This document shows positions 1 to 64,000 of a DNA stretch of 64,000 nucleotides, piece after piece. A model generated the notes under the pieces. That model did not search any database. It was not told where the DNA came from and worked only from the letters and a program-made list of their open reading frames with translations. Each line of letters opens with the position of its first letter. Position 1 is the first letter of the stretch. Origin of the DNA: Desulfoferula mesophila (GTDB lineage Bacteria; Desulfobacterota; Desulfarculia; Desulfarculales; Desulfarculaceae); NCBI RefSeq assembly GCF_037076455.1, contig NZ_AP028679.1, forward strand, positions 4,293,501 through 4,357,500, read 5' to 3'. The position numbers were made by a program, and so were the translations under genes.

Positions 1-549
1 GAATAAGCGCTTCCCCTTGCGGATCAGTTCCCCATTCTTTCGAGTAGTCTTGGCCTCTGGAACAGGAACCATCTCGGGCTCGGGTTCCTGGTATCGCTCA
101 TCATCGGGCCACGCGATCCTGGCGATGGCTTCGAGTTGGGGGACCTTAAGGAGGCCAACTTCGTCTATTTCGTGGAAAGCGTTAGTAAGCCTTTCCTTTC
201 GATTGTCATAGGTGAACGCATCAACGAGGAGATAGAGCGCGGCGGTTTCTGGAGGCACATCTCTCTTGGGCCCGAAGGCGTACAACTCCGTTTTCCACTC
301 CCAGTCCGCGTTCGCCCATTGCAACCAGAGCAACCAGTGGCTGCCTTGCTCATTGGAAGAAAGGAAAAAGCGATCCACTAGGCAATGCGCTGGAGACCAG
401 GACCAGAACACCCCGGCCAAGAATTGGGCTTCTTCTGGTATCTCTGTTGCCACCAGTTCTGGGGGTAGGTTCTCCTCGCCCGCTCTGTGGCAGATGAATC
501 CCTTGGGTCTTTCGGGCAGTACAAGGCTCTTTCTAGGCTTGGTGACCAT
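1..549 (-). CDS. Hypothetical protein, 3' end outside window
   Basis: The frame is open for 183 codons from an ATG at 549 to the window edge, so the C-terminus is missing. A strong ribosome-binding site (AGGAAGG) lies 8-10 bases before the ATG. The protein begins MVTKPRKSLVLPERPKGF and is rich in Trp and acidic residues in its first half (e.g. WLLWLQWANADWEWK), followed by a Pro/Glu-rich linker and a basic stretch near the edge. There is no signal peptide or membrane segment. I do not recognise the family. It lies downstream of a SAM-I riboswitch (741-831), but two terminator-like hairpins separate them and nothing in the protein suggests methionine metabolism. Confidence 0.65.
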   Translation of the reverse strand, partial: MVTKPRKSLVLPERPKGFICHRAGEENLPPELVATEIPEEAQFLAGVFWSWSPAHCLVDRFFLSSNEQGSHWLLWLQWANADWEWKTELYAFGPKRDVPPETAALYLLVDAFTYDNRKERLTNAFHEIDEVGLLKVPQLEAIARIAWPDDERYQEPEPEMVPVPEAKTTRKNGELIRKGKRLF

Positions 550-576
550 GACGGTTTCCTTCCTGCCAAAAGCCAA

Positions 577-603
577 AGCCCCACACCAGAACGGCGCGGG
601 GCT
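577..603 (-). terminator. Hairpin with T-rich tail before the 1-549 gene
   Basis: On the minus strand, stem AGCCCC/GGGGCT (603-598 with 582-577) is followed by TTTGGCTTTT, ending about 20 bases before the start codon of the leftward gene. It looks like an intrinsic terminator, or the end of an earlier leader, and would limit read-through from the riboswitch into the gene. Confidence 0.45.
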
Positions 604-692
604 CGACTCTGGCGCTTTAGCTAGATTTGTTTAAGGTGAGCTGCAAGCTGCCGTTCAAATCGCTCACCGGCTCCGCCACTGGGCGGCAGGCC

Positions 693-719
693 AAAAAAAT
701 GCCCCCTCAAGGAGGAGGC
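693..719 (-). terminator. Intrinsic terminator of the SAM riboswitch
   Basis: On the minus strand GCCTCC (719-714) pairs with GGGGGC (706-701) around a 7-base loop and is followed at once by ATTTTTTT. It lies 22 bases after the SAM-I aptamer, the normal place for the expression platform of a riboswitch that stops transcription when SAM is bound. Confidence 0.7.
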
Positions 720-740
720 CTCCCCTTTGTCATCATGACC

Positions 741-831
741 TCATCGTTCCCTCTCGGGCTGGCTTTGGCACCTTGCGGGTGCAGGTTGCCGAGCGGTCAT
801 AGGGCCAGTTCCCTCGCGCCTCTCTTGATAT
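741..831 (-). promoter_or_regulatory. SAM-I (S-box) riboswitch aptamer
   Basis: Read on the minus strand, this segment carries the conserved S-box core in order: TATCAAGAGAGG, GAGGGAACTGGCCCTATGA, CGGCAACC, AAGGTGCCAA and GATGA. These match the class I SAM riboswitch consensus, including the kink-turn and the SAM-binding core. The closing P1 stem (TATC with GATG) looks short. A TATAAT -10 box lies just upstream (845-840), and a terminator follows at 719-693. SAM-I riboswitches normally control methionine or cysteine genes, but no such gene follows inside the window. The call rests on visual consensus matching. Confidence 0.88.
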
Positions 832-845
832 TTAATTTAATTATA

Positions 846-1186
846 GCACTCTTTTTCGGATTGCCCTCCCTACCAACGCATGCAAGCCGCTACAGACAGC
901 TTTTCTGCAGGAACCTCTACCCCAACCCTTCGCCGGATGGGACCATCGATTCTGGTCAAGGAATTCTCCCATGATACCCACAGAAAGATGCTCTCCGCAG
1001 GGTCCCCAGCTTACCTTGTAAATACTCTTATGATTTTGGTTGGGTGGGGATTATTCAAAGGTATAGCCGACTACATTCATTTGACCGCGTGGTCGTCGTT
1101 TTGCAACTGCAAGTGTAAAACACCTCGCTAACTTGGGGTGGTTTGGTGACCACAATGCTAATCACGGCTCCCCCGGGGCTCGAGCT
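846..1186. other. Intergenic stretch without a gene
   Basis: I see no convincing coding frame. It holds the upstream edge of the riboswitch promoter and one copy of the imperfect direct repeat that also lies on the other side of the MFS gene. Confidence 0.5.
982..1072. repeat. Imperfect direct repeat, copy A
   Basis: About 90 bp, with its best blocks CTCTTATGATTTT, GTTGGGTGG and TAGCCGACT, matching 2406-2495 in the same orientation. The two copies bracket the MFS gene at 1187-2377: this one lies past its 3' end, the other in its upstream region. Most differences are single-base changes. Confidence 0.75.
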
Positions 1187-2377
1187 TTACTCGCTCGGCG
1201 TACTCAGGGGCAGGCGCAGGGCGAAGGGCGTACCGATGAGGCCAAGGCAGGCAGCGATGGCAAAGGCGGTCTGAAAGCCCAGCATGTCCACTAGCCACCC
1301 CACCAGCACCAGCACTCCCGAGGAGGTGGCGAAGGCCATGCCCATGTACAAGCCGTTTGCCGCCCCCCTCCGCCCGGCGGAGTGGTCCTGCACCAGGGCC
1401 AAGATCACCGGATTGGAGGCAAAGACGCTAAGACCCAGCACGGCCAGCAGCGGCCAGAGCAGCCAGCCGGAGCTGTAGTTGAAAGCCAGCATGGCCAGGG
1501 GGGCCACCAGCATTACGGCCACCAGTACCGGACGACGGCCGACCCGGTCGGAAAGCCAGCCGCCCAAGAAGGCGCCCCCCACTCCGGCCAGCTCCAGTAC
1601 GGCCAGGCCAGTGCCGCCCAGGGCCACACTGTAACCCCGCCCCACTAGATACACCGGCAAATAGATCATCAGGGTCCACAGCACGAAGCTGCGGCAGGCC
1701 ACTAGGCCCAGCAGGGGCAGTAGGAGGCCCTTCAGGGCCCGCCACACCTTAACCAGCGACTCGGGGTCACGTCCGGTGGCCCCCACGGTGGAGGCGCGGC
1801 GGAACACTGACCACAGATACAGCGAGCAGGCTAATCCCAATGTCATGAGGGGCCACATATGGCCGAAGCCCAGCCAGGTCAGGGCGCCAACCGCAGCCAG
1901 GGGCCCAAGGGTGCGGGCCGACTCGCCGCCCACCATGAAAAAGCTCATGCCCCGGCCCAGCTGGCTGCCCGCGGACCGGGTAATGAACACCGGCCCTATG
2001 GTGTGGTAGGCCGCCGATCCGATGCCGGTGAACAGCAAGAGCAGGCATACCGCCCAATAGGACGGGGCCGCGCCTATGAGGCTCATGCACATCGCCACCA
2101 GTCCGGGCGCGGCCACGAAAAGCAGGCGCAGGTTCACTCGGTCCACCAGCATGCCCAGCAGGGGGTTGAAGTAGAAGGCCAGCACCGCGAAGACGTTGAG
2201 CACCCCGGCCTGGAACATGCTCAGGGAAAATTCGGCAATGATCAGGGGGAGCAGGGGGGGCAAAAAGGCGGTAAAGATGTCGTGCACCATGTGCCCGACC
2301 GAGGCGGCGATCACCTGGTTGGCGCGGAGGCTGCCGCCGGGAGCCGGTTCCTCAGTTGGGCTTGGCATCGCTTTCAT
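1187..2377 (-). CDS. MFS exporter, fosmidomycin-resistance (Fsr) type
   Basis: A 396-residue inner-membrane transporter of the major facilitator superfamily with about 12 hydrophobic segments. The first helix contains VGHMVHDIFTAFLPPLLPLI, closely resembling the start of Fsr-type fosmidomycin-resistance proteins, and the loop LSDRVGRRP matches the MFS signature between helices. The length is normal for Fsr proteins. The family exports fosmidomycin and other small molecules by proton antiport, but the natural substrate here is unknown. It is a single gene reading away from decayed IS DNA, enclosed by two copies of a 90-bp direct repeat, which suggests it moved or was duplicated as a unit. Start at M1 or M4 cannot be separated. 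Confidence 0.85.
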   Translation of the reverse strand: MKAMPSPTEEPAPGGSLRANQVIAASVGHMVHDIFTAFLPPLLPLIIAEFSLSMFQAGVLNVFAVLAFYFNPLLGMLVDRVNLRLLFVAAPGLVAMCMSLIGAAPSYWAVCLLLLFTGIGSAAYHTIGPVFITRSAGSQLGRGMSFFMVGGESARTLGPLAAVGALTWLGFGHMWPLMTLGLACSLYLWSVFRRASTVGATGRDPESLVKVWRALKGLLLPLLGLVACRSFVLWTLMIYLPVYLVGRGYSVALGGTGLAVLELAGVGGAFLGGWLSDRVGRRPVLVAVMLVAPLAMLAFNYSSGWLLWPLLAVLGLSVFASNPVILALVQDHSAGRRGAANGLYMGMAFATSSGVLVLVGWLVDMLGFQTAFAIAACLGLIGTPFALRLPLSTPSE

Positions 2378-2405
2378 TCAATTCTTTCGCCAAATAATTC
2401 CCATC

Positions 2406-2495
2406 GAGAAATACTTTCTGCAAGCTCCCCATAGTACCTTATAAAAGCTCTTATGATTTTAGTTGGGTGGAAATTATTAAAAGGTTTAGCCGACT
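2406..2495. repeat. Imperfect direct repeat, copy B
   Basis: Partner of 982-1072, lying just upstream of the MFS gene. Shared blocks are CTCTTATGATTTT, GTTGGGTGG and TAGCCGACT. If the repeat carries the promoter of the MFS gene, the copy past its 3' end is a leftover of a duplication or insertion. Confidence 0.75.
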
Positions 2496-2523
2496 CCCGT
2501 CAATGAATTTATAGCCCGATGAC

Positions 2524-2874
2524 TTAGAGTTGCAATCGCACCCATAAATTATTAAGCAATACGTCCACCATCTGTGCCTGAATCATCCCACGGCCTCCCT
2601 TGCTTGGAAACATCCACTTTCCCATATTCTCAAGCGAAGTCGTGATTCTCATAGTGTCGCCCATCATCCGCCGCTTGCCCGCCTCCAGAAACTCCTTGCT
2701 CCAGCTGTAGTACAAATTTGGGGCTATCCCCTCCCGGCGGCAGAGCTCGGCGATGCTCTCCTCGCCCCGCAGACCCTCCAAGACGATGCGGATCTTCTCC
2801 TCGGCCGAGTACTTCCTACGGGTCTTCCGCCTGATCTCCCGGACCTTCCCTTCAACTGCTTCACTCTGGCTCAT
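2524..2874 (-). pseudogene. IS3-family transposase OrfA, degenerate 3' half
   Basis: Residues 15-70 are a normal OrfA helix-turn-helix domain (KYSAEEKIRIVLEGLRGEES, then AELCRREGIAPNLYYSWSKE). After about residue 75 the frame no longer resembles OrfA, so the gene is broken. Its ribosome-binding site AAGGAGTGAGCC and the element's left end (terminus near 2957-2944, TGTTTGGTGTCAGAG on the minus strand) are preserved. The same left end occurs at 44229. Abutting the left terminus is a fragment of OrfB in the opposite direction (2967-3110), so one copy appears to have inserted into, or recombined with, another. Confidence 0.8.
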
Positions 2875-2966
2875 GGCTCACTCCTTTGGGTGCCGATTCT
2901 ACCCAGGAGTATCCATTAGCTAACACCTCAAATCTGTCTCAGAGGCTCTGACACCAAACATTTTAC

Positions 2967-3141
2967 CAACTGATGAGTTTCACTGATGACGTGGACTTGA
3001 ACCGGAAACTGGTCGAGTGGGAAGACTTCTACAACTACTGCCGCCCCCATAGATCATTGAAAGGAAAAACGCCTTACGAAGTGCTCAGAGAAAAGCTACA
3101 ATCGACATGATCAATGTGCAGCGAGGTCTGAGTCCTCACAA
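2967..3141 (+). pseudogene. IS3-family transposase OrfB C-terminal fragment plus right end
   Basis: The open frame to the TGA at 3108-3110 reads TDDVDLNRKLVEWEDFYNYC, then RPHRSLKGKTPYEVLREKLQ, the end of the integrase core of IS3/IS481-type transposases, including the conserved YN..RPH...GK.PYE pattern. After the stop, GCGAGGTCTGAGTCCTCAC (about 3121-3139) is the element's right end. The same end and OrfB fragment recur in reverse at 35178-35340. The two right ends face each other across the 32 kb catabolic block. Confidence 0.8.
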
Positions 3142-3203
3142 AAATGAAACCCAGAGAAGCACCTCACTTAGCTATAGTAAAAAATATAGTACAAACATAA
3201 GCA

Positions 3204-4310
3204 ATGGTGAAACGCGTGTCATCCTTATTTGAAACTACCAACTTAGCCGGAATGAAGCTACGCAACCGACTGGTTCGCTCCGCCACCTGGGAACGCATGG
3301 CCGATGAAAGGGGCCACCTCACCCCTCGCCTGGAGCAAACGCTTTTACGCATAGCAGAGGGTGGCGTGGCCCTTATCTTTCCCGGCTATGCCTTTGTAAC
3401 CGCCCAGGAGCAGCCCAATCCAGGCATGATGGGAATCCATGATGATGCCTGTGTACCCGGTCTTCGGGGTATGACCGACGAGGTACATGAGCGGGGCGCA
3501 GTCATAGGGCTGCAGATGGTATATGGCGGCTCCCTTACCAACTACCGGCCCGAGGGCCGGCTGATCTGGGGGCCATCGGCGGTAACCCACCCCCTTACCG
3601 GCGTGACACCCCAAGCCATGAGCCATGAGGACATAGCCGCGTTGGTGGAAGCGTTTGCCCTGGCCGCTGGCAGGGCCCAGCGGGCGGGTTTTGATTGCGT
3701 GCAACTGCACAGTTCCCACGGCTATTTGCTAAGCCAATTCCTTTCCCCTGTATTCAACCGCCGCGAAGACGACTACGGCGGTTCAGTGCAAAACCGCTGC
3801 CGCATTCACCTGGAAATATTAGCTGGCATACGCCAGGAGTTGGGCGAAAATTACCCGGTGCTAATTAAAATCAACTGCGAAGACTTTATACCAGGTGGGC
3901 TCACCGCAACCGATAGTCTGGAGGCATGCCGTTTACTGGATCAGGCGGGGATCAGTGGCATCGAGATAAGTGGCGGGATGCGAACCAAAGACCCTGAGAC
4001 CTTCTTCATAAAACCCCACATATTAAAACCTGAGCAGCAGTGCTACTATTGTCCTTACGCTGCCGAGGTGGCCCAAAAGGTGTCGGCTCCGGTAATTTTG
4101 GTTGGTGGTAATCGCGATGCGCTAATGTTGCAGAATATATTGGATGACACGGCAATATCCTATTTCTCCTTGAGCCGCACCATAATAAGTGAACCGGACC
4201 TGGTTAACAAATGGCGTGAAGACCCCACCCACAAGCCCCGCTGTCTTGCCTGTAACAAATGTTTTGATCCGGAGGGGCATATATGCATTCTGGACCGCAA
4301 ACAATCCTAA
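3204..4310 (+). CDS. Old yellow enzyme family NADH:flavin oxidoreductase
   Basis: A 368-residue single-domain flavoprotein. Residues 5-335 form the FMN-binding TIM barrel of the OYE / 2-enoate reductase family, with the active-site HSSHGYLLSQFLSP (169-182) and the substrate-loop signature NRREDDYGGS (185-194). Such enzymes reduce activated C=C bonds of enones or enoates. The C-terminus carries Cys347, 350, 353 and 361 in a CxxCxxCx7C cluster, reminiscent of the 4Fe-4S ligands that follow the barrel in 2,4-dienoyl-CoA and 2-enoate reductases. The FAD/NAD(P)-binding domains those enzymes carry are absent. It is monocistronic, convergent with the next genes, and begins 60 bases after an IS right end. 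Confidence 0.85.
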   Translation: MVKRVSSLFETTNLAGMKLRNRLVRSATWERMADERGHLTPRLEQTLLRIAEGGVALIFPGYAFVTAQEQPNPGMMGIHDDACVPGLRGMTDEVHERGAVIGLQMVYGGSLTNYRPEGRLIWGPSAVTHPLTGVTPQAMSHEDIAALVEAFALAAGRAQRAGFDCVQLHSSHGYLLSQFLSPVFNRREDDYGGSVQNRCRIHLEILAGIRQELGENYPVLIKINCEDFIPGGLTATDSLEACRLLDQAGISGIEISGGMRTKDPETFFIKPHILKPEQQCYYCPYAAEVAQKVSAPVILVGGNRDALMLQNILDDTAISYFSLSRTIISEPDLVNKWREDPTHKPRCLACNKCFDPEGHICILDRKQS

Positions 4311-4364
4311 GGACAATGGGGCCTAGCCGAGCGACCACAATCCCTGATAAGTTTCCACCTTTGT

Positions 4365-5213
4365 TTAATATTGGTAAAAGCCGCGTCCAGACTTACGACC
4401 CAACCAGCCTTGGTCCACATACTTCCTGAGCAAGGGGCAGGGACGGTATTTGCCGTCGCCCAGCTCCTTGTGCAACACCTCCATGATGGCCAAGCAGGTA
4501 TCCAGGCCGATGAGGTCGGCCAGGGTCAGGGGGCCCATGGGGTGGGCCATGCCCAGCTTCATGATCTGGTCAATGTCCTCGGGCGTGCCCACCCCCTCCA
4601 CTACGCAGTAGATGGCCTCATTGATCATGGGCATGAGGATGCGGTTGGCCACGAAGCCGGGATAGTCGTTGGCCGGCACCGGCACCTTGCCCAGGGCCTT
4701 AGCCAGCTCCATGACTGTATCAAAGGTTTCGTCGCTGGTGGCCAGGCCGCTAATCACCTCCACCAGTTTCATCATGGGCACCGGGTTCATGAAATGCATG
4801 CCGATGACCAGTTCGGGGCGCCCGGTCACGCCGGCGATCTTGGTGATGCTGATGGAGCTGGTGTTGCTGGCCAGTATCACGCCCTCGGGGCAGATTTCGT
4901 CCAACTGACGGAAAATGTTCAGTTTGAGGCCCACGTTCTCGGTGGCAGCTTCCACCACGATGTCGGCCTGGGCCATGTCCTCCAGATCGACGGTGGTCTT
5001 GATGCGATCCAGGATGGCTTGCTGGTCCTCGGCGGTGATTTTTTCTTTTTTGACCAGGCGGGCCAGGCTGCCACTGATGGTGTCCATGCCCCTCTGACAG
5101 AATTCTTCCTTGATGTCGCTCATGATCACATTGAGGTCCGCAGCGGCCGCCACCTGGGCGATGCCGTTACCCATCTGACCAGAACCGATGACGCCAATTT
5201 TCTTTATTCCCAT
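4365..5213 (-). CDS. 3-hydroxyacyl-CoA (3-hydroxybutyryl-CoA) dehydrogenase, copy 1
   Basis: A 282-residue soluble enzyme that oxidises (S)-3-hydroxyacyl-CoA to 3-oxoacyl-CoA with NAD+. The Rossmann motif GSGQMG is at 10-15, the catalytic region SNTSSISI at 117-124 with His140 in GMHFMNPVP, and the C-terminal dimerisation domain contains [14 protein letters not shown]. The ATG at 5213 is preceded by AAGGAG, so longer upstream starts are unlikely. It follows thiolase copy 1 by 29 bases and completes the last two steps of beta-oxidation. A second gene of exactly the same length and arrangement lies at 17580-18428. Confidence 0.93.
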
Positions 5214-5242
5214 GAGTGTTGCTCCTTGCCATGTCTTGCGCG

Positions 5243-6421
5243 CTACAGATTTTCCATGATGAGACTTACCGCTTCCCCGCCGCCCAAGCACAGACTAGCC
5301 ATGCCCGTGGCCACACCGGTGTCCTTCATGGCGTAGATCAAGGTGGTCAAGACTCGGGCTCCAGAAGCCCCTATTGGGTGTCCTATGGAAAGCGCCCCGC
5401 CATAAATGTTTATCTTGGCCGGGTCCAATCCCAGCTCCCTCTGCACCGCCAGGGAGCTGGAGGCGAAAGCCTCGTTGACCTCCATCAAATCGATGTCCTT
5501 CGGGTCGATGCCCTGCTTGGCCGCCACCTTGGGGATGGAGTAGATGGGCGCCGCCAAGACGTAACTGGGCTCGATGCCCGCCGCGCCCTGGGCCCCCACC
5601 TTGACCATCGGCGCGCAGCCCAGGTCCCGGGCCCGCTCCGCGCTCATCACCACCATTGCCGCCGCCCCGTCGTTTAGGCTGGAGGCGTTGCCGGCGGTCA
5701 CCGTGCCGTCTTTTTTGAACACCGGTCTGAGCGAACCCAGCTTGTCCAGGTCCGGGGCCATGAGCCCCTCGTCCCGCTTGACCACCTTGGGCTCGCCCTT
5801 GCGCTGGGCAATCTCCACCGGCACGATCTGGGCTTCGAAGCGGCCCTCGTCGGCCGCCTTGAGGCTTTTCTCGTAGGACTCGAAGGCGAACAGGTCCTGA
5901 TCGATCCGGCCCACCCCGTACTTCTCGGCGCAGTACTCGGCGCTCATGCCCATGTGGAAGTCGTTGAGATGGTCCCACAGGCCGTCGTGCACCATGGAGT
6001 CGATCACCTTGTCGTCGCCCATGCGATAACCGCTGCGGGCCTTGGGCAGCAGGTAGGGCGCATTGGACATGCTCTCCATGCCCCCGGCCACCACCACCTC
6101 GGCATCGCCGCAGGCCACCGCCTGGGCCGCCAGCATCACCGCCTTGAGCCCCGAGCCGCAGACCTTGTTCACCGTGATGCAGCCCACGTCATGGGGCAGG
6201 CCGGCCATGAGCACCGCCTGGCGGGCCGGGTTCTGGCCCAGGCCGGCGGGCAGCACGCAGCCCATGATGCACTCGTCCACCGCCGCTGCTTCGATGCCCG
6301 CCCGGGCGATGGCCTCATTGATCACCACCACCCCCAGCTGAGTGGCGCTCAGGCTGGAGAGCCCGCCCAGGAAGGAGCCCACCGGGGTGCGCACCGCGCT
6401 GGTTATAACTACTTCGCGCAT
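5243..6421 (-). CDS. Acetyl-CoA acetyltransferase (thiolase), copy 1
   Basis: A 392-residue thiolase with the acyl-accepting Cys88 in [11 protein letters not shown], His348 in [10 protein letters not shown] and Cys378 in CLGGGE, all intact and at normal positions. It catalyses CoA-dependent cleavage of 3-oxoacyl-CoA (or the reverse condensation). It is co-transcribed with the hydroxyacyl-CoA dehydrogenase downstream. It is highly similar to 18458-19636 with no length difference, but uses fewer GC-ending codons in places. The truncated hydrolase gene upstream suggests its original operon was cut by the IS21 element. Confidence 0.95.
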
Positions 6422-6456
6422 GATATAAACATCTCCTTCAGATTAATCCGTAGGCA

Positions 6457-6919
6457 TCATTCTGATTCATTGTCCGGGCACCCCGGTTCAATCTCGGGGC
6501 GGGGCTCCAAGACAAGGTCTTGACCCGGCTCTAGGATCTGGACCTTTACTTGAGGCGCCGTTTGTCGGCATATCTGACGGAAAATCTCCCCATTCTCCGG
6601 ATTGTCCACATAGTGGATCGGCACAGCGAGTCCAACTCCCAGCCAGTCGGCGACCAGGGCCGCTTCCCGAGGGGACATCTCAGTGAAGTATCCTGGGAAC
6701 CCGCCCACAGGTATCAAGCCGACCTGCGGCCGGTAGAGCTGCCCAAAAAGCTGCAGGTCCATGAAGATGGCTGAATCGCCCATGGCATAGATCGAAACAC
6801 CGCCAGGGGTGGTGATCAGGAAGCTCATGGCAATCGATGAAATGAAGCCATCACCGAACTTCATGAAGGAAAGATGATCCGCCTTGAGCGAACGAATCAT
6901 GGTGTCCTGCACCGGAATC
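6457..6919 (-). pseudogene. UlaG-like metal-dependent hydrolase, 5' end removed by IS21
   Basis: The surviving C-terminal part reads IPVQDTMIRSLKADHLSF and then resembles the UlaG/UPF0173 branch of the metallo-beta-lactamase fold: TTPGGVSIYAMGDSAIFMDL, VGGFP, EMSPREAALVADWLGV and PIHYV. The N-terminal half with the HxHxDH zinc site is missing because the IS21 left end (6920) interrupts the frame, and the other half is not found past the element. The remaining open frame still has an internal ATG, but the fragment cannot form the active site. It ends 36 bases upstream of the thiolase start. Confidence 0.8.
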
Positions 6920-7071
6920 TGTAAATGGCGGTCCAAAAGCGAGACGATTTTAGTGGCGGTTGAAAACCGTGACACATTGATTCAGTTTTCTTCAGGTGTT
7001 TTGGTGCGATGGAGGCCATGGTGGCTTCCAGGCCAGGACTCTCTGGAGGAGCGGAAGGGGTGTACACGGAC

Positions 7072-8571
7072 ATGGATCAATGGGCCCGGATCAGACTTGA
7101 GTTGCGCGATGGCCAGGCGAGCAAGCGCGAGTTAATGCGTAGAGAGGGCATCCATTGGGATACCCTGCAAAAGATTCAGAATTTTCCCGAGCCTCCCGGA
7201 TACCGGCTCAGCACCCCCCGAGCCAAGCCCAAGCTTGGCCCCTACCTTGAGTTGATCGCCCGGATCATAAAAGAGGACAAAAAGGTTCCCAAGAAGCAAA
7301 GGCACACGGCCACGCGCATATATCACCGCATCAAGGAGGCGGGTTATCAGGGCAAGTACACCCAGGTAAAGGAGGCGGTGCGCGCAATCAAGCGCGTGAG
7401 CCAGGAGGTGTACATGCCCCTGGTCCATCGTCCCGGCGAGGCGCAGGTGGACTTTGGCTATGCCCTGGCCAAGGTTTCCGGGGAGCTTCGCAAGATAGCG
7501 CTTTTTATCATGGCCTTGCCGTACTCCGATGCCTTTTTCGTGGCGGCCTTCGACAAGGAGTGCAGCGAGAGCTACTGGGAAGGGCATGCCAGGGCGTTCG
7601 AGTTTTTCGGTGGGGTGCCCCACCGGATCAGTTACGACAATAGCAAGGTCCTGGTTTCCAAGATCATAGGGCCTCATGAGCGCAAGCTGACCGATGGTTT
7701 TCTCAAGCTGCAGAGCCATTACCTTTTTCGGGAGCATTTTTGTCGGGTGCGGCGTCCAAACGAGAAGGGCGTGGTGGAAGGGGTGGTCAAGTACGCCCGG
7801 CAGAATTTTTTGGTGCCAGTGCCCCAGGTGAAGGACCTGGCCGAGCTCAATGCCATGCTTTTAAGGCAGTGCCGCGACGACATGAAGCGCCGTTTGCGTG
7901 GCAAGGGCGGTAGCAAGGCCGAGGTTTTGCAGGAAGACCAGACAGCCTTTGTCCCCCTGCCTCCCTCCCGCTTCGATGCCTGCCGCAAACAGCCTACCCG
8001 GGCCAATTCATTGTCCCTGGTCCGCTTCGACGACAATGACTACTCGGTGCCGGTGGCTTGTGCCCACCATGAAATTGTGGCCAAGGGCTATGTGGATCGG
8101 GTGGTGCTCTGCCACCATGACGTGGTGGTGGCCCGCCACTCCCGATCCTGGGGCAAGGAAGGGGTGTTTTTCGACTACCGGCATTATCTGCCCTTGCTGG
8201 AGCGCAAGCCTGGCTCCCTGGACCACGCCCGCCCCCTGGCTGACCTAGATCTGTCTGAGTGCTTTGAGGTCTTGAGGCGGCGGCTGGTGGCCGGGGAAGA
8301 CATGCCTGGCCAGGGCACCCGTAAATACATAAAGGTCCTACGTTTGCTGGAGGACCACTCCATGGCCAGACTGAAGCGGGCGGTGGAGCAGGCATTGTAC
8401 GCGGGAGCCTATGCCCCGGAGGCCATTGTCCACCTGCTGGAGCCGCCATCATCAGGGCCCGCGGCCACCTTCCTGCTGGACGGTCGTGAGCACCTGGGCC
8501 GAGTGAGCGTGGCCGGGCCCGATATCACAGTCTATGACTCCCTCCTCGCGCAGGGAGGGGCGCTGTCATGA
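7072..8571 (+). CDS. istA: IS21 transposase IstA, copy 1
   Basis: A 499-residue transposase. The N-terminal helix-turn-helix (MDQWARIRLELRDGQASKRE, then EGIHWDTLQKI) is followed by the DDE catalytic core, with Asp in RPGEAQVDFGYA, Asp in RISYDNSKV and Glu in KGVVEGVVKYARQNF. The C-terminal beta-barrel part contains NSLSLVRFDDNDYSVP. The ATG at 7072 gives the family's usual N-terminus MDQW and follows GGAAGGGG; an in-frame ATG at 7009 would add 21 residues unlike the family. The protein is identical to copy 2 (45154-46653). Confidence 0.95.
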   Translation: MDQWARIRLELRDGQASKRELMRREGIHWDTLQKIQNFPEPPGYRLSTPRAKPKLGPYLELIARIIKEDKKVPKKQRHTATRIYHRIKEAGYQGKYTQVKEAVRAIKRVSQEVYMPLVHRPGEAQVDFGYALAKVSGELRKIALFIMALPYSDAFFVAAFDKECSESYWEGHARAFEFFGGVPHRISYDNSKVLVSKIIGPHERKLTDGFLKLQSHYLFREHFCRVRRPNEKGVVEGVVKYARQNFLVPVPQVKDLAELNAMLLRQCRDDMKRRLRGKGGSKAEVLQEDQTAFVPLPPSRFDACRKQPTRANSLSLVRFDDNDYSVPVACAHHEIVAKGYVDRVVLCHHDVVVARHSRSWGKEGVFFDYRHYLPLLERKPGSLDHARPLADLDLSECFEVLRRRLVAGEDMPGQGTRKYIKVLRLLEDHSMARLKRAVEQALYAGAYAPEAIVHLLEPPSSGPAATFLLDGREHLGRVSVAGPDITVYDSLLAQGGALS

Positions 8572-9344
8572 AGGACCAGGACAAACCCACCGTGCTCTTG
8601 GAGTACCACCTCAAAAAGCTGAAGCTGCCCACCATTCTCCGGGAATACGCGGCCATGGCCAAGGTCTGCAGCCAAGACCGCTCCGATTACATGACCTACC
8701 TGCTGCGCCTGACCGAGCGGGAGCTTCTGGACCGCGAGAAGCGGGCAGCCGAAAGGCGCATCAAGCAAGCCGCCTTTCCGGTGATCAAGACCATGGACAC
8801 CTTTGATTTCAAGGCACAGCCCTCCATCAATCAGCAGCTGGTCAGGGAGCTGATGAGGGGCGAGTACATCGCCAAAAAGGAAAACGTGCTCCTGATCGGA
8901 AACTCCGGCACCGGCAAGACCCAGCTGGCCAGCGCCATGGCCTTTGCGGCCTGCGCCCAGGGAAGCAAGGTGAAATTCTACAGCGCCACCGCCCTGGTCA
9001 CAGAGCTCATGGAATGCCGCGAGGAAAGACGTCTGCAACGCCTGCAGAAACAGCTCCAGCGCCTACACCTGCTGGTCATCGATGAACTGGGCTATGTGCC
9101 CTTCTCCAAGATAGGCGCTCAAATGCTATTCGAGGTGGTGGGTAGGGCATATGAACAACAAAGCCTCATGATCACCACCAATCTCCCTTTCCAGCAATGG
9201 ACGGAGGTCTTCGGCTCCGAAAGACTCACCGGTGCACTGCTGGACAGACTGACCCATAGGTGCCACATCATCGAGGCCAATGGAGAAAGCTACCGGCTCC
9301 GCCAAGCCAAAAGACGATCCCAGGCAAAGCCCAAAACCAACTAA
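8568..9344 (+). CDS. istB: IS21 helper ATPase IstB, copy 1 (H to Q variant)
   Basis: A 258-residue AAA+ ATPase that assists IstA in target choice. Walker A is GNSGTGKT, Walker B LLVIDELGYVPFS, and sensor 1 MITTNLPF. The start codon overlaps the istA stop (ATGA), indicating translational coupling. The residue just after Walker A is Gln (GKTQLA), whereas copy 2 and nearly all IstB/DnaC-like proteins have His (GKTHLA). This is the only difference I found between the two IS copies. Whether it impairs activity is unknown. Confidence 0.95.
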   Translation: MKDQDKPTVLLEYHLKKLKLPTILREYAAMAKVCSQDRSDYMTYLLRLTERELLDREKRAAERRIKQAAFPVIKTMDTFDFKAQPSINQQLVRELMRGEYIAKKENVLLIGNSGTGKTQLASAMAFAACAQGSKVKFYSATALVTELMECREERRLQRLQKQLQRLHLLVIDELGYVPFSKIGAQMLFEVVGRAYEQQSLMITTNLPFQQWTEVFGSERLTGALLDRLTHRCHIIEANGESYRLRQAKRRSQAKPKTN

Positions 9345-9490
9345 GGCAAGATCATGATTGACAGCATGAACAACAGGACTATATCTCTAAAACAAGTGTC
9401 ACGGTTTTAGACCGCCAACTGTCCCGCACTTACTCCGCCATTCACAACCAAACTCGCAATTGCCTTGATTTTTAGCATAGTGGCCCAAAA

Positions 9491-9530
9491 TCCTGACTTA
9501 AAATCTGGACTGCTTTAAGGAGGCAGGTCA
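9491..9530 (-). repeat. Isolated IS3-family (IS407-like) terminus
   Basis: On the minus strand it begins TGACCTGCCTCCTTAAAG and continues to CCAGATTTTAAGTCA. This matches the end of the IS3-type remnant at 48592 (TGACCTACCTCCTTAAAC..CCAGATTTTAA). Only the terminus remains; there is no transposase frame next to it. Confidence 0.6.
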
Positions 9531-9569
9531 ACAAGGTGCCCCATGTCAATGAACTGACAAGTTGTTATT

Positions 9570-9618
9570 TGGTGGGGGATAAGCCCACCAGGTTCACAAG
9601 ACCGGTCGAAAAAACCGG
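9570..9618 (-). terminator. Two hairpins past the MFS gene, possible terminator
   Basis: TGGTGGG/CCCACCA (9570-9590) is a 7-bp stem, and CCGGT/ACCGG (9602-9618) is a 5-bp stem with an A/T-rich loop. Both lie 45-95 bases after the stop of the leftward MFS gene at 9665. Neither has a clear T-run, so the call is tentative. Confidence 0.35.
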
Positions 9619-9664
9619 CGGTTAGCCTTCGGGGCTTACAGCCAATTCGCTTTGAAGGATCCGG

Positions 9665-11068
9665 TCATGAGCCGGCGTTCTGCTTGGTCGGGCCGGGATC
9701 CGCGCCCTGTTTGCCCCGTGCGATCTTGCGAACCTTCCGCGGCGCGGCCAGCCAAATCAGCAGGCAGGAAATCCAGAGCATGGCCAGGGCCACCTCAAAG
9801 GAGGTATTGTACTGGCCGGTGATGTCCCGAAGCAGGCCCATGAGCAGGGGGCCCAGGGCGCCGCCCACGCTGGAACCCAGGAAAATCACGGTCACAATGG
9901 TGCCAAAGGAGCGGCCGATGAACAGGTCAGCCACCACTGCGGGGAACAGGGGAGCGGCCGCACCGTAGCCGAAGCCGAAAAGCACCGCAAACAGCAAGGC
10001 CAGGATGAGGGCGTTGGGGGTGAGGATGACGATGAAGAACACGCCCAAGGTGGCCACCACCGCGGCAAGGGTGTTGGCCAACTCCCGCCCCATGCGATCG
10101 GAGATGAAGCCAAAGCTGATCTTGCCCATGGAGCCCATGATGCCCATAGTGCCCAGGAACATGGCAGCCATACTCATTTCTAAACCCCGGTCGACCATGC
10201 CGGCCACCGCGTGCATGAATACCCCCTGGTAGCAAAAGCTGCCGAAGCCGATGGCCGCAGTGAGAAACCAAAATCGGCTGGTGCGCACCGCTTCCTTGAG
10301 CCTCCATTTCTTACCCACCCAGGCCTCGTCCATGACGATCATGGTGGCTGGGCTGGCCAGGCCAGTTTTGCTCAGCTTTTGCCCCCCGTCTGGCTCCAGG
10401 CCCATGTCGCCCGGCGCGCGGCGGGCGAAGATCAGATTAAGGGGCAGCAGTATGCCCAGGACCAAGCCCGCCAGAACCAGGTAAGCCACACGCCATCCGT
10501 ATTGGGAGATGATGAACTCCGATGCTGGCACCAGTAGCAGAACGCCCACCCCGATGCCCGAGGTGGCTATGCCCAGGGAAAGGCCCCTCTGCCGCTCGAA
10601 CCAGCGGGGTAGCCAAGCCGCATGGGCGCTGAAGCCCATCAGCCCGACTCCTAAACTGGCGGCCACGCCGTAGGCTAAGCGGAATTGGTTGAGACTGTCC
10701 ACTTGGCTGACCCACACTAGCGAGCCGCTGAGAATCAAGCTTCCCAGGGGGATGGTCAGGCGGGGGCCTATGGTGTCCATGAGCCGGCCGGCCAATGGCC
10801 CGGTCATCGATTGGCAGAAAATGAAGATGGAGAAAATGCTCGCCGCCACGGCCCGGCTCCAGCCAAAGTCCTGAACCAGGGCCAGGAAAAAGACGGAAAA
10901 GGAATACCAAATTCCGAATACCACCACCATGTTGGTGAAGGCCAGGCCCACCATGACCCAGCCCAAAAAAAGTTTACGGCCCGGGTCTTTCCGGGCGGAA
11001 GAAGGGCTATTTATCAATTTTTGCTTCCGCGCTGGTTGAATGGGCTGCTTGAGACCTGAGGCTGGCAC
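9665..11068 (-). CDS. MFS transporter, OFA/monocarboxylate-carrier-like
   Basis: A 467-residue membrane protein with about 12 transmembrane segments. A hydrophilic basic N-terminus of about 30 residues precedes the first helix (FLGWVMVGLAFTNMVVVFGI). The order of motifs (FGWSRAVAASIFSIF, GPLAGRLMDTIGPR, PRWFERQRGLSLGIATSGIG) resembles the oxalate/formate antiporter and monocarboxylate carriers of the MFS, so a carboxylate substrate is likely. It is transcribed leftwards after the enolase-superfamily operon, separated by about 240 bases with no obvious gene, and may share its substrate. The flanking DNA contains IS debris on the 3' side. Confidence 0.85.
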   Translation of the reverse strand: MPASGLKQPIQPARKQKLINSPSSARKDPGRKLFLGWVMVGLAFTNMVVVFGIWYSFSVFFLALVQDFGWSRAVAASIFSIFIFCQSMTGPLAGRLMDTIGPRLTIPLGSLILSGSLVWVSQVDSLNQFRLAYGVAASLGVGLMGFSAHAAWLPRWFERQRGLSLGIATSGIGVGVLLLVPASEFIISQYGWRVAYLVLAGLVLGILLPLNLIFARRAPGDMGLEPDGGQKLSKTGLASPATMIVMDEAWVGKKWRLKEAVRTSRFWFLTAAIGFGSFCYQGVFMHAVAGMVDRGLEMSMAAMFLGTMGIMGSMGKISFGFISDRMGRELANTLAAVVATLGVFFIVILTPNALILALLFAVLFGFGYGAAAPLFPAVVADLFIGRSFGTIVTVIFLGSSVGGALGPLLMGLLRDITGQYNTSFEVALAMLWISCLLIWLAAPRKVRKIARGKQGADPGPTKQNAGS

Positions 11069-11309
11069 TTAACAAATTATTATATAATAACAGGTAATTA
11101 TATGCCGCGGACGCCGTGAGCCCGTCCCTAATTTAGCCTAATAGCCGGTAAAAGACCCCAGCCCGAGCCAGTCCGAACCATTCATGGCCAAAATGCAGAT
11201 TAGCACCTGCCAGCCTGCCAGCGCCCGCACCTCATCAAAACGGGCCAAATCGTCAGTCTCAGCCAGATACATTTCTTTGCTTTGTTCGTCCAAACTGAAC
11301 ACGCACCGT

Positions 11310-12398
11310 TCAGTCAAGTCGATACTTAGCCAAGGCTTGATGGTCAAATGTAAAGCCCATACCCGGCCTGGAGGGCACCTCGGCCAATCCGTCCCGGATT
11401 GTTATGGTCTCTTGGAAAAGACAAGAAAACCAGGGGATATGCTCTAGGTAAATCGTGTTGGGCAAGGCCCCCATCACCTGCAGGCTCTGCTCGGAAAAGA
11501 TATGGGGGGAGATGGGCACTTGGTGGGCCTGGGCCAGATGGGCTACCTTTACGAACTCCGTGACGCCTCCCACTCGGGCCAGGTCGGGCATCAGCACGTC
11601 GACCGCTTTATATTCCAGCAGATCCTTGAAGCCATAAAGAGTATATTCTGTCTCGCCGCTGGCTATTTTAAGGCCGGGCAGGGCCGCCTTCACTCGGGCG
11701 CAGCCTTCCTGATCATAGACCGGTACGGGCTCTTCGAACCAGAACAAATCGAACTCCTCCAGACGACGGCCCAGGCGGATGGCGTGATCAACACTCAGCC
11801 CTTGGTTGGCATCCACCATCAACACGATCTCCGGGTCAATAGCCTGACGCAACGCCCGCACTCTCGCATAGTCTTGTTCTATAGTGTGGCTACCGATGCG
11901 CATCTTCATAGCCCTAAAACCCTGCCGCACGAAATCCGCCGCTTCTTCTTGCAACTCGTCGATGTCTTGGGAAAGCCATAGCCCCCCGCTGGCATACACC
12001 GGTACTTGCTGGCGATGGCCCCCCAGCAGTTTGTAGACGGGCGCTTCCAAGGACTTGCCTTTGAGGTCCCAGCAGGCCATGTCGAGGACCGACAACGCAA
12101 AGATGCTTATGCCCTTGTGGCCAAAAAAGTTGATATTACGCCACAGTTTGTCCCAGATGCGCTCGGTGAGGCATGGATCCTCCCCTTCTATTACTTCACC
12201 CAGGCTTAGGAGCATAGCCGAGATGACCTTCAGCTTGGATGGCCCTAGGGTGAACATGTAAGCCTCGCCTACCAGTCCAGCGTCGGTTTCCATGCTCAAA
12301 GTTACGGCGCATACTGACTTGATATGATGAATAGCCGTGGCCAGGGGCTTGGCCAAGGGAATCTCCACCATGACCGGATTGATTTTGGTGATCTTCAT
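11310..12398 (-). CDS. Enolase-superfamily enzyme (mandelate racemase/muconate lactonizing type), A
   Basis: A 362-residue enzyme with the N-terminal capping domain and a C-terminal barrel. It shows the general base region AMKMRIG (KxR), metal ligands in DANQG, EEPV and GETEY, and His in SPHIFSEQS. This family abstracts the alpha-proton of a carboxylate, giving dehydration, racemisation or cycloisomerisation. Metal ligands appear complete, so it should be active; the substrate cannot be read from the sequence, though acid-sugar dehydration fits the TRAP operon. It follows the paralogue at 12420-13535 by 21 bases. Confidence 0.88.
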   Translation of the reverse strand: MKITKINPVMVEIPLAKPLATAIHHIKSVCAVTLSMETDAGLVGEAYMFTLGPSKLKVISAMLLSLGEVIEGEDPCLTERIWDKLWRNINFFGHKGISIFALSVLDMACWDLKGKSLEAPVYKLLGGHRQQVPVYASGGLWLSQDIDELQEEAADFVRQGFRAMKMRIGSHTIEQDYARVRALRQAIDPEIVLMVDANQGLSVDHAIRLGRRLEEFDLFWFEEPVPVYDQEGCARVKAALPGLKIASGETEYTLYGFKDLLEYKAVDVLMPDLARVGGVTEFVKVAHLAQAHQVPISPHIFSEQSLQVMGALPNTIYLEHIPWFSCLFQETITIRDGLAEVPSRPGMGFTFDHQALAKYRLD

Positions 12399-12419
12399 TG
12401 CTCTCTCACCCCGAACCGT

Positions 12420-13535
12420 CTAATCTAGCCAAAAAGAAGGCTTCACCTCTTGGTCTGCCAACAAGTACTTGGCTATTGTATCCTTGTTGATTTCAATGCC
12501 CAGACCGGGTTTGTCCTCCAGATACCACCAACCTTCTCGAGGATGCAGGGGCTCCAGCAGAGGGCTTTCCACTGGAGTCTCCATGCAAGTTTCCACCCAC
12601 TGGCAGTCCTGTTCGCTGAAACACAATTGCAGGGAAGCAGCCATAGCCGGACCCAGGGACCAGCAGTGCGGCGCTACCTGAAAGCCGAAGGTCCGCCCAA
12701 GAGTGAAGACCTGTTTTGCCTGCCAGAGGCCGCCAATCTTGAAAACGCTGGGCTGCAATATATCCACAGCTTGATTGTCGATGAGCCCCATGAATCCCCG
12801 CGCTGTGTACTCATTCTCTCCGGCGGCCAGGGGGATGTCGATGGAGGCCCTCACTTCGGCCAGACCCTGGTAGTCATCTCCTGGCCACACCGGCTCCTCT
12901 AGCCAGTAAAGATTGAGTTCCTCCAGGTGGCGACCCATGTACACCGCCTCTCGTACGCTCCAGGGGCCATTGACATCCAGCATGATATCCACGTCCTCGC
13001 CGACCGCGGCGCGGATCCGAGCAACTGTGTCCAATTCAATCTCATGGGGTTTCATGGCGGTGAAGCCCATCAGCTTCATGGCCTGGCAGGCCTCCACGGC
13101 AGTCGCGGAATCGCCATAGCGCAAGGGGCTGGCATAGGCCTGGAGGCGTTGGTGAGCCCTGCCTCCCAGCATTTGGTAAACTGGCGTACCGCTGGCCTTG
13201 CCTGCCAAGTCCCATAGGGCGATCTCCACCCCGGCCATGGCCGCTATAACGATGCCCATGCGGCCATAATTGAAGGTTACCCGGTACAAATCCTGCCAGA
13301 TTTTTTGAATCTGCGTGGGGTCCCGACCCAGTAAAACCGGTTGGAGCAGATTCTCCACAGCCTTAGCCACCACCGGGGCACAGGAAAATCCGTAGGCCTC
13401 ACCGTATCCCACCATACCTTCCTCGGTAGCCACCTCCACGATCACCGGGGTGATGGCTTTCAAGGTTGGCAGAGGAAGTTTGTCCGCTACTAGTGGCAAA
13501 CTTAGGGCGTAAGCGTTGACTTTAGAAATTTTCAT
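12420..13535 (-). CDS. Enolase-superfamily enzyme (mandelate racemase/muconate lactonizing type), B
   Basis: A 371-residue member of the same superfamily as the next gene but with a different active site: base motif FTAMKPHE (KxH), metal ligands DVNGPW, EEPV and GENEY, and APHCWS on the far strand. The ATG at 13535 is preferred because AAAGGGG lies 6-8 bases upstream; a GTG two codons earlier overlaps that site. Two different family members in one operon suggest either two steps of one pathway or handling of two stereoisomers. A dehydratase or epimerase role on a hydroxy-acid is the most likely reading. Confidence 0.88.
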   Translation of the reverse strand: MKISKVNAYALSLPLVADKLPLPTLKAITPVIVEVATEEGMVGYGEAYGFSCAPVVAKAVENLLQPVLLGRDPTQIQKIWQDLYRVTFNYGRMGIVIAAMAGVEIALWDLAGKASGTPVYQMLGGRAHQRLQAYASPLRYGDSATAVEACQAMKLMGFTAMKPHEIELDTVARIRAAVGEDVDIMLDVNGPWSVREAVYMGRHLEELNLYWLEEPVWPGDDYQGLAEVRASIDIPLAAGENEYTARGFMGLIDNQAVDILQPSVFKIGGLWQAKQVFTLGRTFGFQVAPHCWSLGPAMAASLQLCFSEQDCQWVETCMETPVESPLLEPLHPREGWWYLEDKPGLGIEINKDTIAKYLLADQEVKPSFWLD

Positions 13536-13613
13536 GACCACCCCTTTACTACGTTAGTGCTTTTGGCTAAAGAGCGGCCCGTGGCCGCCTCGCTTCTTGG
13601 GCAAAAGCATCAT

Positions 13614-14414
13614 CTACACTATTGCTATGGGCCGGATTGGTGAGCCGGAAGCTCCCGAAATGGGCAAAGGGATTGCCACGAAAAATGAAGCATAAGCCTT
13701 TTCTTTGGCCAAAACCTCCAAATTGAGCATTTCCATGATCTGCACCCCATTTTGAGCCAGCAAAAAGGAGTGCACTTCCATCGTCTGTGATGGAACTACC
13801 TCGCAGGCGGTGGTGTCCGCTGCCACAAAGCGCACCCCCTTTTCCACAAGGAACTGGGCTGCGTCAAGATTGATGCCTGGTGTGCCTTCGTGGCTGTTAA
13901 AGGATTCGGGATCATCCCAGTACTTGCCCCAACCTGTCCGGATCAAGGCCACGTCTCCCTGTTTAATTTCCTGGCCCTCCCAGCCCAGAGTCTTTTCCAG
14001 GTCCTCGCCGGAAATGGCCTGGCCCTTATCCAAGACATCAACCCTCTTCCAGCCAGGGACGTCGAACAGCACCGCCCTAGCCACAATGGGCGCGGTTTCG
14101 TTTATACCGCACTGACCCAGGCCATAACGCCAGTCCTGCACAGATTTGGCATCCACGCCCCCAAACAATTTTCCGTCTTGAGAAATGTGACCTACGGCAT
14201 CCAAGTGGGTACCGGTATGCCCGCCCAAGGTGAAAAGGTCATTAGCTGAGCTTGCGCCTTCTTTGAAAATCACATCGCCGTGCTGACGGGCCATTACATA
14301 CCCAAATGGAGGATGCAGGGGGTGGTGGGGAATGCCAGGATAGAGAGGCTGCCCCAAATCATAGACTACGCCTTTAGTTATCAGATGTTTTAGACCCTCG
14401 TCCATGTTGCTCAC
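13614..14414 (-). CDS. Cyclase-family metal-dependent hydrolase (kynurenine formamidase-like)
   Basis: A 266-residue protein of the cyclase family. The metal-binding motif HTGTHLDAVGH (HxGTHxDxxxH) is intact near residue 66, and the C-terminus keeps the typical PIRPIAIV. Family members hydrolyse amides or lactone-like bonds, such as N-formylkynurenine and isatin. Start is a GTG at 14414 preceded by GGAG. It is 16 bases after the TRAP large permease and upstream of the two enolase-superfamily genes, so it probably opens a ring or hydrolyses an imported compound before or after the dehydratases act. Confidence 0.85.
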   Translation of the reverse strand: MSNMDEGLKHLITKGVVYDLGQPLYPGIPHHPLHPPFGYVMARQHGDVIFKEGASSANDLFTLGGHTGTHLDAVGHISQDGKLFGGVDAKSVQDWRYGLGQCGINETAPIVARAVLFDVPGWKRVDVLDKGQAISGEDLEKTLGWEGQEIKQGDVALIRTGWGKYWDDPESFNSHEGTPGINLDAAQFLVEKGVRFVAADTTACEVVPSQTMEVHSFLLAQNGVQIMEMLNLEVLAKEKAYASFFVAIPLPISGASGSPIRPIAIV

Positions 14415-14430
14415 GGTAATCTCCTCATCC

Positions 14431-15735
14431 TTATTTCATGAGCATGTCTGGTAGCCACAGCACCAGTTGCGGCCACAGCATCAGGCTCGAGATGGTGACA
14501 AAATCCATCACTACGAACCACCCTATTCCCCTGAAGATGTCCCAAATCTCCATTTCTGGAGCCACCGATTTAGCAACGAATACGTTCAGCCCCAAGGGAG
14601 GGGTAATCAGTCCCACTTCTATTAATTTAGTGACGATAACGCCGAACCATATTCCGTCATATCCCAAAGCAATTACCGCCGGAAAGATTATGGGCATTGT
14701 TATGAATAAAATGCCCAAAGGATCTAGAAACATGCCTAAAGGAATATAGAGGAGCATTATCATGATGAACACGACATAGTTGGGCCAAGGCAGGCTTACT
14801 ACCGCATCGGCAGCCTTGGATGGGATTTGGCTTAAGTTGATGAAGGCGACGAAAATGGTTACACAAACTATAATTGCGAAAATCATGCCGACGGTATCTA
14901 CCGTGCCCCAGATGGCCTTCAAAAATGCTTCCTTGGGCTTATCGGCTTTAACCAGCAAAATTATAAAGGCGATGAAACAGCCGACTGCGGCTGATTCAGT
15001 AGGCGTGGCGATACCGAGGTACAGGCTACCCAACACTGCAACAAACAGGATGACGATTGGAATCACTTGTGGGATGCTCTTAAATCGTTCACCCCAACTG
15101 AAAGGCGCCACAGGAGGAGCCAAGGCAGGTCTGATCCGTATCCTAACCACGATCATCAAGCCGAAAAAGATCATAGTAACAATGCCGGGAATTATCCCCG
15201 CCAAAAGCAACTTGCCGATGGACAGCTCAGTCAATATTCCATAAACCACCAGAATGATGCTGGGGGGAATCAGAACGCCTAGGGTTCCAGCCGCAGCTAC
15301 ACTTCCAACAGCGAGTTGGGGATCATAACGATATTTTCGCATTTCCGGTATGGCCACTCGGCCTATGGTGGCTACGGAGGCTATGCTTGAACCGCTGACT
15401 GCAGCAAATCCGCCGGAAGCCGCCACTGTTCCCAGGGCCAAGCCACCTGGCAGATGGCCGACCCACTTGTTGCAGGCATCGTATATTTCCGAACCCACGC
15501 CGGACTCCATAGCTAACATTCCCATGAACACGAACATAGGCACGACGCTCAAGTTGTAGGAATCCGCTTTGCTCCAGACCAATTCAAAAAGGCTAACGAA
15601 GGCTGCATGCGAAGGCAACAAAAACAATAGGCCGATAAAGCCCACGATGCCCAGCGACCAGGCAATGGGCACACGCAAGGTTAAGAAGACCATAAGCAGG
15701 ATTATTCCGCCGATTCCCACCAGTGTAGGATCCAT
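14431..15735 (-). CDS. dctM: TRAP transporter large permease (DctM), system 1
   Basis: A 434-residue membrane protein with about 12 hydrophobic segments, matching DctM: N-terminal GIVGFIGLLFLLPSH, the conserved SGSSIASVATIGRVAIPEM, GVLIPPSIILVVYGILTE, and near the C-terminus ITPPLGLNVFVAKSVAP. It forms the sodium- or proton-coupled translocation channel with DctQ. It lies between the small permease and the cyclase gene in one leftward operon. Confidence 0.93.
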   Translation of the reverse strand: MDPTLVGIGGIILLMVFLTLRVPIAWSLGIVGFIGLLFLLPSHAAFVSLFELVWSKADSYNLSVVPMFVFMGMLAMESGVGSEIYDACNKWVGHLPGGLALGTVAASGGFAAVSGSSIASVATIGRVAIPEMRKYRYDPQLAVGSVAAAGTLGVLIPPSIILVVYGILTELSIGKLLLAGIIPGIVTMIFFGLMIVVRIRIRPALAPPVAPFSWGERFKSIPQVIPIVILFVAVLGSLYLGIATPTESAAVGCFIAFIILLVKADKPKEAFLKAIWGTVDTVGMIFAIIVCVTIFVAFINLSQIPSKAADAVVSLPWPNYVVFIMIMLLYIPLGMFLDPLGILFITMPIIFPAVIALGYDGIWFGVIVTKLIEVGLITPPLGLNVFVAKSVAPEMEIWDIFRGIGWFVVMDFVTISSLMLWPQLVLWLPDMLMK

Positions 15736-15799
15736 AATTTAACTCCCAGTAAAAATCATTAACTTAATAGGGCAAATCAGAAGATAATGTTTCATTCGC

Positions 15800-16300
15800 C
15801 TATTCTTTATGGCTTTCCAATCCCATCCAGGTGGAGAGGATGTCAGAGAATAGTTGCAGAGCGAGGCCCAAAAAACCTAATGGAATGAATAGCTTCATCG
15901 GCCAAACGGGGAACGGAATCAAACCGAACCTGAATTCATCAATTTTATAGGACTCCCAGAAACCAATGATTCCCTGCCATACCATTATCAAGATAAATAC
16001 AAACACCACTGTACAGTTGATTAAGTCGGATATAAGTTTTGATCGCTCGCTTAAAAACTGTTCAATGATCCCTACTTCCGCGTGCTTTTTATGTAGCTGA
16101 GCATAGGCGAAAGATACGGATGCAGTGATAACCATAAGCAATTCGATTAACTCAATGGCTCCGGGGAGACTTCTTCCAATGATTGTTCGCCATCCAATGT
16201 CAGCCATGGTCAGGATGACCATGGCGCATATTGAGGCAGCACAGACAAAGGCCAGCGCAATACTGATTTTTGCCGCTGCTTTTTTAATGAATTCGATCAT
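15800..16300 (-). CDS. dctQ: TRAP transporter small permease (DctQ), system 1
   Basis: A 166-residue membrane protein with four hydrophobic segments and the family pattern VILTMADIGWRTIIGRSLPG followed by ELIELLMVI and HAEVGIIEQFLS. It stabilises DctM and forms the membrane complex. It sits between receptor and large permease genes, the usual TRAP order. Confidence 0.9.
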   Translation of the reverse strand: MIEFIKKAAAKISIALAFVCAASICAMVILTMADIGWRTIIGRSLPGAIELIELLMVITASVSFAYAQLHKKHAEVGIIEQFLSERSKLISDLINCTVVFVFILIMVWQGIIGFWESYKIDEFRFGLIPFPVWPMKLFIPLGFLGLALQLFSDILSTWMGLESHKE

Positions 16301-16387
16301 CGAAGAAGCCTCCCCGGATGTGTAGCGGTATTACACTATTTAGGTAAGGAGTCAGCGCTAGGTCACAACCCCGCCAAAGCAGCCGAG

Positions 16388-17494
16388 TTACTTTTTCTTT
16401 TGCTCATAAAGTTTCAGGCAAATCTTGAAAGGGTTGACATAAGGCGAATTGGTCTCGTACTTCTTGACCAAGCCCTTGTAACGAGAGAGCATTTCCTCTG
16501 CAGGAAGGCCTCTGTCCTTAAGCGATTTAATCCAAGCCTTCTCCACTACTGGACCACCGACCGTTTCGATTTTCTGAAGGTCTTCCTTTGGCCATACGAT
16601 GGGTATACCACCGCCATCAATTAGGGTTTGGGCGTTCTTGATGTTAGCCTTGTTCATTGCCTTGATCTGATGATCCTGGAACTCATTGCCGGCTTTTTGG
16701 AAAGCCTCTTTGTTTGCCGGCGAGAGTTTCTCCCAAATCTGCTTGTTCATGATTAGGTTGATGGTTACATAGGTGCCGAAACCTGGGTCTAAGAAATACT
16801 TGGCGGCCTCATAGAACTTCATGGCTGTGGCATAGCGCAGATTTGCCCCGGTGTAGCCATCAATGGTTCCCCTTTCCAAGGCTTCATAAACTTGCGAGCC
16901 GCTCAGGGCAATGGGTGATGCGCCTACCGCGCTGATCACCTGGGACAAGTAGCCAGTGACACGTATTTTGAGCCCTTTGAGGTCACTAAGTCGCTTGATA
17001 TCAGTCTTGGAGCCAAGCAATGTAGGTTCGCTGGCGATCCAGGCCACAGGAACTAGGTTGTTTTTTTCGTATTCAGCTTGGAACGGTTTAAAGGAATCGT
17101 ATAAATCCTTACATGCGTTCAGCTGAGCGTAGCTGTCCGAAGTGATGAAAGGTATGTCGGTGACGCTGCTCAGAGGCAGGTATGATGGTGCGTAAACGCT
17201 CAATCCCAACCCCAAGTCGGCGATGCCATTTTTAACCGCAGTCAGCGTTTCTTTCATCTTTACAAGAGCGCCTCCCCAATAGTTTTGGAAGGTGACTTCA
17301 CCCTTGGTCAATTCCGTGATTCTCTTTTGCCAATTGACTATCTGCTTGCTGGTGCTGTGGGTTGCCGGCCATCCAGAAGCGTATCTAATGGTTATCTTGT
17401 TTTCCGCGGCCGAGGGTATTGCACTTGCCAGCAGTAAAAGGCAAAGCGTAATTACACATATCCATGCTTGCTTATTTAACGCTTTCTTTAGCAC
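16388..17494 (-). CDS. dctP: TRAP transporter periplasmic receptor (DctP), system 1
   Basis: A 368-residue secreted solute-binding protein. It has a basic N-terminus, a hydrophobic core (WICVITLCLLLLASAIPSAA) and a likely signal-peptidase site after SAA. The mature part shows the DctP pattern, with LKGLKIRVTGYLSQVISAVG (conserved carboxylate-binding Arg) and GTIDGYTG. DctP proteins bind small carboxylates, including uronic and aldonic acids. It is the first gene of the operon running to 11310, so the cyclase and the two enolase-superfamily enzymes probably act on its ligand. The Shine-Dalgarno AAGGAGG is strong. Confidence 0.92.
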   Translation of the reverse strand: MLKKALNKQAWICVITLCLLLLASAIPSAAENKITIRYASGWPATHSTSKQIVNWQKRITELTKGEVTFQNYWGGALVKMKETLTAVKNGIADLGLGLSVYAPSYLPLSSVTDIPFITSDSYAQLNACKDLYDSFKPFQAEYEKNNLVPVAWIASEPTLLGSKTDIKRLSDLKGLKIRVTGYLSQVISAVGASPIALSGSQVYEALERGTIDGYTGANLRYATAMKFYEAAKYFLDPGFGTYVTINLIMNKQIWEKLSPANKEAFQKAGNEFQDHQIKAMNKANIKNAQTLIDGGGIPIVWPKEDLQKIETVGGPVVEKAWIKSLKDRGLPAEEMLSRYKGLVKKYETNSPYVNPFKICLKLYEQKKK

Positions 17495-17579
17495 GGTTTT
17501 CCTCCTTCAACTAGTTAACGGTAACTCTCCAACCATAGGAACATCGCGATAGGCGGCAGGCTAATGATTGGCAAGTCGC

Positions 17580-18428
17580 CTAGTACTGATAAAAACCCTT
17601 TCCCGTTTTTCGTCCTAGCCAGCCCTGGTCCACATATTTCTTGAGCAGGGGGCAGGGGCGATACTTGCTGTCGCCCAGCTCGGTGTGCAGCACCTGCATG
17701 ATGGCCAGGCAGGTGTCCAGGCCGATTAGGTCGGCCAGGGTCAGGGGGCCCATGGGATGGGCCATGCCCAGCTTCATGATCTGGTCGATGTCCTCGGGCT
17801 TGCCAACCCCCTCCATCACGCAGTAAACCGCCTCGTTGATCATGGGCATCAGGATGCGGTTGGCCACGAAGCCGGGGTAGTCGTTGGCCGGCACTGGAAT
17901 CTTGCCCATCTGCTGGGCCAGTTCCATCACCGTGGCAAAGGTCTCCTCGCTGGTGGCCAGGCCCTTGATCACCTCCACCAGCTTCATCATGGGCACCGGG
18001 TTCATGAAGTGCATGCCGATGACCAGCTCGGGCCGGCTGGTCACGCCCGCGATCTTGGTGATGCTGATGGAACTGGTGTTGCTGGCCAGGATCACTCCGG
18101 CCGGGCAGATGCCGTCCAACTGGCGGAAGATCTCCAGCTTGAGGTTCACGTTCTCGGTGGCCGCTTCCACCACGATGTCGGCCTGGGCCATGTCCTTCAG
18201 CTCGACCGTGGTCTTGATGCGCCCCAGGATGGCCTCCTGATCGGCGGCGCTGATCTTTTCCTTTTTCACCAGGCGGGCCAGGCTGCCGCTGATGGTGTTT
18301 AGGCCCTTTTGGCAGAACTCTTCCTTGATGTCGCTCATGATCACGTTCAGGCCGGCGGCGGACGCCACCTGGGCTATGCCGTTGCCCATCTGGCCGGAAC
18401 CGATGACGCCGATGGTCTTGATCCGCAT
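17580..18428 (-). CDS. 3-hydroxyacyl-CoA (3-hydroxybutyryl-CoA) dehydrogenase, copy 2
   Basis: A 282-residue enzyme with the same motifs as copy 1 at 4365-5213: [23 protein letters not shown] and [14 protein letters not shown]. The ATG at 18428 gives the family's usual start. It is the last gene of the long leftward array from 31990 and follows thiolase copy 2 by 29 bases, exactly as in copy 1. Codons are more GC-rich than in copy 1. No terminator is obvious before the next operon. Confidence 0.93.
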
Positions 18429-18457
18429 GCTGCTAACTCCTTGACTAATCTTGCGTG

Positions 18458-19636
18458 CTAAATATTCTCCACTATAAGGCTCACCGCCTCGCCGCCGCCC
18501 AGGCACAGGCTGGCCATGCCGTTGGCCGCGCCCACGTCTTTCATGGCGTAGATCAGCGTGGTCAACACCCGCGCTCCCGAGGCCCCGATGGGGTGGCCGA
18601 TGGACAGGGCGCCGCCGTAGATGTTGATGCGCTTGGGGTCCAGGCCCAGGGTGCGCTCCACCGCCAGCGAGCTGGAGGCAAAGGCCTCGTTGACCTCCAT
18701 CAGCTCGATGTCCTTGGGGTCGATGCCCTGCTTGGCCGCCACTTTGGGGATGGAATAGATGGGCGCCACCAACACGTACTTGGGGTCGATGCCCGCCGCG
18801 CCCTGGGCCCCCACCCGCACCATGGGGGTGATGCCCAACTCCCGGGCCTTGTCGGCCGCCATGACCACCACCGCCGCCGCCCCGTCGTTGAGGCTGGAGG
18901 CGTTGCCCGCGGTCACGCTGCCGTCCTTCTTAAACACCGCCTTGAGGCCGCCCAACTTGTCCAGGTTGGGGACCATGAGCCCCTCGTCGCGGGACACCAC
19001 CTTGGGATCGCCCTTGCGCTGCGGGATGCTGACCGGCATGATCTGGCTGTCAAAGCGGCCATCGTCCGCTGCTTTGAGGCTCTTGGTATAAGACTCGAAG
19101 GCGAACCGGTCCTGGTCGGCCCGGCCCACCCCGTATTTCTCGGCGCACAGCTCGGCGCTCATGCCCATGTGGAAGTCGTTGATGTGGTCCCACAGGCCGT
19201 CGTGCACCATGGAGTCAACGGCCACGGCGTCGCCCATGCGCATGCCGGTGCGGGCCTTGGGCAAAAGGTAAGGCGCATTGGACATGCTCTCCATGCCTCC
19301 GGCCACCACCACGTCCGCGTCGCCGCAGGCCACGGCCTGGGCGGCCAGCATCACCGCCTTGAGACCCGAACCGCAGACCTTGTTCACGGTGATGCAGCCC
19401 ACCTCGAAGGGCAGCCCCGCCTTGAGCGCCGCCTGGCGCGCCGGGTTTTGCCCCAGCCCGGCGGGCAGCACGCAGCCCATGATCACCTCGTCCACCTGCT
19501 CGCCCGGCAGGCCGGAGCGGGCCATGGCCTCGGTTATGATCGCCGCGCCCAACTCGGTGGCGCTAAGGCTGGACAGGCCGCCCAGAAAAGAGCCCACCGC
19601 CGTACGGCAGGCGCTTACTATAACTACTTCACGCAT
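18458..19636 (-). CDS. Acetyl-CoA acetyltransferase (thiolase), copy 2
   Basis: A 392-residue thiolase with the catalytic Cys in [11 protein letters not shown], His in [10 protein letters not shown] and Cys in CLGGGE, each at the same residue number as in copy 1. It probably ends the pathway encoded by the upstream genes by releasing acetyl-CoA. It is about 127 bases downstream of the acyl-CoA dehydrogenase. A long open frame on the opposite strand here (to 19696) is a codon-bias shadow. Confidence 0.95.
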
Positions 19637-19763
19637 GATTTATTGCTTCACTTTCTTGTTAAATCAGGGTGCATAACAACCCTTGAAGAGTCCTAGCCAA
19701 GGGTCAGGCAAGGCGCAAGGTCAGTCCAGCGGTAGCTTTTGGTCCTTTACTGCTCATCGGGAT

Positions 19764-20930
19764 TCAGCGTTTGTTGGCCGTCCGGTATCCCAGGGCGTCA
19801 GTAGCGATGATCATCTTCTGCACGTTGGCCGAGCCTTCCAGGATTTGATAAAGCTTGGCCTCGCGCAATAGACGCTCCACCGGATATTCGCTGGAGTAGC
19901 CGTAGGCCCCAAGAATGCGTAGTGCTCCATCAGCCACACGAGAAGCAACGTCGCAGGTGTAGTACTTGGCCGTGCAGGTTTCCAGGGTGTTGTGGAGCAT
20001 GCCCTCATCCTTTTGCACCGCACAGCGATAGGTGAGCCAGCGGGCGGCCTCGGTCTCCACGATCATGCGGGCCAACTCCTCCTGGACCATCTGGAACTGT
20101 CCGATGGGCCGCCCGAACTGCTCCCGTTCCTGAGCGTATTTGGTGGCTTCTTCTATGAGCCCCTGGCACACCCCCAAGGCTCCGGCCGCGGCGGTGAGCC
20201 GGGTATTGTCCAGGCCCGCCATCACGCAGGGGAAGCCTTGGTTTTCCTTGCCGCCCAAAAGATTTTCGGCTGGTACTTCCACGTCATCGAAAAACAATTC
20301 GCCGGTGGGGCAGGCGTTCCAGCCCATCTTCTCGGCAGTGGGCCCGCTGGAGATGCCCGGCAGGTGCATGTCCACGATGAATCCGGACATGCCCTTGTAG
20401 GGCTTACTGGGATCGGTATAAGCGTAGACCACCCCCACGTCCGCCACCTGGGCGTAGGTGATCCAGTTTTTGGAGCCGTTGAGGATGTAGACATCGCCTT
20501 TTTTCACCGCAGTGGTCTTGAGCGATCCCACGTCCGAACCGGCGTTGGCCTCGGTGATGCCGATGCAGCCCAGGGTCTTGGCGCTGACCAGGTCGGAGAT
20601 GTATTTCTCTTTTTGTTCCGGGGTGCCGAACTGATAAATTTCGCGGGCAGTGCCCATGGTCTGCATGTTGAAGGCGGCCCGCAGGGAACCGCTGACCTTG
20701 GCTATTTCCTCGCAGATGACCGTGTGGGCCAAAAAGCCCATATCGTTACCGCCGTACTCCTCGGGAATGGGGCAGCCGAAGAAGCCCAGAGCGGCCATCT
20801 GGTCCACCAAGTCGCGCTGAAAAGTGTGGGACTTTTCATCTTCCGCCACCCGGGGGCGGACTTCCTTGTCCACAAACTTGCGGGCCACGTCTTGGACCGC
20901 CGCTATCTCTTCGCTGAATTTAAAATCCAT
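19764..20930 (-). CDS. Acyl-CoA dehydrogenase
   Basis: A 388-residue FAD enzyme that introduces the alpha,beta double bond into an acyl-CoA and passes electrons to an electron-transfer flavoprotein. FAD/substrate motifs GCIGITEANAGSDVGS and GRPIGQFQMVQEELA are present. The catalytic Glu365 is in ILEGSANVQKM, the position used by short-chain and most bacterial enzymes. It follows the carboxyltransferase by 25 bases. No etfAB genes are in the window. The natural acyl group cannot be told from the sequence. Confidence 0.93.
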   Translation of the reverse strand: MDFKFSEEIAAVQDVARKFVDKEVRPRVAEDEKSHTFQRDLVDQMAALGFFGCPIPEEYGGNDMGFLAHTVICEEIAKVSGSLRAAFNMQTMGTAREIYQFGTPEQKEKYISDLVSAKTLGCIGITEANAGSDVGSLKTTAVKKGDVYILNGSKNWITYAQVADVGVVYAYTDPSKPYKGMSGFIVDMHLPGISSGPTAEKMGWNACPTGELFFDDVEVPAENLLGGKENQGFPCVMAGLDNTRLTAAAGALGVCQGLIEEATKYAQEREQFGRPIGQFQMVQEELARMIVETEAARWLTYRCAVQKDEGMLHNTLETCTAKYYTCDVASRVADGALRILGAYGYSSEYPVERLLREAKLYQILEGSANVQKMIIATDALGYRTANKR

Positions 20931-20955
20931 TGCGTCTTCTCCTTGCAGCCAATAC

Positions 20956-22491
20956 TTATAGCGGTATGTTGCCGTGCTTCTTGGCGGGCACGAGCTTCTT
21001 CTTGTTAACCAAGAGCTCCAGCGCCTTGATCAGGGTGGGCCGCGTGTCGCTCGGGCGGATGATATCGTTTATGTGCCTGAGGGACGCCGCCCGTATGGGG
21101 TTTACGTAGTTTTGGTAGTAGTAGTCCAGCAGTTCTTGGGCTTCGGCGGGATCCTTGGCCTGCGCAATCTCTTTACGAAAGATCACGCTGGCCGCGGTCT
21201 TGGGAGCCACGCTGGATATCTCGGCGCCGGGCCAGGCGTAGACCAGGTCGGCCCCGATGTACTGGCTGCCCATGGCGATGTAGGAGCCGGCGTAGGCCTT
21301 GCGCACGATTACCGTGATTACCGGCACCGTGGCCTCGGCATAGGCATGCAGCAATTTGGCCCCCCGGTAGATCATGCCCCCCCGCTCCATCTCCCGGCCT
21401 ATCAGATAGGCCGGCGAGTCCTGGAAGGTGATCACCGGGATGTTGAAGGCGTCGCAGAAGCGCACGAAGCGGGCGCCCTTTTCCGCCGCCTTGATGTCTA
21501 TGACCCCACCCAACACTTTGGGCTGGTTGGCCATGATCCCCACGGAGCGGCCGTTGAGGCGGGCAAAGCCGGTGATCATGTTAGCGGCGTACAAGGGCTT
21601 GGTTTCCAAGAAGTCGCCCTGGTCCACCACAGCGTTGATGACCTTGTGCATGTCAAAAGGCATAAAGGACATCTGCGGGGCCACCTTGTCCAGTGAGGCC
21701 TCGGCCCGCTCCGGGTCGTCGGTGCAATCCAGCTTGGGTGTCGGGCTCTGCCAGCTTTGGGGCAAGAAGTCCAGCAGGCGGCGGGCCTGGGCCAGGATCT
21801 CCTCCTCGCTCTCCTCCATGATGTCCACTAGGCCGCTCACCCGGGAGTGCATGGGTGCGCCGCCCAGTTCCTCGTCGCTAATGGCTTGGCCGGTCTGAGC
21901 TTGCACAAAGGCGGGGCCAGCGATGTAGGTGCAACTGGACTTGGTGGTAAGGATGAAGTCGGTAAGTCCGGGGGAGTAGGCCTGGCCGCCGGCTACGATC
22001 CCTAGGATGATTGATATCTGAGGTACCACCCCAGAGTAGAGAGTGTTGCGTCGGAACAGGTGGCCGAACATCCCCTCCGGGCCCAGGGTCTCGTGCAGGC
22101 GAAGCCCACCCGAATGGCAGATGCCGATGATAGGTACCTGTGCCTCGGCGGCCAGGTCCATCAGGGCGCATATTTTCTTGCCGTGCATCTCGCCGTAGGT
22201 CCCACCAAGGGCGGCGAAGTCCTGAGCGTAGACGCACACCTTGCGGCCGCTGATTTCGCCAAAGCCGGTGATTACCCCGTCAGCCGGGATCTCCCGCCGG
22301 TCCATGCCGAAATCGGAATATTGATGCCGCGCAAAGACATCCAGTTCGGCAAAGGATCCAGCATCCAGTAATTTGTCTAGCCTTTCCCGGGGGGTAAACA
22401 TGTCTTTGTCGTAGAAAAGCTTTTGAGCTACTTCCGGAGAAGTGGAGTTTATCAACGTTTGTTTTTGTTGCAGCAGGGGATGTTCATCCAT
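20956..22491 (-). CDS. Acyl-CoA carboxyltransferase beta subunit (PccB/MmdA type)
   Basis: A 511-residue biotin-dependent carboxyltransferase made of two crotonase-like domains. It shows the oxyanion glycine pairs GGTYGEMHGKKI and KAYAGSYIAMGSQY and the typical end KKHGNIPL. It ends the family at normal length and resembles propionyl-CoA carboxylase beta or methylmalonyl-CoA decarboxylase alpha. It transfers CO2 between biotin and an acyl-CoA. The biotin carboxylase, biotin carrier and membrane decarboxylase subunits are not in the window, so its direction cannot be decided. It is the second gene after the CoA transferase. Confidence 0.9.
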   Translation of the reverse strand: MDEHPLLQQKQTLINSTSPEVAQKLFYDKDMFTPRERLDKLLDAGSFAELDVFARHQYSDFGMDRREIPADGVITGFGEISGRKVCVYAQDFAALGGTYGEMHGKKICALMDLAAEAQVPIIGICHSGGLRLHETLGPEGMFGHLFRRNTLYSGVVPQISIILGIVAGGQAYSPGLTDFILTTKSSCTYIAGPAFVQAQTGQAISDEELGGAPMHSRVSGLVDIMEESEEEILAQARRLLDFLPQSWQSPTPKLDCTDDPERAEASLDKVAPQMSFMPFDMHKVINAVVDQGDFLETKPLYAANMITGFARLNGRSVGIMANQPKVLGGVIDIKAAEKGARFVRFCDAFNIPVITFQDSPAYLIGREMERGGMIYRGAKLLHAYAEATVPVITVIVRKAYAGSYIAMGSQYIGADLVYAWPGAEISSVAPKTAASVIFRKEIAQAKDPAEAQELLDYYYQNYVNPIRAASLRHINDIIRPSDTRPTLIKALELLVNKKKLVPAKKHGNIPL

Positions 22492-22580
22492 TTTTAGCCT
22501 TCCGCATGTTGTATTAATTAATGACGGGCCCTTCCTAAGCTATGCAGACCCCGCGTCAGATAAATCGATTTTGCCTTTAG

Positions 22581-23747
22581 TCAGGGGCCGATTCCTAGGG
22601 TTCCCTCGGCCACCAGCTTCTCGATATTTTCCGGGCTCATACCTAGGCCTAGCAGGACCTCCCGGCTGTGCTGGCCTAGCCGAGGGGAGGGGCCTTCCGG
22701 TAACGGGGGCGAGGCGGAAAGCTTGAAGGGCGAGTTGAGGAATTCGCGGCCCTGGTCGTCTTTGGAGAGCATGCCCCGCGCTGCCACTAAAGGCCTCTGG
22801 ACCGCCTCTTCCAGGGAGAGGACCGGCTCACAGCACACGTCATGATTTTTAAAAAACTTTTCCCACTGCTCACAAGTGCGCGAGGCGAAGATGGCTTGTA
22901 CCTCGTCGATCACATCTGCTCCGCCGAACTGGCCCGCCTCCAGATCGGGTCGCTCCAGCGCTTGGCAGAAGCCTTGCCAAAACTTGGGCTCCAGCGCCCC
23001 CAAAGACATGAACCCGTCATCACTGGTGCGGTAGACGTTGTAGCAGGGGTAGCGCCCGTTGAGGGTCATGCCTCGGGGCGCGGGCTCATCGGCCCCGGCC
23101 TGCACCCGAGCCAGAAGTTTGGTGGCCATGGAAAGGGCTCCATCGAACATGGCCACGTCCACCAACTGTCCCTGACCCGTGCGCTGCCGCTGCACCACCG
23201 CAGCCATCAGCCCGGACAGGGCCATGAGGCTGCCCCCGGCCACGTCGGCGATCTGCACCCCGGCGATAGCCAGTTCGTCCTCCCGGCTGCCGCCCATGGC
23301 CAAGACCCCGCATAGGGCCAGGTAGTTGACGTCGTGCCCGGCGCGCAGGCGATAGGGACCACTTTGTCCGTAACCGGATATGGACACCTGAATCAGGCGG
23401 GGTTGGCGGGCGCTCAACTCCGGCCAGCCCAGCCCCAGTTTGTTCATGGTCCCCGGTCTGAAGCCTTCCACCACCACGTCGTAGTCATCCAGCATGCGCA
23501 GGAATATTTCCCTGCCCGCCACGTGCTTCAGGTTCAAGGCCAGGCTTTTTTTGTTGCGGTTCACCGAATCAAAGGAAAGGCGAGCCGCCTCGGGAGAGGC
23601 CCCCATGCTGCGGCCGAAGTCGCCGCCCTGGGGGTTCTCTACCTTAAGCACCTCGGCCCCCAGCGAGGCCAACAACCAAGTCATATAAGGACCCGGCAGG
23701 TTCATGCTCAAATCCAATACCTTTAGCCCTTGTAAGGCTCGTTCCAT
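22581..23747 (-). CDS. Class III CoA transferase (CaiB/BaiF family)
   Basis: A 388-residue enzyme beginning MERALQGLKVLDLSMNLPGP, the classic N-terminus of the family. Other signs are VLKVENPQGGD, GFRPGTMNKLGLG, SISGYGQSGPY and the catalytic Asp202 in VDVAMFDGALS. It moves CoA between carboxylic acids through an aspartyl-CoA thioester. The in-frame extension up to 23906 is unlikely because it is not conserved in type and the ATG at 23747 gives the standard start. It could activate the imported acid or recycle CoA from an end product. Confidence 0.92.
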   Translation of the reverse strand: MERALQGLKVLDLSMNLPGPYMTWLLASLGAEVLKVENPQGGDFGRSMGASPEAARLSFDSVNRNKKSLALNLKHVAGREIFLRMLDDYDVVVEGFRPGTMNKLGLGWPELSARQPRLIQVSISGYGQSGPYRLRAGHDVNYLALCGVLAMGGSREDELAIAGVQIADVAGGSLMALSGLMAAVVQRQRTGQGQLVDVAMFDGALSMATKLLARVQAGADEPAPRGMTLNGRYPCYNVYRTSDDGFMSLGALEPKFWQGFCQALERPDLEAGQFGGADVIDEVQAIFASRTCEQWEKFFKNHDVCCEPVLSLEEAVQRPLVAARGMLSKDDQGREFLNSPFKLSASPPLPEGPSPRLGQHSREVLLGLGMSPENIEKLVAEGTLGIGP

Positions 23748-24029
23748 TTCCGACTCCCTAGACGATCCGAGCCCTCGGAATGAATGGGCGGCTGGGAATG
23801 GCCCCGGCCCTTCCTGAGCCGGTCCATGCCAAGCTCCGGTTAATGGTGAGTAGCCAGCAAGTGCAGATCGAAGAAGCTGTCTGAATCCGACAGGCGCGTT
23901 CTGCACTCGCGTGGAGTCAACATGCCCCTGTCGGAAAACTAGTCCTTGACCCGCGCTTCACCAGCGCTCAGCCTTATCTGTGCTTTCCTGGCGCACAGTT
24001 CTTGAATCATGTCCATGATTTTTCAGGTC

Positions 24030-24698
24030 TCACATCTTAGCGAACTTCTTGAGGGCCTCACTGAAGGAAAGTCCCTTCTTCACCTCCTCGATAGCCATGC
24101 GGTCCTGCCGTTCAAACTCCCGGGCGATCTTAAGCACCTCGGCGGCGACGCCGGCCGGCACGCAGACAATGCCGGTGCCGTCGGCCACGATGACATCGCC
24201 GGGCGACACCATTACTCCGTCAATCTTAACCACCGTGTTCATAGCCGTTATCTTCACCCGGCCCTTGCCCGAAATGGGTAGCACATGGCGAGAGAAAACC
24301 GGGAAACCGAACTCCACGATCTCTTCCAAATCGCGCACCCCACCATCCACCACTAGTCCACTCACCCCCCGGTTCTTGGCCGCGAAGGAGGCGATGCCGC
24401 CCCAGGTTGAAACCTGGTGCCCTGCGTTGTCTATGACCACCACGTCTCCGGCCTCGGTAGTATCTATAACCTGCCCTAATTTGAAATCAGCGTTGGTGTA
24501 AGTACCCAAAACACCTGTGACTTCCTTGACCGTCAGCGCGCTGCCCACGCAGGAAAAGCCATGGTGCACGGGTTTGATATTGGGGATAACCCCCTGAATC
24601 TTCATGTCGTCTAGCACATTGCCGATGGTGCTGGTGCATAGGCCTTTAAATCCTTCGACTATCTCCTGCGGCAGCCGTTGGATGGTTCCTACCTCCAT
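24030..24698 (-). CDS. RraA/HMG-aldolase-like protein
   Basis: A 222-residue protein of the RraA/DlpA fold. The central stretch WGGIASFAAKNRGVSGLVVD leads to DGGVRDLEEI, which contains the Arg-Asp pair that binds substrate and divalent metal in 4-hydroxy-4-methyl-2-oxoglutarate (HMG) aldolases; VIDNAGHQ and PGDVIVADGTGIVCVP also fit. Catalytically competent members split 4-hydroxy-2-oxo acids to pyruvate and decarboxylate oxaloacetate. It directly follows the ferredoxin-oxidoreductase genes, so a retro-aldol or decarboxylation step producing a 2-oxo acid is a plausible role. Confidence 0.82.
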   Translation of the reverse strand: MEVGTIQRLPQEIVEGFKGLCTSTIGNVLDDMKIQGVIPNIKPVHHGFSCVGSALTVKEVTGVLGTYTNADFKLGQVIDTTEAGDVVVIDNAGHQVSTWGGIASFAAKNRGVSGLVVDGGVRDLEEIVEFGFPVFSRHVLPISGKGRVKITAMNTVVKIDGVMVSPGDVIVADGTGIVCVPAGVAAEVLKIAREFERQDRMAIEEVKKGLSFSEALKKFAKM

Positions 24699-24725
24699 TG
24701 CTTGAACTCCTTATCCAGGAAGTGG

Positions 24726-25295
24726 TTAGTTGGTCCAGTTTTGGTCCAACTCTTGGGCAGCCTTGAATCCGGCAGCCAGAGCCTTGCGGTTCTTGTCCAT
24801 GGTTCCGGCGGGTACTCTCTTTTCCAGCGCCTTTTCCATCGCCTCCAGCGACACAACCTTCGTGAGCCCCACCAAGGCGCCCAGGGCCACGATGTTGCTA
24901 ACAACCTCGCCACCGGTAGCCTTGGCAATCTCAGTGAGGGGTAGGCCGATAATCTTTGCGGGAGAATCGATCTTTTGAGTGGCCAGCGAAGTGTTATAAA
25001 GAAGAATTCCCTTGGAGTTAACTTTGCCCTGGTACTTTTCAAGGGACTGCCTGTTCATGGCCAAAAGGATGTCGGGCAGCACTACCTCGGGATATACGAT
25101 TTCTTGTTCACTAATGATGACCTCAGCCCGACTGGCCCCGCCGCGGGCTTCCACTCCATAAGACTGGTTTTGCACCACGTGCTTCCCCTCATAGATTCCT
25201 GCTGCCTCGGCCAGGATGATCGCTCCTAGAACGATGCCTTGGCCCCCGGCCCCACTAAGACGAATTTCAATCTGCTCTGCCATCTTGTCGTCCAC
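24726..25295 (-). CDS. 2-oxoacid:ferredoxin oxidoreductase, gamma subunit
   Basis: A 189-residue subunit with the family opening IRLSGAGGQGIVLGAIILAE and later ARGGASRAEVIIS. In this enzyme class it completes the CoA-binding and active-site surface. A GTG at 25295 has AAGGAAG about 6 bases upstream; the ATG four codons later is farther from a ribosome-binding site. It follows the beta subunit by 34 bases. Confidence 0.92.
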   Translation of the reverse strand: MDDKMAEQIEIRLSGAGGQGIVLGAIILAEAAGIYEGKHVVQNQSYGVEARGGASRAEVIISEQEIVYPEVVLPDILLAMNRQSLEKYQGKVNSKGILLYNTSLATQKIDSPAKIIGLPLTEIAKATGGEVVSNIVALGALVGLTKVVSLEAMEKALEKRVPAGTMDKNRKALAAGFKAAQELDQNWTN

Positions 25296-25329
25296 ATTTC
25301 TTCCTTAGATAAGGCCTTGTGGTTTTCCG

Positions 25330-26163
25330 TCACTTGGCATGAATTCGTTTGATCAGTTCCTGGTACTCAGCGACGCACTCTGTGCGATGTTCTTCCACGA
25401 AGACCCCGGTCACCACCTTTCCCTCTAGTTCCTCGGGGCTCATCTCCTTCGCCTTGGCTGCTGAAACGGAGTTGTCTTTGAGCCAATGCAGCATCTGTAC
25501 CGGGCTGCCCATCTTCTTGCGTCGGCCGAAATAGGTGGGGCAGATGCTTTCCACCTCCACCAGAGAGAAGCCCGGGTGGGCTATGGCCCGGCCAATCAGG
25601 CTGGCCAACTGAGCTACGTGATATACGGTGGTGCGGGCCACGAAGGTGCCGCCGGCCGCGGCCACCAGCCGGCATATGTCAAAGGGATGGTCGGTCAACC
25701 CGAAGGGAGCGGTAGCCGCCTTGGTCCCTATGGGGGTTGTGGGTGAATACTGGCCACCTGTCATTCCGTAGATGTGATTGTTCATGATGATGGCGGTGAT
25801 GTTAATGTTACGTCGGGCGGCGTGGATCAGGTGGTTGCCTCCGATGGCCGAGGAGTCACCATCACCCATCAGCAGAATGGGATGCAGATCAGGACGGGCC
25901 AGTTTGAGCCCGGTGGCATACGATGGGCAGCGACCATGCAGAGCGTGTATATCGCTCATGCGAATGTAGGTGCCCGCGCCGCCATAGCAGCCGATTCCGG
26001 TGACTAGGACGAATTTTTCCCGAGGGATGTCCGAAGCGCTCACCGCGCGGACTAGGCCGCCCATGGTGGTACCGATACCGCAACCTGGGCACCAGGTGGA
26101 AGGTAGAGTGGCTTCATTGAGATATTCCGCCATCAGATTTTGCAGAGGCTCTATCTTGGCCAT
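25330..26163 (-). CDS. 2-oxoacid:ferredoxin oxidoreductase, beta (TPP-binding) subunit
   Basis: A 277-residue subunit carrying the thiamine diphosphate site. The TPP motif starts at MGDGDSSAIGGNHLIHAARR and continues to NNHIYGMTGGQYSPTTPIG. CPGCGIGT near residue 22 is typical of the KorB/VorB type. It decarboxylates a 2-oxo acid to an acyl-CoA. The start codon abuts the stop of the alpha gene, showing tight coupling. Confidence 0.94.
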   Translation of the reverse strand: MAKIEPLQNLMAEYLNEATLPSTWCPGCGIGTTMGGLVRAVSASDIPREKFVLVTGIGCYGGAGTYIRMSDIHALHGRCPSYATGLKLARPDLHPILLMGDGDSSAIGGNHLIHAARRNINITAIIMNNHIYGMTGGQYSPTTPIGTKAATAPFGLTDHPFDICRLVAAAGGTFVARTTVYHVAQLASLIGRAIAHPGFSLVEVESICPTYFGRRKKMGSPVQMLHWLKDNSVSAAKAKEMSPEELEGKVVTGVFVEEHRTECVAEYQELIKRIHAK

Positions 26164-27300
26164 TTATTTTGCCTCCTCTATCGCCGCCAAAATCTGGTCG
26201 GGAGTGAGCAGCCCTCCGTCCACCCGGTTTACCTGATGCAAGACGTTCTTTTCGCCCAGGCAGCGTTCTACCTCACCTGCCAGTTGCCCCAGGTTTAGCT
26301 CCGGCACCAGGAAAGTCTTGGTCCGCTTGGCTAGGGACCGCACATGCTCGTAAGGGAAGGGCCAAACCGTAAGCAGTTTTAGTAGACCTGCCTTGATACC
26401 GGCTTGGCGAGCTCGGTTCACCGCGGCCTTGCTGGGCCGGGCCGTGGAGCCGTGGGCCACCACCACCATATCGGCATCATCGAGGAGATAAGATTCTATG
26501 AGAAGGATGTCGTTCAGGTGCATTAGCAGCTTGTTGTTTAGGCGGTGCACCAAAGCATCGGTTATGGCGTAGTCAGTCCAGGCGGCGAATCCCTTCTTGT
26601 TATGTATAAAGCTGGTGAAGTGGGATTCATAGGCCGTTCCGAGATCGGCCATCGGTGGCACGCCGTCGGGCGCTTCGGTGTCGTAGCTTAGGTAGTCCTT
26701 TGGGTCTACCTTTGGGCGGGGGCGCTCAACCAACTCCAGCGATTCCGGCAAAGTTACCTTCTCGCGCATGTGACCGATGGAGGCATCGGAGAGGATCATC
26801 ACTGGCACACGGAATCTCTCAGATAGGTTCACCGCTTTTACGGTGAGGTCAAAACACTCCTGCACCGAGGAAGGGGCCAGGGCGATCATGTGGACCCCAC
26901 CGTGTGTACCCCAGCGCGCCTGCATCACGTCGCCTTGGGCCGGCTGAATGTTGCCAATGCCGGGGCCACCGCGCTGCACGTTCACGATCACCAGGGGTAC
27001 CTCCATTATGGCCGCGCACCCTATGCCCTCCTGTTTGAGGGAGATGCCCGGACCGCTGGAAGCGGTCATTGCTTTAACGCCGCCCATGGAGGCGCCTGTA
27101 GCTGCAGTAACGCTACCGATCTCGTCCTCCATTTGAATGAAACACCCGCCCTCTTGGGGTAGGCGTAAAGACATGTGCTCGGCAATCTCCGAAGCTGGGG
27201 TAATGGGATAGCCCGCGAAAAAACGTACCCCTGCCATGATGGCACCTTCCACGCAGGCCTCATTCCCTAAAAGGAGGACCTCTTTACTCTGGCCTTTCAT
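26164..27300 (-). CDS. 2-oxoacid:ferredoxin oxidoreductase, alpha subunit
   Basis: A 378-residue subunit starting MKGQSKEVLLLGNEACVEGA with the family signature FAGYPITPASEIAEHM and TASSGPGISLKQEGIG. It pairs with the TPP subunit to bind the 2-oxo acid. The ATG at 27300 gives the standard start, two bases after the ferredoxin gene's stop. The set (delta, alpha, beta, gamma as separate genes) has the layout of 2-oxoglutarate or branched-chain 2-oxoacid ferredoxin oxidoreductases; the sequence does not separate these substrates by eye. Confidence 0.93.
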   Translation of the reverse strand: MKGQSKEVLLLGNEACVEGAIMAGVRFFAGYPITPASEIAEHMSLRLPQEGGCFIQMEDEIGSVTAATGASMGGVKAMTASSGPGISLKQEGIGCAAIMEVPLVIVNVQRGGPGIGNIQPAQGDVMQARWGTHGGVHMIALAPSSVQECFDLTVKAVNLSERFRVPVMILSDASIGHMREKVTLPESLELVERPRPKVDPKDYLSYDTEAPDGVPPMADLGTAYESHFTSFIHNKKGFAAWTDYAITDALVHRLNNKLLMHLNDILLIESYLLDDADMVVVAHGSTARPSKAAVNRARQAGIKAGLLKLLTVWPFPYEHVRSLAKRTKTFLVPELNLGQLAGEVERCLGEKNVLHQVNRVDGGLLTPDQILAAIEEAK

Positions 27301-27302
27301 AA

Positions 27303-27521
27303 TCAGGCTATCTCCTGTACAAAGATGGCGAAGTCGGGGCATCGCATCTCGCACTGCCGGCATAAGTTGCACTTCTCCGGCTGAACGGCTTCCACTACCG
27401 AATCAGCACTCCAGGCAAAAACGCCCTGGGGACAAAACTCCAGACATATGCCGCAATTCTTGCAACGCTTTGGATGTATAAGGACCGAAGCGCCCTTTTT
27501 GGTCTGTTGTTGCTGGCTCAT
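27303..27521 (-). CDS. 2-oxoacid:ferredoxin oxidoreductase, delta (ferredoxin-like) subunit
   Basis: A 72-residue protein with two 4Fe-4S sites, CKNCGICLEFCP and CNLCRQCEMRCP. It carries electrons from the TPP site to ferredoxin. It is the first subunit gene, 8 bases after the LarA-like gene. Confidence 0.93.
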   Translation of the reverse strand: MSQQQQTKKGASVLIHPKRCKNCGICLEFCPQGVFAWSADSVVEAVQPEKCNLCRQCEMRCPDFAIFVQEIA

Positions 27522-27529
27522 TGTTCACC

Positions 27530-28801
27530 TTAAGCGGAAAAATCCAGACAAAGGTTTCCGTCCTTGTCAAAGGGAATTTCGAAGGGCTCGCCGACCACAT
27601 GGTTGGTGGCCTTGTCATCGATTTGGTCCACTAGGCAGGCAGAAATATAGAGGACCTGCATCTTGCCAGTGTGTTTTAGGAACACAATACGTGCGTCATC
27701 GGGGTTGGCCACGCCTTCCACGTCCGGGTAGCCAGAAGTCTGCACGGCGGCCTCCACGGCCAGAAGATCGGTGGGCAAGGGCGGGGGCGTAACCGCCGCC
27801 TCGGGCAGGCTGGCAGCGATAGCGTTAATTGTGGTGATGCCGTAATCGATTTTTTTGAAGAAGCGGTCGGTAATGTAGTCAAAAGAGCCCACGCCCACAG
27901 CATTTCCCAGAGAGGATGGGTGCAGGTCCAGCACCACCATGCGAGTGGGGTCGGGGTCGTGTCGCTCTGTATAACAGCGCAAAGTAGGCTTGCCCAGGAT
28001 ATTTGTGTCCGGCGGTACGTTCTTGCCGATCTCCTGCACTACAAGCACGTCTATTTTCTTAAAAGGTATACGTGGGATCATGGACAGGGACTTCTGGAGC
28101 AACTCGGCATTCTTGACGATGATCTGGTTGGGTTCAACTGCTTCGATGATCGCAGTCTTGGAAAAGGAGTTCTCCACGATCCCCAGGGCCAGCACGATCG
28201 GTAACTTTTGGATACAAAGGGAGGCCACTTCGAAGACGTTTTCGGGGAACTGCTCCCAGCCAAAGCTGTGTACCGTGGCTGCACCGGTCTTTTTACCCAG
28301 GCCAATGGCGAACATCTTGAGAAACCCACTCTGGTGGGGCCCCATAATGTGACGATGGAACTTAATGCGATGAACCATTAGGATGCCGTCGGCCTCGGCG
28401 GCATACTTGTCTATGAACACGGGGATACCTTTGTTGGGGGTGGTGCCAATCCTTACCACCTCCATGGTGGCCTTAATCGGCATGCCCATACTCTCTTCGG
28501 TAACTCCGAACTTCTCGGCCACCTTGAGCTGACCCTCCACTGTCCCACCGCCGTGGCTGCCCATGCCCAGAACGATGTATGGTTCGGCCTTGAGTTCCTT
28601 GAGAACTTTGCCCACGGTGCGAAGGATGCGGTCAATTCGGTTGATGCCTCGGCTCCCCATGGTGAGGGCGATTTTCTGACCCGGCTTCACCCGGTTTTGG
28701 ATACCCGCGTCCTTTAGAACCTTCTCAACATGTGATTCGATATCTTGTATCGAATTGTCTTCATAGGTTCTGACTACCTTTACGATTTTAGGCAGCTTCA
28801 T
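27530..28801 (-). CDS. LarA-like (lactate racemase N-domain, DUF2088) protein
   Basis: A 423-residue cytoplasmic protein. The N-terminal half has features of the LarA domain: TMGSRGINRI, GMGSHGGGTVEG, VHRIKFHRHIMGPHQSGFLK and GLGKKTGAAT. Founding member LarA racemises lactate with a nickel-pincer cofactor; related proteins racemise or epimerise other 2-hydroxyacids. This sequence diverges from true LarA around the catalytic histidines, so the cofactor and substrate are uncertain, and no larB/C/E is in the window. The ATG at 28801 is chosen over the upstream frame to 28927. It lies between the TRAP permease and the oxidoreductase genes, which suggests it acts early on the imported hydroxyacid. 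Confidence 0.75.
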   Translation of the reverse strand: MKLPKIVKVVRTYEDNSIQDIESHVEKVLKDAGIQNRVKPGQKIALTMGSRGINRIDRILRTVGKVLKELKAEPYIVLGMGSHGGGTVEGQLKVAEKFGVTEESMGMPIKATMEVVRIGTTPNKGIPVFIDKYAAEADGILMVHRIKFHRHIMGPHQSGFLKMFAIGLGKKTGAATVHSFGWEQFPENVFEVASLCIQKLPIVLALGIVENSFSKTAIIEAVEPNQIIVKNAELLQKSLSMIPRIPFKKIDVLVVQEIGKNVPPDTNILGKPTLRCYTERHDPDPTRMVVLDLHPSSLGNAVGVGSFDYITDRFFKKIDYGITTINAIAASLPEAAVTPPPLPTDLLAVEAAVQTSGYPDVEGVANPDDARIVFLKHTGKMQVLYISACLVDQIDDKATNHVVGEPFEIPFDKDGNLCLDFSA

Positions 28802-28869
28802 CACGAACTCCTGTGTATTTGAAAAACCGCTTTTAAGCGATAGATGACCACTTGGGGTAGTAAGGTTTC

Positions 28870-30180
28870 TTAACGGCCGAGCATGGTTTCGGGAAGCCAG
28901 GTCGCCATCCACGGAAAAGCTATGCAAAAAGCAATGACAATAAGTTCTCCTAAGAAGAAGGGAGATATACCTTTAAAGATCTTTTCCAATGGCACATCTG
29001 GAGCAACACCGCTAATTACAAAGACGTTTACACCCACAGGCGGGGTGATCAGGGCCACCTCAGCCATAACTACACAGATGACCCCGAACCAGATTCCGCT
29101 GAAACCAAGGCCGATGATGACAGGGAACACTATGGGCAAGGTCAGCACCAACATACCGTATACGTCAAGAATCATGCCCAATATCAGGTAGATTGCCAGC
29201 AGGGCTATTACTAGGAGATATTTGTTCACCTCCATACCCAAAAGCAGGTTAACTAGATACTCGGTCGCCCCTGTGAGAGCCAGGAAACGCGAGTACAAGA
29301 TACCGCCATAAACGATGGCCAGGATCATGGCAGTCAGACGTACTGTCTCCCGCAGGGCCTTAAGAAAAAGGCCCTTTGTCATGCGCTTCATGAGCACTGT
29401 CAACAACAGGGCCATAGATGAGCCGATGCCCGCGCCTTCGGTGGGCGTGAACACACCTGCGTAGATGCCGCCGATCACCGAAAGGAACAGCAGCAAGATA
29501 GGCCAGACAGCCTTCACACTCTTCCAGCGCTCCACCCAGGAAAAAGTGGGGCCGGTGGGACTGAGTTTCTTGTTCCAAAGGCACCAGAAGTAGATAACAC
29601 CAGCGAAAACCAACACCGTAACTATGCCTGGGATAACCCCGGCCATGAAAAGCTGTCCCACCGACTCCTCAGTCATGGCTCCATAGAAGACAAACACCAA
29701 GCTAGGTGGAATTAGCACCCCTAAGGTGCCGGAAGCGGCAAGGCATCCGGTGGATAGCTTGGAATCGTACCCATAACGGTCCATTTGGGGTTTGGCCAGG
29801 GAGCCGATGGTGGAGGCAGTGGCAGCGCTGGAGCCAGTTATGGCCCCAAAGCCGGCGCAGGCAAAAACAGTGGCTATAGCCAAGCCACCTTTCCAGTGTC
29901 CAAACCATTTATAGGCTGCAGCGTAAAGGTCCTTTGCTATACCCGAATTAGAGACGATGAAACCCATCAAGATGTATAATGGTATGCATACCATAACGAA
30001 GTTTTCAGCACTTTCGTGCCAGCCAACTAACAGCAGTTGAGATATTGCCGTGTCAAAGCCAGCAAAGTATGCATAACCTAAAAAACCCGTCAGCAACATG
30101 CTAAAAGCAATGGGTATACCCAACGCCACGCACGCCATTAGAACGAAAACACTAATTAGACCTAGAAACTCGTTGCCCAT
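28870..30180 (-). CDS. dctM: TRAP transporter large permease (DctM), system 2
   Basis: A 436-residue membrane protein with DctM hallmarks: ITGSSAATASTIGSLAKPQM, GVLIPPSLVFVFYGAMTEES, FTPTEGAGIGSSMALLLTV and ITPPVGVNVFVISGVAPD. About 12 transmembrane segments. It is the third gene of the array from 31990 and paralogous to 14431-15735. It forms the transport channel for the ligand of the receptor at 30848. Confidence 0.93.
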   Translation of the reverse strand: MGNEFLGLISVFVLMACVALGIPIAFSMLLTGFLGYAYFAGFDTAISQLLLVGWHESAENFVMVCIPLYILMGFIVSNSGIAKDLYAAAYKWFGHWKGGLAIATVFACAGFGAITGSSAATASTIGSLAKPQMDRYGYDSKLSTGCLAASGTLGVLIPPSLVFVFYGAMTEESVGQLFMAGVIPGIVTVLVFAGVIYFWCLWNKKLSPTGPTFSWVERWKSVKAVWPILLLFLSVIGGIYAGVFTPTEGAGIGSSMALLLTVLMKRMTKGLFLKALRETVRLTAMILAIVYGGILYSRFLALTGATEYLVNLLLGMEVNKYLLVIALLAIYLILGMILDVYGMLVLTLPIVFPVIIGLGFSGIWFGVICVVMAEVALITPPVGVNVFVISGVAPDVPLEKIFKGISPFFLGELIVIAFCIAFPWMATWLPETMLGR

Positions 30181-30241
30181 ATGCTTGTTTAACCTATGTC
30201 CTTTGAGATTCCAGATTTATCAATCTATTGGACTCGTGAGA

Positions 30242-30772
30242 CTACACTGCTTTCTCATAAACGAAAGTAGCGCGCAAATATCTAAAAAAGTCCACAATCA
30301 TCTGGATCGTGAACACTAGACATCCTATAAGGTAAATGATGCGGAAAGGCCAAAGTACTACGTTGGCTTCGAAGGTGATTTCGTGCAGTTCGATGGCGTC
30401 AATTACAGCATAAAATGATTGAAGTGACATAAATCCGAATACCGTCGATCCCGCCAAGGCCGCCAAGGCCCAGCAGAAATTCCGTCCTCTCTTGGGAAGG
30501 ATTCGCACAAGAAGCTCCATCCTTATGTGGCCGCGCCGCGTCCAGCAATAGGACAAAGAAAGTAGAACCAGGATCATCATCAAGAGGCAGTTAACGTCGT
30601 TAGCACCACGGATTGGGGCATTGAATATATCCCTCAGGATAACGTCAATTGTGACTAGGCACATCATAGCTACGAGAACGATTACTGACCCGACTTGTGC
30701 GAACCAGTAGCTTATGAAGTCGATAAATATCTTGTGCTGGTATATCGAATTATCGATCCCATGATCTTCCAT
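30242..30772 (-). CDS. dctQ: TRAP transporter small permease (DctQ), system 2
   Basis: A 176-residue membrane protein with four hydrophobic segments and the DctQ pattern CLVTIDVILRDIFNAPIRGANDV, later RRGHIRMELLV. The ATG at 30772 has GGTGGG upstream; an upstream in-frame start (30832) would give an atypical N-terminus. Confidence 0.85.
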   Translation of the reverse strand: MEDHGIDNSIYQHKIFIDFISYWFAQVGSVIVLVAMMCLVTIDVILRDIFNAPIRGANDVNCLLMMILVLLSLSYCWTRRGHIRMELLVRILPKRGRNFCWALAALAGSTVFGFMSLQSFYAVIDAIELHEITFEANVVLWPFRIIYLIGCLVFTIQMIVDFFRYLRATFVYEKAV

Positions 30773-30847
30773 GATCCCACCTGTCAATATGATAATATTT
30801 GCCATGCCCGTCGACATTCGGACGACGGGCATGGCTCGATCATGAAG

Positions 30848-31990
30848 TTACCAAAGCTTGTCCATGGGAACTGGGTTTGTTCTTTGGAGATCCAACATTT
30901 GTTGTTTCGTAAAATTTTTGTACTTGTCGTTAAGAGCTTCCATCTCCTTAATTAGTTGTTTGGCCGGTAAGCCCTTGCCTTCCATGTCCTTCACCCACTG
31001 GTCCACAACCGGCTGTGCGGCCGCTTTCCACCGTTTGACTTCATCGGGAGGCAGTTTGATGATCTTTACGCCGTGTTCCTCGAAAGCCTTGCGAGCACCG
31101 GGGGTATGGTCCTCATAAGAGGCTGAAATATTAATGCCAGTCTCGCGCGCCGCCCCGTACACCAGCTTCTTAAGATCCGGAGGCAGTTTCTTGAGCCAAC
31201 CGGGGTTGACGATGCCCGAGGTAGGTGCAAAAGCAGCTAGGCCGGGGCCGATCTCCGTCACATACTTGCAGACCTCATAGAGCTTGTAACTTTGGGCACT
31301 GGCCCAGGAGAAGATGCACGCGTCAACCATGCCTCTTTGCATAGCGGTGTAAATCTCGGGAGAGGGTACCACCACAGGAACCATGCCGTATCCTTCGAGT
31401 AGCTTGTTGAGCATGCCGCCTCCGCTGCGAACCTTCATGCCCTTAAGCTGCTCCAATTTGGTAACCGGCTTGTTGGTGAACAGATGGTAATTACTAGTAG
31501 AGGACATAAGCAGAAGCTTGCATCCTAGAGCCTCATAATCCTTTTTGAAATACTTGGGGTAGAGCTCTTCCAAAGCGCGAGCGGCAACGTAAGCATTTTC
31601 CCACATGAAGGGAAGCCCGGCCCCCATGACCAGCGAAAAACCCGTTGGCGAATAGTTTGGATAGGCTGGTGATACGTCGCAAATATTGCCACGCACAGCT
31701 TTGAATCCGGCATTTGCCTTGAACAATACCCCGCCTACAAACTCTTTGACTTTGATTTTTCCTTTAGTCCGTTGGTCCACCAAAGTAGTGAAGGTATGCC
31801 AACCTTCGGAGTACATATGGTGACCAGGACTTAGATAAATGCCGTAGCGACAGGGTATTGGCGAGCCGGTGTAGGTTATCGGCACGTCTACATAAGGCAT
31901 TTTCTCAGCAGCCATGACTGGCTGGCCCATCACGATCAGATTCACCAATAAAAGGATCATCAGCGCGAACAAAACGCTTTTCTTGGCCAT
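30848..31990 (-). CDS. dctP: TRAP transporter periplasmic receptor (DctP), system 2
   Basis: A 380-residue secreted binding protein. The ATG at 31990 follows GGAGGGAG and starts a signal peptide (KKSVLFALMILLLVNLIVMG, cleavage near VMAAEK). The mature part has the DctP pattern: LKGMKVRSGGGMLNKLLEGY and GMVDACIFSWASAQS. It is the first gene of a 15-gene leftward array ending at 17580, so its ligand is probably the array's substrate. A TTTTTGTCGACATG motif lies about 90-105 bases upstream. Confidence 0.9.
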   Translation of the reverse strand: MAKKSVLFALMILLLVNLIVMGQPVMAAEKMPYVDVPITYTGSPIPCRYGIYLSPGHHMYSEGWHTFTTLVDQRTKGKIKVKEFVGGVLFKANAGFKAVRGNICDVSPAYPNYSPTGFSLVMGAGLPFMWENAYVAARALEELYPKYFKKDYEALGCKLLLMSSTSNYHLFTNKPVTKLEQLKGMKVRSGGGMLNKLLEGYGMVPVVVPSPEIYTAMQRGMVDACIFSWASAQSYKLYEVCKYVTEIGPGLAAFAPTSGIVNPGWLKKLPPDLKKLVYGAARETGINISASYEDHTPGARKAFEEHGVKIIKLPPDEVKRWKAAAQPVVDQWVKDMEGKGLPAKQLIKEMEALNDKYKNFTKQQMLDLQRTNPVPMDKLW

Positions 31991-32078
31991 TTGCTCCCTC
32001 CGCCTTTCAGCCAATTCAAAATGCGATGGCAAAAATCGGTAACCGACGCCCTCTGAAATACGGTGAAACCACGCTAAC

Positions 32079-32100
32079 TTTTTGTCGACATGTAGTCAAG
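32079..32100 (+). promoter_or_regulatory. Candidate GntR operator, site 1
   Basis: TTTTTGTCGACATG followed by TAGTCAAG. The same 14 bases followed by ATTTCAAG occur on the opposite strand at 33201-33222, so 19 of 22 positions agree. The core TTGTCGACA is a near-palindrome of the size bound by FCD-type GntR regulators. One such gene starts at 33507. Confidence 0.5.
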
Positions 32101-32355
32101 TTGTTTTTTGACCAATTGAGTGATTATAACAGCGACTAACCCTAGTTTTGTATTTGTGCCTCAAACAAGTTTACCGCATTAACCAATTGATTATATTGTG
32201 CTAGTTTTGATTGGGGCTCGGCTTCGCAGCATAACTGTAATGAATTGCGGCCTAGACTGCAGGCTAAAGTCACACAGACCTGTCCCCGGAAGATTTTGGT
32301 TTGGAAAGAGGCATTTCGCAGGTAACTTTATTAATTTATTAAAATAGTTATCCGG

Positions 32356-32385
32356 AAAGCCCGCTATCGTCAGCAACCGGCGGGC
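32356..32385 (-). terminator. Possible terminator of the LUD gene
   Basis: On the minus strand GCCCGC pairs with GCGGGC (32385-32380 with 32364-32359) and is followed by TTTCC. It lies about 90 bases after the stop of the LUD gene. The T-run is short, so this is a moderate call. Confidence 0.4.
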
Positions 32386-32476
32386 GATGAGGACCCAACA
32401 GATTAAATATGCGTCCCTGTCCTGATTAGGACGTCGTAATTTTCCTTATGCTCGGCCTTGAGCAGGTGCCCTTGGG

Positions 32477-33124
32477 CTAGTAGCCAAGGGCCTCCCCCAC
32501 CAGTACCACGTGGATGCGGTTCGGAATCATGGAGCCCTCAATGATGCTCCAGAAGTTGCAGATGCGTCCATAAGCGCGGCAATCGACGCACAGGCCGTTC
32601 TCGGCACAGGGGGTTTGCTTGCCCCGGCGCAAGGCGTTTACCGGGGCAGCATAGTGCTTAACCCGGGCAATGGCGCTGTCTAGATCCGGAGTTACTTTAT
32701 TCATGCCAACCACTAGGATCACCTTGTGGGGACCAAAGGCCATGGCCGCCACTCGGTTGCCCATGCCGTCCAGGTTCACCAGACGGCCATCCAGGGTGAT
32801 GGCATTGCTACTGGCCACCATGACATCAGCTGTGAGGCCGCGTCGACGGAGGTCCATCTCCTCTTCCGGAGTGGCATCAGGTCGTTGGTAGTGCCTTAGC
32901 ACTGTGAGGCCCTCTATGGCCGCAAGTTTCTCCCATAAACCCGTTTCGACTACACTCACTGAGCCGCACCCGTAAACTGTGCTGCCGGGTGGAATCATCT
33001 CCATGATTTGCTGGCCAGCCTGGACGGCGTCCACTGCATAGGAGCCGCTCATCCGCCTTTTTTCAAGCCAGGCGATGATGCCATGAGCCACTTTCTGGTT
33101 CCAACCAACCTGATGAATGTCCAT
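32477..33124 (-). CDS. LUD-domain (LutC-like) protein
   Basis: A 215-residue cytoplasmic protein of the LUD family. It shows PPGSTVYGCGSVSVVETG, ADVMVASSNAITLDGRLVNL, GMGNRVAAMAFGPHKVILVV and a Cys-containing tail (ENGLCVDCRAYGRIC). LUD proteins occur in L-lactate oxidation complexes (LutC), but stand-alone members of this type have no settled function. It is divergent from the GntR regulator at 33507 and lies between two copies of a shared motif. Together with the LarA-like gene it points to hydroxyacid metabolism. The Cys residues could bind metal or be structural. Confidence 0.8.
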   Translation of the reverse strand: MDIHQVGWNQKVAHGIIAWLEKRRMSGSYAVDAVQAGQQIMEMIPPGSTVYGCGSVSVVETGLWEKLAAIEGLTVLRHYQRPDATPEEEMDLRRRGLTADVMVASSNAITLDGRLVNLDGMGNRVAAMAFGPHKVILVVGMNKVTPDLDSAIARVKHYAAPVNALRRGKQTPCAENGLCVDCRAYGRICNFWSIIEGSMIPNRIHVVLVGEALGY

Positions 33125-33506
33125 ATTGCCCTACTAGGTGAGTTATTTTGACGCAGGTGAATTCCCTACCGCTCAAACAGTGGATTTATAAATTTGTTCA
33201 CTTGAAATCATGTCGACAAAAACTATAATAAGCTATATACTGCGAAATGGAAACGGGTAAGTAAACACTTTAGCCGGCTGGGGGCGAAACAATAAATGGA
33301 TATATATGTAATTTCTTGTAAGTTTGGATGCCCCTATATTATGTTGCCGCCTAGTTCGTCGAGGTGGACCCCGATTACAGCCGGGCCCTCACCATGGTAG
33401 GCGCTAAGCCGGCGACTAGGCCTAACTGATTTATTTCTATCCCTAAAGACTGCTGCAAACCTAATGCGGCGGTTATGCGAGAACGAGAAAGAGTCAAAAC
33501 GAGCCT
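33125..33506. other. Divergent promoter region, LUD gene / GntR gene
   Basis: AT-rich with no gene. It contains candidate operator site 2 (33201-33222), suiting control of the leftward LUD gene and autoregulation of the rightward regulator. Confidence 0.5.
33201..33222 (-). promoter_or_regulatory. Candidate GntR operator, site 2
   Basis: On the minus strand: TTTTTGTCGACATG then ATTTCAAG, matching site 1 at 32079-32100. It lies about 80 bases before the LUD start codon and about 285 bases before the GntR start. Confidence 0.5.
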
Positions 33507-34196
33507 ATGGTTAAAGTCTACCAGCCAGGGTCCATAGTAGAGCAGCTCTACAGCTTGTTGTGCATGGAAATCATGGACGGCTCCCTCAAACCGGGGCAAG
33601 CCCTCCTCGAGAAGGATCTACAGCAGCGTTTCGGGACAAGCCGGGCACCCATCCGGGAAGCGATACGCTTGCTGGCGGCCGACCGGCTGGTAGTGGTCAA
33701 CGCTTACAAGAAAAAGTACGTGCGCAAGATCACCCGCGAGGACCTCCGCGAGGTGATCCCAGTACTTGCCTGCCTGGAGGGCTGTGCAGCTCGCCTGACT
33801 GTGGAAAAAATTACCACCCCACAATTGAAAGAGTTCATTCAGATCAACGATGAGCTAAAGCAGGCCTACCAGGCAGGGGAAATCGATCGCTGCATAAGCC
33901 TGAATTTCAATTTCCACAGCTTCTATGTGAAGGGGGCTGCGAACCAGGCCCTTCGTCAAGCCATCCGGCCCATGATTCAGCGCATTGTGCGCCTTTGGGT
34001 TTCAACCCTTTACGCCCGGAAGGCCGACTTTTTTGTTACTACCATCCAGGAACATGAAAAAATCATCTCAGCCTTTAAAAGAGGTGATGCCGCCCAAGTG
34101 GAGCAAATGGCCCGCGAGCACATTGAGAATCTGCTTTCCCGGGCAATGCGTTTTTCGGTTTTCGACAAGCAGGGCAACTTCAACCTGATCAAGTAA
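33507..34196 (+). CDS. GntR-family regulator, FCD (FadR C-terminal) type
   Basis: A 229-residue DNA-binding repressor or activator. The winged helix (residues 8-75) shows SIVEQLYSLLCMEIMDGSLK, then GTSRAPIREAIRLL. The FCD ligand domain follows, with the metal-binding Asp/His pattern (NFNFHSFYVKGA, EHEKIISAFKRGD, REHIENLLSRA). FCD regulators sense organic acids or acyl compounds. Its position beside the LUD gene and near two copies of a shared motif suggests it controls the LUD gene, itself and the 15-gene array; the effector would be the substrate or an intermediate. Confidence 0.9.
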   Translation: MVKVYQPGSIVEQLYSLLCMEIMDGSLKPGQALLEKDLQQRFGTSRAPIREAIRLLAADRLVVVNAYKKKYVRKITREDLREVIPVLACLEGCAARLTVEKITTPQLKEFIQINDELKQAYQAGEIDRCISLNFNFHSFYVKGAANQALRQAIRPMIQRIVRLWVSTLYARKADFFVTTIQEHEKIISAFKRGDAAQVEQMAREHIENLLSRAMRFSVFDKQGNFNLIK

Positions 34197-34330
34197 TTGC
34201 CCCCTATCATTCCCTTATTGCTTTACTAATAGACTATTAAATATAGATTCCATTATTGGTTGGTAAATACTTAACTAAATCAACTCAAGGGGGGCAGGTT
34301 ACACATGAACCATCTCTAAGGAGGAGCAAC

Positions 34331-35167
34331 ATGAGGGCAGCATTTACCCTCACACCGGCTGAGTCTCGCCGATTGATCGCCAAGGCGGTGGTCGAGTTGG
34401 AAGAAGTACGTCACGCCGTGCATGACGCATACGTAATCATTAGTGGAGGGACCACCAACGGGTACATCGCACAGGAGCTAGCGGGTGCCAAGAACCTAGA
34501 ACCTCAGAAGTTCACTGCTGGCACTAACACCCACCGCCTTCTCTGCGTGACCGACGAAAATAAACGCACGCCGTTCCCCATTATTCTGCACAAAGGCCAG
34601 GTGGTGGCCAAAACAACTCCCGAGGTGTTTCAGGATTTTAATGTAAACACAGTGATAATTAAGGGTGCGAATGCCATTGACCCGGATTGGAACGTGGGTG
34701 TGGTAGTGGCTGGCTTCGACGGTGGCACAATGGGCAAAACCATGGGCACGGTGCAATCCCAGGGGCTACGCTACATCGTACCGGTTGGCTTGGAGAAGAT
34801 GGTACCCTCAGTACACGCCGCGGCCGCCGCAGTGGGCGCAAAGCGCCTGGACTACTGTTTGGGAGCCGACTTCGGTATGGTCATTATGCCCAACGCAGTG
34901 GTGGTCACCGAATTAGAGTCATTGGAAGTCCTGTGCGGTGTGGAGGCTACCCATGTGGCCTCAGGGGGTGTGGGCGAATCAGCCGGTTCGGTGGTACTAG
35001 TGGTGGAGGGCAATAAACCTGATGTCGAGGCAGCCATCAAGCTGGTAGAGGGCATCAAGGGAGAACCTGTTTTGCCAGGTTTTAAAGGTACTTGTAAGTC
35101 ATGTCGCTACGCCTGCAGGTTTAGAGGGACCGAGTTGGCCGACCTGCCGGCATGGCTTACCGACTGA
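34331..35167 (+). CDS. Unrecognised protein with C-terminal Cys cluster
   Basis: A 278-residue protein; the ATG at 34331 follows AAGGAGGAGCAAC. I do not recognise a named family. It begins MRAAFTLTPAESRRLIAKAV and contains YVIISGGTTNGYIAQELAG, which resembles the glycine/threonine phosphate loop of the NagB/RpiA/CoA-transferase fold, a fold also used by LUD proteins. Further on are VVVAGFDGGTMGKTMGTVQS and GADFGMVIMPNAVVVTE. The tail GTCKSCRYACRFRG has three Cys in CxxCxxxC spacing. No signal or membrane segment. It follows the GntR gene in the same direction and is probably part of its regulon. Confidence 0.8.
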   Translation: MRAAFTLTPAESRRLIAKAVVELEEVRHAVHDAYVIISGGTTNGYIAQELAGAKNLEPQKFTAGTNTHRLLCVTDENKRTPFPIILHKGQVVAKTTPEVFQDFNVNTVIIKGANAIDPDWNVGVVVAGFDGGTMGKTMGTVQSQGLRYIVPVGLEKMVPSVHAAAAAVGAKRLDYCLGADFGMVIMPNAVVVTELESLEVLCGVEATHVASGGVGESAGSVVLVVEGNKPDVEAAIKLVEGIKGEPVLPGFKGTCKSCRYACRFRGTELADLPAWLTD

Positions 35168-35177
35168 AGCACCAGCA

Positions 35178-35340
35178 TGTGAGGACTCAGACCTCGCCAC
35201 ACATTGATCATGCCAATTGTAGCTTTTCCCTTACTAGTTCATAAGGGGTCTTCCCCTGAGCGACCTTTGGGGCCGGCAATAGTTGTAGGAGCTTTCCCAT
35301 TCAACCAGCTTTCGATTAAAGTCCACGCCACCTATCTTGC
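35178..35340 (-). pseudogene. IS3-family OrfB C-terminal fragment plus right end
   Basis: On the minus strand it reads GVDFNRKLVEWESSYNYC then a frameshift in RPQRSLRG and ends at a TGA (35210-35208). The element's right end GCGAGGTCTGAGTCCTCAC follows (to about 35179). It is the same IS family as 2967-3141 but in the opposite orientation, starting 10 bases after the stop of the unknown gene. No start or N-terminal part remains. Confidence 0.75.
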
Positions 35341-35480
35341 CTAAATAATTGTTTTCACTAGCTTTTTATGCTTTTTGGTGTTACACAGGGCCCATTTAAA
35401 AACTGTAGTAATATCAAATGGTTGTAAGAACTATCGGGCACCTAAGGGGCGTGAATTAAGATGGTGCCTTCTGATTTGTA

Positions 35481-35523
35481 TTGACAATAAATGTCTGCTA
35501 ACAGTAAACAGTAAACAGTAAAC
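35481..35523 (+). promoter_or_regulatory. Promoter-like element with a 7-bp tandem repeat
   Basis: TTGACA (35481-35486) is a good -35 box, followed after about 15 bases by three copies of AGTAAAC (from 35503, preceded by C). It is 40-80 bases upstream of the MmgE/PrpD gene and is the only promoter-like sequence I see for the rightward operon. The -10 box is unclear. Confidence 0.4.
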
Positions 35524-35564
35524 TAATAATCTGACGAAAAGCCTGCACCTCAAAGCGCACGTAT

Positions 35565-37001
35565 ATGAAATCTGACCGACTTATACCGCCTTCCCCTTCC
35601 TCTACTGCGGCCCCAACAGAGGCGGCCGCCCTTATCGCCCAGCACCTATACGACACATCTTTCGCCTGTATCCCCAGCGAGCTGCTTCCCGATCTAAAAT
35701 TGAAGCTGCTGGACACCATGGGATGCATGCTGGCTGGGAGCGGCGCGCCGGGTTGTCCGGAGTTGGTTGAGCTCTGCCGCGGCTGGGGTGGTGCCCCCCA
35801 AAGTCGGGTGGTGGGCCATGACTTGCGCCTGCCCGCTCCCATGGCCGCCTTAACCAACGGGACCATGGCTCGGGCGGTGGATTTTGACGATGTTTTCGAG
35901 CCCGGCACCCTACACGTCAGTGCCTCTTTGGTCCCAGCCGCCTTGGCGGTGGCCGAGGCCCAGGGAGGGGTGGACGGCAAGAGCCTATTAACCGCCCTGG
36001 CTCTGGGTGTGGACCTGATCTGTCGCCTCTCCCTGGCCATCCAGTTGCCGCCAGGGGTAAGCGGTATGAACTCCACCTTCCAGTGCGCCTATTTCGCGGC
36101 AGCGGCGGTGGCGGGCAAGCTCATGGGGCTGGAAGTGGAGGGCCTACGCCACGCCCTGGGCCTGGCCTACACCCAGGTGGCCGGTAATTCCCAAAATCTC
36201 CTTGAAGGTACCTTGGCTATACGTTTGAACCAGGGATTGGCCGCTCAAGGTGGGGTCATGGCGGCCGAATTGGCGAGAGTCGGTTTAACCGCCGCGCGGG
36301 ATTCGCTGGAGGGCAAGTTCGGCTATTTCATGGTCTATCAGAGGGGCGCGTATGACCGCGACCGGCTGTTGGAGGGCTTGGGCCAAAGGTATTACGGACC
36401 GGAAGTGACCCAAAAGATCTATCCCTGCTGCATGCACACCCACGCGGCCATCGAGGCCCTGCAAGAGGTCAAGGCCAAGCACCTGATCGACGAGGCCCAG
36501 ATCGCCCGCATAAGGGTGGGGCTGAATCAACAAGGCTACAACTTCGTGGGCGCCGCCTCGTCGGATAAAATTACCCCCCGGAGCGTGCCGGAGGCCCAGT
36601 TCAGCATTTACCACGTATTGGCGGCCTCCTTTGCCACCGGCCGGCTCGCAACGGCTGATTTCGAACCAGCGACCCTGGTCTTGCCGGAGGTACGCGACCT
36701 GGCTGGACGGGTGGAATGTTGGGTGGACCCCGATCTGCAGGAGCGATGCCCATCCGGAGTCAGCCCTGCGCGGGTACGCGTGGAAACTCGCGACGGACGG
36801 GTGCTTGAGGCTCTAGGCCGCGAGCGGCGAGGGACTCCCGCTAACCCCCTTAGCCGCCAAGAGGTGATGAACAAGTTCCTGGGCTGCGCGCGGGGTGCAG
36901 CCCGGCCCGTGGAGCCGGAGCAAGCCTTGCGCGCCGCTAGGTTGGTGGAGCGCTTGGAGGAACTCAATGATGTCGGGCAAATTTTAGCCGCCCTTGCATA
37001 G
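35565..37001 (+). CDS. MmgE/PrpD family protein
   Basis: A 478-residue cytoplasmic protein of the family that includes 2-methylcitrate dehydratase, aconitate decarboxylase and iminodisuccinate epimerase. Visible hallmarks are LLDTMGCMLAGSGAPG, NGTMARAVDFDDVFEPGTLH (active-site Asp and His region), AYFAAAAVAGKLMGLE, GLAYTQVAGN and KIYPCCMHTHAAIEAL. The length is normal. No strong ribosome-binding site precedes the ATG. It is first in a rightward operon with a tripartite tricarboxylate transporter, so a di- or tricarboxylate is the likely substrate; the exact reaction cannot be read. Confidence 0.88.
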   Translation: MKSDRLIPPSPSSTAAPTEAAALIAQHLYDTSFACIPSELLPDLKLKLLDTMGCMLAGSGAPGCPELVELCRGWGGAPQSRVVGHDLRLPAPMAALTNGTMARAVDFDDVFEPGTLHVSASLVPAALAVAEAQGGVDGKSLLTALALGVDLICRLSLAIQLPPGVSGMNSTFQCAYFAAAAVAGKLMGLEVEGLRHALGLAYTQVAGNSQNLLEGTLAIRLNQGLAAQGGVMAAELARVGLTAARDSLEGKFGYFMVYQRGAYDRDRLLEGLGQRYYGPEVTQKIYPCCMHTHAAIEALQEVKAKHLIDEAQIARIRVGLNQQGYNFVGAASSDKITPRSVPEAQFSIYHVLAASFATGRLATADFEPATLVLPEVRDLAGRVECWVDPDLQERCPSGVSPARVRVETRDGRVLEALGRERRGTPANPLSRQEVMNKFLGCARGAARPVEPEQALRAARLVERLEELNDVGQILAALA

Positions 37002-37053
37002 GTTCCTGTCTGGACTCGGCGCCCCGGTTGGGTGCCGGGAATGAGAAAAAAAG

Positions 37054-38349
37054 ATGCGCCGAATAAATCTCGAGGTGTTGTTGTTGGTTTTAGGAGTCCT
37101 GGCTGTGGCTCTGCTGACCTCGCTGGATGTCCTGGGCTTCCGGGGATCGGTAGCCGGGGCCATCGGGCCGGGGGTCTATCCGCTAACCGCCCTGGGACTC
37201 ATGTTGGTCACCGGCCTGATAATCGTCTATCGCGCCTGCAAGCCGATCAAATACAGCCTTTTCTCACCGTTTGGCAGCAGCGACCTGCGCGGCCTGGCCG
37301 TGGCGCGTCTGGCTCAGGTGATTGGCCGCGAAATGGGCGATCCGGTCAAGGTGTACAGCGGAGTGGGTCAAGGCAGCTTCTCCTCCATGTTCCAAGGCAG
37401 TCGGGCCAAGCCGGATGGACACAACTTTGTGGTCCTGGACGGCTCCTGTCCCACCCCCTCGCCCTTTAGCAACGCTGCCGAGTGCCTGGAGCGTTTTGTG
37501 CCGGTCATGCGGTTGAGCGACGACCCCTACCTGCTCTTGGGGCCCATCACTGCCGACAACGAGGCCGTGGACCTCCCCGGTTTGCTGGCGGCTGGGCCAT
37601 TGGGTTTCAGCGCGCAGCCGGAGGAAGTGGACTTTCTGTGCAGAGCCCTGTCCCACCGGGCGGGAGTGGCCGTGCAGAGCCGGGTCTTTGCCTCCACTCC
37701 CAGGGTGCTGCGCTCCCTGGCCCAAGGTGAGATAGCCGCCGCCTTCTGCCCTCTGGACGAGTTGGCGGCCGGCGACCTGACTCATCGGCATTATCGGTTG
37801 TTGGCGGTGGGGGCTCCGGCCCGGCTGGCCGAGCTTCCCGAGATCCCCACTCTGCTGGAGTTGGGGTTGGACCTGTGCCTAGGACACTGGACCGTCCTGG
37901 CCTATCCTAAGGGGGCGAGCCGGGAACAGGTACGGGATTTATGGTCAATTCTTTCCCGGCCCGAAAACCAGGAAGCCGTAAGCCAGGGCATGCGGGGGCA
38001 CGGCATCCGTCCGGACCTGCTGGGCCCGGAGGAAACCGCAGAATTTTGGCGGGCTCAGGCCCAGGTGGCCCAGGAGATAGGGCGCGATACCGGTTATTGG
38101 CGGGCCGACCGTCAGATGGTCAGCCTTTATAAGGTGGTTGGGGTGCTGGCTCTGTTCTCCGCCTTCATGCTGCTGGCTCCGGTCACCGGCTATTTGCCGG
38201 CTTCCCTGGCCATGGTGCTGCTCCTAAGCCTGATTCTGTGGCCCGGACCCCTGAAAAGAGCCTTGCCCCTTATTACCCTGGTCAGTCTGGGGTCCTGCGT
38301 CGCGGTCTACCTGGTGTTCACCCAGGCCTTCATGGTTGTCTTTCCTTAA
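37054..38349 (+). CDS. TctB-like small permease with inserted TctC/Bug-like binding domain
   Basis: A 431-residue fusion. Residues 6-66 give two membrane segments of TctB type (LEVLLLVLGVLAVALLTSLD, GPGVYPLTALGLMLVTGLII). Residues about 75-345 resemble a Bug/TctC solute-binding domain: SSDLRGLAVARLAQVIGREM, AKPDGHNFVVLDGS, LPEIPTLLELGLDLC, HWTVLAYPKGASREQVRDLW. Residues about 355-431 return to TctB membrane segments ending CVAVYLVFTQAFMVVFP. Normal TctB proteins are about 150 residues and carry no such domain. It lies between the MmgE/PrpD and tctA genes, where tctB belongs; a separate tctC is at 39926. Positive charges around the inserted domain make its side of the membrane uncertain. Confidence 0.8.
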   Translation: MRRINLEVLLLVLGVLAVALLTSLDVLGFRGSVAGAIGPGVYPLTALGLMLVTGLIIVYRACKPIKYSLFSPFGSSDLRGLAVARLAQVIGREMGDPVKVYSGVGQGSFSSMFQGSRAKPDGHNFVVLDGSCPTPSPFSNAAECLERFVPVMRLSDDPYLLLGPITADNEAVDLPGLLAAGPLGFSAQPEEVDFLCRALSHRAGVAVQSRVFASTPRVLRSLAQGEIAAAFCPLDELAAGDLTHRHYRLLAVGAPARLAELPEIPTLLELGLDLCLGHWTVLAYPKGASREQVRDLWSILSRPENQEAVSQGMRGHGIRPDLLGPEETAEFWRAQAQVAQEIGRDTGYWRADRQMVSLYKVVGVLALFSAFMLLAPVTGYLPASLAMVLLLSLILWPGPLKRALPLITLVSLGSCVAVYLVFTQAFMVVFP

Positions 38350-38361
38350 GGTGGCTGCGTT

Positions 38362-39858
38362 ATGAGCGAGTTCGTGTTGGGAATTTTCGGTGGTGTCTTT
38401 GACCCGTTCAGCCTTCTTATCATCGTGGAGGGCGTGGTACTGGGCATCATCGTGGGGGTGTTGCCGGGCCTTTCCGCCACCTTGGGGGTCGCCCTGGCCG
38501 CTCCCATCACCTTTGGCATGGACAGCCTGCAAGGCATCTTGTTGCTGCTTGGCATTTACGTGGGAGCCGTCTACGGCGGTTCCATCTCGGCCATTCTCTT
38601 GGGTATACCGGGCACGCCGGCGGCGGTGGCTACCGTTCTGGACGGCCAGCCCATGTCCAAGCGGGGTGAGGCCGGTCGTGCCATCGGCATCAGCACAATT
38701 TCCAGCTTCGTGGGCGGCTTGTTTGGGGTGGCGCTACTGGCGGTGCTGGCAAAGCCGGTAGGAATCTTTGGCTTGGCCTTTGGAGAACGGGAGTACCTGG
38801 CCCTGGGCATCCTGGCCCTCACCGCGGTGGCCCATCTTTCCGGGGCCTCCTTCATCAAAGGCGTGTTTTCGGTAGCAATCGGGCTGTTCGTGTCCACCAT
38901 CGGTATCGACGAAATTCACGGCATCCCCCGTTTCACCTTTGGCAACGTCGACATGCTTGGGGGCATCCCCTACATCCCGGTGATGATCGGGCTATTCGCC
39001 ATACCTGAGACCATGATATCCATCGAGCAACTCTCGGCGGTCAAACCCAAGTTTCCTCCCGTGGAGCGGGTGTTGCCCTCCAAGGGCATGCTGAGGGGCT
39101 TGTTCAAACCGGTTCTTCGCTCTTCGGTCATCGGAGGAGTGGTGGGCGCAGTTCCCGGTACCGGGGCGGACATCGCCGCCATCATCGCCTACGCTCAAGG
39201 CAAAGCCATGTCCAAGCATCCGGAAAAGTACGGCACTGGCTACCCCGAGGGCATTGCTTGTCCGGAGAGCGCCAACAACGCCGCCTGCGGTGGGGCCATG
39301 GTCCCCTTGCTCACCTTGGGCATCCCCGGGGGGGCGGTGACGGCGGTCATCATGGGTGCCTTTATGGTGCACGGCCTACAGCCGGGACCGCTGCTGATGG
39401 CCAACAACGCCGATATCGTCTACAAACTGGTGCTGGGTTTCGGGGTGGCCAACCTGGTCATGCTGACGGTGGGCTTGAGCGCGGCCAGATTTTTCGGCAA
39501 GGTATCACGCATGCCCCAGGCGCTGCTAAACCCCATAATCATCTTGCTGTGCATCGCCGGTTCCTACAGCATGCGCAACAATTGGTTTGACGTCTACGTG
39601 ATGGGCATCTCTGGAATGTTCGGCTATGCTCTGATCAAAACCGGCATCCCTCGGCCACCCTTGGTCATCGGCATGATCCTGAGCGGCATGATCGAGTCCA
39701 ACCTGGCCCGTAGCGTCATGCTCTGCGCGGGTAACCCCATGATGTTTTTCACCCCAATCAGTACCGGTCTACTGATCCTTGCCGTGGCCCCCTTCAGCAA
39801 ACCTCTGGTGAAAAAAGTTTGGCGCTCGCTGCGCAGCCCAAGGCGGCAGCCCAACTGA
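38362..39858 (+). CDS. tctA: Tripartite tricarboxylate transporter large permease (TctA)
   Basis: A 498-residue membrane protein with about 10-12 hydrophobic segments. TctA hallmarks are GVLPGLSATLGVALAAPITF, YVGAVYGGSISAILLGIPGT, GAVPGTGADIAAIIAYAQGK (the second GxPGxG motif) and MVPLLTLGIPGGAVTAVIMG. It is the channel subunit for sodium-dependent uptake of citrate-like acids. It starts 12 bases after the fusion gene. Confidence 0.95.
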   Translation: MSEFVLGIFGGVFDPFSLLIIVEGVVLGIIVGVLPGLSATLGVALAAPITFGMDSLQGILLLLGIYVGAVYGGSISAILLGIPGTPAAVATVLDGQPMSKRGEAGRAIGISTISSFVGGLFGVALLAVLAKPVGIFGLAFGEREYLALGILALTAVAHLSGASFIKGVFSVAIGLFVSTIGIDEIHGIPRFTFGNVDMLGGIPYIPVMIGLFAIPETMISIEQLSAVKPKFPPVERVLPSKGMLRGLFKPVLRSSVIGGVVGAVPGTGADIAAIIAYAQGKAMSKHPEKYGTGYPEGIACPESANNAACGGAMVPLLTLGIPGGAVTAVIMGAFMVHGLQPGPLLMANNADIVYKLVLGFGVANLVMLTVGLSAARFFGKVSRMPQALLNPIIILLCIAGSYSMRNNWFDVYVMGISGMFGYALIKTGIPRPPLVIGMILSGMIESNLARSVMLCAGNPMMFFTPISTGLLILAVAPFSKPLVKKVWRSLRSPRRQPN

Positions 39859-39925
39859 GCGGGACTTTGACCCGCAATCGAACCTTAACGGGAAAAGGAT
39901 GGGAGTTATGAGAGGGAGGAAGACG

Positions 39926-40885
39926 ATGAGGCTGGTGGCGCTGGCTACCGCTTGTGTGGCTGTTCTTTGTACCTTGGCCGGGGCCGCTGTGGCCGGAGAT
40001 TACCCTGACAAGAAGATAGAACTAGTAGTGGCTTTCAATCCCGGCGGTGGCTCGGACACCTTTGGACGGGCCGTGGCCAGATTCGGCGAAAAGTACGTGG
40101 GACAGCCCATTTTCGTGACCAACCGGGCCGGAGGGGCTGGGGCGATCGGTTTCGTATATGGGGCCAAGGCCAAGCCCGATGGTTACACCCTGACGCTGGC
40201 GGTAACTACCCTAACCATCGCTCCCTATATGACCAAGGGTTATCCAGTCACCTACAAGGATTATGCGCCTTTGGCGCTGCTGGCCGTGGTTCCCTCCTGC
40301 ATCAGCGTGTCCGCCGAAAGCAAATACAAGACGCTGCAGGATTTTCTCAAAGATGCCAAGGCGCAGCCCGGCAAAATGCGCGTGGGCACCTCCGGCACGG
40401 GAAGCCCCTGGCACCTGGCCGGGGCGGCCCTGGGCAATGCCGCCAAGGTGAATTTCTCCTTCGTGCCCTATAAGGGGGCTGGTCCGACCATCACCGCCCT
40501 GATGGGAGGACACATAGATTCGGCCATCACCAGCGCCGCCGAAATTTTCCCGCATGTGCAGGCGGGCAAGGTGCGTGTTTTGGCCATCATCGCCGACAAG
40601 CGCTTCCCGGTCCTGCCTGATGTGCCCACCACCATCGAACTGGGGCTTAAAGCCAATGTGGTGGCCTGGCGAGGCCTGGTGGCGCCCAATAAAACCCCCA
40701 AGGATCGAGTGACCTACCTGATCAAGGCCATAACTAAGCTGTCCGAGGATAAGGAGTTCCTGGACTTCATGGCCAAAAACGGTGTCACTCCCCATCTGAT
40801 CACCGGCGAAAAATTCGGCCAATGGCTCAAGGTGCAAAGCGAGGACTATGCCAATTTGGTCAAGCTCACCGGCCTGGTCAAATAG
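39926..40885 (+). CDS. tctC: Tripartite tricarboxylate transporter binding protein (TctC/Bug)
   Basis: A 319-residue secreted receptor. The ATG at 39926 has AGGGAGGA upstream and opens a clean signal peptide (MRLVALATACVAVLC, cut near AVAGDYP); in-frame ATGs at 39899 and 39908 have poorer spacing. The Bug fold is shown by DKKIELVVAFNPGGGSDTFG, NRAGGAGAIGF, AKPDGYTL and GTSGTGSPWHLAGAAL. It delivers carboxylates to TctA. A strong hairpin follows the gene. Confidence 0.94.
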   Translation: MRLVALATACVAVLCTLAGAAVAGDYPDKKIELVVAFNPGGGSDTFGRAVARFGEKYVGQPIFVTNRAGGAGAIGFVYGAKAKPDGYTLTLAVTTLTIAPYMTKGYPVTYKDYAPLALLAVVPSCISVSAESKYKTLQDFLKDAKAQPGKMRVGTSGTGSPWHLAGAALGNAAKVNFSFVPYKGAGPTITALMGGHIDSAITSAAEIFPHVQAGKVRVLAIIADKRFPVLPDVPTTIELGLKANVVAWRGLVAPNKTPKDRVTYLIKAITKLSEDKEFLDFMAKNGVTPHLITGEKFGQWLKVQSEDYANLVKLTGLVK

Positions 40886-40903
40886 GTTAAGCGACATGGA
40901 ACC

Positions 40904-40955
40904 GGCAGGCGCCCACCCCTCATGACGAATCGCCAAGGGCGTAGGGGCGCCTGCC
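40904..40955. terminator. Strong inverted repeat after tctC
   Basis: GGCAGGCGCCC (40904-40914) and GGGCGCCTGCC (40945-40955) form an 11-bp stem with a 30-base loop. No T-run follows, so it may reduce read-through or protect the upstream mRNA rather than fully stop transcription before the creatininase-like gene. Confidence 0.5.
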
Positions 40956-41026
40956 GCCCTCGAGGCGCGGCATGGGCAAGCGCAAAGGCTAAAATCGTTA
41001 GCAGTCTGTATTAAGGAGAAGACGAC

Positions 41027-41830
41027 TTGTCACGCAAGAAACTCATGGAAGAAATGACTTGGACCGAGCTGCGGGAGGCCATGGCCTCGGCGGACACGGC
41101 CCTGATACCGACCGGCTCGGTGGAAGTGGAAGGCCCCCATTTGCCCCTAGCGGTGGATTCCATCGTAGCCATGGAGGTGGCCCGCCGGGTGGCCGATGCC
41201 ACCGAGGGAGTCATCGTGGCGCCCCTGTTCAACGTAACCTATTCCTCTTGGCACGGCGCCTTCTCGGGCACTCTGAGCCTGACCATGCCTACCCTGATGA
41301 CGGTGATGAGCCAGATTTGCCGCGACCTGTGCCGCCATGGTTTCAAGAGGCTGTTTTTCATCAACTCCCACATCGGGAATGATGCCTCCATTTGGAACAC
41401 CGCCAACGACCTTACCGCCGAGGGCTTGGCCCGGGTGGGCATGGTGAGCATTTGGCCGCTGGCCAGCGAGATGGGCCAGCACATGAGCGAGCTGAAGGAA
41501 AACTCTTTTTTGCACGCTGGCGAGATAATGACCTCGGTGGTGATGGCCATACGGCCGGACCTGGTGGACATGTCCCAGGCGGTGACGGAGTACCTAAAGC
41601 CTAAAAGCGAAGGCTACCAGCCCCTGCTCAGTTCCAAGTCCAAAGTTGGCGGGCGGGTGATAAGCATCTACCACACCTCGGAAGAACTGACCCAATCGGG
41701 GGTGATGGGCAACCCCAGCCAGGCTTCCGCGGATAAGGGCGAGATGATAATTGGTAACATGGTGGAGTATATCAGCCAGGCGGTGGATGAGTTCCGCCAA
41801 GTGCCCCTGCCCCCGGGCATCGGGGCGTGA
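41027..41830 (+). CDS. Creatininase-family protein with altered metal motif
   Basis: A 267-residue protein. The TTG at 41027 is preferred because AAGGAG lies 8-9 bases upstream; an ATG at 41045 is the alternative. The creatininase fold is shown by PTGSVEVEGPHLPLAVDS, FINSHIGND and FLHAGEIMTSVV. In the family the first motif is ExHGPHLPL; here the metal-ligand His is Glu (EVEGPHLPL). The other ligands (Asp, His of NSHIGN, Glu of HAGE) are kept. Family members hydrolyse cyclic amides such as creatinine or act in cofactor maturation. The replaced ligand leaves activity and metal content open. It lies after the transporter genes. Confidence 0.82.
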   Translation: MSRKKLMEEMTWTELREAMASADTALIPTGSVEVEGPHLPLAVDSIVAMEVARRVADATEGVIVAPLFNVTYSSWHGAFSGTLSLTMPTLMTVMSQICRDLCRHGFKRLFFINSHIGNDASIWNTANDLTAEGLARVGMVSIWPLASEMGQHMSELKENSFLHAGEIMTSVVMAIRPDLVDMSQAVTEYLKPKSEGYQPLLSSKSKVGGRVISIYHTSEELTQSGVMGNPSQASADKGEMIIGNMVEYISQAVDEFRQVPLPPGIGA

Positions 41831-41948
41831 GTCATGGGCAGCCGCGGAACTTGCCTTGAATTGCGAGTTCGCGTGGTATGAAATGACATGCCGTCGGCTG
41901 CCCCGCGGCTGGTGCTCGGTATGAAACCTTTCCGGGAAAGCATGCTCG

Positions 41949-42680
41949 ATGAGTTCTATAATAAAGCCGCCCAAAACCATATCCGAACAGGTGCTGGAGG
42001 TTCTGGAGGAGGAGATCCTCTCTGGCTTCTACCAGCCCGGTGATCGTATGGTGGAAACCGAGATCGCCAAACGCCTGGGGGTAAGCCGTGGGCCGGTGCG
42101 TGAGGCCCTGCTGGTGCTGGAGAGCCGGGGACTCCTCCAGGAAAAAATCGGAATGGCCAAAGGCCGGGAAGTGGTATCGCTCAGCGGGCAGGATCTCAGG
42201 CAATGTTACCAGGTGCGCATCTTCATAGAGACCCAGGGCCTCATCGCCCACGCTAAGAGCACCGACCAGCGGGTGCTGGATAAGTTGGAGGAGATGACCC
42301 GGGGGATGGACGAAATAGTGCGCCAGGGCAACACAAAGGCCTACCGAGAGGCCAATACTGCCTGGCATTACGTCATTGTTAGCGCTCTGAACAATCCCCG
42401 CCTGCACGACTTTTACCAGGACAATGACCGCATCATCCGCTGGTTCGCCGGGTTCACCCTGGATCCGGTCCGCCTAGCCCGCTCCAATCAAGAGCACCGT
42501 CATATCCTTGAGGCCTGCCGCCGTCAGGATGTAGCGACTATCGTGGACATATTGTATGAGCACCAAACCCAGGCCTTGGAGCGGGTGTTAAACAAGCTGA
42601 AGGAGGCCTCTCGCCTCCCAACCGAAAACCCACCGGCGGGCCCGGCCCGCCCTCGTCGTCGTAAGGGAGAACAGCCATGA
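41949..42680 (+). CDS. GntR-family regulator, FCD type, second
   Basis: A 243-residue regulator. The winged helix contains ISEQVLEVLEEEILSGFYQP and LGVSRGPVREALLVL; the FCD domain contains NTAWHYVIVSALNNPRL and EHRHILEACRRQD. The C-terminal tail is rich in Pro and Arg. Its stop overlaps the DUF169 start by four bases (ATGA), so the two are translationally coupled. It probably controls the operon from 35565. Confidence 0.9.
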   Translation: MSSIIKPPKTISEQVLEVLEEEILSGFYQPGDRMVETEIAKRLGVSRGPVREALLVLESRGLLQEKIGMAKGREVVSLSGQDLRQCYQVRIFIETQGLIAHAKSTDQRVLDKLEEMTRGMDEIVRQGNTKAYREANTAWHYVIVSALNNPRLHDFYQDNDRIIRWFAGFTLDPVRLARSNQEHRHILEACRRQDVATIVDILYEHQTQALERVLNKLKEASRLPTENPPAGPARPRRRKGEQP

Positions 42681-43504
42681 TTAGCTTAGAAGAAGTACAC
42701 AAGCTGGGGACCGAACTGGAAATATGGTTGCGCATGCGCAGCCATCCAATAGCTTTCAAAATGCTAAAGAGCATTGACGAAGTCCCCGAAGACGCCATCA
42801 TTCCCACCCGGGACTGGAAGCATAAATACGCCTTGTGCCAAGCCATGGCCAAGGCACAGCGCGACGGCATGACCATCGCGATGTTTAAGGACGATAACTG
42901 GTGCTTCGAGCCGGTGCTGGGCCTGGGCCTAGTGCCGCCTCGTCCCGAGTTCTTTGAGGGCCATCACCGCTATCCGGACAGTGTGCGCGATCTGCAGGAC
43001 GCGGCCAGGTGGTGCCAGAACATGCCCCGCCTGGAGTTCGGCCAGTACCTAGGCCTGGTAGTGGCGCCCATCAACACCTGCAGTTTCATGCCCGACCTCG
43101 TGGTTATGCACGTAAATGGCCTGCAGACCAGTCAACTCCTCATCATTAAATGCTGGCTGGACGGCAAGGACGTGCCTTCCCAACTCTCAGGCCACGCAGC
43201 CTGCGTATACTGCACCGTGCCCTCTCTGATCCAGCAGGAGTGTCAGGTTGCCATTCCTTGCAAGGGAGACCGCCGCCTTGCTATGGCCCAAGACGACGAA
43301 CTGCTCTTCACCCTGCTGCCGGAGATGCTGCCCGGATTCATGGAGGGGGCTAACTTCCTGCAGAAGCATAACTGGGGCCTACCTCTGAAGCAGGAGTACA
43401 AGGAAGAGTATGACCTGAAGCCTGGCTACTGCGAGATGGCTGAGATGCACGGTATGGATATGCAGCAGTCGCCCCCTCGGCAGCAAAAGTTCCAAAAGCA
43501 CTAG
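42677..43504 (+). CDS. DUF169-family protein
   Basis: A 275-residue cytoplasmic protein of the DUF169 type, shown by the opening LRMRSHPIAFKML, CQAMAKAQRDGMTIAM, CFEPVLGLGLVPPRPEFFEG and CVYCTVPSLIQQ. The family is common in anaerobes and methanogens but has no assigned function. Cys residues near CEMAEMHGMDM and CVYC could bind metal. It is the last gene of the rightward operon and overlaps the GntR stop. Confidence 0.8.
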   Translation: MISLEEVHKLGTELEIWLRMRSHPIAFKMLKSIDEVPEDAIIPTRDWKHKYALCQAMAKAQRDGMTIAMFKDDNWCFEPVLGLGLVPPRPEFFEGHHRYPDSVRDLQDAARWCQNMPRLEFGQYLGLVVAPINTCSFMPDLVVMHVNGLQTSQLLIIKCWLDGKDVPSQLSGHAACVYCTVPSLIQQECQVAIPCKGDRRLAMAQDDELLFTLLPEMLPGFMEGANFLQKHNWGLPLKQEYKEEYDLKPGYCEMAEMHGMDMQQSPPRQQKFQKH

Positions 43505-43594
43505 GGGTAGGCGGTCGGTCCGCGCACCTAGGAAAATACGGGTCAGTAATTCTAAGCGAGATTGCAGCTTAGGGAAGACTAGGCAAACATAAGC

Positions 43595-43632
43595 GGGGCC
43601 AGGGTTGGGGATTTTCCTCAGTGCCTGGCCCC
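43595..43632. terminator. Hairpin between convergent genes
   Basis: GGGGCCAGG (43595-43603) pairs with CCTGGCCCC (43624-43632), a 9-bp stem with a 20-base loop. It lies between the rightward operon's end (43504) and the leftward VOC gene (43700), a usual place for a bidirectional terminator. The T-rich tail is weak (AATTAAATTTTGG). Confidence 0.5.
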
Positions 43633-43699
43633 GAATTAAATTTTGGATTACGTGAGTTAAAATTAGCTCAATGAAATATGAGTTCCAGCAACCCCAGGC

Positions 43700-44062
43700 T
43701 CAAGCTACATGAAAGGTAATTTCCACTAAGTTACCATCAGGATCCCGACAAAAGAGATAGTCTGAATGATCTTCCCGCTTGCCTGGCCCATCCACTACCG
43801 CGATTCCGTTTTGCTTCAAAATCCTTTTGGCCTCGGCAAAGTCCTCGGTTTCAAAAGCCAGGTGGTGTGAGCCTATTGGTATATCTTCATCTCTTACCAT
43901 CAGGTGTAGCTGGGAATTCCCAACTTGGTACCATTCTCCGGGAAAGCGGAACTTTGGGCGATTTATTGAAGCCAACCCCAACACTTTCCCATAAAACCAC
44001 TTACACTTTTCAAGGTCCTTAACAACCAAGGCAGTGTGGCTATAATTTTTGATCTGAATCAT
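43700..44062 (-). CDS. VOC (glyoxalase/bleomycin-resistance) family protein
   Basis: A 120-residue protein with one VOC domain made of two beta-alpha-beta repeats: SHTALVVKDLEKCKWFYGKV with a metal-ligand-type His, SQLHLMV, GSHHLAFETEDFAEAKRIL and FCRDPDGNLVEITFH with the closing Glu. Members isomerise, cleave or bind small molecules with a divalent metal. It is monocistronic and convergent to the operon; the substrate is unknown. Confidence 0.85.
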   Translation of the reverse strand: MIQIKNYSHTALVVKDLEKCKWFYGKVLGLASINRPKFRFPGEWYQVGNSQLHLMVRDEDIPIGSHHLAFETEDFAEAKRILKQNGIAVVDGPGKREDHSDYLFCRDPDGNLVEITFHVA

Positions 44063-44228
44063 ATGGTCCTCTAGCTAAAAGTCCCCTAAACAACAAGATA
44101 ATTTTGATAAAACGCGTCTCCCTTTGTCAAATAAAGTTGAATGGGAGATTATTGCGCGAGACATCGCGACACTCCAGAATCTGGATCAACAATTAAGAAG
44201 CTAATTTCTAGCTATGCAAGGGCAGGTA

Positions 44229-44350
44229 TGTTTGGCGTCAGAGCCCCTGGGACAGATTTTAGGTTTTAGCTAATGGAGCCTCCTAGGTAAGATCACCCGT
44301 CAAAGGAGTGAGCCATGAGCAATGATGAAGGGGCGGAGAACAAGGTCCTA
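44229..44350 (+). mobile_element. Left end of the IS3-family element (third copy)
   Basis: TGTTTGGCGTCAGAGCCCCT and the following leader match the left end and orfA leader seen in reverse at 2957-2860, including AAGGAGTGAGCCATGAGC. OrfA starts at 44315 (MSNDEGAENKV) but homology stops about 12 codons in, where a phosphoglucomutase fragment begins on the other strand. It marks a deletion or recombination breakpoint. Confidence 0.75.
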
Positions 44351-45001
44351 GGACGCGTGACCCTTGCCTTGCTCCGGCGGCACCGCTGCCAAGGCAGCGC
44401 TGACGATCTCCTGGGCTTCCTCCTCAATGCGGCGCAGGTGATCCGCCCCCTGGAGGCTCTCCGCGTAAATTTTGTAGATGTCCTCGGTTCCTGACGGACG
44501 CGCCGCGAACCATCCGTTCTCGGCCACTACTTTGAGCCCACCTATGGGGGCGCCGTTGCCCGGCGCATGGGTTAGAACGGCCTGGATTTTTTCTCCCGCC
44601 AATTCGGCGAGAGTTACTTGCCGGGGGGAGAGATTGGCCAACAGCTTCTTTTGATCCGCAGTGGCAGGCGCCTCGATGCGGTCATAGACCGGCTCACCTA
44701 ATTCGCGCGTGAGATCGTGGTAAATTTCGCCGGGATTGCGGCCCATGCGAGCCGTTATCTCCGCAGCCAGCAAGGCCAGGGCAATGCCATCCTTGTCCGT
44801 CGTCCAGACGCTGCCGTCCAGACGGGCGAAAGAGGCTCCGGCGCTCTCTTCGCCGCCAAAGCCCAGGGAGCCGTCCAGCAGGCCTTCCACAAACCACTTG
44901 AAACCGACGGGCACCTCGTAGAGTTTGCGGCCGAGTTTCGCGGTGACGCGATCTATCATCAAGCTGCTGACCACGGTTTTGCCGACTGCCGCCGACTCTC
45001 G
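44348..45001 (-). pseudogene. pgm: Phosphoglucomutase, C-terminal fragment
   Basis: The frame left of the IS21 element reads [19 protein letters not shown] and continues with the ends of domains 3 and 4 of alpha-D-glucose phosphoglucomutase: [20 protein letters not shown] (sugar-binding loop), [33 protein letters not shown] and [19 protein letters not shown] (phosphate-binding loop). The N-terminal two thirds with the phosphoserine are missing, cut by the IS21 left end at 45002. An internal start could be translated, but the product cannot catalyse phosphotransfer. The gene's other part is not in the window. Confidence 0.85.
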
Positions 45002-45153
45002 TGTAAATGGCGGTCCAAAAGCGAGACGATTTTAGTGGCGGTTGAAAACCGTGACACATTGATTCAGTTTTCTTCAGGTGTTTTGGTGCGATGGAGGCCA
45101 TGGTGGCTTCCAGGCCAGGACTCTCTGGAGGAGCGGAAGGGGTGTACACGGAC

Positions 45154-46653
45154 ATGGATCAATGGGCCCGGATCAGACTTGAGTTGCGCGATGGCCAGGC
45201 GAGCAAGCGCGAGTTAATGCGTAGAGAGGGCATCCATTGGGATACCCTGCAAAAGATTCAGAATTTTCCCGAGCCTCCCGGATACCGGCTCAGCACCCCC
45301 CGAGCCAAGCCCAAGCTTGGCCCCTACCTTGAGTTGATCGCCCGGATCATAAAAGAGGACAAAAAGGTTCCCAAGAAGCAAAGGCACACGGCCACGCGCA
45401 TATATCACCGCATCAAGGAGGCGGGTTATCAGGGCAAGTACACCCAGGTAAAGGAGGCGGTGCGCGCAATCAAGCGCGTGAGCCAGGAGGTGTACATGCC
45501 CCTGGTCCATCGTCCCGGCGAGGCGCAGGTGGACTTTGGCTATGCCCTGGCCAAGGTTTCCGGGGAGCTTCGCAAGATAGCGCTTTTTATCATGGCCTTG
45601 CCGTACTCCGATGCCTTTTTCGTGGCGGCCTTCGACAAGGAGTGCAGCGAGAGCTACTGGGAAGGGCATGCCAGGGCGTTCGAGTTTTTCGGTGGGGTGC
45701 CCCACCGGATCAGTTACGACAATAGCAAGGTCCTGGTTTCCAAGATCATAGGGCCTCATGAGCGCAAGCTGACCGATGGTTTTCTCAAGCTGCAGAGCCA
45801 TTACCTTTTTCGGGAGCATTTTTGTCGGGTGCGGCGTCCAAACGAGAAGGGCGTGGTGGAAGGGGTGGTCAAGTACGCCCGGCAGAATTTTTTGGTGCCA
45901 GTGCCCCAGGTGAAGGACCTGGCCGAGCTCAATGCCATGCTTTTAAGGCAGTGCCGCGACGACATGAAGCGCCGTTTGCGTGGCAAGGGCGGTAGCAAGG
46001 CCGAGGTTTTGCAGGAAGACCAGACAGCCTTTGTCCCCCTGCCTCCCTCCCGCTTCGATGCCTGCCGCAAACAGCCTACCCGGGCCAATTCATTGTCCCT
46101 GGTCCGCTTCGACGACAATGACTACTCGGTGCCGGTGGCTTGTGCCCACCATGAAATTGTGGCCAAGGGCTATGTGGATCGGGTGGTGCTCTGCCACCAT
46201 GACGTGGTGGTGGCCCGCCACTCCCGATCCTGGGGCAAGGAAGGGGTGTTTTTCGACTACCGGCATTATCTGCCCTTGCTGGAGCGCAAGCCTGGCTCCC
46301 TGGACCACGCCCGCCCCCTGGCTGACCTAGATCTGTCTGAGTGCTTTGAGGTCTTGAGGCGGCGGCTGGTGGCCGGGGAAGACATGCCTGGCCAGGGCAC
46401 CCGTAAATACATAAAGGTCCTACGTTTGCTGGAGGACCACTCCATGGCCAGACTGAAGCGGGCGGTGGAGCAGGCATTGTACGCGGGAGCCTATGCCCCG
46501 GAGGCCATTGTCCACCTGCTGGAGCCGCCATCATCAGGGCCCGCGGCCACCTTCCTGCTGGACGGTCGTGAGCACCTGGGCCGAGTGAGCGTGGCCGGGC
46601 CCGATATCACAGTCTATGACTCCCTCCTCGCGCAGGGAGGGGCGCTGTCATGA
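45154..46653 (+). CDS. istA: IS21 transposase IstA, copy 2
   Basis: Identical 499-residue protein to 7072-8571, with the same HTH, DDE catalytic residues and start choice. Identity across both genes and flanks points to recent transposition or gene conversion. Confidence 0.95.
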   Translation: MDQWARIRLELRDGQASKRELMRREGIHWDTLQKIQNFPEPPGYRLSTPRAKPKLGPYLELIARIIKEDKKVPKKQRHTATRIYHRIKEAGYQGKYTQVKEAVRAIKRVSQEVYMPLVHRPGEAQVDFGYALAKVSGELRKIALFIMALPYSDAFFVAAFDKECSESYWEGHARAFEFFGGVPHRISYDNSKVLVSKIIGPHERKLTDGFLKLQSHYLFREHFCRVRRPNEKGVVEGVVKYARQNFLVPVPQVKDLAELNAMLLRQCRDDMKRRLRGKGGSKAEVLQEDQTAFVPLPPSRFDACRKQPTRANSLSLVRFDDNDYSVPVACAHHEIVAKGYVDRVVLCHHDVVVARHSRSWGKEGVFFDYRHYLPLLERKPGSLDHARPLADLDLSECFEVLRRRLVAGEDMPGQGTRKYIKVLRLLEDHSMARLKRAVEQALYAGAYAPEAIVHLLEPPSSGPAATFLLDGREHLGRVSVAGPDITVYDSLLAQGGALS

Positions 46654-47426
46654 AGGACCAGGACAAACCCACCGTGCTCTTGGAGTACCACCTCAAAAAG
46701 CTGAAGCTGCCCACCATTCTCCGGGAATACGCGGCCATGGCCAAGGTCTGCAGCCAAGACCGCTCCGATTACATGACCTACCTGCTGCGCCTGACCGAGC
46801 GGGAGCTTCTGGACCGCGAGAAGCGGGCAGCCGAAAGGCGCATCAAGCAAGCCGCCTTTCCGGTGATCAAGACCATGGACACCTTTGATTTCAAGGCACA
46901 GCCCTCCATCAATCAGCAGCTGGTCAGGGAGCTGATGAGGGGCGAGTACATCGCCAAAAAGGAAAACGTGCTCCTGATCGGAAACTCCGGCACCGGCAAG
47001 ACCCACCTGGCCAGCGCCATGGCCTTTGCGGCCTGCGCCCAGGGAAGCAAGGTGAAATTCTACAGCGCCACCGCCCTGGTCACAGAGCTCATGGAATGCC
47101 GCGAGGAAAGACGTCTGCAACGCCTGCAGAAACAGCTCCAGCGCCTACACCTGCTGGTCATCGATGAACTGGGCTATGTGCCCTTCTCCAAGATAGGCGC
47201 TCAAATGCTATTCGAGGTGGTGGGTAGGGCATATGAACAACAAAGCCTCATGATCACCACCAATCTCCCTTTCCAGCAATGGACGGAGGTCTTCGGCTCC
47301 GAAAGACTCACCGGTGCACTGCTGGACAGACTGACCCATAGGTGCCACATCATCGAGGCCAATGGAGAAAGCTACCGGCTCCGCCAAGCCAAAAGACGAT
47401 CCCAGGCAAAGCCCAAAACCAACTAA
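46650..47426 (+). CDS. istB: IS21 helper ATPase IstB, copy 2
   Basis: A 258-residue AAA+ protein with the standard GNSGTGKTHLA. It differs from copy 1 only at the His that follows Walker A (Gln in copy 1). It overlaps istA by ATGA. This copy is the more likely donor of the fully active form. Confidence 0.95.
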   Translation: MKDQDKPTVLLEYHLKKLKLPTILREYAAMAKVCSQDRSDYMTYLLRLTERELLDREKRAAERRIKQAAFPVIKTMDTFDFKAQPSINQQLVRELMRGEYIAKKENVLLIGNSGTGKTHLASAMAFAACAQGSKVKFYSATALVTELMECREERRLQRLQKQLQRLHLLVIDELGYVPFSKIGAQMLFEVVGRAYEQQSLMITTNLPFQQWTEVFGSERLTGALLDRLTHRCHIIEANGESYRLRQAKRRSQAKPKTN

Positions 47427-47488
47427 GGCAAGATCATGATTGACAGCATGAACAACAGGACTATATCTCTAAAACAAGTGTCACGGTT

Positions 47489-47926
47489 TTAGACCGCCAA
47501 CTGTCCCGCACTTACTCCGCCATTCACAGTTGCCTCAAATTTTTTAAGTTTTGTTACATTTTTATCAACTTTTGATATATAACTGATTCCCTTGATAAGT
47601 GGTGATATTTCATCATAATCTATGAATGATCTATTGGATCTTTCTAGTCTGCCACTCTCCTTAACCTCAATTACAATTCCAAATTGTCGTTTGCCTGTAG
47701 TCATATTTTTTAGTTCTATACAATCAACAGATACTGATCCCAACGCACTAATTGTTCCGATCTCTGAATAGCCCTTTAAAACAACAGTCCCAGTCTGCCT
47801 CTCGAACAACTCCAATTTTGTTTTAGGCTTTTCCTCTTGAGGTCCTACCTGCCTAGCTTGCGCAGTTGTAAAAAATGAAATCGATAGCACTATAGCTATT
47901 GCGATACTACCCAACCTGTTATCCAT
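47489..47926 (-). pseudogene. Secreted hypothetical protein, C-terminus replaced by IS21
   Basis: The frame opens with a signal peptide (SIAIAIVLSISFFTTAQA) after AAAGGA. The mature part contains TGTVVLKGYSEIGTISALGS, VDCIELKNMTTGKRQFGIVI and SYISKVDKNVTKLKKFEA. From 47528 to the stop the residues (VNGGVSAGQLAV) come from the IS21 end, so the original C-terminus is lost. Function unknown; the DNA is AT-richer than the core. Confidence 0.75.
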
Positions 47927-48361
47927 GACTCATCCTTTATTTTTTTGCGGTGCTCAAAATTCAGATTCCCAAGTGTCGGATTACCTGTCAAGCTTTTTAA
48001 TTCGATTATGTAGATTAACGTTACCCTGACCAACTACAAAATATCAACCATTTTGTCTTTTTACCGAGCGGATCTTACCTTGGGTAACAGCTTAGGGGTT
48101 TTTTGTTTAACACTGATCTCGCGCAGATATCAGCCGCACCACCCAGCCCCTCATAAACGTACCATTTTTAGATACTGTTTGTTTTTGGGCCGAGGATACC
48201 GGCTATCCCTCAATGGTTTACCATGGGCAAGGTGGCCTTGGGAGCAGATGGTTGGCAACCGAAGGAGATATAGAGCCGGAAGGTGTTATACTCAACTTTC
48301 CAGTTTTCTATCAGCAACTAGGTTTCTATAAGACTGTAAAAAATCTACCGATTTAGATGTT
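47927..48361. other. Intergenic stretch with no supported gene
   Basis: AT-rich. A 92-codon open frame at 48053-48331 has no ribosome-binding site and a low-complexity Arg/Ser-rich product, so I do not call it. Nothing else recognised. Confidence 0.5.
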
Positions 48362-48364
48362 TAC

Positions 48365-48592
48365 TTCTCAGCTTGCCATTGAACTATTCGATATAGCCGT
48401 TCTCCTAGGAGCCGCCCTGAGAGATGAACAGGATCTTAACCCCCCGCTTGGCCTTTCGCCAAAAGAATCTTTGCCTCTCGAAGCTTGCTAATGATCTGCT
48501 CGGCCGAATAGTGCTTCCTGGCCACCGACACCCCTACTCTCTTGCCCAATATCCTACCTTAAAATCTGGACCAAGTTTAAGGAGGTAGGTCA
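48365..48592 (-). pseudogene. IS3-family (IS407-like) remnant with internal deletion
   Basis: On the minus strand the terminus TGACCTACCTCCTTAAAC (48592) is followed by an OrfA start, ARKHYSAEQIISKLREAKIL then LAKGQAG. Near 48412-48370 the sequence jumps to an OrfB piece, ENGYIE-stop-FNGKLRS, the motif before the final catalytic Glu region. Most of the element is gone. An isolated terminus of the same type lies at 9491-9530. Confidence 0.7.
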
Positions 48593-48679
48593 GTTCAATA
48601 TAATACTTTACAGTGATTGCAACGTGACCTAAAGTTTATCCGTAAAATACTGCGAATATTAACCAAGGGGTTGTTGGCG

Positions 48680-49243
48680 ATGTATAGTTACAGAAAGATA
48701 CACTGCATTTTGATAATTGTGGCTCTCTTCGTTTCCATCGGCGGCTGTGGTATGGGATTACCTGGTGAAGTACTTACTGGGCGGTCCGAATTTGATAATT
48801 CTACATACGTGCAACTAGTGCCCGTTTGGTGTGAAACAAAACTGGGAATGGGACTGTACCAAAATTCAAAGTCACAAGGAGATTTGTGGCTCTTAACGGT
48901 AGAAGTTATGGGGGCTCATACTATAGAACGTTACAATTCATTACAGATTAATATCGATGACAAGATATATACTTTTGACTCTATTAGCAAACAAACCCAC
49001 ATGAAAACCCACCCAGGATATTCAGATTATCGCTTGCATTACTATCGAAGCGCTTATAATACAAGTTCTAGGAACTATCTTGTCACTGATGAATTTTTAG
49101 AGAAGATCGCAAATTCTAAGAAAATGATAGTAAGAGTGATTTTCACAGATGGAGGTGTCGAGGCTGATTGTACTTGTAGCCTAGGGCAGTGCGTACAAAG
49201 AACATTTAGAGGATTCTACAATAAATATATTAAAAAGCATTGA
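48680..49243 (+). CDS. Putative lipoprotein, function unknown
   Basis: From the ATG at 48680 the product is 187 residues: a basic start (MYSYRKIH), a hydrophobic stretch (CILIIVALFVSIGG) and a lipobox SIGGC, so it is probably a lipoprotein. The mature part has no motif I know; it contains paired Cys near the C-terminus (DCTCSLGQC). AT-rich codon use and flanking IS debris suggest it was acquired. An upstream in-frame start (48617) would bury the signal peptide. Confidence 0.65.
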   Translation: MYSYRKIHCILIIVALFVSIGGCGMGLPGEVLTGRSEFDNSTYVQLVPVWCETKLGMGLYQNSKSQGDLWLLTVEVMGAHTIERYNSLQINIDDKIYTFDSISKQTHMKTHPGYSDYRLHYYRSAYNTSSRNYLVTDEFLEKIANSKKMIVRVIFTDGGVEADCTCSLGQCVQRTFRGFYNKYIKKH

Positions 49244-49464
49244 GTTTTAAAATGTTTCTTGGCGATGAAAAATAACGACATATCGAGGCTGCTGCATAAT
49301 CGCCGGTATTTTTTTTCAATTTATCCGCCGTGCCAATCAAAGATTCTGGCTTTTTTTTAGGCCTAGGTTTTGATTTGGGATGACCACTATTATTTTTGCC
49401 CTACCCGGGCCGGAGGCCTTGTGGTGCGCCCCGGTCCAGAGTCGCTCCTTTATGCACTCGCCAT

Positions 49465-49620
49465 TCACATTGCCTTTTTAAGATTGAAGGCCATCACGTT
49501 CAAGAATAGCCCTACTTTCGCCACCCCCAGATATTTCCCCTTGGCCATCCGACAGTCCATATTCAAAGTGCAGAAGGGCCCGATCGCTACCCGGGTCTCA
49601 CGCAGAGGCCAATGTTTAAC
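49465..49620 (-). pseudogene. DDE transposase C-terminal fragment (IS5/IS1182-like)
   Basis: The minus-strand frame ending at 49465 reads MDCRMAKGKYLGVAKVGLFL then NVMAFNLKKAM, resembling the tail of IS5/IS1182-type transposases (RYLGLAK...NLKK). No other part of the element is present. It abuts the IS110 fragment. Confidence 0.55.
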
Positions 49621-49638
49621 GATATCGAGCCAGATACT

Positions 49639-49739
49639 TTAACCACCGGCGACTTTGCCGCGGCGAACGACCTGACATTCATCGCCCAAGACACAAAAGT
49701 GGTGCTCCGCTTGTGTACATCCATGCCAACATAAATCAT
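49639..49739 (-). pseudogene. IS110-family transposase N-terminal fragment, frameshifted
   Basis: From an ATG at 49739 it reads MIYVGMDVHKRSTTF, the typical start of IS110 DEDD transposases with the first catalytic Asp. A frameshift then moves the homologous continuation (CVLGDECQVVRRGKVAGG) into another frame. Only about 30 codons remain. Confidence 0.7.
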
Positions 49740-49781
49740 TGTCTTCCTCCCATGGTTGATGGGTTTCCTGTAAATGACCAT

Positions 49782-50595
49782 TATCGGCCATCGGGGGGAA
49801 GACCACGTTCATCTCATCTACAGGTTGAACTGGTGTCCCCCAAAAACCATTTGTTCTTGTAGTCTCTCCAGTTAATTTTAACCGAAGACCGATATGTCCC
49901 CTAAGATATTTGTGCATATAGAAAGAGGGAGTGAGAGAGAAATCAAAATTGAAAGTCTGTTTGGCTTTTCTCGCGGAGGAGGGATGGTGGGGACGAGAAA
50001 TGCAAAACAAACAGTCCAAAACCCCTTTATTTTTTCCTGAAAATCTATGTGGGACTATTTTAAGCGGAATGGGTTATCTTTAAGCTCGGCTCCTTAACAC
50101 AACCATATCAACCGTTGATGCCGGCAACGGTAATAGGCACTCAGACCCATCAAAAAGGGTAATTTACTAAAGAAAAAAACCACCGATCGTCTTTTTCACA
50201 GAGCCATTTTTAGTTTTTGTCTAGGGTACCGATAGGGATGGATCTGGGCATTTCACCCCTCATCCTCTTGGAGCATTAACCGCCAAATAAGCTCGGTGAA
50301 ATCGATTTCATTTTAAAATGGGCGTTGCGGTGAGGTTATAGCACTATCTTCTCGGCTTATCTGTCCAATTTACCTGAGGCGCTCCCATATGCTTCGCTTA
50401 TCCCGCTGTCAGATTCTAATCTCCTTAGCATCTTCAGTAATAAGACGATCTCAAACATCTGATGTCCTTTCCGTCCAAGACCAGATTTCAAGTATTCGTA
50501 TTTAAATCAAAATTTTCTTAAAGGACACATTCCCTCCTTGAGTTCATTGTTGCGGTATTGCTAAGCTTCACATAGCACCAACCTAGGAGCCTGCT
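49782..50595. other. Gene-poor AT-rich stretch
   Basis: No coding frame with a credible start or product. The last 100 bases are probably the promoter region of the gene at 50596. The stretch at 49244-49464 is likewise empty. Confidence 0.5.
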
Positions 50596-51258
50596 ATGTC
50601 CAATGGACTCTCGAGGCGGGAAGTCAACCTACCGCCGGAGTGGTGGAACTCTTCCCTCTATGATTACACCAATGAAATGCCGCTGAATGGATGGATCTGG
50701 GAATTCATGCGCCGGGCACGTCTCTTGAAAAATTTGGAAGGGCGACCTGTTGATGCTATGAATCCAGAACCCGACATAGCAAAACTCATCGAATACGACT
50801 GGTTACGCTACTACAGAACCTATGAGCAGTTAGGAGGCCGGGTTGATAGGGCTGTTTTCCTGCCTCCCGCTGTATATTTTCCTGGAACTTGGCCCATGGG
50901 ATTCCACGGACAGCAATACTCGATAGAAGATGAACAGCTAAGAGAAAGGAGAGAAATAATCGTTGATTTTAATAGACGAAATGAAGTCATCATCTCCGAC
51001 TTTAAGCGCTTACTAAATAAAATGAGGAAGACGTTTCCTGAACCTAAGAGAATGAACGTAAGAATTGCAGATTGGGCCGGTAATTATATATTACAAGTAT
51101 GGGACTTGAGACAACATCGTTGCAGTTGGAGAACAATCACAGAATCTATTAATTTTATTGGTGGGATATCCTCAGCTCGAAACGCACTCAACACCGCCTC
51201 GAGATATATCAATAAAGGAGAGTGGCAAAGACTGGCTCTTCGAGCTGACCTTTTTTAA
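50596..51258 (+). CDS. Regulator-like protein of an integrative element (DUF6499-like N-terminus)
   Basis: A 220-residue protein. Its N-terminal segment PPEWWNSSLYDYTNEMPLNG followed by WIWEFMRRAR resembles the short 'transcriptional regulator-like' domain (YDYL...AWEFLRR) often found on conjugative and integrative elements. The middle is charged and helical (IEDEQLRERREIIVDFNRRN). The C-terminus (HRCSWRTITESINF, SSARNALNTASRYI) could form a helix-turn-helix. It precedes the Rep-like and integrase genes in the same direction. Family call is tentative. Confidence 0.5.
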   Translation: MSNGLSRREVNLPPEWWNSSLYDYTNEMPLNGWIWEFMRRARLLKNLEGRPVDAMNPEPDIAKLIEYDWLRYYRTYEQLGGRVDRAVFLPPAVYFPGTWPMGFHGQQYSIEDEQLRERREIIVDFNRRNEVIISDFKRLLNKMRKTFPEPKRMNVRIADWAGNYILQVWDLRQHRCSWRTITESINFIGGISSARNALNTASRYINKGEWQRLALRADLF

Positions 51259-51523
51259 CTATGCTACCAGAGCATTATACTTACTGTAGCAATGTTACCA
51301 GAAATTTTACCTCAATTATCCTAGATCTATTCCCCTACCCCTCTTAAAATTATAGACGTCACAAAGCCTTAAATGACTTTGTGTTCTCGCAGGCCTCAAG
51401 GCAACGGCGGCTTCTCTTTAGTAGCCAAGTGACTTCGTCAGCTACTGGGGCTAGGCTACGAAATTATTAGTAAAAATAGGGCCCAATGGGCTTGTCCCCG
51501 GAATTTATTGTAGGAGGAGGAGC

Positions 51524-52000
51524 GTGAATAATCCGCTGATCTCACATTGGAGACGTCGTCATTTCTGGGCAGCAGTCGATTGGCTTGATGAATGGCAATG
51601 GGAATGGCTGGGCACTTTCACCTTTGAAAATAACATCAGCATAAATAATGTTAATCATTATCTACATTCCTGGGTTAGAAAGCTTCAGACTCTTGAGCAC
51701 TTACAGGTGGCCTACATGGGAATTGCATGCTGGAAAAAGAAGCACCCCCATGTTCATCTCCTTCTTCTTGGCAGAGGAAATTATCAACAAAGGTTTGTGT
51801 ATCTAAGAAATATTAATACCAGTGTTTGGGAGAGACAATGGCCATTCATTGCTCAGGTTAAAACCATCGATGACCGCGAGCGTGCGATCAAATATTTGGC
51901 TGCGCATTGCTTCCGTTCCAAATGTGATGAGTACGAGCTAGTCGATTACAATGCAAAACTTCTTCAAAGATGCTCAATGAGGAGCGGTTTTGTCGGGTGA
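51524..52000 (+). CDS. HUH-endonuclease (Rep-like) protein
   Basis: A 158-residue protein; the GTG at 51524 follows AGGAGGAG. The three motifs of HUH rolling-circle initiators are in order: motif 1 LGTFTFE (29-35), motif 2 HPHVHLLLLG with His76-x-His78, and motif 3 RERAIKYLAAH with a candidate catalytic Tyr124. Such enzymes nick one DNA strand and stay attached through the Tyr. The size suggests a single-domain nuclease without helicase. It lies just upstream of an HTH protein and a tyrosine integrase, so it may start replication or transfer of the excised element. Confidence 0.7.
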   Translation: MNNPLISHWRRRHFWAAVDWLDEWQWEWLGTFTFENNISINNVNHYLHSWVRKLQTLEHLQVAYMGIACWKKKHPHVHLLLLGRGNYQQRFVYLRNINTSVWERQWPFIAQVKTIDDRERAIKYLAAHCFRSKCDEYELVDYNAKLLQRCSMRSGFVG

Positions 52001-52056
52001 CATCAAAAACGATTATGGAACACCCTCAACAGTTACGTGACTGTGGCTATTGAGCA

Positions 52057-52395
52057 GTGAACACGCCATATGACATACTGACCTCTGAGGAGGTTGCCGA
52101 GTATCTCCGCGTCAGCATTAGTTGGGTCTACAAGAACCAGGAGTTGCTGGGTGCAAGGAAGCTCAGGGGTGTCTTGCTCTTCCCGAGCAAGGAGCATTTT
52201 TATGGGCGTTTATTCGGAGCCGGGACGCGGTTACAAATACGACTTCGTTCTGAAGAAGCAAAGGCACACAAGCCGTTATTTCAAAACCAAGACCGAGGCC
52301 AAACGGGCAGAGGCTGCGAGAAGGGAGGAGTTGAACCGTCCGGTACAGAAACTAGGGGAGACCCAAACAGACATGGCCTTCTTGGACCTAGTTAA
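52057..52395 (+). CDS. HTH (excisionase-like) protein overlapping the integrase
   Basis: A GTG-started frame whose first 48 residues form a MerR/AlpA-type helix-turn-helix: LTSEEVAEYLRVSISWVYKN, then LFPSKEHFYGRLFG. This matches the HTH_17/excisionase family. After about residue 50 the frame overlaps the integrase gene in another phase and the residues look like an out-of-frame reading, ending at 52395. Either the protein truly has a non-conserved tail, or a frameshift has separated an N-terminal HTH domain from the integrase. Confidence 0.6.
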   Translation: MNTPYDILTSEEVAEYLRVSISWVYKNQELLGARKLRGVLLFPSKEHFYGRLFGAGTRLQIRLRSEEAKAHKPLFQNQDRGQTGRGCEKGGVEPSGTETRGDPNRHGLLGPS

Positions 52396-53344
52396 CTACA
52401 AGTTGGATAACGTAAAGGCTTACAACTCAAAAAGCCACTATGAAGAATTCGTATATGCAGCCCGCAGGTGGCATGCGCTTTGGGGCAAGCTAAGCTGCGG
52501 CGAGATCACTCAACGGATCATCGAAAAATTCGTGCTAGAGAGGAGCGAGGTCTCTCCCTATACGGCAAACAAAGAGATTCGCTACCTCAAAGCCACTTTC
52601 AATTTCGGCATAAAGAAGGGGATGATCACCACCAACCCTGTTATGGGCATAGATATGATGCCTGAGGACAAGAAACGAAAGCATATCCCCTCCTTTCAGG
52701 ACATCGCCAAAGTGATTGCCGAAGCTAACCAAGACACGCGGGATTATCTCTGGACTATCAGGGACACAATGGGCCGAGTGAGCGAGATAAACGCTCTTAA
52801 ATGGGAGGACGTAGACCTGAGGCAAAAGACCGTGACGCTCTATACCCGCAAAAAAAGGGGCGGCCACCGCACGCCGCGCGTGATTCCTCTTACCGATCTT
52901 CTCGTTGATATACTGAGCAGGCGAAGCAAAGACCCAGATGAAAAAAAGCCTTGGGTATTCTGGCACCGCTATTGGGACCGCAAACAAAAACGCTGGATAG
53001 AAGGGCCCTACCACAATCGGCACAAACTCATGCGTACCCTATGCGATAGGGCCGGAGTTGCACCCTTCGGGTTCCATGCCCTGCGGCATGCTGGAGCCTC
53101 CCTCCTAGACCAAAAGCGCATTCCCCTGGGCACCATTCAGAAAATATTGGGCCATGAGAACCGTCAGACCACAGAGATTTACCTGCACAGCATGGGTGAC
53201 AGCGAACGCGCCGCCATGGCTGCTTTCGAGCGGGCCACAGGCGGAAATACGATGGCTCGGGAGGCAGCGGCCAGGGAAAAGCCCCACTCAAATTCACACT
53301 CAGAGCGTGCCGGGTCTCATGGTCTAAGACTGGTAAAGGGCTAG
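52202..53344 (+). CDS. int: Tyrosine site-specific integrase
   Basis: A 380-residue recombinase. Start ATG at 52202 gives MGVYSEPGRGYKYDFVLKKQ, a typical AP2-like arm-binding N-terminus; a longer in-frame reading to 52094 is out of phase with the upstream HTH gene. A core-binding domain follows (SKSHYEEFVYAARRW), then the catalytic domain with Arg in DTMGRVSEINALKWEDV, HxxR in FHALRHAGASLL, His in LGHENRQTTE and the Tyr nucleophile in IYLHSMGD. It ends 29 bases before the 3' end of tRNA-Sec, the usual position of an integrase next to its attachment site. The last 35 residues are low-complexity. Confidence 0.93.
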   Translation: MGVYSEPGRGYKYDFVLKKQRHTSRYFKTKTEAKRAEAARREELNRPVQKLGETQTDMAFLDLVNYKLDNVKAYNSKSHYEEFVYAARRWHALWGKLSCGEITQRIIEKFVLERSEVSPYTANKEIRYLKATFNFGIKKGMITTNPVMGIDMMPEDKKRKHIPSFQDIAKVIAEANQDTRDYLWTIRDTMGRVSEINALKWEDVDLRQKTVTLYTRKKRGGHRTPRVIPLTDLLVDILSRRSKDPDEKKPWVFWHRYWDRKQKRWIEGPYHNRHKLMRTLCDRAGVAPFGFHALRHAGASLLDQKRIPLGTIQKILGHENRQTTEIYLHSMGDSERAAMAAFERATGGNTMAREAAAREKPHSNSHSERAGSHGLRLVKG

Positions 53345-53373
53345 GCAATGAGCCTAACCCCTTGAAATCATTG

Positions 53374-53471
53374 TGGCGGAAGTGCATGGGAATCGAACCC
53401 ACCTACCGCCTTACTCAGACGGTACACCGGATTTGAAGTCCGGGACGCCCACCAGTGACGTTTCCACTTCC
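53374..53471 (-). tRNA. selC: tRNA-Sec (anticodon TCA), attachment site
   Basis: Read leftwards, the gene starts GGAAGTGG and ends GCACTTCCGCCA with encoded CCA. The anticodon stem-loop GGACTTCAAATCC presents TCA. A long variable arm (TACCG..CGGTA) and the T-arm GTGGGTTCGATTCCCAT follow, and the discriminator is G. These are the marks of selenocysteine tRNA. It is 98 nt, so the cell can read UGA as selenocysteine. The 3' end faces the integrase, making it the likely attB. Confidence 0.96.
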
Positions 53472-53507
53472 GATATGGGCAAAACCTATCATCGGCGCCG
53501 GTTAGCG

Positions 53508-54962
53508 TCAAGAAGCGCCGTTATCATGCGCCTGTTTGGCCAGGGCCAACGCCTCTTCCCGACTGCCTATCTCTCCGTCCAGCTGGGCCTCGCGCACCAG
53601 GTTGAGCAAACGGCCCACCTCCTTGCCCGAGGCCAGCCCTAGGGCCTGCATGAGCTCGTGACCGTCCAGCAGGGGCGGCGCGGCCAGGGCGGCGGCCAAC
53701 TCCCGGTCGCGCAGCCGGGCCACCTCCTCATACAGGGCCAAAAGCCTACCTTCCGCCTCCGGGGGGCGCAAGGGCCCCCGACCGGCGATGGTGTCGGCCA
53801 TGGCCAGCATGAACAGGGCGGGCAGGTCGCGGCCCAGGGCCCCCAGCATGCGGCGCACCCCCCGGCGGGTGAGCTGGCCCCGGCCCTGGGCCCCCAGCAG
53901 ATGGAAAGGCCGCATGTGCTCGGCCACCAGGCGGCCCACCCAGGCCGCGTCGGCCTTGGCGAGCCCCAGGGCCCGGCAGCGCGCGGCGGCCATCGTGGCC
54001 CCCACGATCTCGTGGCGGTAAAAGGTGGCCCATTGCTCGTCCTTGACCTGGCGCATCGGCGGCTTGCCCAGGTCGTGCAGCAGGGCGGCGGTCATGAACA
54101 GGGAGCGGCGGTGCGGCTGGTCCAGGTAGGCCGGCCCTTCGGCGGCCAGGGCCCCGGAGACAGGCCCTTGCCCGGCCAGGAGCCGTCCGGCGGCGCGGGC
54201 GCAAGCCAGGCTGTGGCCCAACACATCCAAATGGTGGTAGGGATTTTGCTCCAGGCCCCGCCCGGCGGCCAACTCGGGGACCAGGCGGGTGAGCACCCCG
54301 CAGCGCTCCATGAGCCCCACCGCCTCCACGGCCCAAGGCCCGGCCATGAGGCGCAGCCACTCTCCCCCTATGCGCTCGGCGGCCACCCGGAAGAGCCCCG
54401 GCGCGGCCCCGGCCAAGCGGTATTCCAGGCCCGGCGCGGGGTTGAAGCCATGGGTGGCCACGAAGCGCAAGGCCCTGAGCACCCTTAGGGGATCGGCGCG
54501 CAACACGCCGGTACCGGCGGGCCTTAGCACCATGGCGGCCAAGTCGGCCCGGCCGCCGGTGGGGTCCAGCAAGGCGGCGGCGGGATCATCGGACCACAGG
54601 GCCCCCAGGGGCAGGGCCAGGGCGTTGACCGTGAAGTCGCGGGCGGCCAGGTCTTGGGCCAGGGTGGGGGCGCGCAGGCCGGCCAGATCCAGCTCGCCGT
54701 GCCCGGTCACCACCCGGCAGGTGGCGAACTCGCGCCCCAGGGGCACGAAGCGCCCGCCCAGGCGGGCGGCCAGGGCCTGGCCCAGGGCCATGGCCTCGCC
54801 GTGGACCGCCAGGTCCAAATCCGGTGGGCGGCGCTTTAACAGCAGGTCGCGCAGGGTGCCGCCGCACAACCAGAGCTCCGCCCCTTGCTCCCCGGCCAGT
54901 TCGGCCAGGGCGCCCAGGGCCGGATGTTCCCTGATCTGGCGCCACAGTTCCCCGTGGGTCAA
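53508..54962 (-). CDS. cca: CCA-adding enzyme / poly(A) polymerase family with HD domain
   Basis: A 484-residue nucleotidyltransferase, if started at the TTG at 54962 (AGGAAG six bases upstream, just past the stop of the LysM gene); a longer frame to 55037 overlaps that gene. The catalytic motif is GGTLRDLLLKRRPPDLDLAV; the flexible loop and RNA-binding motifs are DFTVNALALPLG and RADPLRVLRALRFVATHGF. An HD phosphohydrolase domain follows (LLHDLGKPPMRQV). It adds or repairs the 3' CCA of tRNAs. It lies next to selC on the core side of the integrase. Confidence 0.9.
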   Translation of the reverse strand: MTHGELWRQIREHPALGALAELAGEQGAELWLCGGTLRDLLLKRRPPDLDLAVHGEAMALGQALAARLGGRFVPLGREFATCRVVTGHGELDLAGLRAPTLAQDLAARDFTVNALALPLGALWSDDPAAALLDPTGGRADLAAMVLRPAGTGVLRADPLRVLRALRFVATHGFNPAPGLEYRLAGAAPGLFRVAAERIGGEWLRLMAGPWAVEAVGLMERCGVLTRLVPELAAGRGLEQNPYHHLDVLGHSLACARAAGRLLAGQGPVSGALAAEGPAYLDQPHRRSLFMTAALLHDLGKPPMRQVKDEQWATFYRHEIVGATMAAARCRALGLAKADAAWVGRLVAEHMRPFHLLGAQGRGQLTRRGVRRMLGALGRDLPALFMLAMADTIAGRGPLRPPEAEGRLLALYEEVARLRDRELAAALAAPPLLDGHELMQALGLASGKEVGRLLNLVREAQLDGEIGSREEALALAKQAHDNGAS

Positions 54963-54964
54963 GG

Positions 54965-56593
54965 CTACTTCCTGACCACGATTACCAGCTTTTCCCCGAT
55001 GTAGAGTTTGTCGCGCGATTTCAGCTTGGGGTTCCACTCCCTGATCTGGGCTATGGTCACATCATAGCCGCGGGCCAGGCCGTAGAGGGTTTGGCCGGGG
55101 CGCACCACGTGCTCTATGCGCACCGGTTTGGGCTGCGGCGCCGGGGCCGGGCGGGCCACCGAAGCCGGCTTGGCAGCCGGGGCCGGGCGGGCCGTGGAGG
55201 CCGGGCGGGTCTTGACCTGGGCAGCAACCCCGGCGACCTGCTTCTCCAATTGATCCAGGCGGCGATCCACGACCTTCTCGTCGCGGTTGTCGGCGGCGAT
55301 CTGCTTCTCCAGGGAACGAATGCGGGCGTTCAGGTTGGAGTCGGCCGCGGCGGGCTGCTGGCTCAGCCGGGCCAATTCCTTTTCCACCGCGTCCAGGCGT
55401 TTGTCCGCCTGCACCTCCTGGCGGGAGGGCTTGGCCTGGACCCGGCTAAGATCGGTGATCTGCTTTTCCAGGCCGTCCAAGCGCTTGGCCAGCAGGGGCG
55501 AGGCCAGGGGGGCTCCCTGCGCCGCCGGGGCGGCCACCGCCAAGGCGCTGACCTGCTTTTCCAAACGTTCCTGGCTGCGTTGCATGCGGCCCATGGTGGC
55601 GGTGAGCCCGGACAAAACCATGCCATGGCTCGTCACCTGCTGGGTCAGCCCGGAAGAGACCGGGGCCTGTCCCCCGGCCTGGGCCGCCGGACGCTGGGCC
55701 AGTTCCTGGACCTGCTTTTCCAGCGAGCCCAGCCGCTCTTGCAGCTTGGCGGAAACGGGCTCCCCCTTACCCTGAGCCTTGAGCTGTTTTTCCAGCTCGG
55801 CCACCCGGGCGGTCAGCTTGGCGTCGCCCTTGTCCGTGGCCGCCTGTTTCTGCATGTCCTTGACCAGTGCCTGGTTTTGTTTCTCCAGGGCAGCCACGGA
55901 TTTCTCCAGACCAGCCACCTTGGGAGCCAGCTTGGCCTCGCCCTTGTCGGCGCCCACATTTTTCACCGCGTCGGCCAAGGCATTGTTCTGCTTGTCCAAG
56001 GCGGTCACGCTCTGCTGCAGTTGGGCCAAGGCGGCGGCTTGCTTTCCGCGATCAGCCTCGGCGGCCTTGGCGGCTTGCTGGTCTTGCTGGCCCAGGGAGG
56101 CCAGGGCCTTTTCCAGCTTGTCCACCCGCGCGGCCAGCTTGGGGTTCACGGCGGCCTTGCCCGTGCCCTTGCCCGCTGGAACCGGAGCGGCGGACACCTC
56201 GGCCAGCTTTTTCTCCAGGGCTTCAACCCTGGCGGCCAGCTTGGCGTCTCCCTTGCCTCCGGCGGCGGGAGCTCCGCCCTGCCCGCTCCCCAGGCGCTTG
56301 TCCATCTGCTCCACGCGCTTTTCCAGGGCCAGGATGCGGAGGTTGGCGGACTCCGCGGCGCTGAGCACCTTGTCCAGGCGGGCGGGGTTGATGCCTTGGC
56401 CCGCCGGGCCTCCGGCGGGCGTGGGGGCCGCGGCCCCTCCCCCGAACAGACCGCTCAAGAGCACGTAGATCAGATACACCGCTCCCATGGCCACCAGGAT
56501 GGCCACCCCTATTTCCAGGGGCGAGAGGCGGAAACTGCGGCGGCCGCTCCCTTTGCCGGTGGGAAGCTTGGGGCCGGAAAGCACCTTGGGCAT
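54965..56593 (-). CDS. Membrane-anchored coiled-coil protein with C-terminal LysM
   Basis: A 542-residue protein: a basic N-terminus, one membrane helix (LEIGVAILVAMGAVYLIYVL, residues 26-45), then about 400 residues of repeated coiled-coil segments of the type LEKQV..L..R, mostly Ala, Lys, Gln and Leu, with Pro/Ala-rich linkers. The last 50 residues are a LysM domain (VVRPGQTLYGLARGYDVTIA, then REWNPKL, KLYIGEKLVI), which binds peptidoglycan. The long periplasmic coil could span from inner membrane to cell wall. Compositional bias makes long shadow frames on the other strand. Confidence 0.85.
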   Translation of the reverse strand: MPKVLSGPKLPTGKGSGRRSFRLSPLEIGVAILVAMGAVYLIYVLLSGLFGGGAAAPTPAGGPAGQGINPARLDKVLSAAESANLRILALEKRVEQMDKRLGSGQGGAPAAGGKGDAKLAARVEALEKKLAEVSAAPVPAGKGTGKAAVNPKLAARVDKLEKALASLGQQDQQAAKAAEADRGKQAAALAQLQQSVTALDKQNNALADAVKNVGADKGEAKLAPKVAGLEKSVAALEKQNQALVKDMQKQAATDKGDAKLTARVAELEKQLKAQGKGEPVSAKLQERLGSLEKQVQELAQRPAAQAGGQAPVSSGLTQQVTSHGMVLSGLTATMGRMQRSQERLEKQVSALAVAAPAAQGAPLASPLLAKRLDGLEKQITDLSRVQAKPSRQEVQADKRLDAVEKELARLSQQPAAADSNLNARIRSLEKQIAADNRDEKVVDRRLDQLEKQVAGVAAQVKTRPASTARPAPAAKPASVARPAPAPQPKPVRIEHVVRPGQTLYGLARGYDVTIAQIREWNPKLKSRDKLYIGEKLVIVVRK

Positions 56594-56727
56594 TAGTCAT
56601 CTCGCTACGTTATAGATGGCCCAAAACTAACAAAGCCCGGCGGGTTTAGCAAGGCCGCCATGTCTTGACGGCCCCCGGCGCTCGGCCTATGCTGGAGGCC
56701 TGCATAAGTCTAGCTTGAGGAGATGGC

Positions 56728-57522
56728 ATGGCCGAGTACGAAACGCTGCTGGTCCAGGACCACGGTCCGGTGCGCCAGATCACCCTGAACCAGCCCAAGA
56801 TGTTCAATCCCCTGGATTACTCCAGCGGGCCCGAGCTTATCCTGGCCCTGGAAAAGGCGGGGGCCGACCCGGCGGTGCGCGCGGTGGTGCTCACCGGGGC
56901 GGGCCCGGCCTTCAGCGGCGGGGGCAACGTGCGCGAGATGGCCAAGGCCCTGGCCGCCGGCGAGAAGATCAGCCTGTTCTTCTCGGAGCTGGCCGCGATT
57001 TTGCACCGCTCCATAAGCACCCTGCGCCGCCTGCCCAAGCCGGTGGTCTGCGCCCTCAACGGGGTGGCCAGCGGCGGGGGCCTCGGCTGGGCCCTGGGCT
57101 GCGACCTGGTGGTGGCCAGCACCAAGGCCAGCTTCGATCCCGGCTACATCCGCATCGCGGTGAACCCAGACGGCGGCAGCACCGCCCTGCTCACCCGGGT
57201 ATTGGGCCTGCAAAGGGCCAGCGCCTTCTTCATGCTCTCGGAGGCCATCGACGCCCCCACCGCCCTGGCCTGGGGATTGGTCAACCGGGTGGTGGAGCCC
57301 GAGGCGCTCTTGGACGAGGCCTTGGCCCTGGCCCAGCGCCTGGCCCAGGGACCGGCCGCCGCCCTGGCCCAGACCAAGGCTCTGTTGAACCAGGCCCTGT
57401 TCGGCGACCTGGAGACGGTGATGGAAAACGAGCGCCAGGGCCTGTGCCGCCTGAGCGACCAGCCGGACTTCGCCGAGGGCATCGCCGCCTTTTTTGAAAA
57501 AAGGAAGCCCAAGTTTGCCTGA
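56728..57522 (+). CDS. Enoyl-CoA hydratase/isomerase (crotonase) family
   Basis: A 264-residue crotonase-fold enzyme. The oxyanion hole is formed by AFSGGGNVREM and by GVASGGGLGWALGCDLV. The position of the second hydratase Glu is replaced by NPDGGSTALL, the pattern of isomerase/PaaG-type members, so it may isomerise or hydrate enoyl-CoA. It is divergent from the LysM gene, followed immediately by a Yip1 gene with overlapping ends. It could supply the hydratase step missing from the 18-32 kb array, but it lies in core DNA. Confidence 0.9.
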   Translation: MAEYETLLVQDHGPVRQITLNQPKMFNPLDYSSGPELILALEKAGADPAVRAVVLTGAGPAFSGGGNVREMAKALAAGEKISLFFSELAAILHRSISTLRRLPKPVVCALNGVASGGGLGWALGCDLVVASTKASFDPGYIRIAVNPDGGSTALLTRVLGLQRASAFFMLSEAIDAPTALAWGLVNRVVEPEALLDEALALAQRLAQGPAAALAQTKALLNQALFGDLETVMENERQGLCRLSDQPDFAEGIAAFFEKRKPKFA

Positions 57523-58135
57523 GACCTCCTACGACCAAGCCCAAGGCCCCCAGGCCCCGCCGCCCATCCAGATGCCCTGGGAAAACCCCGGCGCGGGGGC
57601 CAAGGCCTTTTTCGCCACCATGTACGGCATCATGGCCAAGCCCCGCTGGGCCCTCTCCGCCCGGCCGGCGGCCTCTTGGCCCCGCTGGGTCGTCTTCGCG
57701 GTGGGCATGTGGCTGCTGGTCTTTTTGGCCCGCTACCTGTTCATCTTCGCCTGGAGCCTGGAGGAAACCGGCGGCGGCATATCGGTGCTGCTGCTGGGCC
57801 TGATGGGCATGTTCATTCAGGCGGCGATCTTTTTGCCCATCTACAGCGGGGCGGTGCACCTGACGCTGCGCATCCTGGCCAAGAACGGCCCCTACCCGCC
57901 CTTTCCCCTGGTGCTGCGCCTGGTGTGCTACAGCCAGGTGACCACCGCCGCCCTATTGGTGCCCATGATCGGCATCTTCGCCCACCTGCTGTGGAACATC
58001 TACGTGCTGGCCGTGGGGCTCAACGTGGGCCTGGGCCAGGACAAGCGCAGCGCCATCCTGAGCGTGGTGCTGCCCATGGTGGGCTTTTTCCTGCTGGGCA
58101 TGCTTTTGGCCGGTCTGAGCCTGGGCGGGGCCTAG
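57515..58135 (+). CDS. Yip1-domain membrane protein, first
   Basis: A 206-residue protein with about five transmembrane segments. The start is probably the TTG at 57515, overlapping the previous stop; AAGGA lies about 10 bases upstream. The opening MPWENPGAGAKAFFATMYGI and the later AVHLTLRILAKNGPYPPFPL, VCYSQVTTAALLVPMIG fit bacterial Yip1 family proteins. Function is not established in bacteria. The next gene is a related protein. Confidence 0.75.
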   Translation: MPETSYDQAQGPQAPPPIQMPWENPGAGAKAFFATMYGIMAKPRWALSARPAASWPRWVVFAVGMWLLVFLARYLFIFAWSLEETGGGISVLLLGLMGMFIQAAIFLPIYSGAVHLTLRILAKNGPYPPFPLVLRLVCYSQVTTAALLVPMIGIFAHLLWNIYVLAVGLNVGLGQDKRSAILSVVLPMVGFFLLGMLLAGLSLGGA

Positions 58136-58138
58136 GAC

Positions 58139-58669
58139 GTGGAAACCGCCCGCCGCCCCCTGGCCTGGGAAGTCCTGCAAGGCCCCCTATGGGGCCTGCC
58201 CGCCACCTGGTGGGCGGTGTGCCGCCATCCCTATGCCGCCTTCGCCGAGGCGCGCCGCGGCGGCCTGCTCCGGGCCGCGCTCTTCGCGGTGATCTGCACC
58301 CTGCTGCCCATGGCGGTCATGTGGCCCCTGGGGCTCTCCCCGGCCGGGCCGGTGCCCTGGCTGGTGCTGTTGGGCTTCATGCCGCTCAACGCGGCCATCA
58401 TCCACGTGATGTTCATGGCCCTGGGCGCGGCGGGCAAGAACCTGGGCGACACCCTCAGGGTGGCTTGTTACGCCCAGGGGCCGGCGCTGCTCACGGTGAT
58501 CCCCGTGGCGGGCCTGGCCGGCTTCGCGGTGTGGAACCTGGTGATCCTGGTCTACGGCCTGGCCGCCGCCCACCGCACTCCGGTGCGCCTGTCGCTGGTG
58601 GCCAACCTCATCCCGGTGGTGTTCTCCCTGGCCCTGTCCCTGTCCGGGGCCGGGGCGCTGTTCCAATAA
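58139..58669 (+). CDS. Yip1-domain membrane protein, second
   Basis: A 176-residue protein starting at GTG 58139, three bases after the previous gene. It has about five hydrophobic segments and the same plan as its neighbour: WWAVCRHPYAAFAEARRGGL, GAAGKNLGDTLRVACYAQGP. The pair probably arose by tandem duplication and may form a hetero-oligomer. Confidence 0.75.
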   Translation: METARRPLAWEVLQGPLWGLPATWWAVCRHPYAAFAEARRGGLLRAALFAVICTLLPMAVMWPLGLSPAGPVPWLVLLGFMPLNAAIIHVMFMALGAAGKNLGDTLRVACYAQGPALLTVIPVAGLAGFAVWNLVILVYGLAAAHRTPVRLSLVANLIPVVFSLALSLSGAGALFQ

Positions 58670-58670
58670 A

Positions 58671-58695
58671 AAAACCCCCTCCCGGCGGGAGGGGG
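58671..58695 (-). terminator. Terminator of the FmdB-type gene
   Basis: CCCCCTCCC/GGGAGGGGG forms a 9-bp stem (58675-58695) with a CGGC/G loop. Read leftwards it is followed by TTTTTTTATTGG, so it ends transcripts from the zinc-ribbon gene. It may also act on rightward transcripts, without a T-run. A second small hairpin, TCGGCGC/GCGCCGA, lies at 58707-58725. Confidence 0.85.
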
Positions 58696-58740
58696 CATTG
58701 GGGGCTCTCGGCGCGAACCGCGCCGACGGGTTTAGCCCGC

Positions 58741-58953
58741 TCAGGAAAAGCCCGAGCCGCCGCAGCCGGAGCTGGAGGAGGCCGCCGCCCCGGCCAGGGA
58801 GTCCAGCCCCTTGCCCGCCGAGCTGAAGCAGCTCATCAGGCGCTCCTTTTTCTTGGAGCCGCACTTGGGGCATTCCACCGAATCGGGGCTGCCCATCACT
58901 AGGGCCTCGTACTCATGGCCGCATTTACCGCATTTGTATTCATAGATGGGCAC
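58741..58953 (-). CDS. FmdB-family zinc-ribbon protein
   Basis: A 70-residue protein with the FmdB start MPIYEYKCGKCGHEYEALV and a second Cys pair in VECPKCGSKKKE, forming a C4 zinc ribbon (Cys 8, 11, 28, 31). The tail is Ser/Gly-rich (SSSSGCGGSGFS). These small proteins are widespread; a regulatory or chaperone-like role is often suggested but not proven. Confidence 0.92.
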   Translation of the reverse strand: MPIYEYKCGKCGHEYEALVMGSPDSVECPKCGSKKKERLMSCFSSAGKGLDSLAGAAASSSSGCGGSGFS

Positions 58954-59102
58954 TTCGTTTCCTCCGCTTGGTCATTGGTATAAATGATAAGCAGGAATCG
59001 TTGTCTGTCAAGGCAAGGGCCCGGAAGGGGCCGCCCTTGTAAAACGCCTCCCCATATCCGACAATGAATGCCGTCGCGACCCCCATTCGGTAAAGGAAAC
59101 CC

Positions 59103-60521
59103 ATGGCCGCCAACCCTCCCATAGCCCTGTTGCAGGTGAGCGGCGACAAGGCCCGGGGCCGGGCCATGCAAAAGTGGCTGCAAGGCCGCGACGTGGAAGT
59201 GAGCCTGGCCGCCGGCGCCCAGGAGGCCCTGGCCCTGGCCGACCAGAGCTATTTCGACCTGGCCCTTCTGTCCGACCCCCTGGGCGGCGAGCCCGTCGCT
59301 CCCCTGCTGGAGCGCTTTACCCAGCTTTTTCCCGCCACGGTGGTCACCGTGTTCAGCGACCGGCCCCAGGCCCGGGAGGCGGTGTCCGCCCTGCGCCGGG
59401 GGGCCTTCGACTACGTGGCCACCCCCCGAAACCGCGAGGAGCTGTGGGCCGTGGTGGAGGCGGCCCTGGAGCATCGCAACCACCGCCTGCGGCCCCCCGC
59501 CCAGGCCCGTCCGGCGCCCCCCGCCTATGACGTGCAACATCTGATGGGCCAAAGCAGGGCCATCCAGCAGGTGTTCCGCCTGATCCTCAAGGTGGCCCCC
59601 AGCGACAGCACGGTGCTCATCCTGGGCGAAAGCGGCACGGGCAAGGAGCTGGTGGCCCGGGCCATCCACCACCATTCGCCCCGGCGCGACGCCCCCCTGG
59701 TGTCGGTGAACTGCGGGGCCATTCCCGGCGAGCTGTTGGAGAGCGAGCTGTTCGGCCACGAGCGGGGGGCCTTTACCGGGGCGGTGCGCAGCCGGGTGGG
59801 GCGTTTCGAGCTGGCCCAGGGCGGCACCATCTTTCTGGACGAGATCGGCGACCTGCCCCCCCATCTCCAGGTGAAGATTCTCCGAGTGTTGCAGGAGCAC
59901 GCCTTCGAGCGGGTGGGCGGCACCCGCACCATCCAGGTGGACCTTCGGGTGGTGGCCGCCACCAACCAGGACCTGGCCGCCCAGGTGGCCGCCGGCGAGT
60001 TCCGCGAGGACCTTTACTACCGCCTCAACGTGGTGCCCATCACCGTGCCCCCCCTGCGCCAGCGGCGCAGCGACATCCCCCTGTTGGGCCGCTTCTTTTT
60101 GGAGCGCCTGCACCGGGAGAAGGGCCTGGGGCCCAAGACGCTGCACCCCGAGGCGGCCGAGCGCCTGCTGCGCTACGACTGGCCGGGCAACGTGCGCGAG
60201 TTGGAAAACCTCCTGGAGCGCCTGGTGGTGCTGGCCGAGGGCGAGGTGATCGGCCCCGAGGACCTGCCCCCCTCCCTGGGCCGGGAGCGGCTCCTGGCCC
60301 CGGAGGCGCCGCCCCCGGCGGAGCTGCCCCCCGGCGGCCTGGACCTGAAGGAGACCCTGGGGCAAGTGGAGCGGCGGCTCATCGCCCAGGCCCTGGCCCA
60401 GAGCGGCGGGGTCAAGGCCCAGGCCGCCGCCCTGTTGGGGCTCAACCGCACCACCCTGGTGCAAAAACTCAAGAAGATGGGCGGCCCGCCCCCCGGCGGC
60501 GCCGACCCCGGCGATAACTAA
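59103..60521 (+). CDS. Sigma-54-dependent activator with degenerate receiver
   Basis: A 472-residue NtrC-type regulator. Residues 6-125 are a receiver-like domain, 147-375 the AAA+ domain (Walker A GESGTGKE at 175-182, GAFTGA at 222-227, Walker B GTIFLDEIGDL, Arg finger region YDWPGNVRELENLLERL), and the C-terminus a Fis-type HTH (AQAAALLGLNRTTLVQKLKK). The phospho-acceptor Asp is replaced by Ser57 (LALLSDPLGG), the acidic pocket (LLQVSGD) and the conserved Lys (VATPRN) are also lost, so it is probably not controlled by phosphorylation. No kinase gene is nearby. A long frame on the opposite strand is its shadow. Confidence 0.92.
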   Translation: MAANPPIALLQVSGDKARGRAMQKWLQGRDVEVSLAAGAQEALALADQSYFDLALLSDPLGGEPVAPLLERFTQLFPATVVTVFSDRPQAREAVSALRRGAFDYVATPRNREELWAVVEAALEHRNHRLRPPAQARPAPPAYDVQHLMGQSRAIQQVFRLILKVAPSDSTVLILGESGTGKELVARAIHHHSPRRDAPLVSVNCGAIPGELLESELFGHERGAFTGAVRSRVGRFELAQGGTIFLDEIGDLPPHLQVKILRVLQEHAFERVGGTRTIQVDLRVVAATNQDLAAQVAAGEFREDLYYRLNVVPITVPPLRQRRSDIPLLGRFFLERLHREKGLGPKTLHPEAAERLLRYDWPGNVRELENLLERLVVLAEGEVIGPEDLPPSLGRERLLAPEAPPPAELPPGGLDLKETLGQVERRLIAQALAQSGGVKAQAAALLGLNRTTLVQKLKKMGGPPPGGADPGDN

Positions 60522-60535
60522 GGGAGGCAAAGCAA

Positions 60536-61300
60536 ATGTGGCAACAGCACCTGGCCGGGCGCGACATCGGCCTCTATCTGGGGCGCGGCGGTTTCGATCC
60601 CGCCCGGCCCAGCCTGCTGCTCATCCACGGGGCGGGCGGCCGGGGCGAGGCCTTTCTGCCCCAGCTGAGCAACCTCAAGGAGATCAACGTGGCCGCCCTG
60701 GATCTGCCCGGCCACTTCGCCACCCCCGGCCCCGGCATGCGAAGGGTGGGCGACTACGCCGAGTGGGTGGGCGAGTTCCTGGCCGCCGGTCCGCTGAGGC
60801 CGGTGGTGCTGGGCCACTCCATGGGCGGGGCCATCGTGCAGGAGCTGGCCCTGACCCATCCCGAGCTGATGCGCGGGGTCATCCTCATGAGCACCGGGCC
60901 CCATCTGCCGGTGAACCCGGCCCTGCTGGCGGCCATACTGCAGGACTTCCCCAGCGCGGTGCGCACCATGGTGGGCTGGGCCTACAGCAAGGAGGTGGAC
61001 CCCGCCATCCTGCGCCAGGGGGTGGAGCAGATGGGCCAGAACGATCCCCAGGTGCTGCACGGCGATTTGTCCGCCTGCGACGCCTTTGACAGCACCGAGC
61101 GTTTGGCCGGGCTGGGCCTGCCCACCCTGATCGTGGTGGGCGAGCGGGACAAGATGACCCCGCCCGAGCTGAGCCGGGCCATGGCCCAGGCCATACCGGA
61201 CGCCGAGCTGAAGATCATCGAGGGCGGCAGCCACATGTTGCAGTTGGAAAAGTTCCGGGAGGCCAACCAGGCCATCGCCCAGTTCATGGGGCGTTTTTAG
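60536..61300 (+). CDS. Alpha/beta hydrolase
   Basis: A 254-residue hydrolase. The oxyanion motif is LLIHGAGGRGEAFLPQ, the nucleophile elbow GHSMGGAIVQELALTHPELM, an Asp in VVGERDKMTP and a His in IEGGSHMLQLEKF complete the catalytic triad. It begins 14 bases after the sigma-54 regulator, and AGGGAGG overlaps that gene's end, so they may be co-transcribed. An esterase or thioesterase/lactonase role is possible; the substrate is unknown. Confidence 0.9.
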   Translation: MWQQHLAGRDIGLYLGRGGFDPARPSLLLIHGAGGRGEAFLPQLSNLKEINVAALDLPGHFATPGPGMRRVGDYAEWVGEFLAAGPLRPVVLGHSMGGAIVQELALTHPELMRGVILMSTGPHLPVNPALLAAILQDFPSAVRTMVGWAYSKEVDPAILRQGVEQMGQNDPQVLHGDLSACDAFDSTERLAGLGLPTLIVVGERDKMTPPELSRAMAQAIPDAELKIIEGGSHMLQLEKFREANQAIAQFMGRF

Positions 61301-61319
61301 CCCGCATATCCAAGGATGG

Positions 61320-61826
61320 CTAGATAAGCCCCGCCAGGCCCATGACCGGCGCCAGGGAGGGGCAGGCCCGGGCGGGGTCGGCGGCCAGGGCGCGGGCCTG
61401 GTCCAGGCTGAACAGCCCCATCTCGGCGATCTCCTCGGGGTCGGGGAAGGGCTGCCTGTCGCTTTGGGCGCTAAACACCCCGGAAAACTCGCCCTGGGTG
61501 GCCGGGCCGGCGGGCACCTTGCCCACATAGGTCAGCACCAGGCTGAGGCCCAGCTCCTCTTGCAGCTCCCGCCGGGCGGCCGTTTCGTAGTCCTCGCCGG
61601 GGTCCACGTGGCCGCTGGCCGAGGAAGTCCACAGGCCGGGGTAGGTGTCCTTGGCCGCGCTGCGCCGTTGCAGCCACAGGCGTCCCTCGGAGTCGAACAC
61701 CAGCACGTGCACCGCCCGGTGCAGCAGGCCCTCGCGGTGCACCCGCCCACGGGGGGCCACGCCCACCTGGCGGTCGTCCTCATCCACCACGGGCAGCAGT
61801 TCGTCGGGGTTTTGGGCCGGGCTCAT
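61320..61826 (-). CDS. Nudix hydrolase, IPP-isomerase-like
   Basis: A 168-residue protein with a complete Nudix box (residues 72-94; GHVDPGEDYE then AARRELQEELGL). Upstream is LPVVDEDDRQVGVAPRGRVH and LHRAVHVLVFDSEGRLWLQR, the layout of the YfcD/IDI branch. Members hydrolyse nucleoside-diphosphate-linked compounds or isomerise isopentenyl diphosphate; the residues that define IDI are not all evident. The start overlaps the upstream stop (ATGA). The frame continuing to 62276 is in another coding region's space and is rejected. Confidence 0.9.
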   Translation of the reverse strand: MSPAQNPDELLPVVDEDDRQVGVAPRGRVHREGLLHRAVHVLVFDSEGRLWLQRRSAAKDTYPGLWTSSASGHVDPGEDYETAARRELQEELGLSLVLTYVGKVPAGPATQGEFSGVFSAQSDRQPFPDPEEIAEMGLFSLDQARALAADPARACPSLAPVMGLAGLI

Positions 61827-62128
61827 CGCAGCTCGGCCAGGCGCTGGCTGAAATAGGGCCCCAGCTCGGGGGGCACCAGGCAGCGGCGGCGATAGGACAG
61901 GTCGGGGTCGTGCAGCTCCAGCCACAGGCCGTCCCGTTCGTGGCGCAGGCTGACCCCGGCCCCCGGCCGGGCGGCCAGGCGGGCGGCCTCCTGGGCCAGC
62001 GAGCGATAGAGCTGGTAGAGCCGGTGCACCCGCCCGCCCCGCTGCCCGGCGAAACGGGCGAAGTGCCGGTTGCGGCTGGGCGGGTCCGGGTCTTGCAGCA
62101 GGGCCAATACTTGGTCGAAAACGCTCAT
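61823..62128 (-). CDS. Small hypothetical protein upstream of the Nudix gene
   Basis: A 101-residue protein starting MSVFDQVLALLQDPDPPSRN. It is Arg/Leu-rich with HFARFAGQRGGRVHRLYQLY and ends LVPPELGPYFSQRLAELR. No known motif. Its stop overlaps the Nudix start by four bases, so the two are coupled. GC content and codon use are like the core genes. Confidence 0.7.
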   Translation of the reverse strand: MSVFDQVLALLQDPDPPSRNRHFARFAGQRGGRVHRLYQLYRSLAQEAARLAARPGAGVSLRHERDGLWLELHDPDLSYRRRCLVPPELGPYFSQRLAELR

Positions 62129-62321
62129 AAGCTCTAGGGCGCGCCGGTTGGGGTTTTTGTTCTTGAACCTTAAATATAACCCATGGAGCCCGCCCCTTCC
62201 CACCCTGCCGGTCGGCTGGTAGTGGGTCAGTTTGAATGAGAGGACGGCCAGAAGTGCACATTGACACCAGGGGCACTCTTTCCTATGGTAATTCTGGGGG
62301 AATTGCAAGGGGGAGGAGATC

Positions 62322-63173
62322 ATGGAAAAAGTCAACGTGATGCCGCTCTATGGGCTAGGGTCTGCGATTGGCAGGCTTCTAACGCAATGTTTTGCTGGAT
62401 CAAAAATGATGTTCGCTATCCCGGCGCTTGCGGAGGCGCGTAGCCAACTTGCGTTTTTTTCGGCATATAAGCAAACTCCCCCGCTTAGTGCCGAATCTGC
62501 CAAGGGGCTTTTGGCAGAAATAGAAAGCGCCTTGCCCAAGGCTGACGAACAACATCCTGAACCCCACCTAATGACAGAAGATCAAGCCAACCGTCTTATT
62601 TACTCAATCGTGCATTTCCAAGCGGTTTTGGCGACCGAATTACCACGCGCCAATATTTTTTATACCACCCCCAAGCGCGCCTATGACATGACCCTACTCA
62701 TCAATCGGGGCGAAAGCATTTTATCCCCGGAGGCTCTTAGTGCCTTAGACGCGGGGAACCGGGATTTAGTTGTTCAGGATATTCGAGAAGCCACCAGGAG
62801 CCTTGCGTTTGATATTCCTACTGCCGTTGGTTTTCATATATTCCGCGCCATTGAAACGATTATCAAAAAAGAGTATTTCCCCCTCTTGGCCATAAAGGCA
62901 GAAAGCAATAATCTTGGGCAGCACATTAACCACCTAAAGGCGGCTGAAGTTGACGAAAAAATATTAGGGACGCTACGCAACATCAAAGATTATTATAGGA
63001 ATCCAATATCCCACCCGGAAGAGTTCTGGGACCTAGACGATGCCGAAAGCGCCCTAATGTTGGCCGTTCATGCGATTACGGTCATACTCCAAGACATTAG
63101 CACCAGAATGGGGCAGTTACCGTTACAAGAGCCACCCATACAAGAGCCACCCACTACTGATCCAACAACTTAG
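62322..63173 (+). CDS. HEPN-like domain protein
   Basis: A 283-residue protein, AT-richer than its neighbours. After AGGGGGAGGAG the ATG opens MEKVNVMPLYGLGSAIGRLL. The C-terminal half is helical with KDYYRNPISHPEEFWD, holding an Arg226-x4-His231 motif, the usual active-site pattern of HEPN nucleases, and AESALMLAVHAITVIL after it. HEPN proteins of this type often occur in defence or toxin systems as RNases, but many are inactive scaffolds. It stands alone here, and its last codons (QEPPIQEPPTTDPTT) run into an IS1-family remnant, so its original C-terminus may have changed. Confidence 0.65.
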   Translation: MEKVNVMPLYGLGSAIGRLLTQCFAGSKMMFAIPALAEARSQLAFFSAYKQTPPLSAESAKGLLAEIESALPKADEQHPEPHLMTEDQANRLIYSIVHFQAVLATELPRANIFYTTPKRAYDMTLLINRGESILSPEALSALDAGNRDLVVQDIREATRSLAFDIPTAVGFHIFRAIETIIKKEYFPLLAIKAESNNLGQHINHLKAAEVDEKILGTLRNIKDYYRNPISHPEEFWDLDDAESALMLAVHAITVILQDISTRMGQLPLQEPPIQEPPTTDPTT

Positions 63174-63393
63174 CAATCTCCACCAACTCCCAAACATGGC
63201 CACTGATACCCGCTTCCATAGCGGGGGTTACTCTAAGCGTCCGATGAATGCGGGCGAAATTGTAGTGCATGAAATGCAGACTCGCCTAAGCCGCAAGTTT
63301 CTCCCACTTCTTGGAAAAGCCGTTAGTTAGGCGAGTAAAGCGCCTCATGCTCATACGCATGGTCAAGTCCTGGCGCTCTACATAATCTGGTAA
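63154..63393 (-). pseudogene. IS1-family transposase C-terminal remnant
   Basis: On the minus strand it reads DYVERQDLTMRMSMRRFTRL, TNGFSKKWEKLAA, stop, then ASLHFMHYNFARIHRTLRVT and PAMEAGISGHVW, ending at 63154. This resembles the last 80 residues of IS1-type DDE transposases (ERQNLTMR..RRFTRLTN.FSKK..RIHKTLRVTPAM). The internal stop and missing N-terminus show it is dead. It separates the HEPN-like gene from the crotonase at 63510. Confidence 0.85.
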
Positions 63394-63509
63394 AAATATA
63401 GCCGGTCTGGCTTGGCTTTGCTGGTTGCGACGGAGCACCCGGGCGGCTTGCCCCCTGCCGCCGCCTGTGGCAAGCTTGAGCCTCGTTCACCATGAAGGCA
63501 AGGAGCCCC

Positions 63510-64000
63510 ATGAACCGCACCCCCGCCTATGTGCGCCTGGACCGCCGGGGACCGGTGGTCACCGTGACCATGGACAACCCGGTCACCTTGAACGGCATGG
63601 ACGACGAGATGGGCCCCCGCCTGGCCCGCACCCTGGAGGGCCTGGCCCGGGATCCCGAGGCCCGAGTGGTGATCCTCACCGGGGCGGGGGGCAACTTCAG
63701 CGGAGGGGGCAACCTCAAGCGGGCGGCCGCCTTTTTGGAAGAGCACCCCGGCCAGGGGGCGGGCGAGATTTTCGCCAACTACCTGCAGTACGTCATCCGG
63801 GTGGCGCTGGCCATCACCGCCCTGCCCCAGCCGCTCATCTGCGCGGTGGAGGGGGCCTCCTCCGGCGCGGGCCTGAGCTGGATGGCCGCCGGGGATCTGG
63901 CCGTGGCCGCCGAGGACGCCCGGCTGGTGCCCGGCTTCGTCAAGGTGGGCCTGGTGCCCGGCGCGGGCGGCACCTACCACTTCGCCCATCTTTTCGGCCC
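63510..64000 (+). CDS. Enoyl-CoA hydratase/isomerase family, 3' end outside window
   Basis: At least 163 residues of a crotonase-fold enzyme. The ATG at 63510 follows AAGGAG; an in-frame ATG at 63492 is less likely. The oxyanion motifs are FSGGGNLKRA and GASSGAGLSWMAAGDLAVAA, and GLVPGAGGTYHFAHLFG replaces the second hydratase Glu, as in isomerase-like members. It resembles the gene at 56728 in plan but is clearly distinct. The frame continues past the window. Confidence 0.9.
   Translation, partial: MNRTPAYVRLDRRGPVVTVTMDNPVTLNGMDDEMGPRLARTLEGLARDPEARVVILTGAGGNFSGGGNLKRAAAFLEEHPGQGAGEIFANYLQYVIRVALAITALPQPLICAVEGASSGAGLSWMAAGDLAVAAEDARLVPGFVKVGLVPGAGGTYHFAHLFG

Follow-up and report, generated by a model that had tools for sequence, protein, structure and literature searches.

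A TctB subunit with an inserted Bug/TctC-fold domain in a tripartite tricarboxylate transporter operon of Desulfoferula mesophila

The window (the whole stretch of 64,000 nucleotides of Desulfoferula mesophila DNA that was analysed) contains an operon for a tripartite tricarboxylate transporter (TTT), in which the tctB product carries an inserted domain of the binding-protein type. The frame of this fused tctB runs unbroken from ATG to TAA over 431 codons. The features of the locus are listed below in window coordinates, each with the evidence used.

35565..37001, + strand: MmgE/PrpD family gene directly upstream of the fused tctB (Pfam; also directly upstream of the SM23_61 relative)
37054..38349, + strand: fused tctB, a TctB with an inserted Bug/TctC-fold domain, 431 aa (open frame, Pfam, BLASTP, phmmer, structure match, full-length relatives)
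37054..37239, + strand: TctB N-terminal part with TM1 and TM2, residues 1-62 (profile of 44 ordinary TctBs and 3 fused ones; model helices 6-26 and 41-61)
37240..38109, + strand: inserted Bug/TctC-fold domain, residues about 63-352, predicted to be cytoplasmic (BLASTP, phmmer, structure, charge statistics)
37267..37293, + strand: remnant of the domain-1 ligand loop, P72-F-G-S-S-D-L-R-G80, compared with the canonical PFxAGGxxD (comparison with ordinary TctCs; motif from PMC5812351)
37603..37638, + strand: second pincer loop, where G184-FSAQPEEVDFL replaces the canonical G(T/S)xGxGSxxHLA (comparison with ordinary TctCs)
38119..38346, + strand: TctB C-terminal part with TM3-TM5, residues 356-431 (Pfam TctB 356-431; model helices 358-378, 381-395 and 404-429)
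38362..39858, + strand: tctA, permease subunit (PF01970), starting 12 bp past the fused tctB (Pfam)
39899..40885, + strand: tctC, normal secreted Bug/TctC binding protein with signal peptide (Pfam TctC, 188.6 bits)
41027..41830, + strand: creatininase-family amidohydrolase (Pfam; homologue in the SM23_61 cluster)
41949..42680, + strand: GntR/FCD regulator (Pfam; homologue in the SM23_61 cluster)
42677..43504, + strand: DUF169 (COG2043) protein (Pfam; 69.5% identical homologue in the SM23_61 cluster)

The family motif GPG.(Y/F)P precedes TM2 in the N-terminal part of the fused TctB, and the inserted domain lies internal to the membrane protein without a signal peptide of its own. The normal tctC that an earlier note on this DNA had placed downstream was confirmed at 39899-40885, signal peptide included. 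NCBIfam gave no match for the products of the fused tctB, tctA or tctC, a sequence search of the PDB yielded no relative of TctA, and repeats of at least 25 bases were absent from positions 35000-43500 of the window. By eye, a complete TRAP transporter (DctP, DctQ, DctM-like) was seen just upstream of the TTT cluster at 28870-32032 (- strand). Some 1.6 kb past the cluster lies an IS21-like istA/istB pair (45091-47426), and beside it a fragment at 44348-44974 (- strand) resembles the C-terminal part of a phosphoglucomutase, both judged by eye from the translation.

Two protein families were recognized in the product of the fused tctB. Pfam TctB (PF07331) matched it in two stretches with 43.5 bits (E 4.6e-11, cut-off 29.1), and both relatives described below also exceeded this cut-off. 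Since TctB has five helices, these are split two plus three around the insert. Pfam TctC (PF03401) matched the middle part at E 8e-5 with 22.7 bits for the whole protein and 24.3 for the middle alone, below its cut-off of 27; the SM23_61 relative passed it with 36 bits and the Thalassobaculum relative gave no match. In a BLASTP comparison with the TctC of the same operon 294 residues were aligned at 22% identity (E 4e-13), and a phmmer search of the middle part against the PDB returned Bug/TctC proteins as the only matches (best E 1.3e-7). The AlphaFold model consisted of two helices, a two-lobed alpha/beta domain and three helices, with a mean pLDDT of 67 (about 70-88 across most of the middle and 40-60 in the helices). 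Residues 64-346 of the model were superimposed on the Polaromonas TctC structure 4X9T with Z 27.3 over 279 residues (rmsd 3.2). All Bug/TctC entries reached Z 21-27, compared with 14.7 for the best other binding protein. A second fused member, modelled separately, reached Z 25.9, and both models showed the Type II two-lobed Bug fold. The predicted fold was partly prompted, because the six rows given to AlphaFold included TctC sequences; the sequence matches are independent of this. We concluded that the protein is a TctB with a complete Bug/TctC-fold domain between TM2 and TM3. The position that the earlier note had assigned to the domain was borne out by sequence comparison and structure prediction alike, and its size, given there as about 270 residues, was corrected to about 290 (63-352).

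Looking for the same fusion in other genomes, as the earlier note had suggested, yielded two full-length relatives. The whole-genome profile search covered Desulfobacterota, and 2 of the 395 genomes carried the fusion, the source genome and the MAG Deltaproteobacteria SM23_61 (E 6e-67, about 32-33% identity over residues 2-431). The other relative, of 431 codons, is encoded on a plasmid of the alphaproteobacterium Thalassobaculum sp. OXR-137 (E 1e-18, 25-26% identity over 403 alignment columns). It was missed when the fused product was searched against plasmids with tblastn, and was located via its TctA, the closest TctA in the plasmid collection, which the fused gene precedes. On this complete plasmid it is one gene, annotated only as "TctB family protein" (WP_322335086.1). 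Peptide-pattern scans of 84,980 species genomes matched SM23_61 only, scans of viral contigs detected ordinary secreted TctCs and no fusion, and the fusion was absent from the 7 other genomes of the same genus and from the rest of the 63 genomes of the class. A contig-end match in genome G228 was a truncated ordinary TctC and was rejected. An assembly or annotation artefact has a negligible probability: the source genome is a single contig, and the same architecture recurs in a separate MAG and as one annotated gene on a complete plasmid, so that the fusion is found in three independent genomes.

The three carriers represent three classes and two phyla. All three have the order fused tctB, tctA, tctC, each with its own normal tctC. 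The TctA of the window was 69% identical to its SM23_61 counterpart and 54% to that of Thalassobaculum, and for TctC the values were 63% and 41%. The closest TctAs in the Desulfobacterota sample belong to the two fusion carriers, and these two also have in common an MmgE/PrpD gene immediately before the fused tctB, as well as homologues of the creatininase-family, GntR and DUF169 genes. The SM23_61 tctA beside the fused tctB (L029:4879-6153) seems frame-broken near its 3' end, possibly a sequence error of the MAG. Since two distant relatives share the operon while other genomes of the same genus and class are without the fusion, the unit appears to be rare, of old origin and spread by horizontal transfer.

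The three fused domains formed one clade (99/99) in a tree of 62 binding domains, with long branches outside the sampled secreted TctCs, and were no recent copies of the neighbouring TctCs, which formed their own clade (100/100). The TctB halves of the three fused proteins grouped as well (99/77). That fused domains, TctB halves and partner TctCs each group is best accounted for by a single capture, after which the unit was inherited as a whole, with the long branches calling for caution; a single origin of the fusion is supported by the binding-domain tree and less firmly by the TctB part. Between the window and SM23_61 the identity was 31% for the fused domain, 37% for the TctB helices, 63% for TctC and 69% for TctA, and the fused domain is the least conserved part of the operon, diverging faster than the separate TctC. 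TctB evolves quickly throughout, as its helices show, so fast change alone is no proof of lost binding.

Bug proteins grip the ligand carboxylate between two loops, and PFxAGGxxD is a near-universal motif of the first (PMC5812351). To compare the loop residues we used 59 ordinary TctCs as reference. The first loop reads PFGSSDLRG in the window, PFAAGSGKG in SM23_61 and PFVPGLLDD in Thalassobaculum; none of them has the canonical motif, and the remnant is fuller in the two relatives than in the window. In the window protein G76 (100% in ordinary TctCs), G77 (95%) and D80 (98%) are replaced by S, D and G. Across the three fused domains the second glycine, G77, became D, S and L, and R84 (92% of the reference set) became A, N and H. 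In lobe 2 the residues G189, P211 and G214 (71-86% of the reference set) were altered in all three, so that G77, R84, G189, P211 and G214, conserved in 71-95% of the 59 ordinary TctCs, are changed in every fused domain. The PF of the first loop and both lobes were kept in all three, and the fused domains have SPF and GxGxFS(A/S) as common signatures particular to them. The neighbouring TctC retains its pincer loops, unlike the fused domain. Judged by these residues, the canonical carboxylate site is no longer maintained, and the fold is. Because the lobes and the PF are kept, a different ligand may still bind.

The divergence and the loss of signatures would also fit a structural scaffold or relic, which neither binds ligand nor regulates and is tolerated or merely stabilises the complex. 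A neutral insert is expected to be lost or broken, however, and here the domain has stayed open, complete and two-lobed in three lineages that are far apart (25-31% identity) and carries new signatures common to all of them; we therefore consider a scaffold or relic distinctly unlikely.

To evaluate on which side of the membrane the domain resides, the five hydrophobic segments of 44 ordinary TctBs were aligned with those of the three fused proteins. The TM2-TM3 loop comprised 15-36 residues in the ordinary TctBs and was their most basic loop (mean 5.5 K/R). The side formed by the N-terminus, the TM2-TM3 loop and the TM4-TM5 loop contained on average 10.6 K/R, the other side 3.3, and the positive-inside direction was the same in 43 of the 44 with one tie (Wilcoxon p 1e-8). 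For the fused proteins, with only the flanks of the insert counted, the values were 2+6+2 against 1+0+0 (10 vs 1) in the window, 11 vs 0 in SM23_61 and 7 vs 3 in Thalassobaculum. The N-terminus of TctB has been predicted to be cytoplasmic (Winnen et al. 2003, as cited in PMC5812351). The domain segment has 6 cysteines in the window protein (C63 included) and 3 and 2 in its two relatives, compared with a mean of 1.5 in secreted TctCs, a count that weakly fits a reducing compartment. On account of the charge statistics of ordinary and fused TctBs and the earlier N-terminus-inside prediction, the insert in the TM2-TM3 loop is predicted to lie in the cytoplasm. The earlier note had read a cytoplasmic loop from the border charges, and all three fused proteins and 43 of 44 ordinary TctBs agree with it.

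Known binding-protein fusions face outside (TAXI-GltS, PMC12344293) and the domain family is normally periplasmic, so a tethered periplasmic receptor was weighed, in which the fused TctB would be inverted and its domain would hand substrate to TctA from outside. This is quite improbable, as the charges point the opposite way both in the fused proteins and in 43 of 44 ordinary TctBs, all three operons encode a complete separate TctC, and the ligand loops are eroded. The domain could instead be a cytoplasmic sensor that closes the transporter when imported substrate binds to it inside the cell (trans-inhibition). The charge statistics and the intact two-lobed fold agree with such a sensor, and MetNI and ModABC are known examples of trans-inhibition through cytoplasmic domains (PMC10710835). 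Sensing the same acid should nevertheless have kept the pincer loops, which are changed in all three fused domains while the neighbouring TctC keeps them, and we regard this sensor as unlikely. More generally, with the pincer signatures eroded in all three members and a cytoplasmic charge pattern, a built-in receptor in the ordinary sense is unlikely. That claim of the earlier note was not upheld: in each of the three members gripping residues have been altered or lost, and the domain outpaces the separate TctC in divergence.

We tentatively favour, while stopping short of calling it probable, that a captured binding-protein fold serves the transporter on the cytoplasmic side, in regulation or docking. 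This proposal starts from the observed fusion, fold match, single clade of fused domains, shared operon and change of signature residues. A single capture would have placed a complete TctC-type binding protein in TctB, within the cytoplasmic TM2-TM3 loop; the unit of fused tctB, tctA and tctC would then have spread between distant bacteria. Substrate would still be captured from outside by the separate secreted TctC, and the captured domain would have kept its two-lobed fold and lost the carboxylate pincer. By binding some other ligand, such as a metabolite of the cytoplasm, or a partner protein, such as a co-encoded enzyme, it could alter TctA activity. Within this proposal the single capture with spread and the cytoplasmic side are inferred, the latter from the charge statistics, and the regulatory or docking role is a guess by analogy with MetNI and ModABC, importers controlled by added cytoplasmic regulatory domains (PMC10710835). 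It is conceivable but doubtful that the domain, in the cytoplasm, gates the TTT transporter by binding the compound brought in or the first metabolite made from it; it would then be an inside-facing allosteric receptor derived from an outside-facing binding protein.

The function of TctB is unknown (PMC5812351). The fused protein demonstrates that the TM2-TM3 loop tolerates, and perhaps uses, a module of partner size, and the insert offers a way to learn which side this loop faces and what its contacts are. Should the domain prove to regulate transport, this would be, within the literature searched, the first post-translational control in the TTT class, and a binding protein would have been turned to face the cytoplasm.

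With ordinary TctB (PF07331, TC 2.A.80) the fused protein shares the five-helix plan, the GPG.(Y/F)P motif and the place in the tctB-tctA-tctC operon; it differs by a 290-residue domain between TM2 and TM3, where 44 ordinary TctBs have a loop of 15-36 residues. With TctC/Bug proteins (PF03401; 4X9T, Bug27, TphC) the domain shares the whole-domain fold and recognisable sequence, but it has no signal peptide of its own, is built into a membrane protein and has changed gripping signatures. MetNI and ModABC (PMC10710835) likewise carry an extra soluble cytoplasmic domain on an importer. This is a functional analogy only, as their folds and transporter class are unrelated, and their regulation is known whereas that of the fused TctB is conjectural. 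In the literature searched, fusions of TctA with TctB (PMC5812351) and of TAXI with GltS (PMC12344293) were reported, and no binding-protein fold inside TctB. Of the new TTT architecture proposed in the earlier note the fusion itself stands, and a receptor role in the ordinary sense is unlikely. The TctA-TctB fusions, as in Paraburkholderia caribensis (PMC5812351), are alike in fusing TTT subunits; they join two membrane subunits end to end, whereas here a binding-protein fold is inserted in TctB. The genome studied here also encodes a 645-residue end-to-end TctA-TctB fusion of this rare kind (L007:4-1941, near C1:2902875). TAXI-GltS (PMC12344293) and GlnPQ-type ABC importers resemble the fused TctB in having a binding-protein domain covalently attached to the transporter; their domains are end-joined and outside the membrane, whereas the domain described here is internal and predicted to be cytoplasmic.
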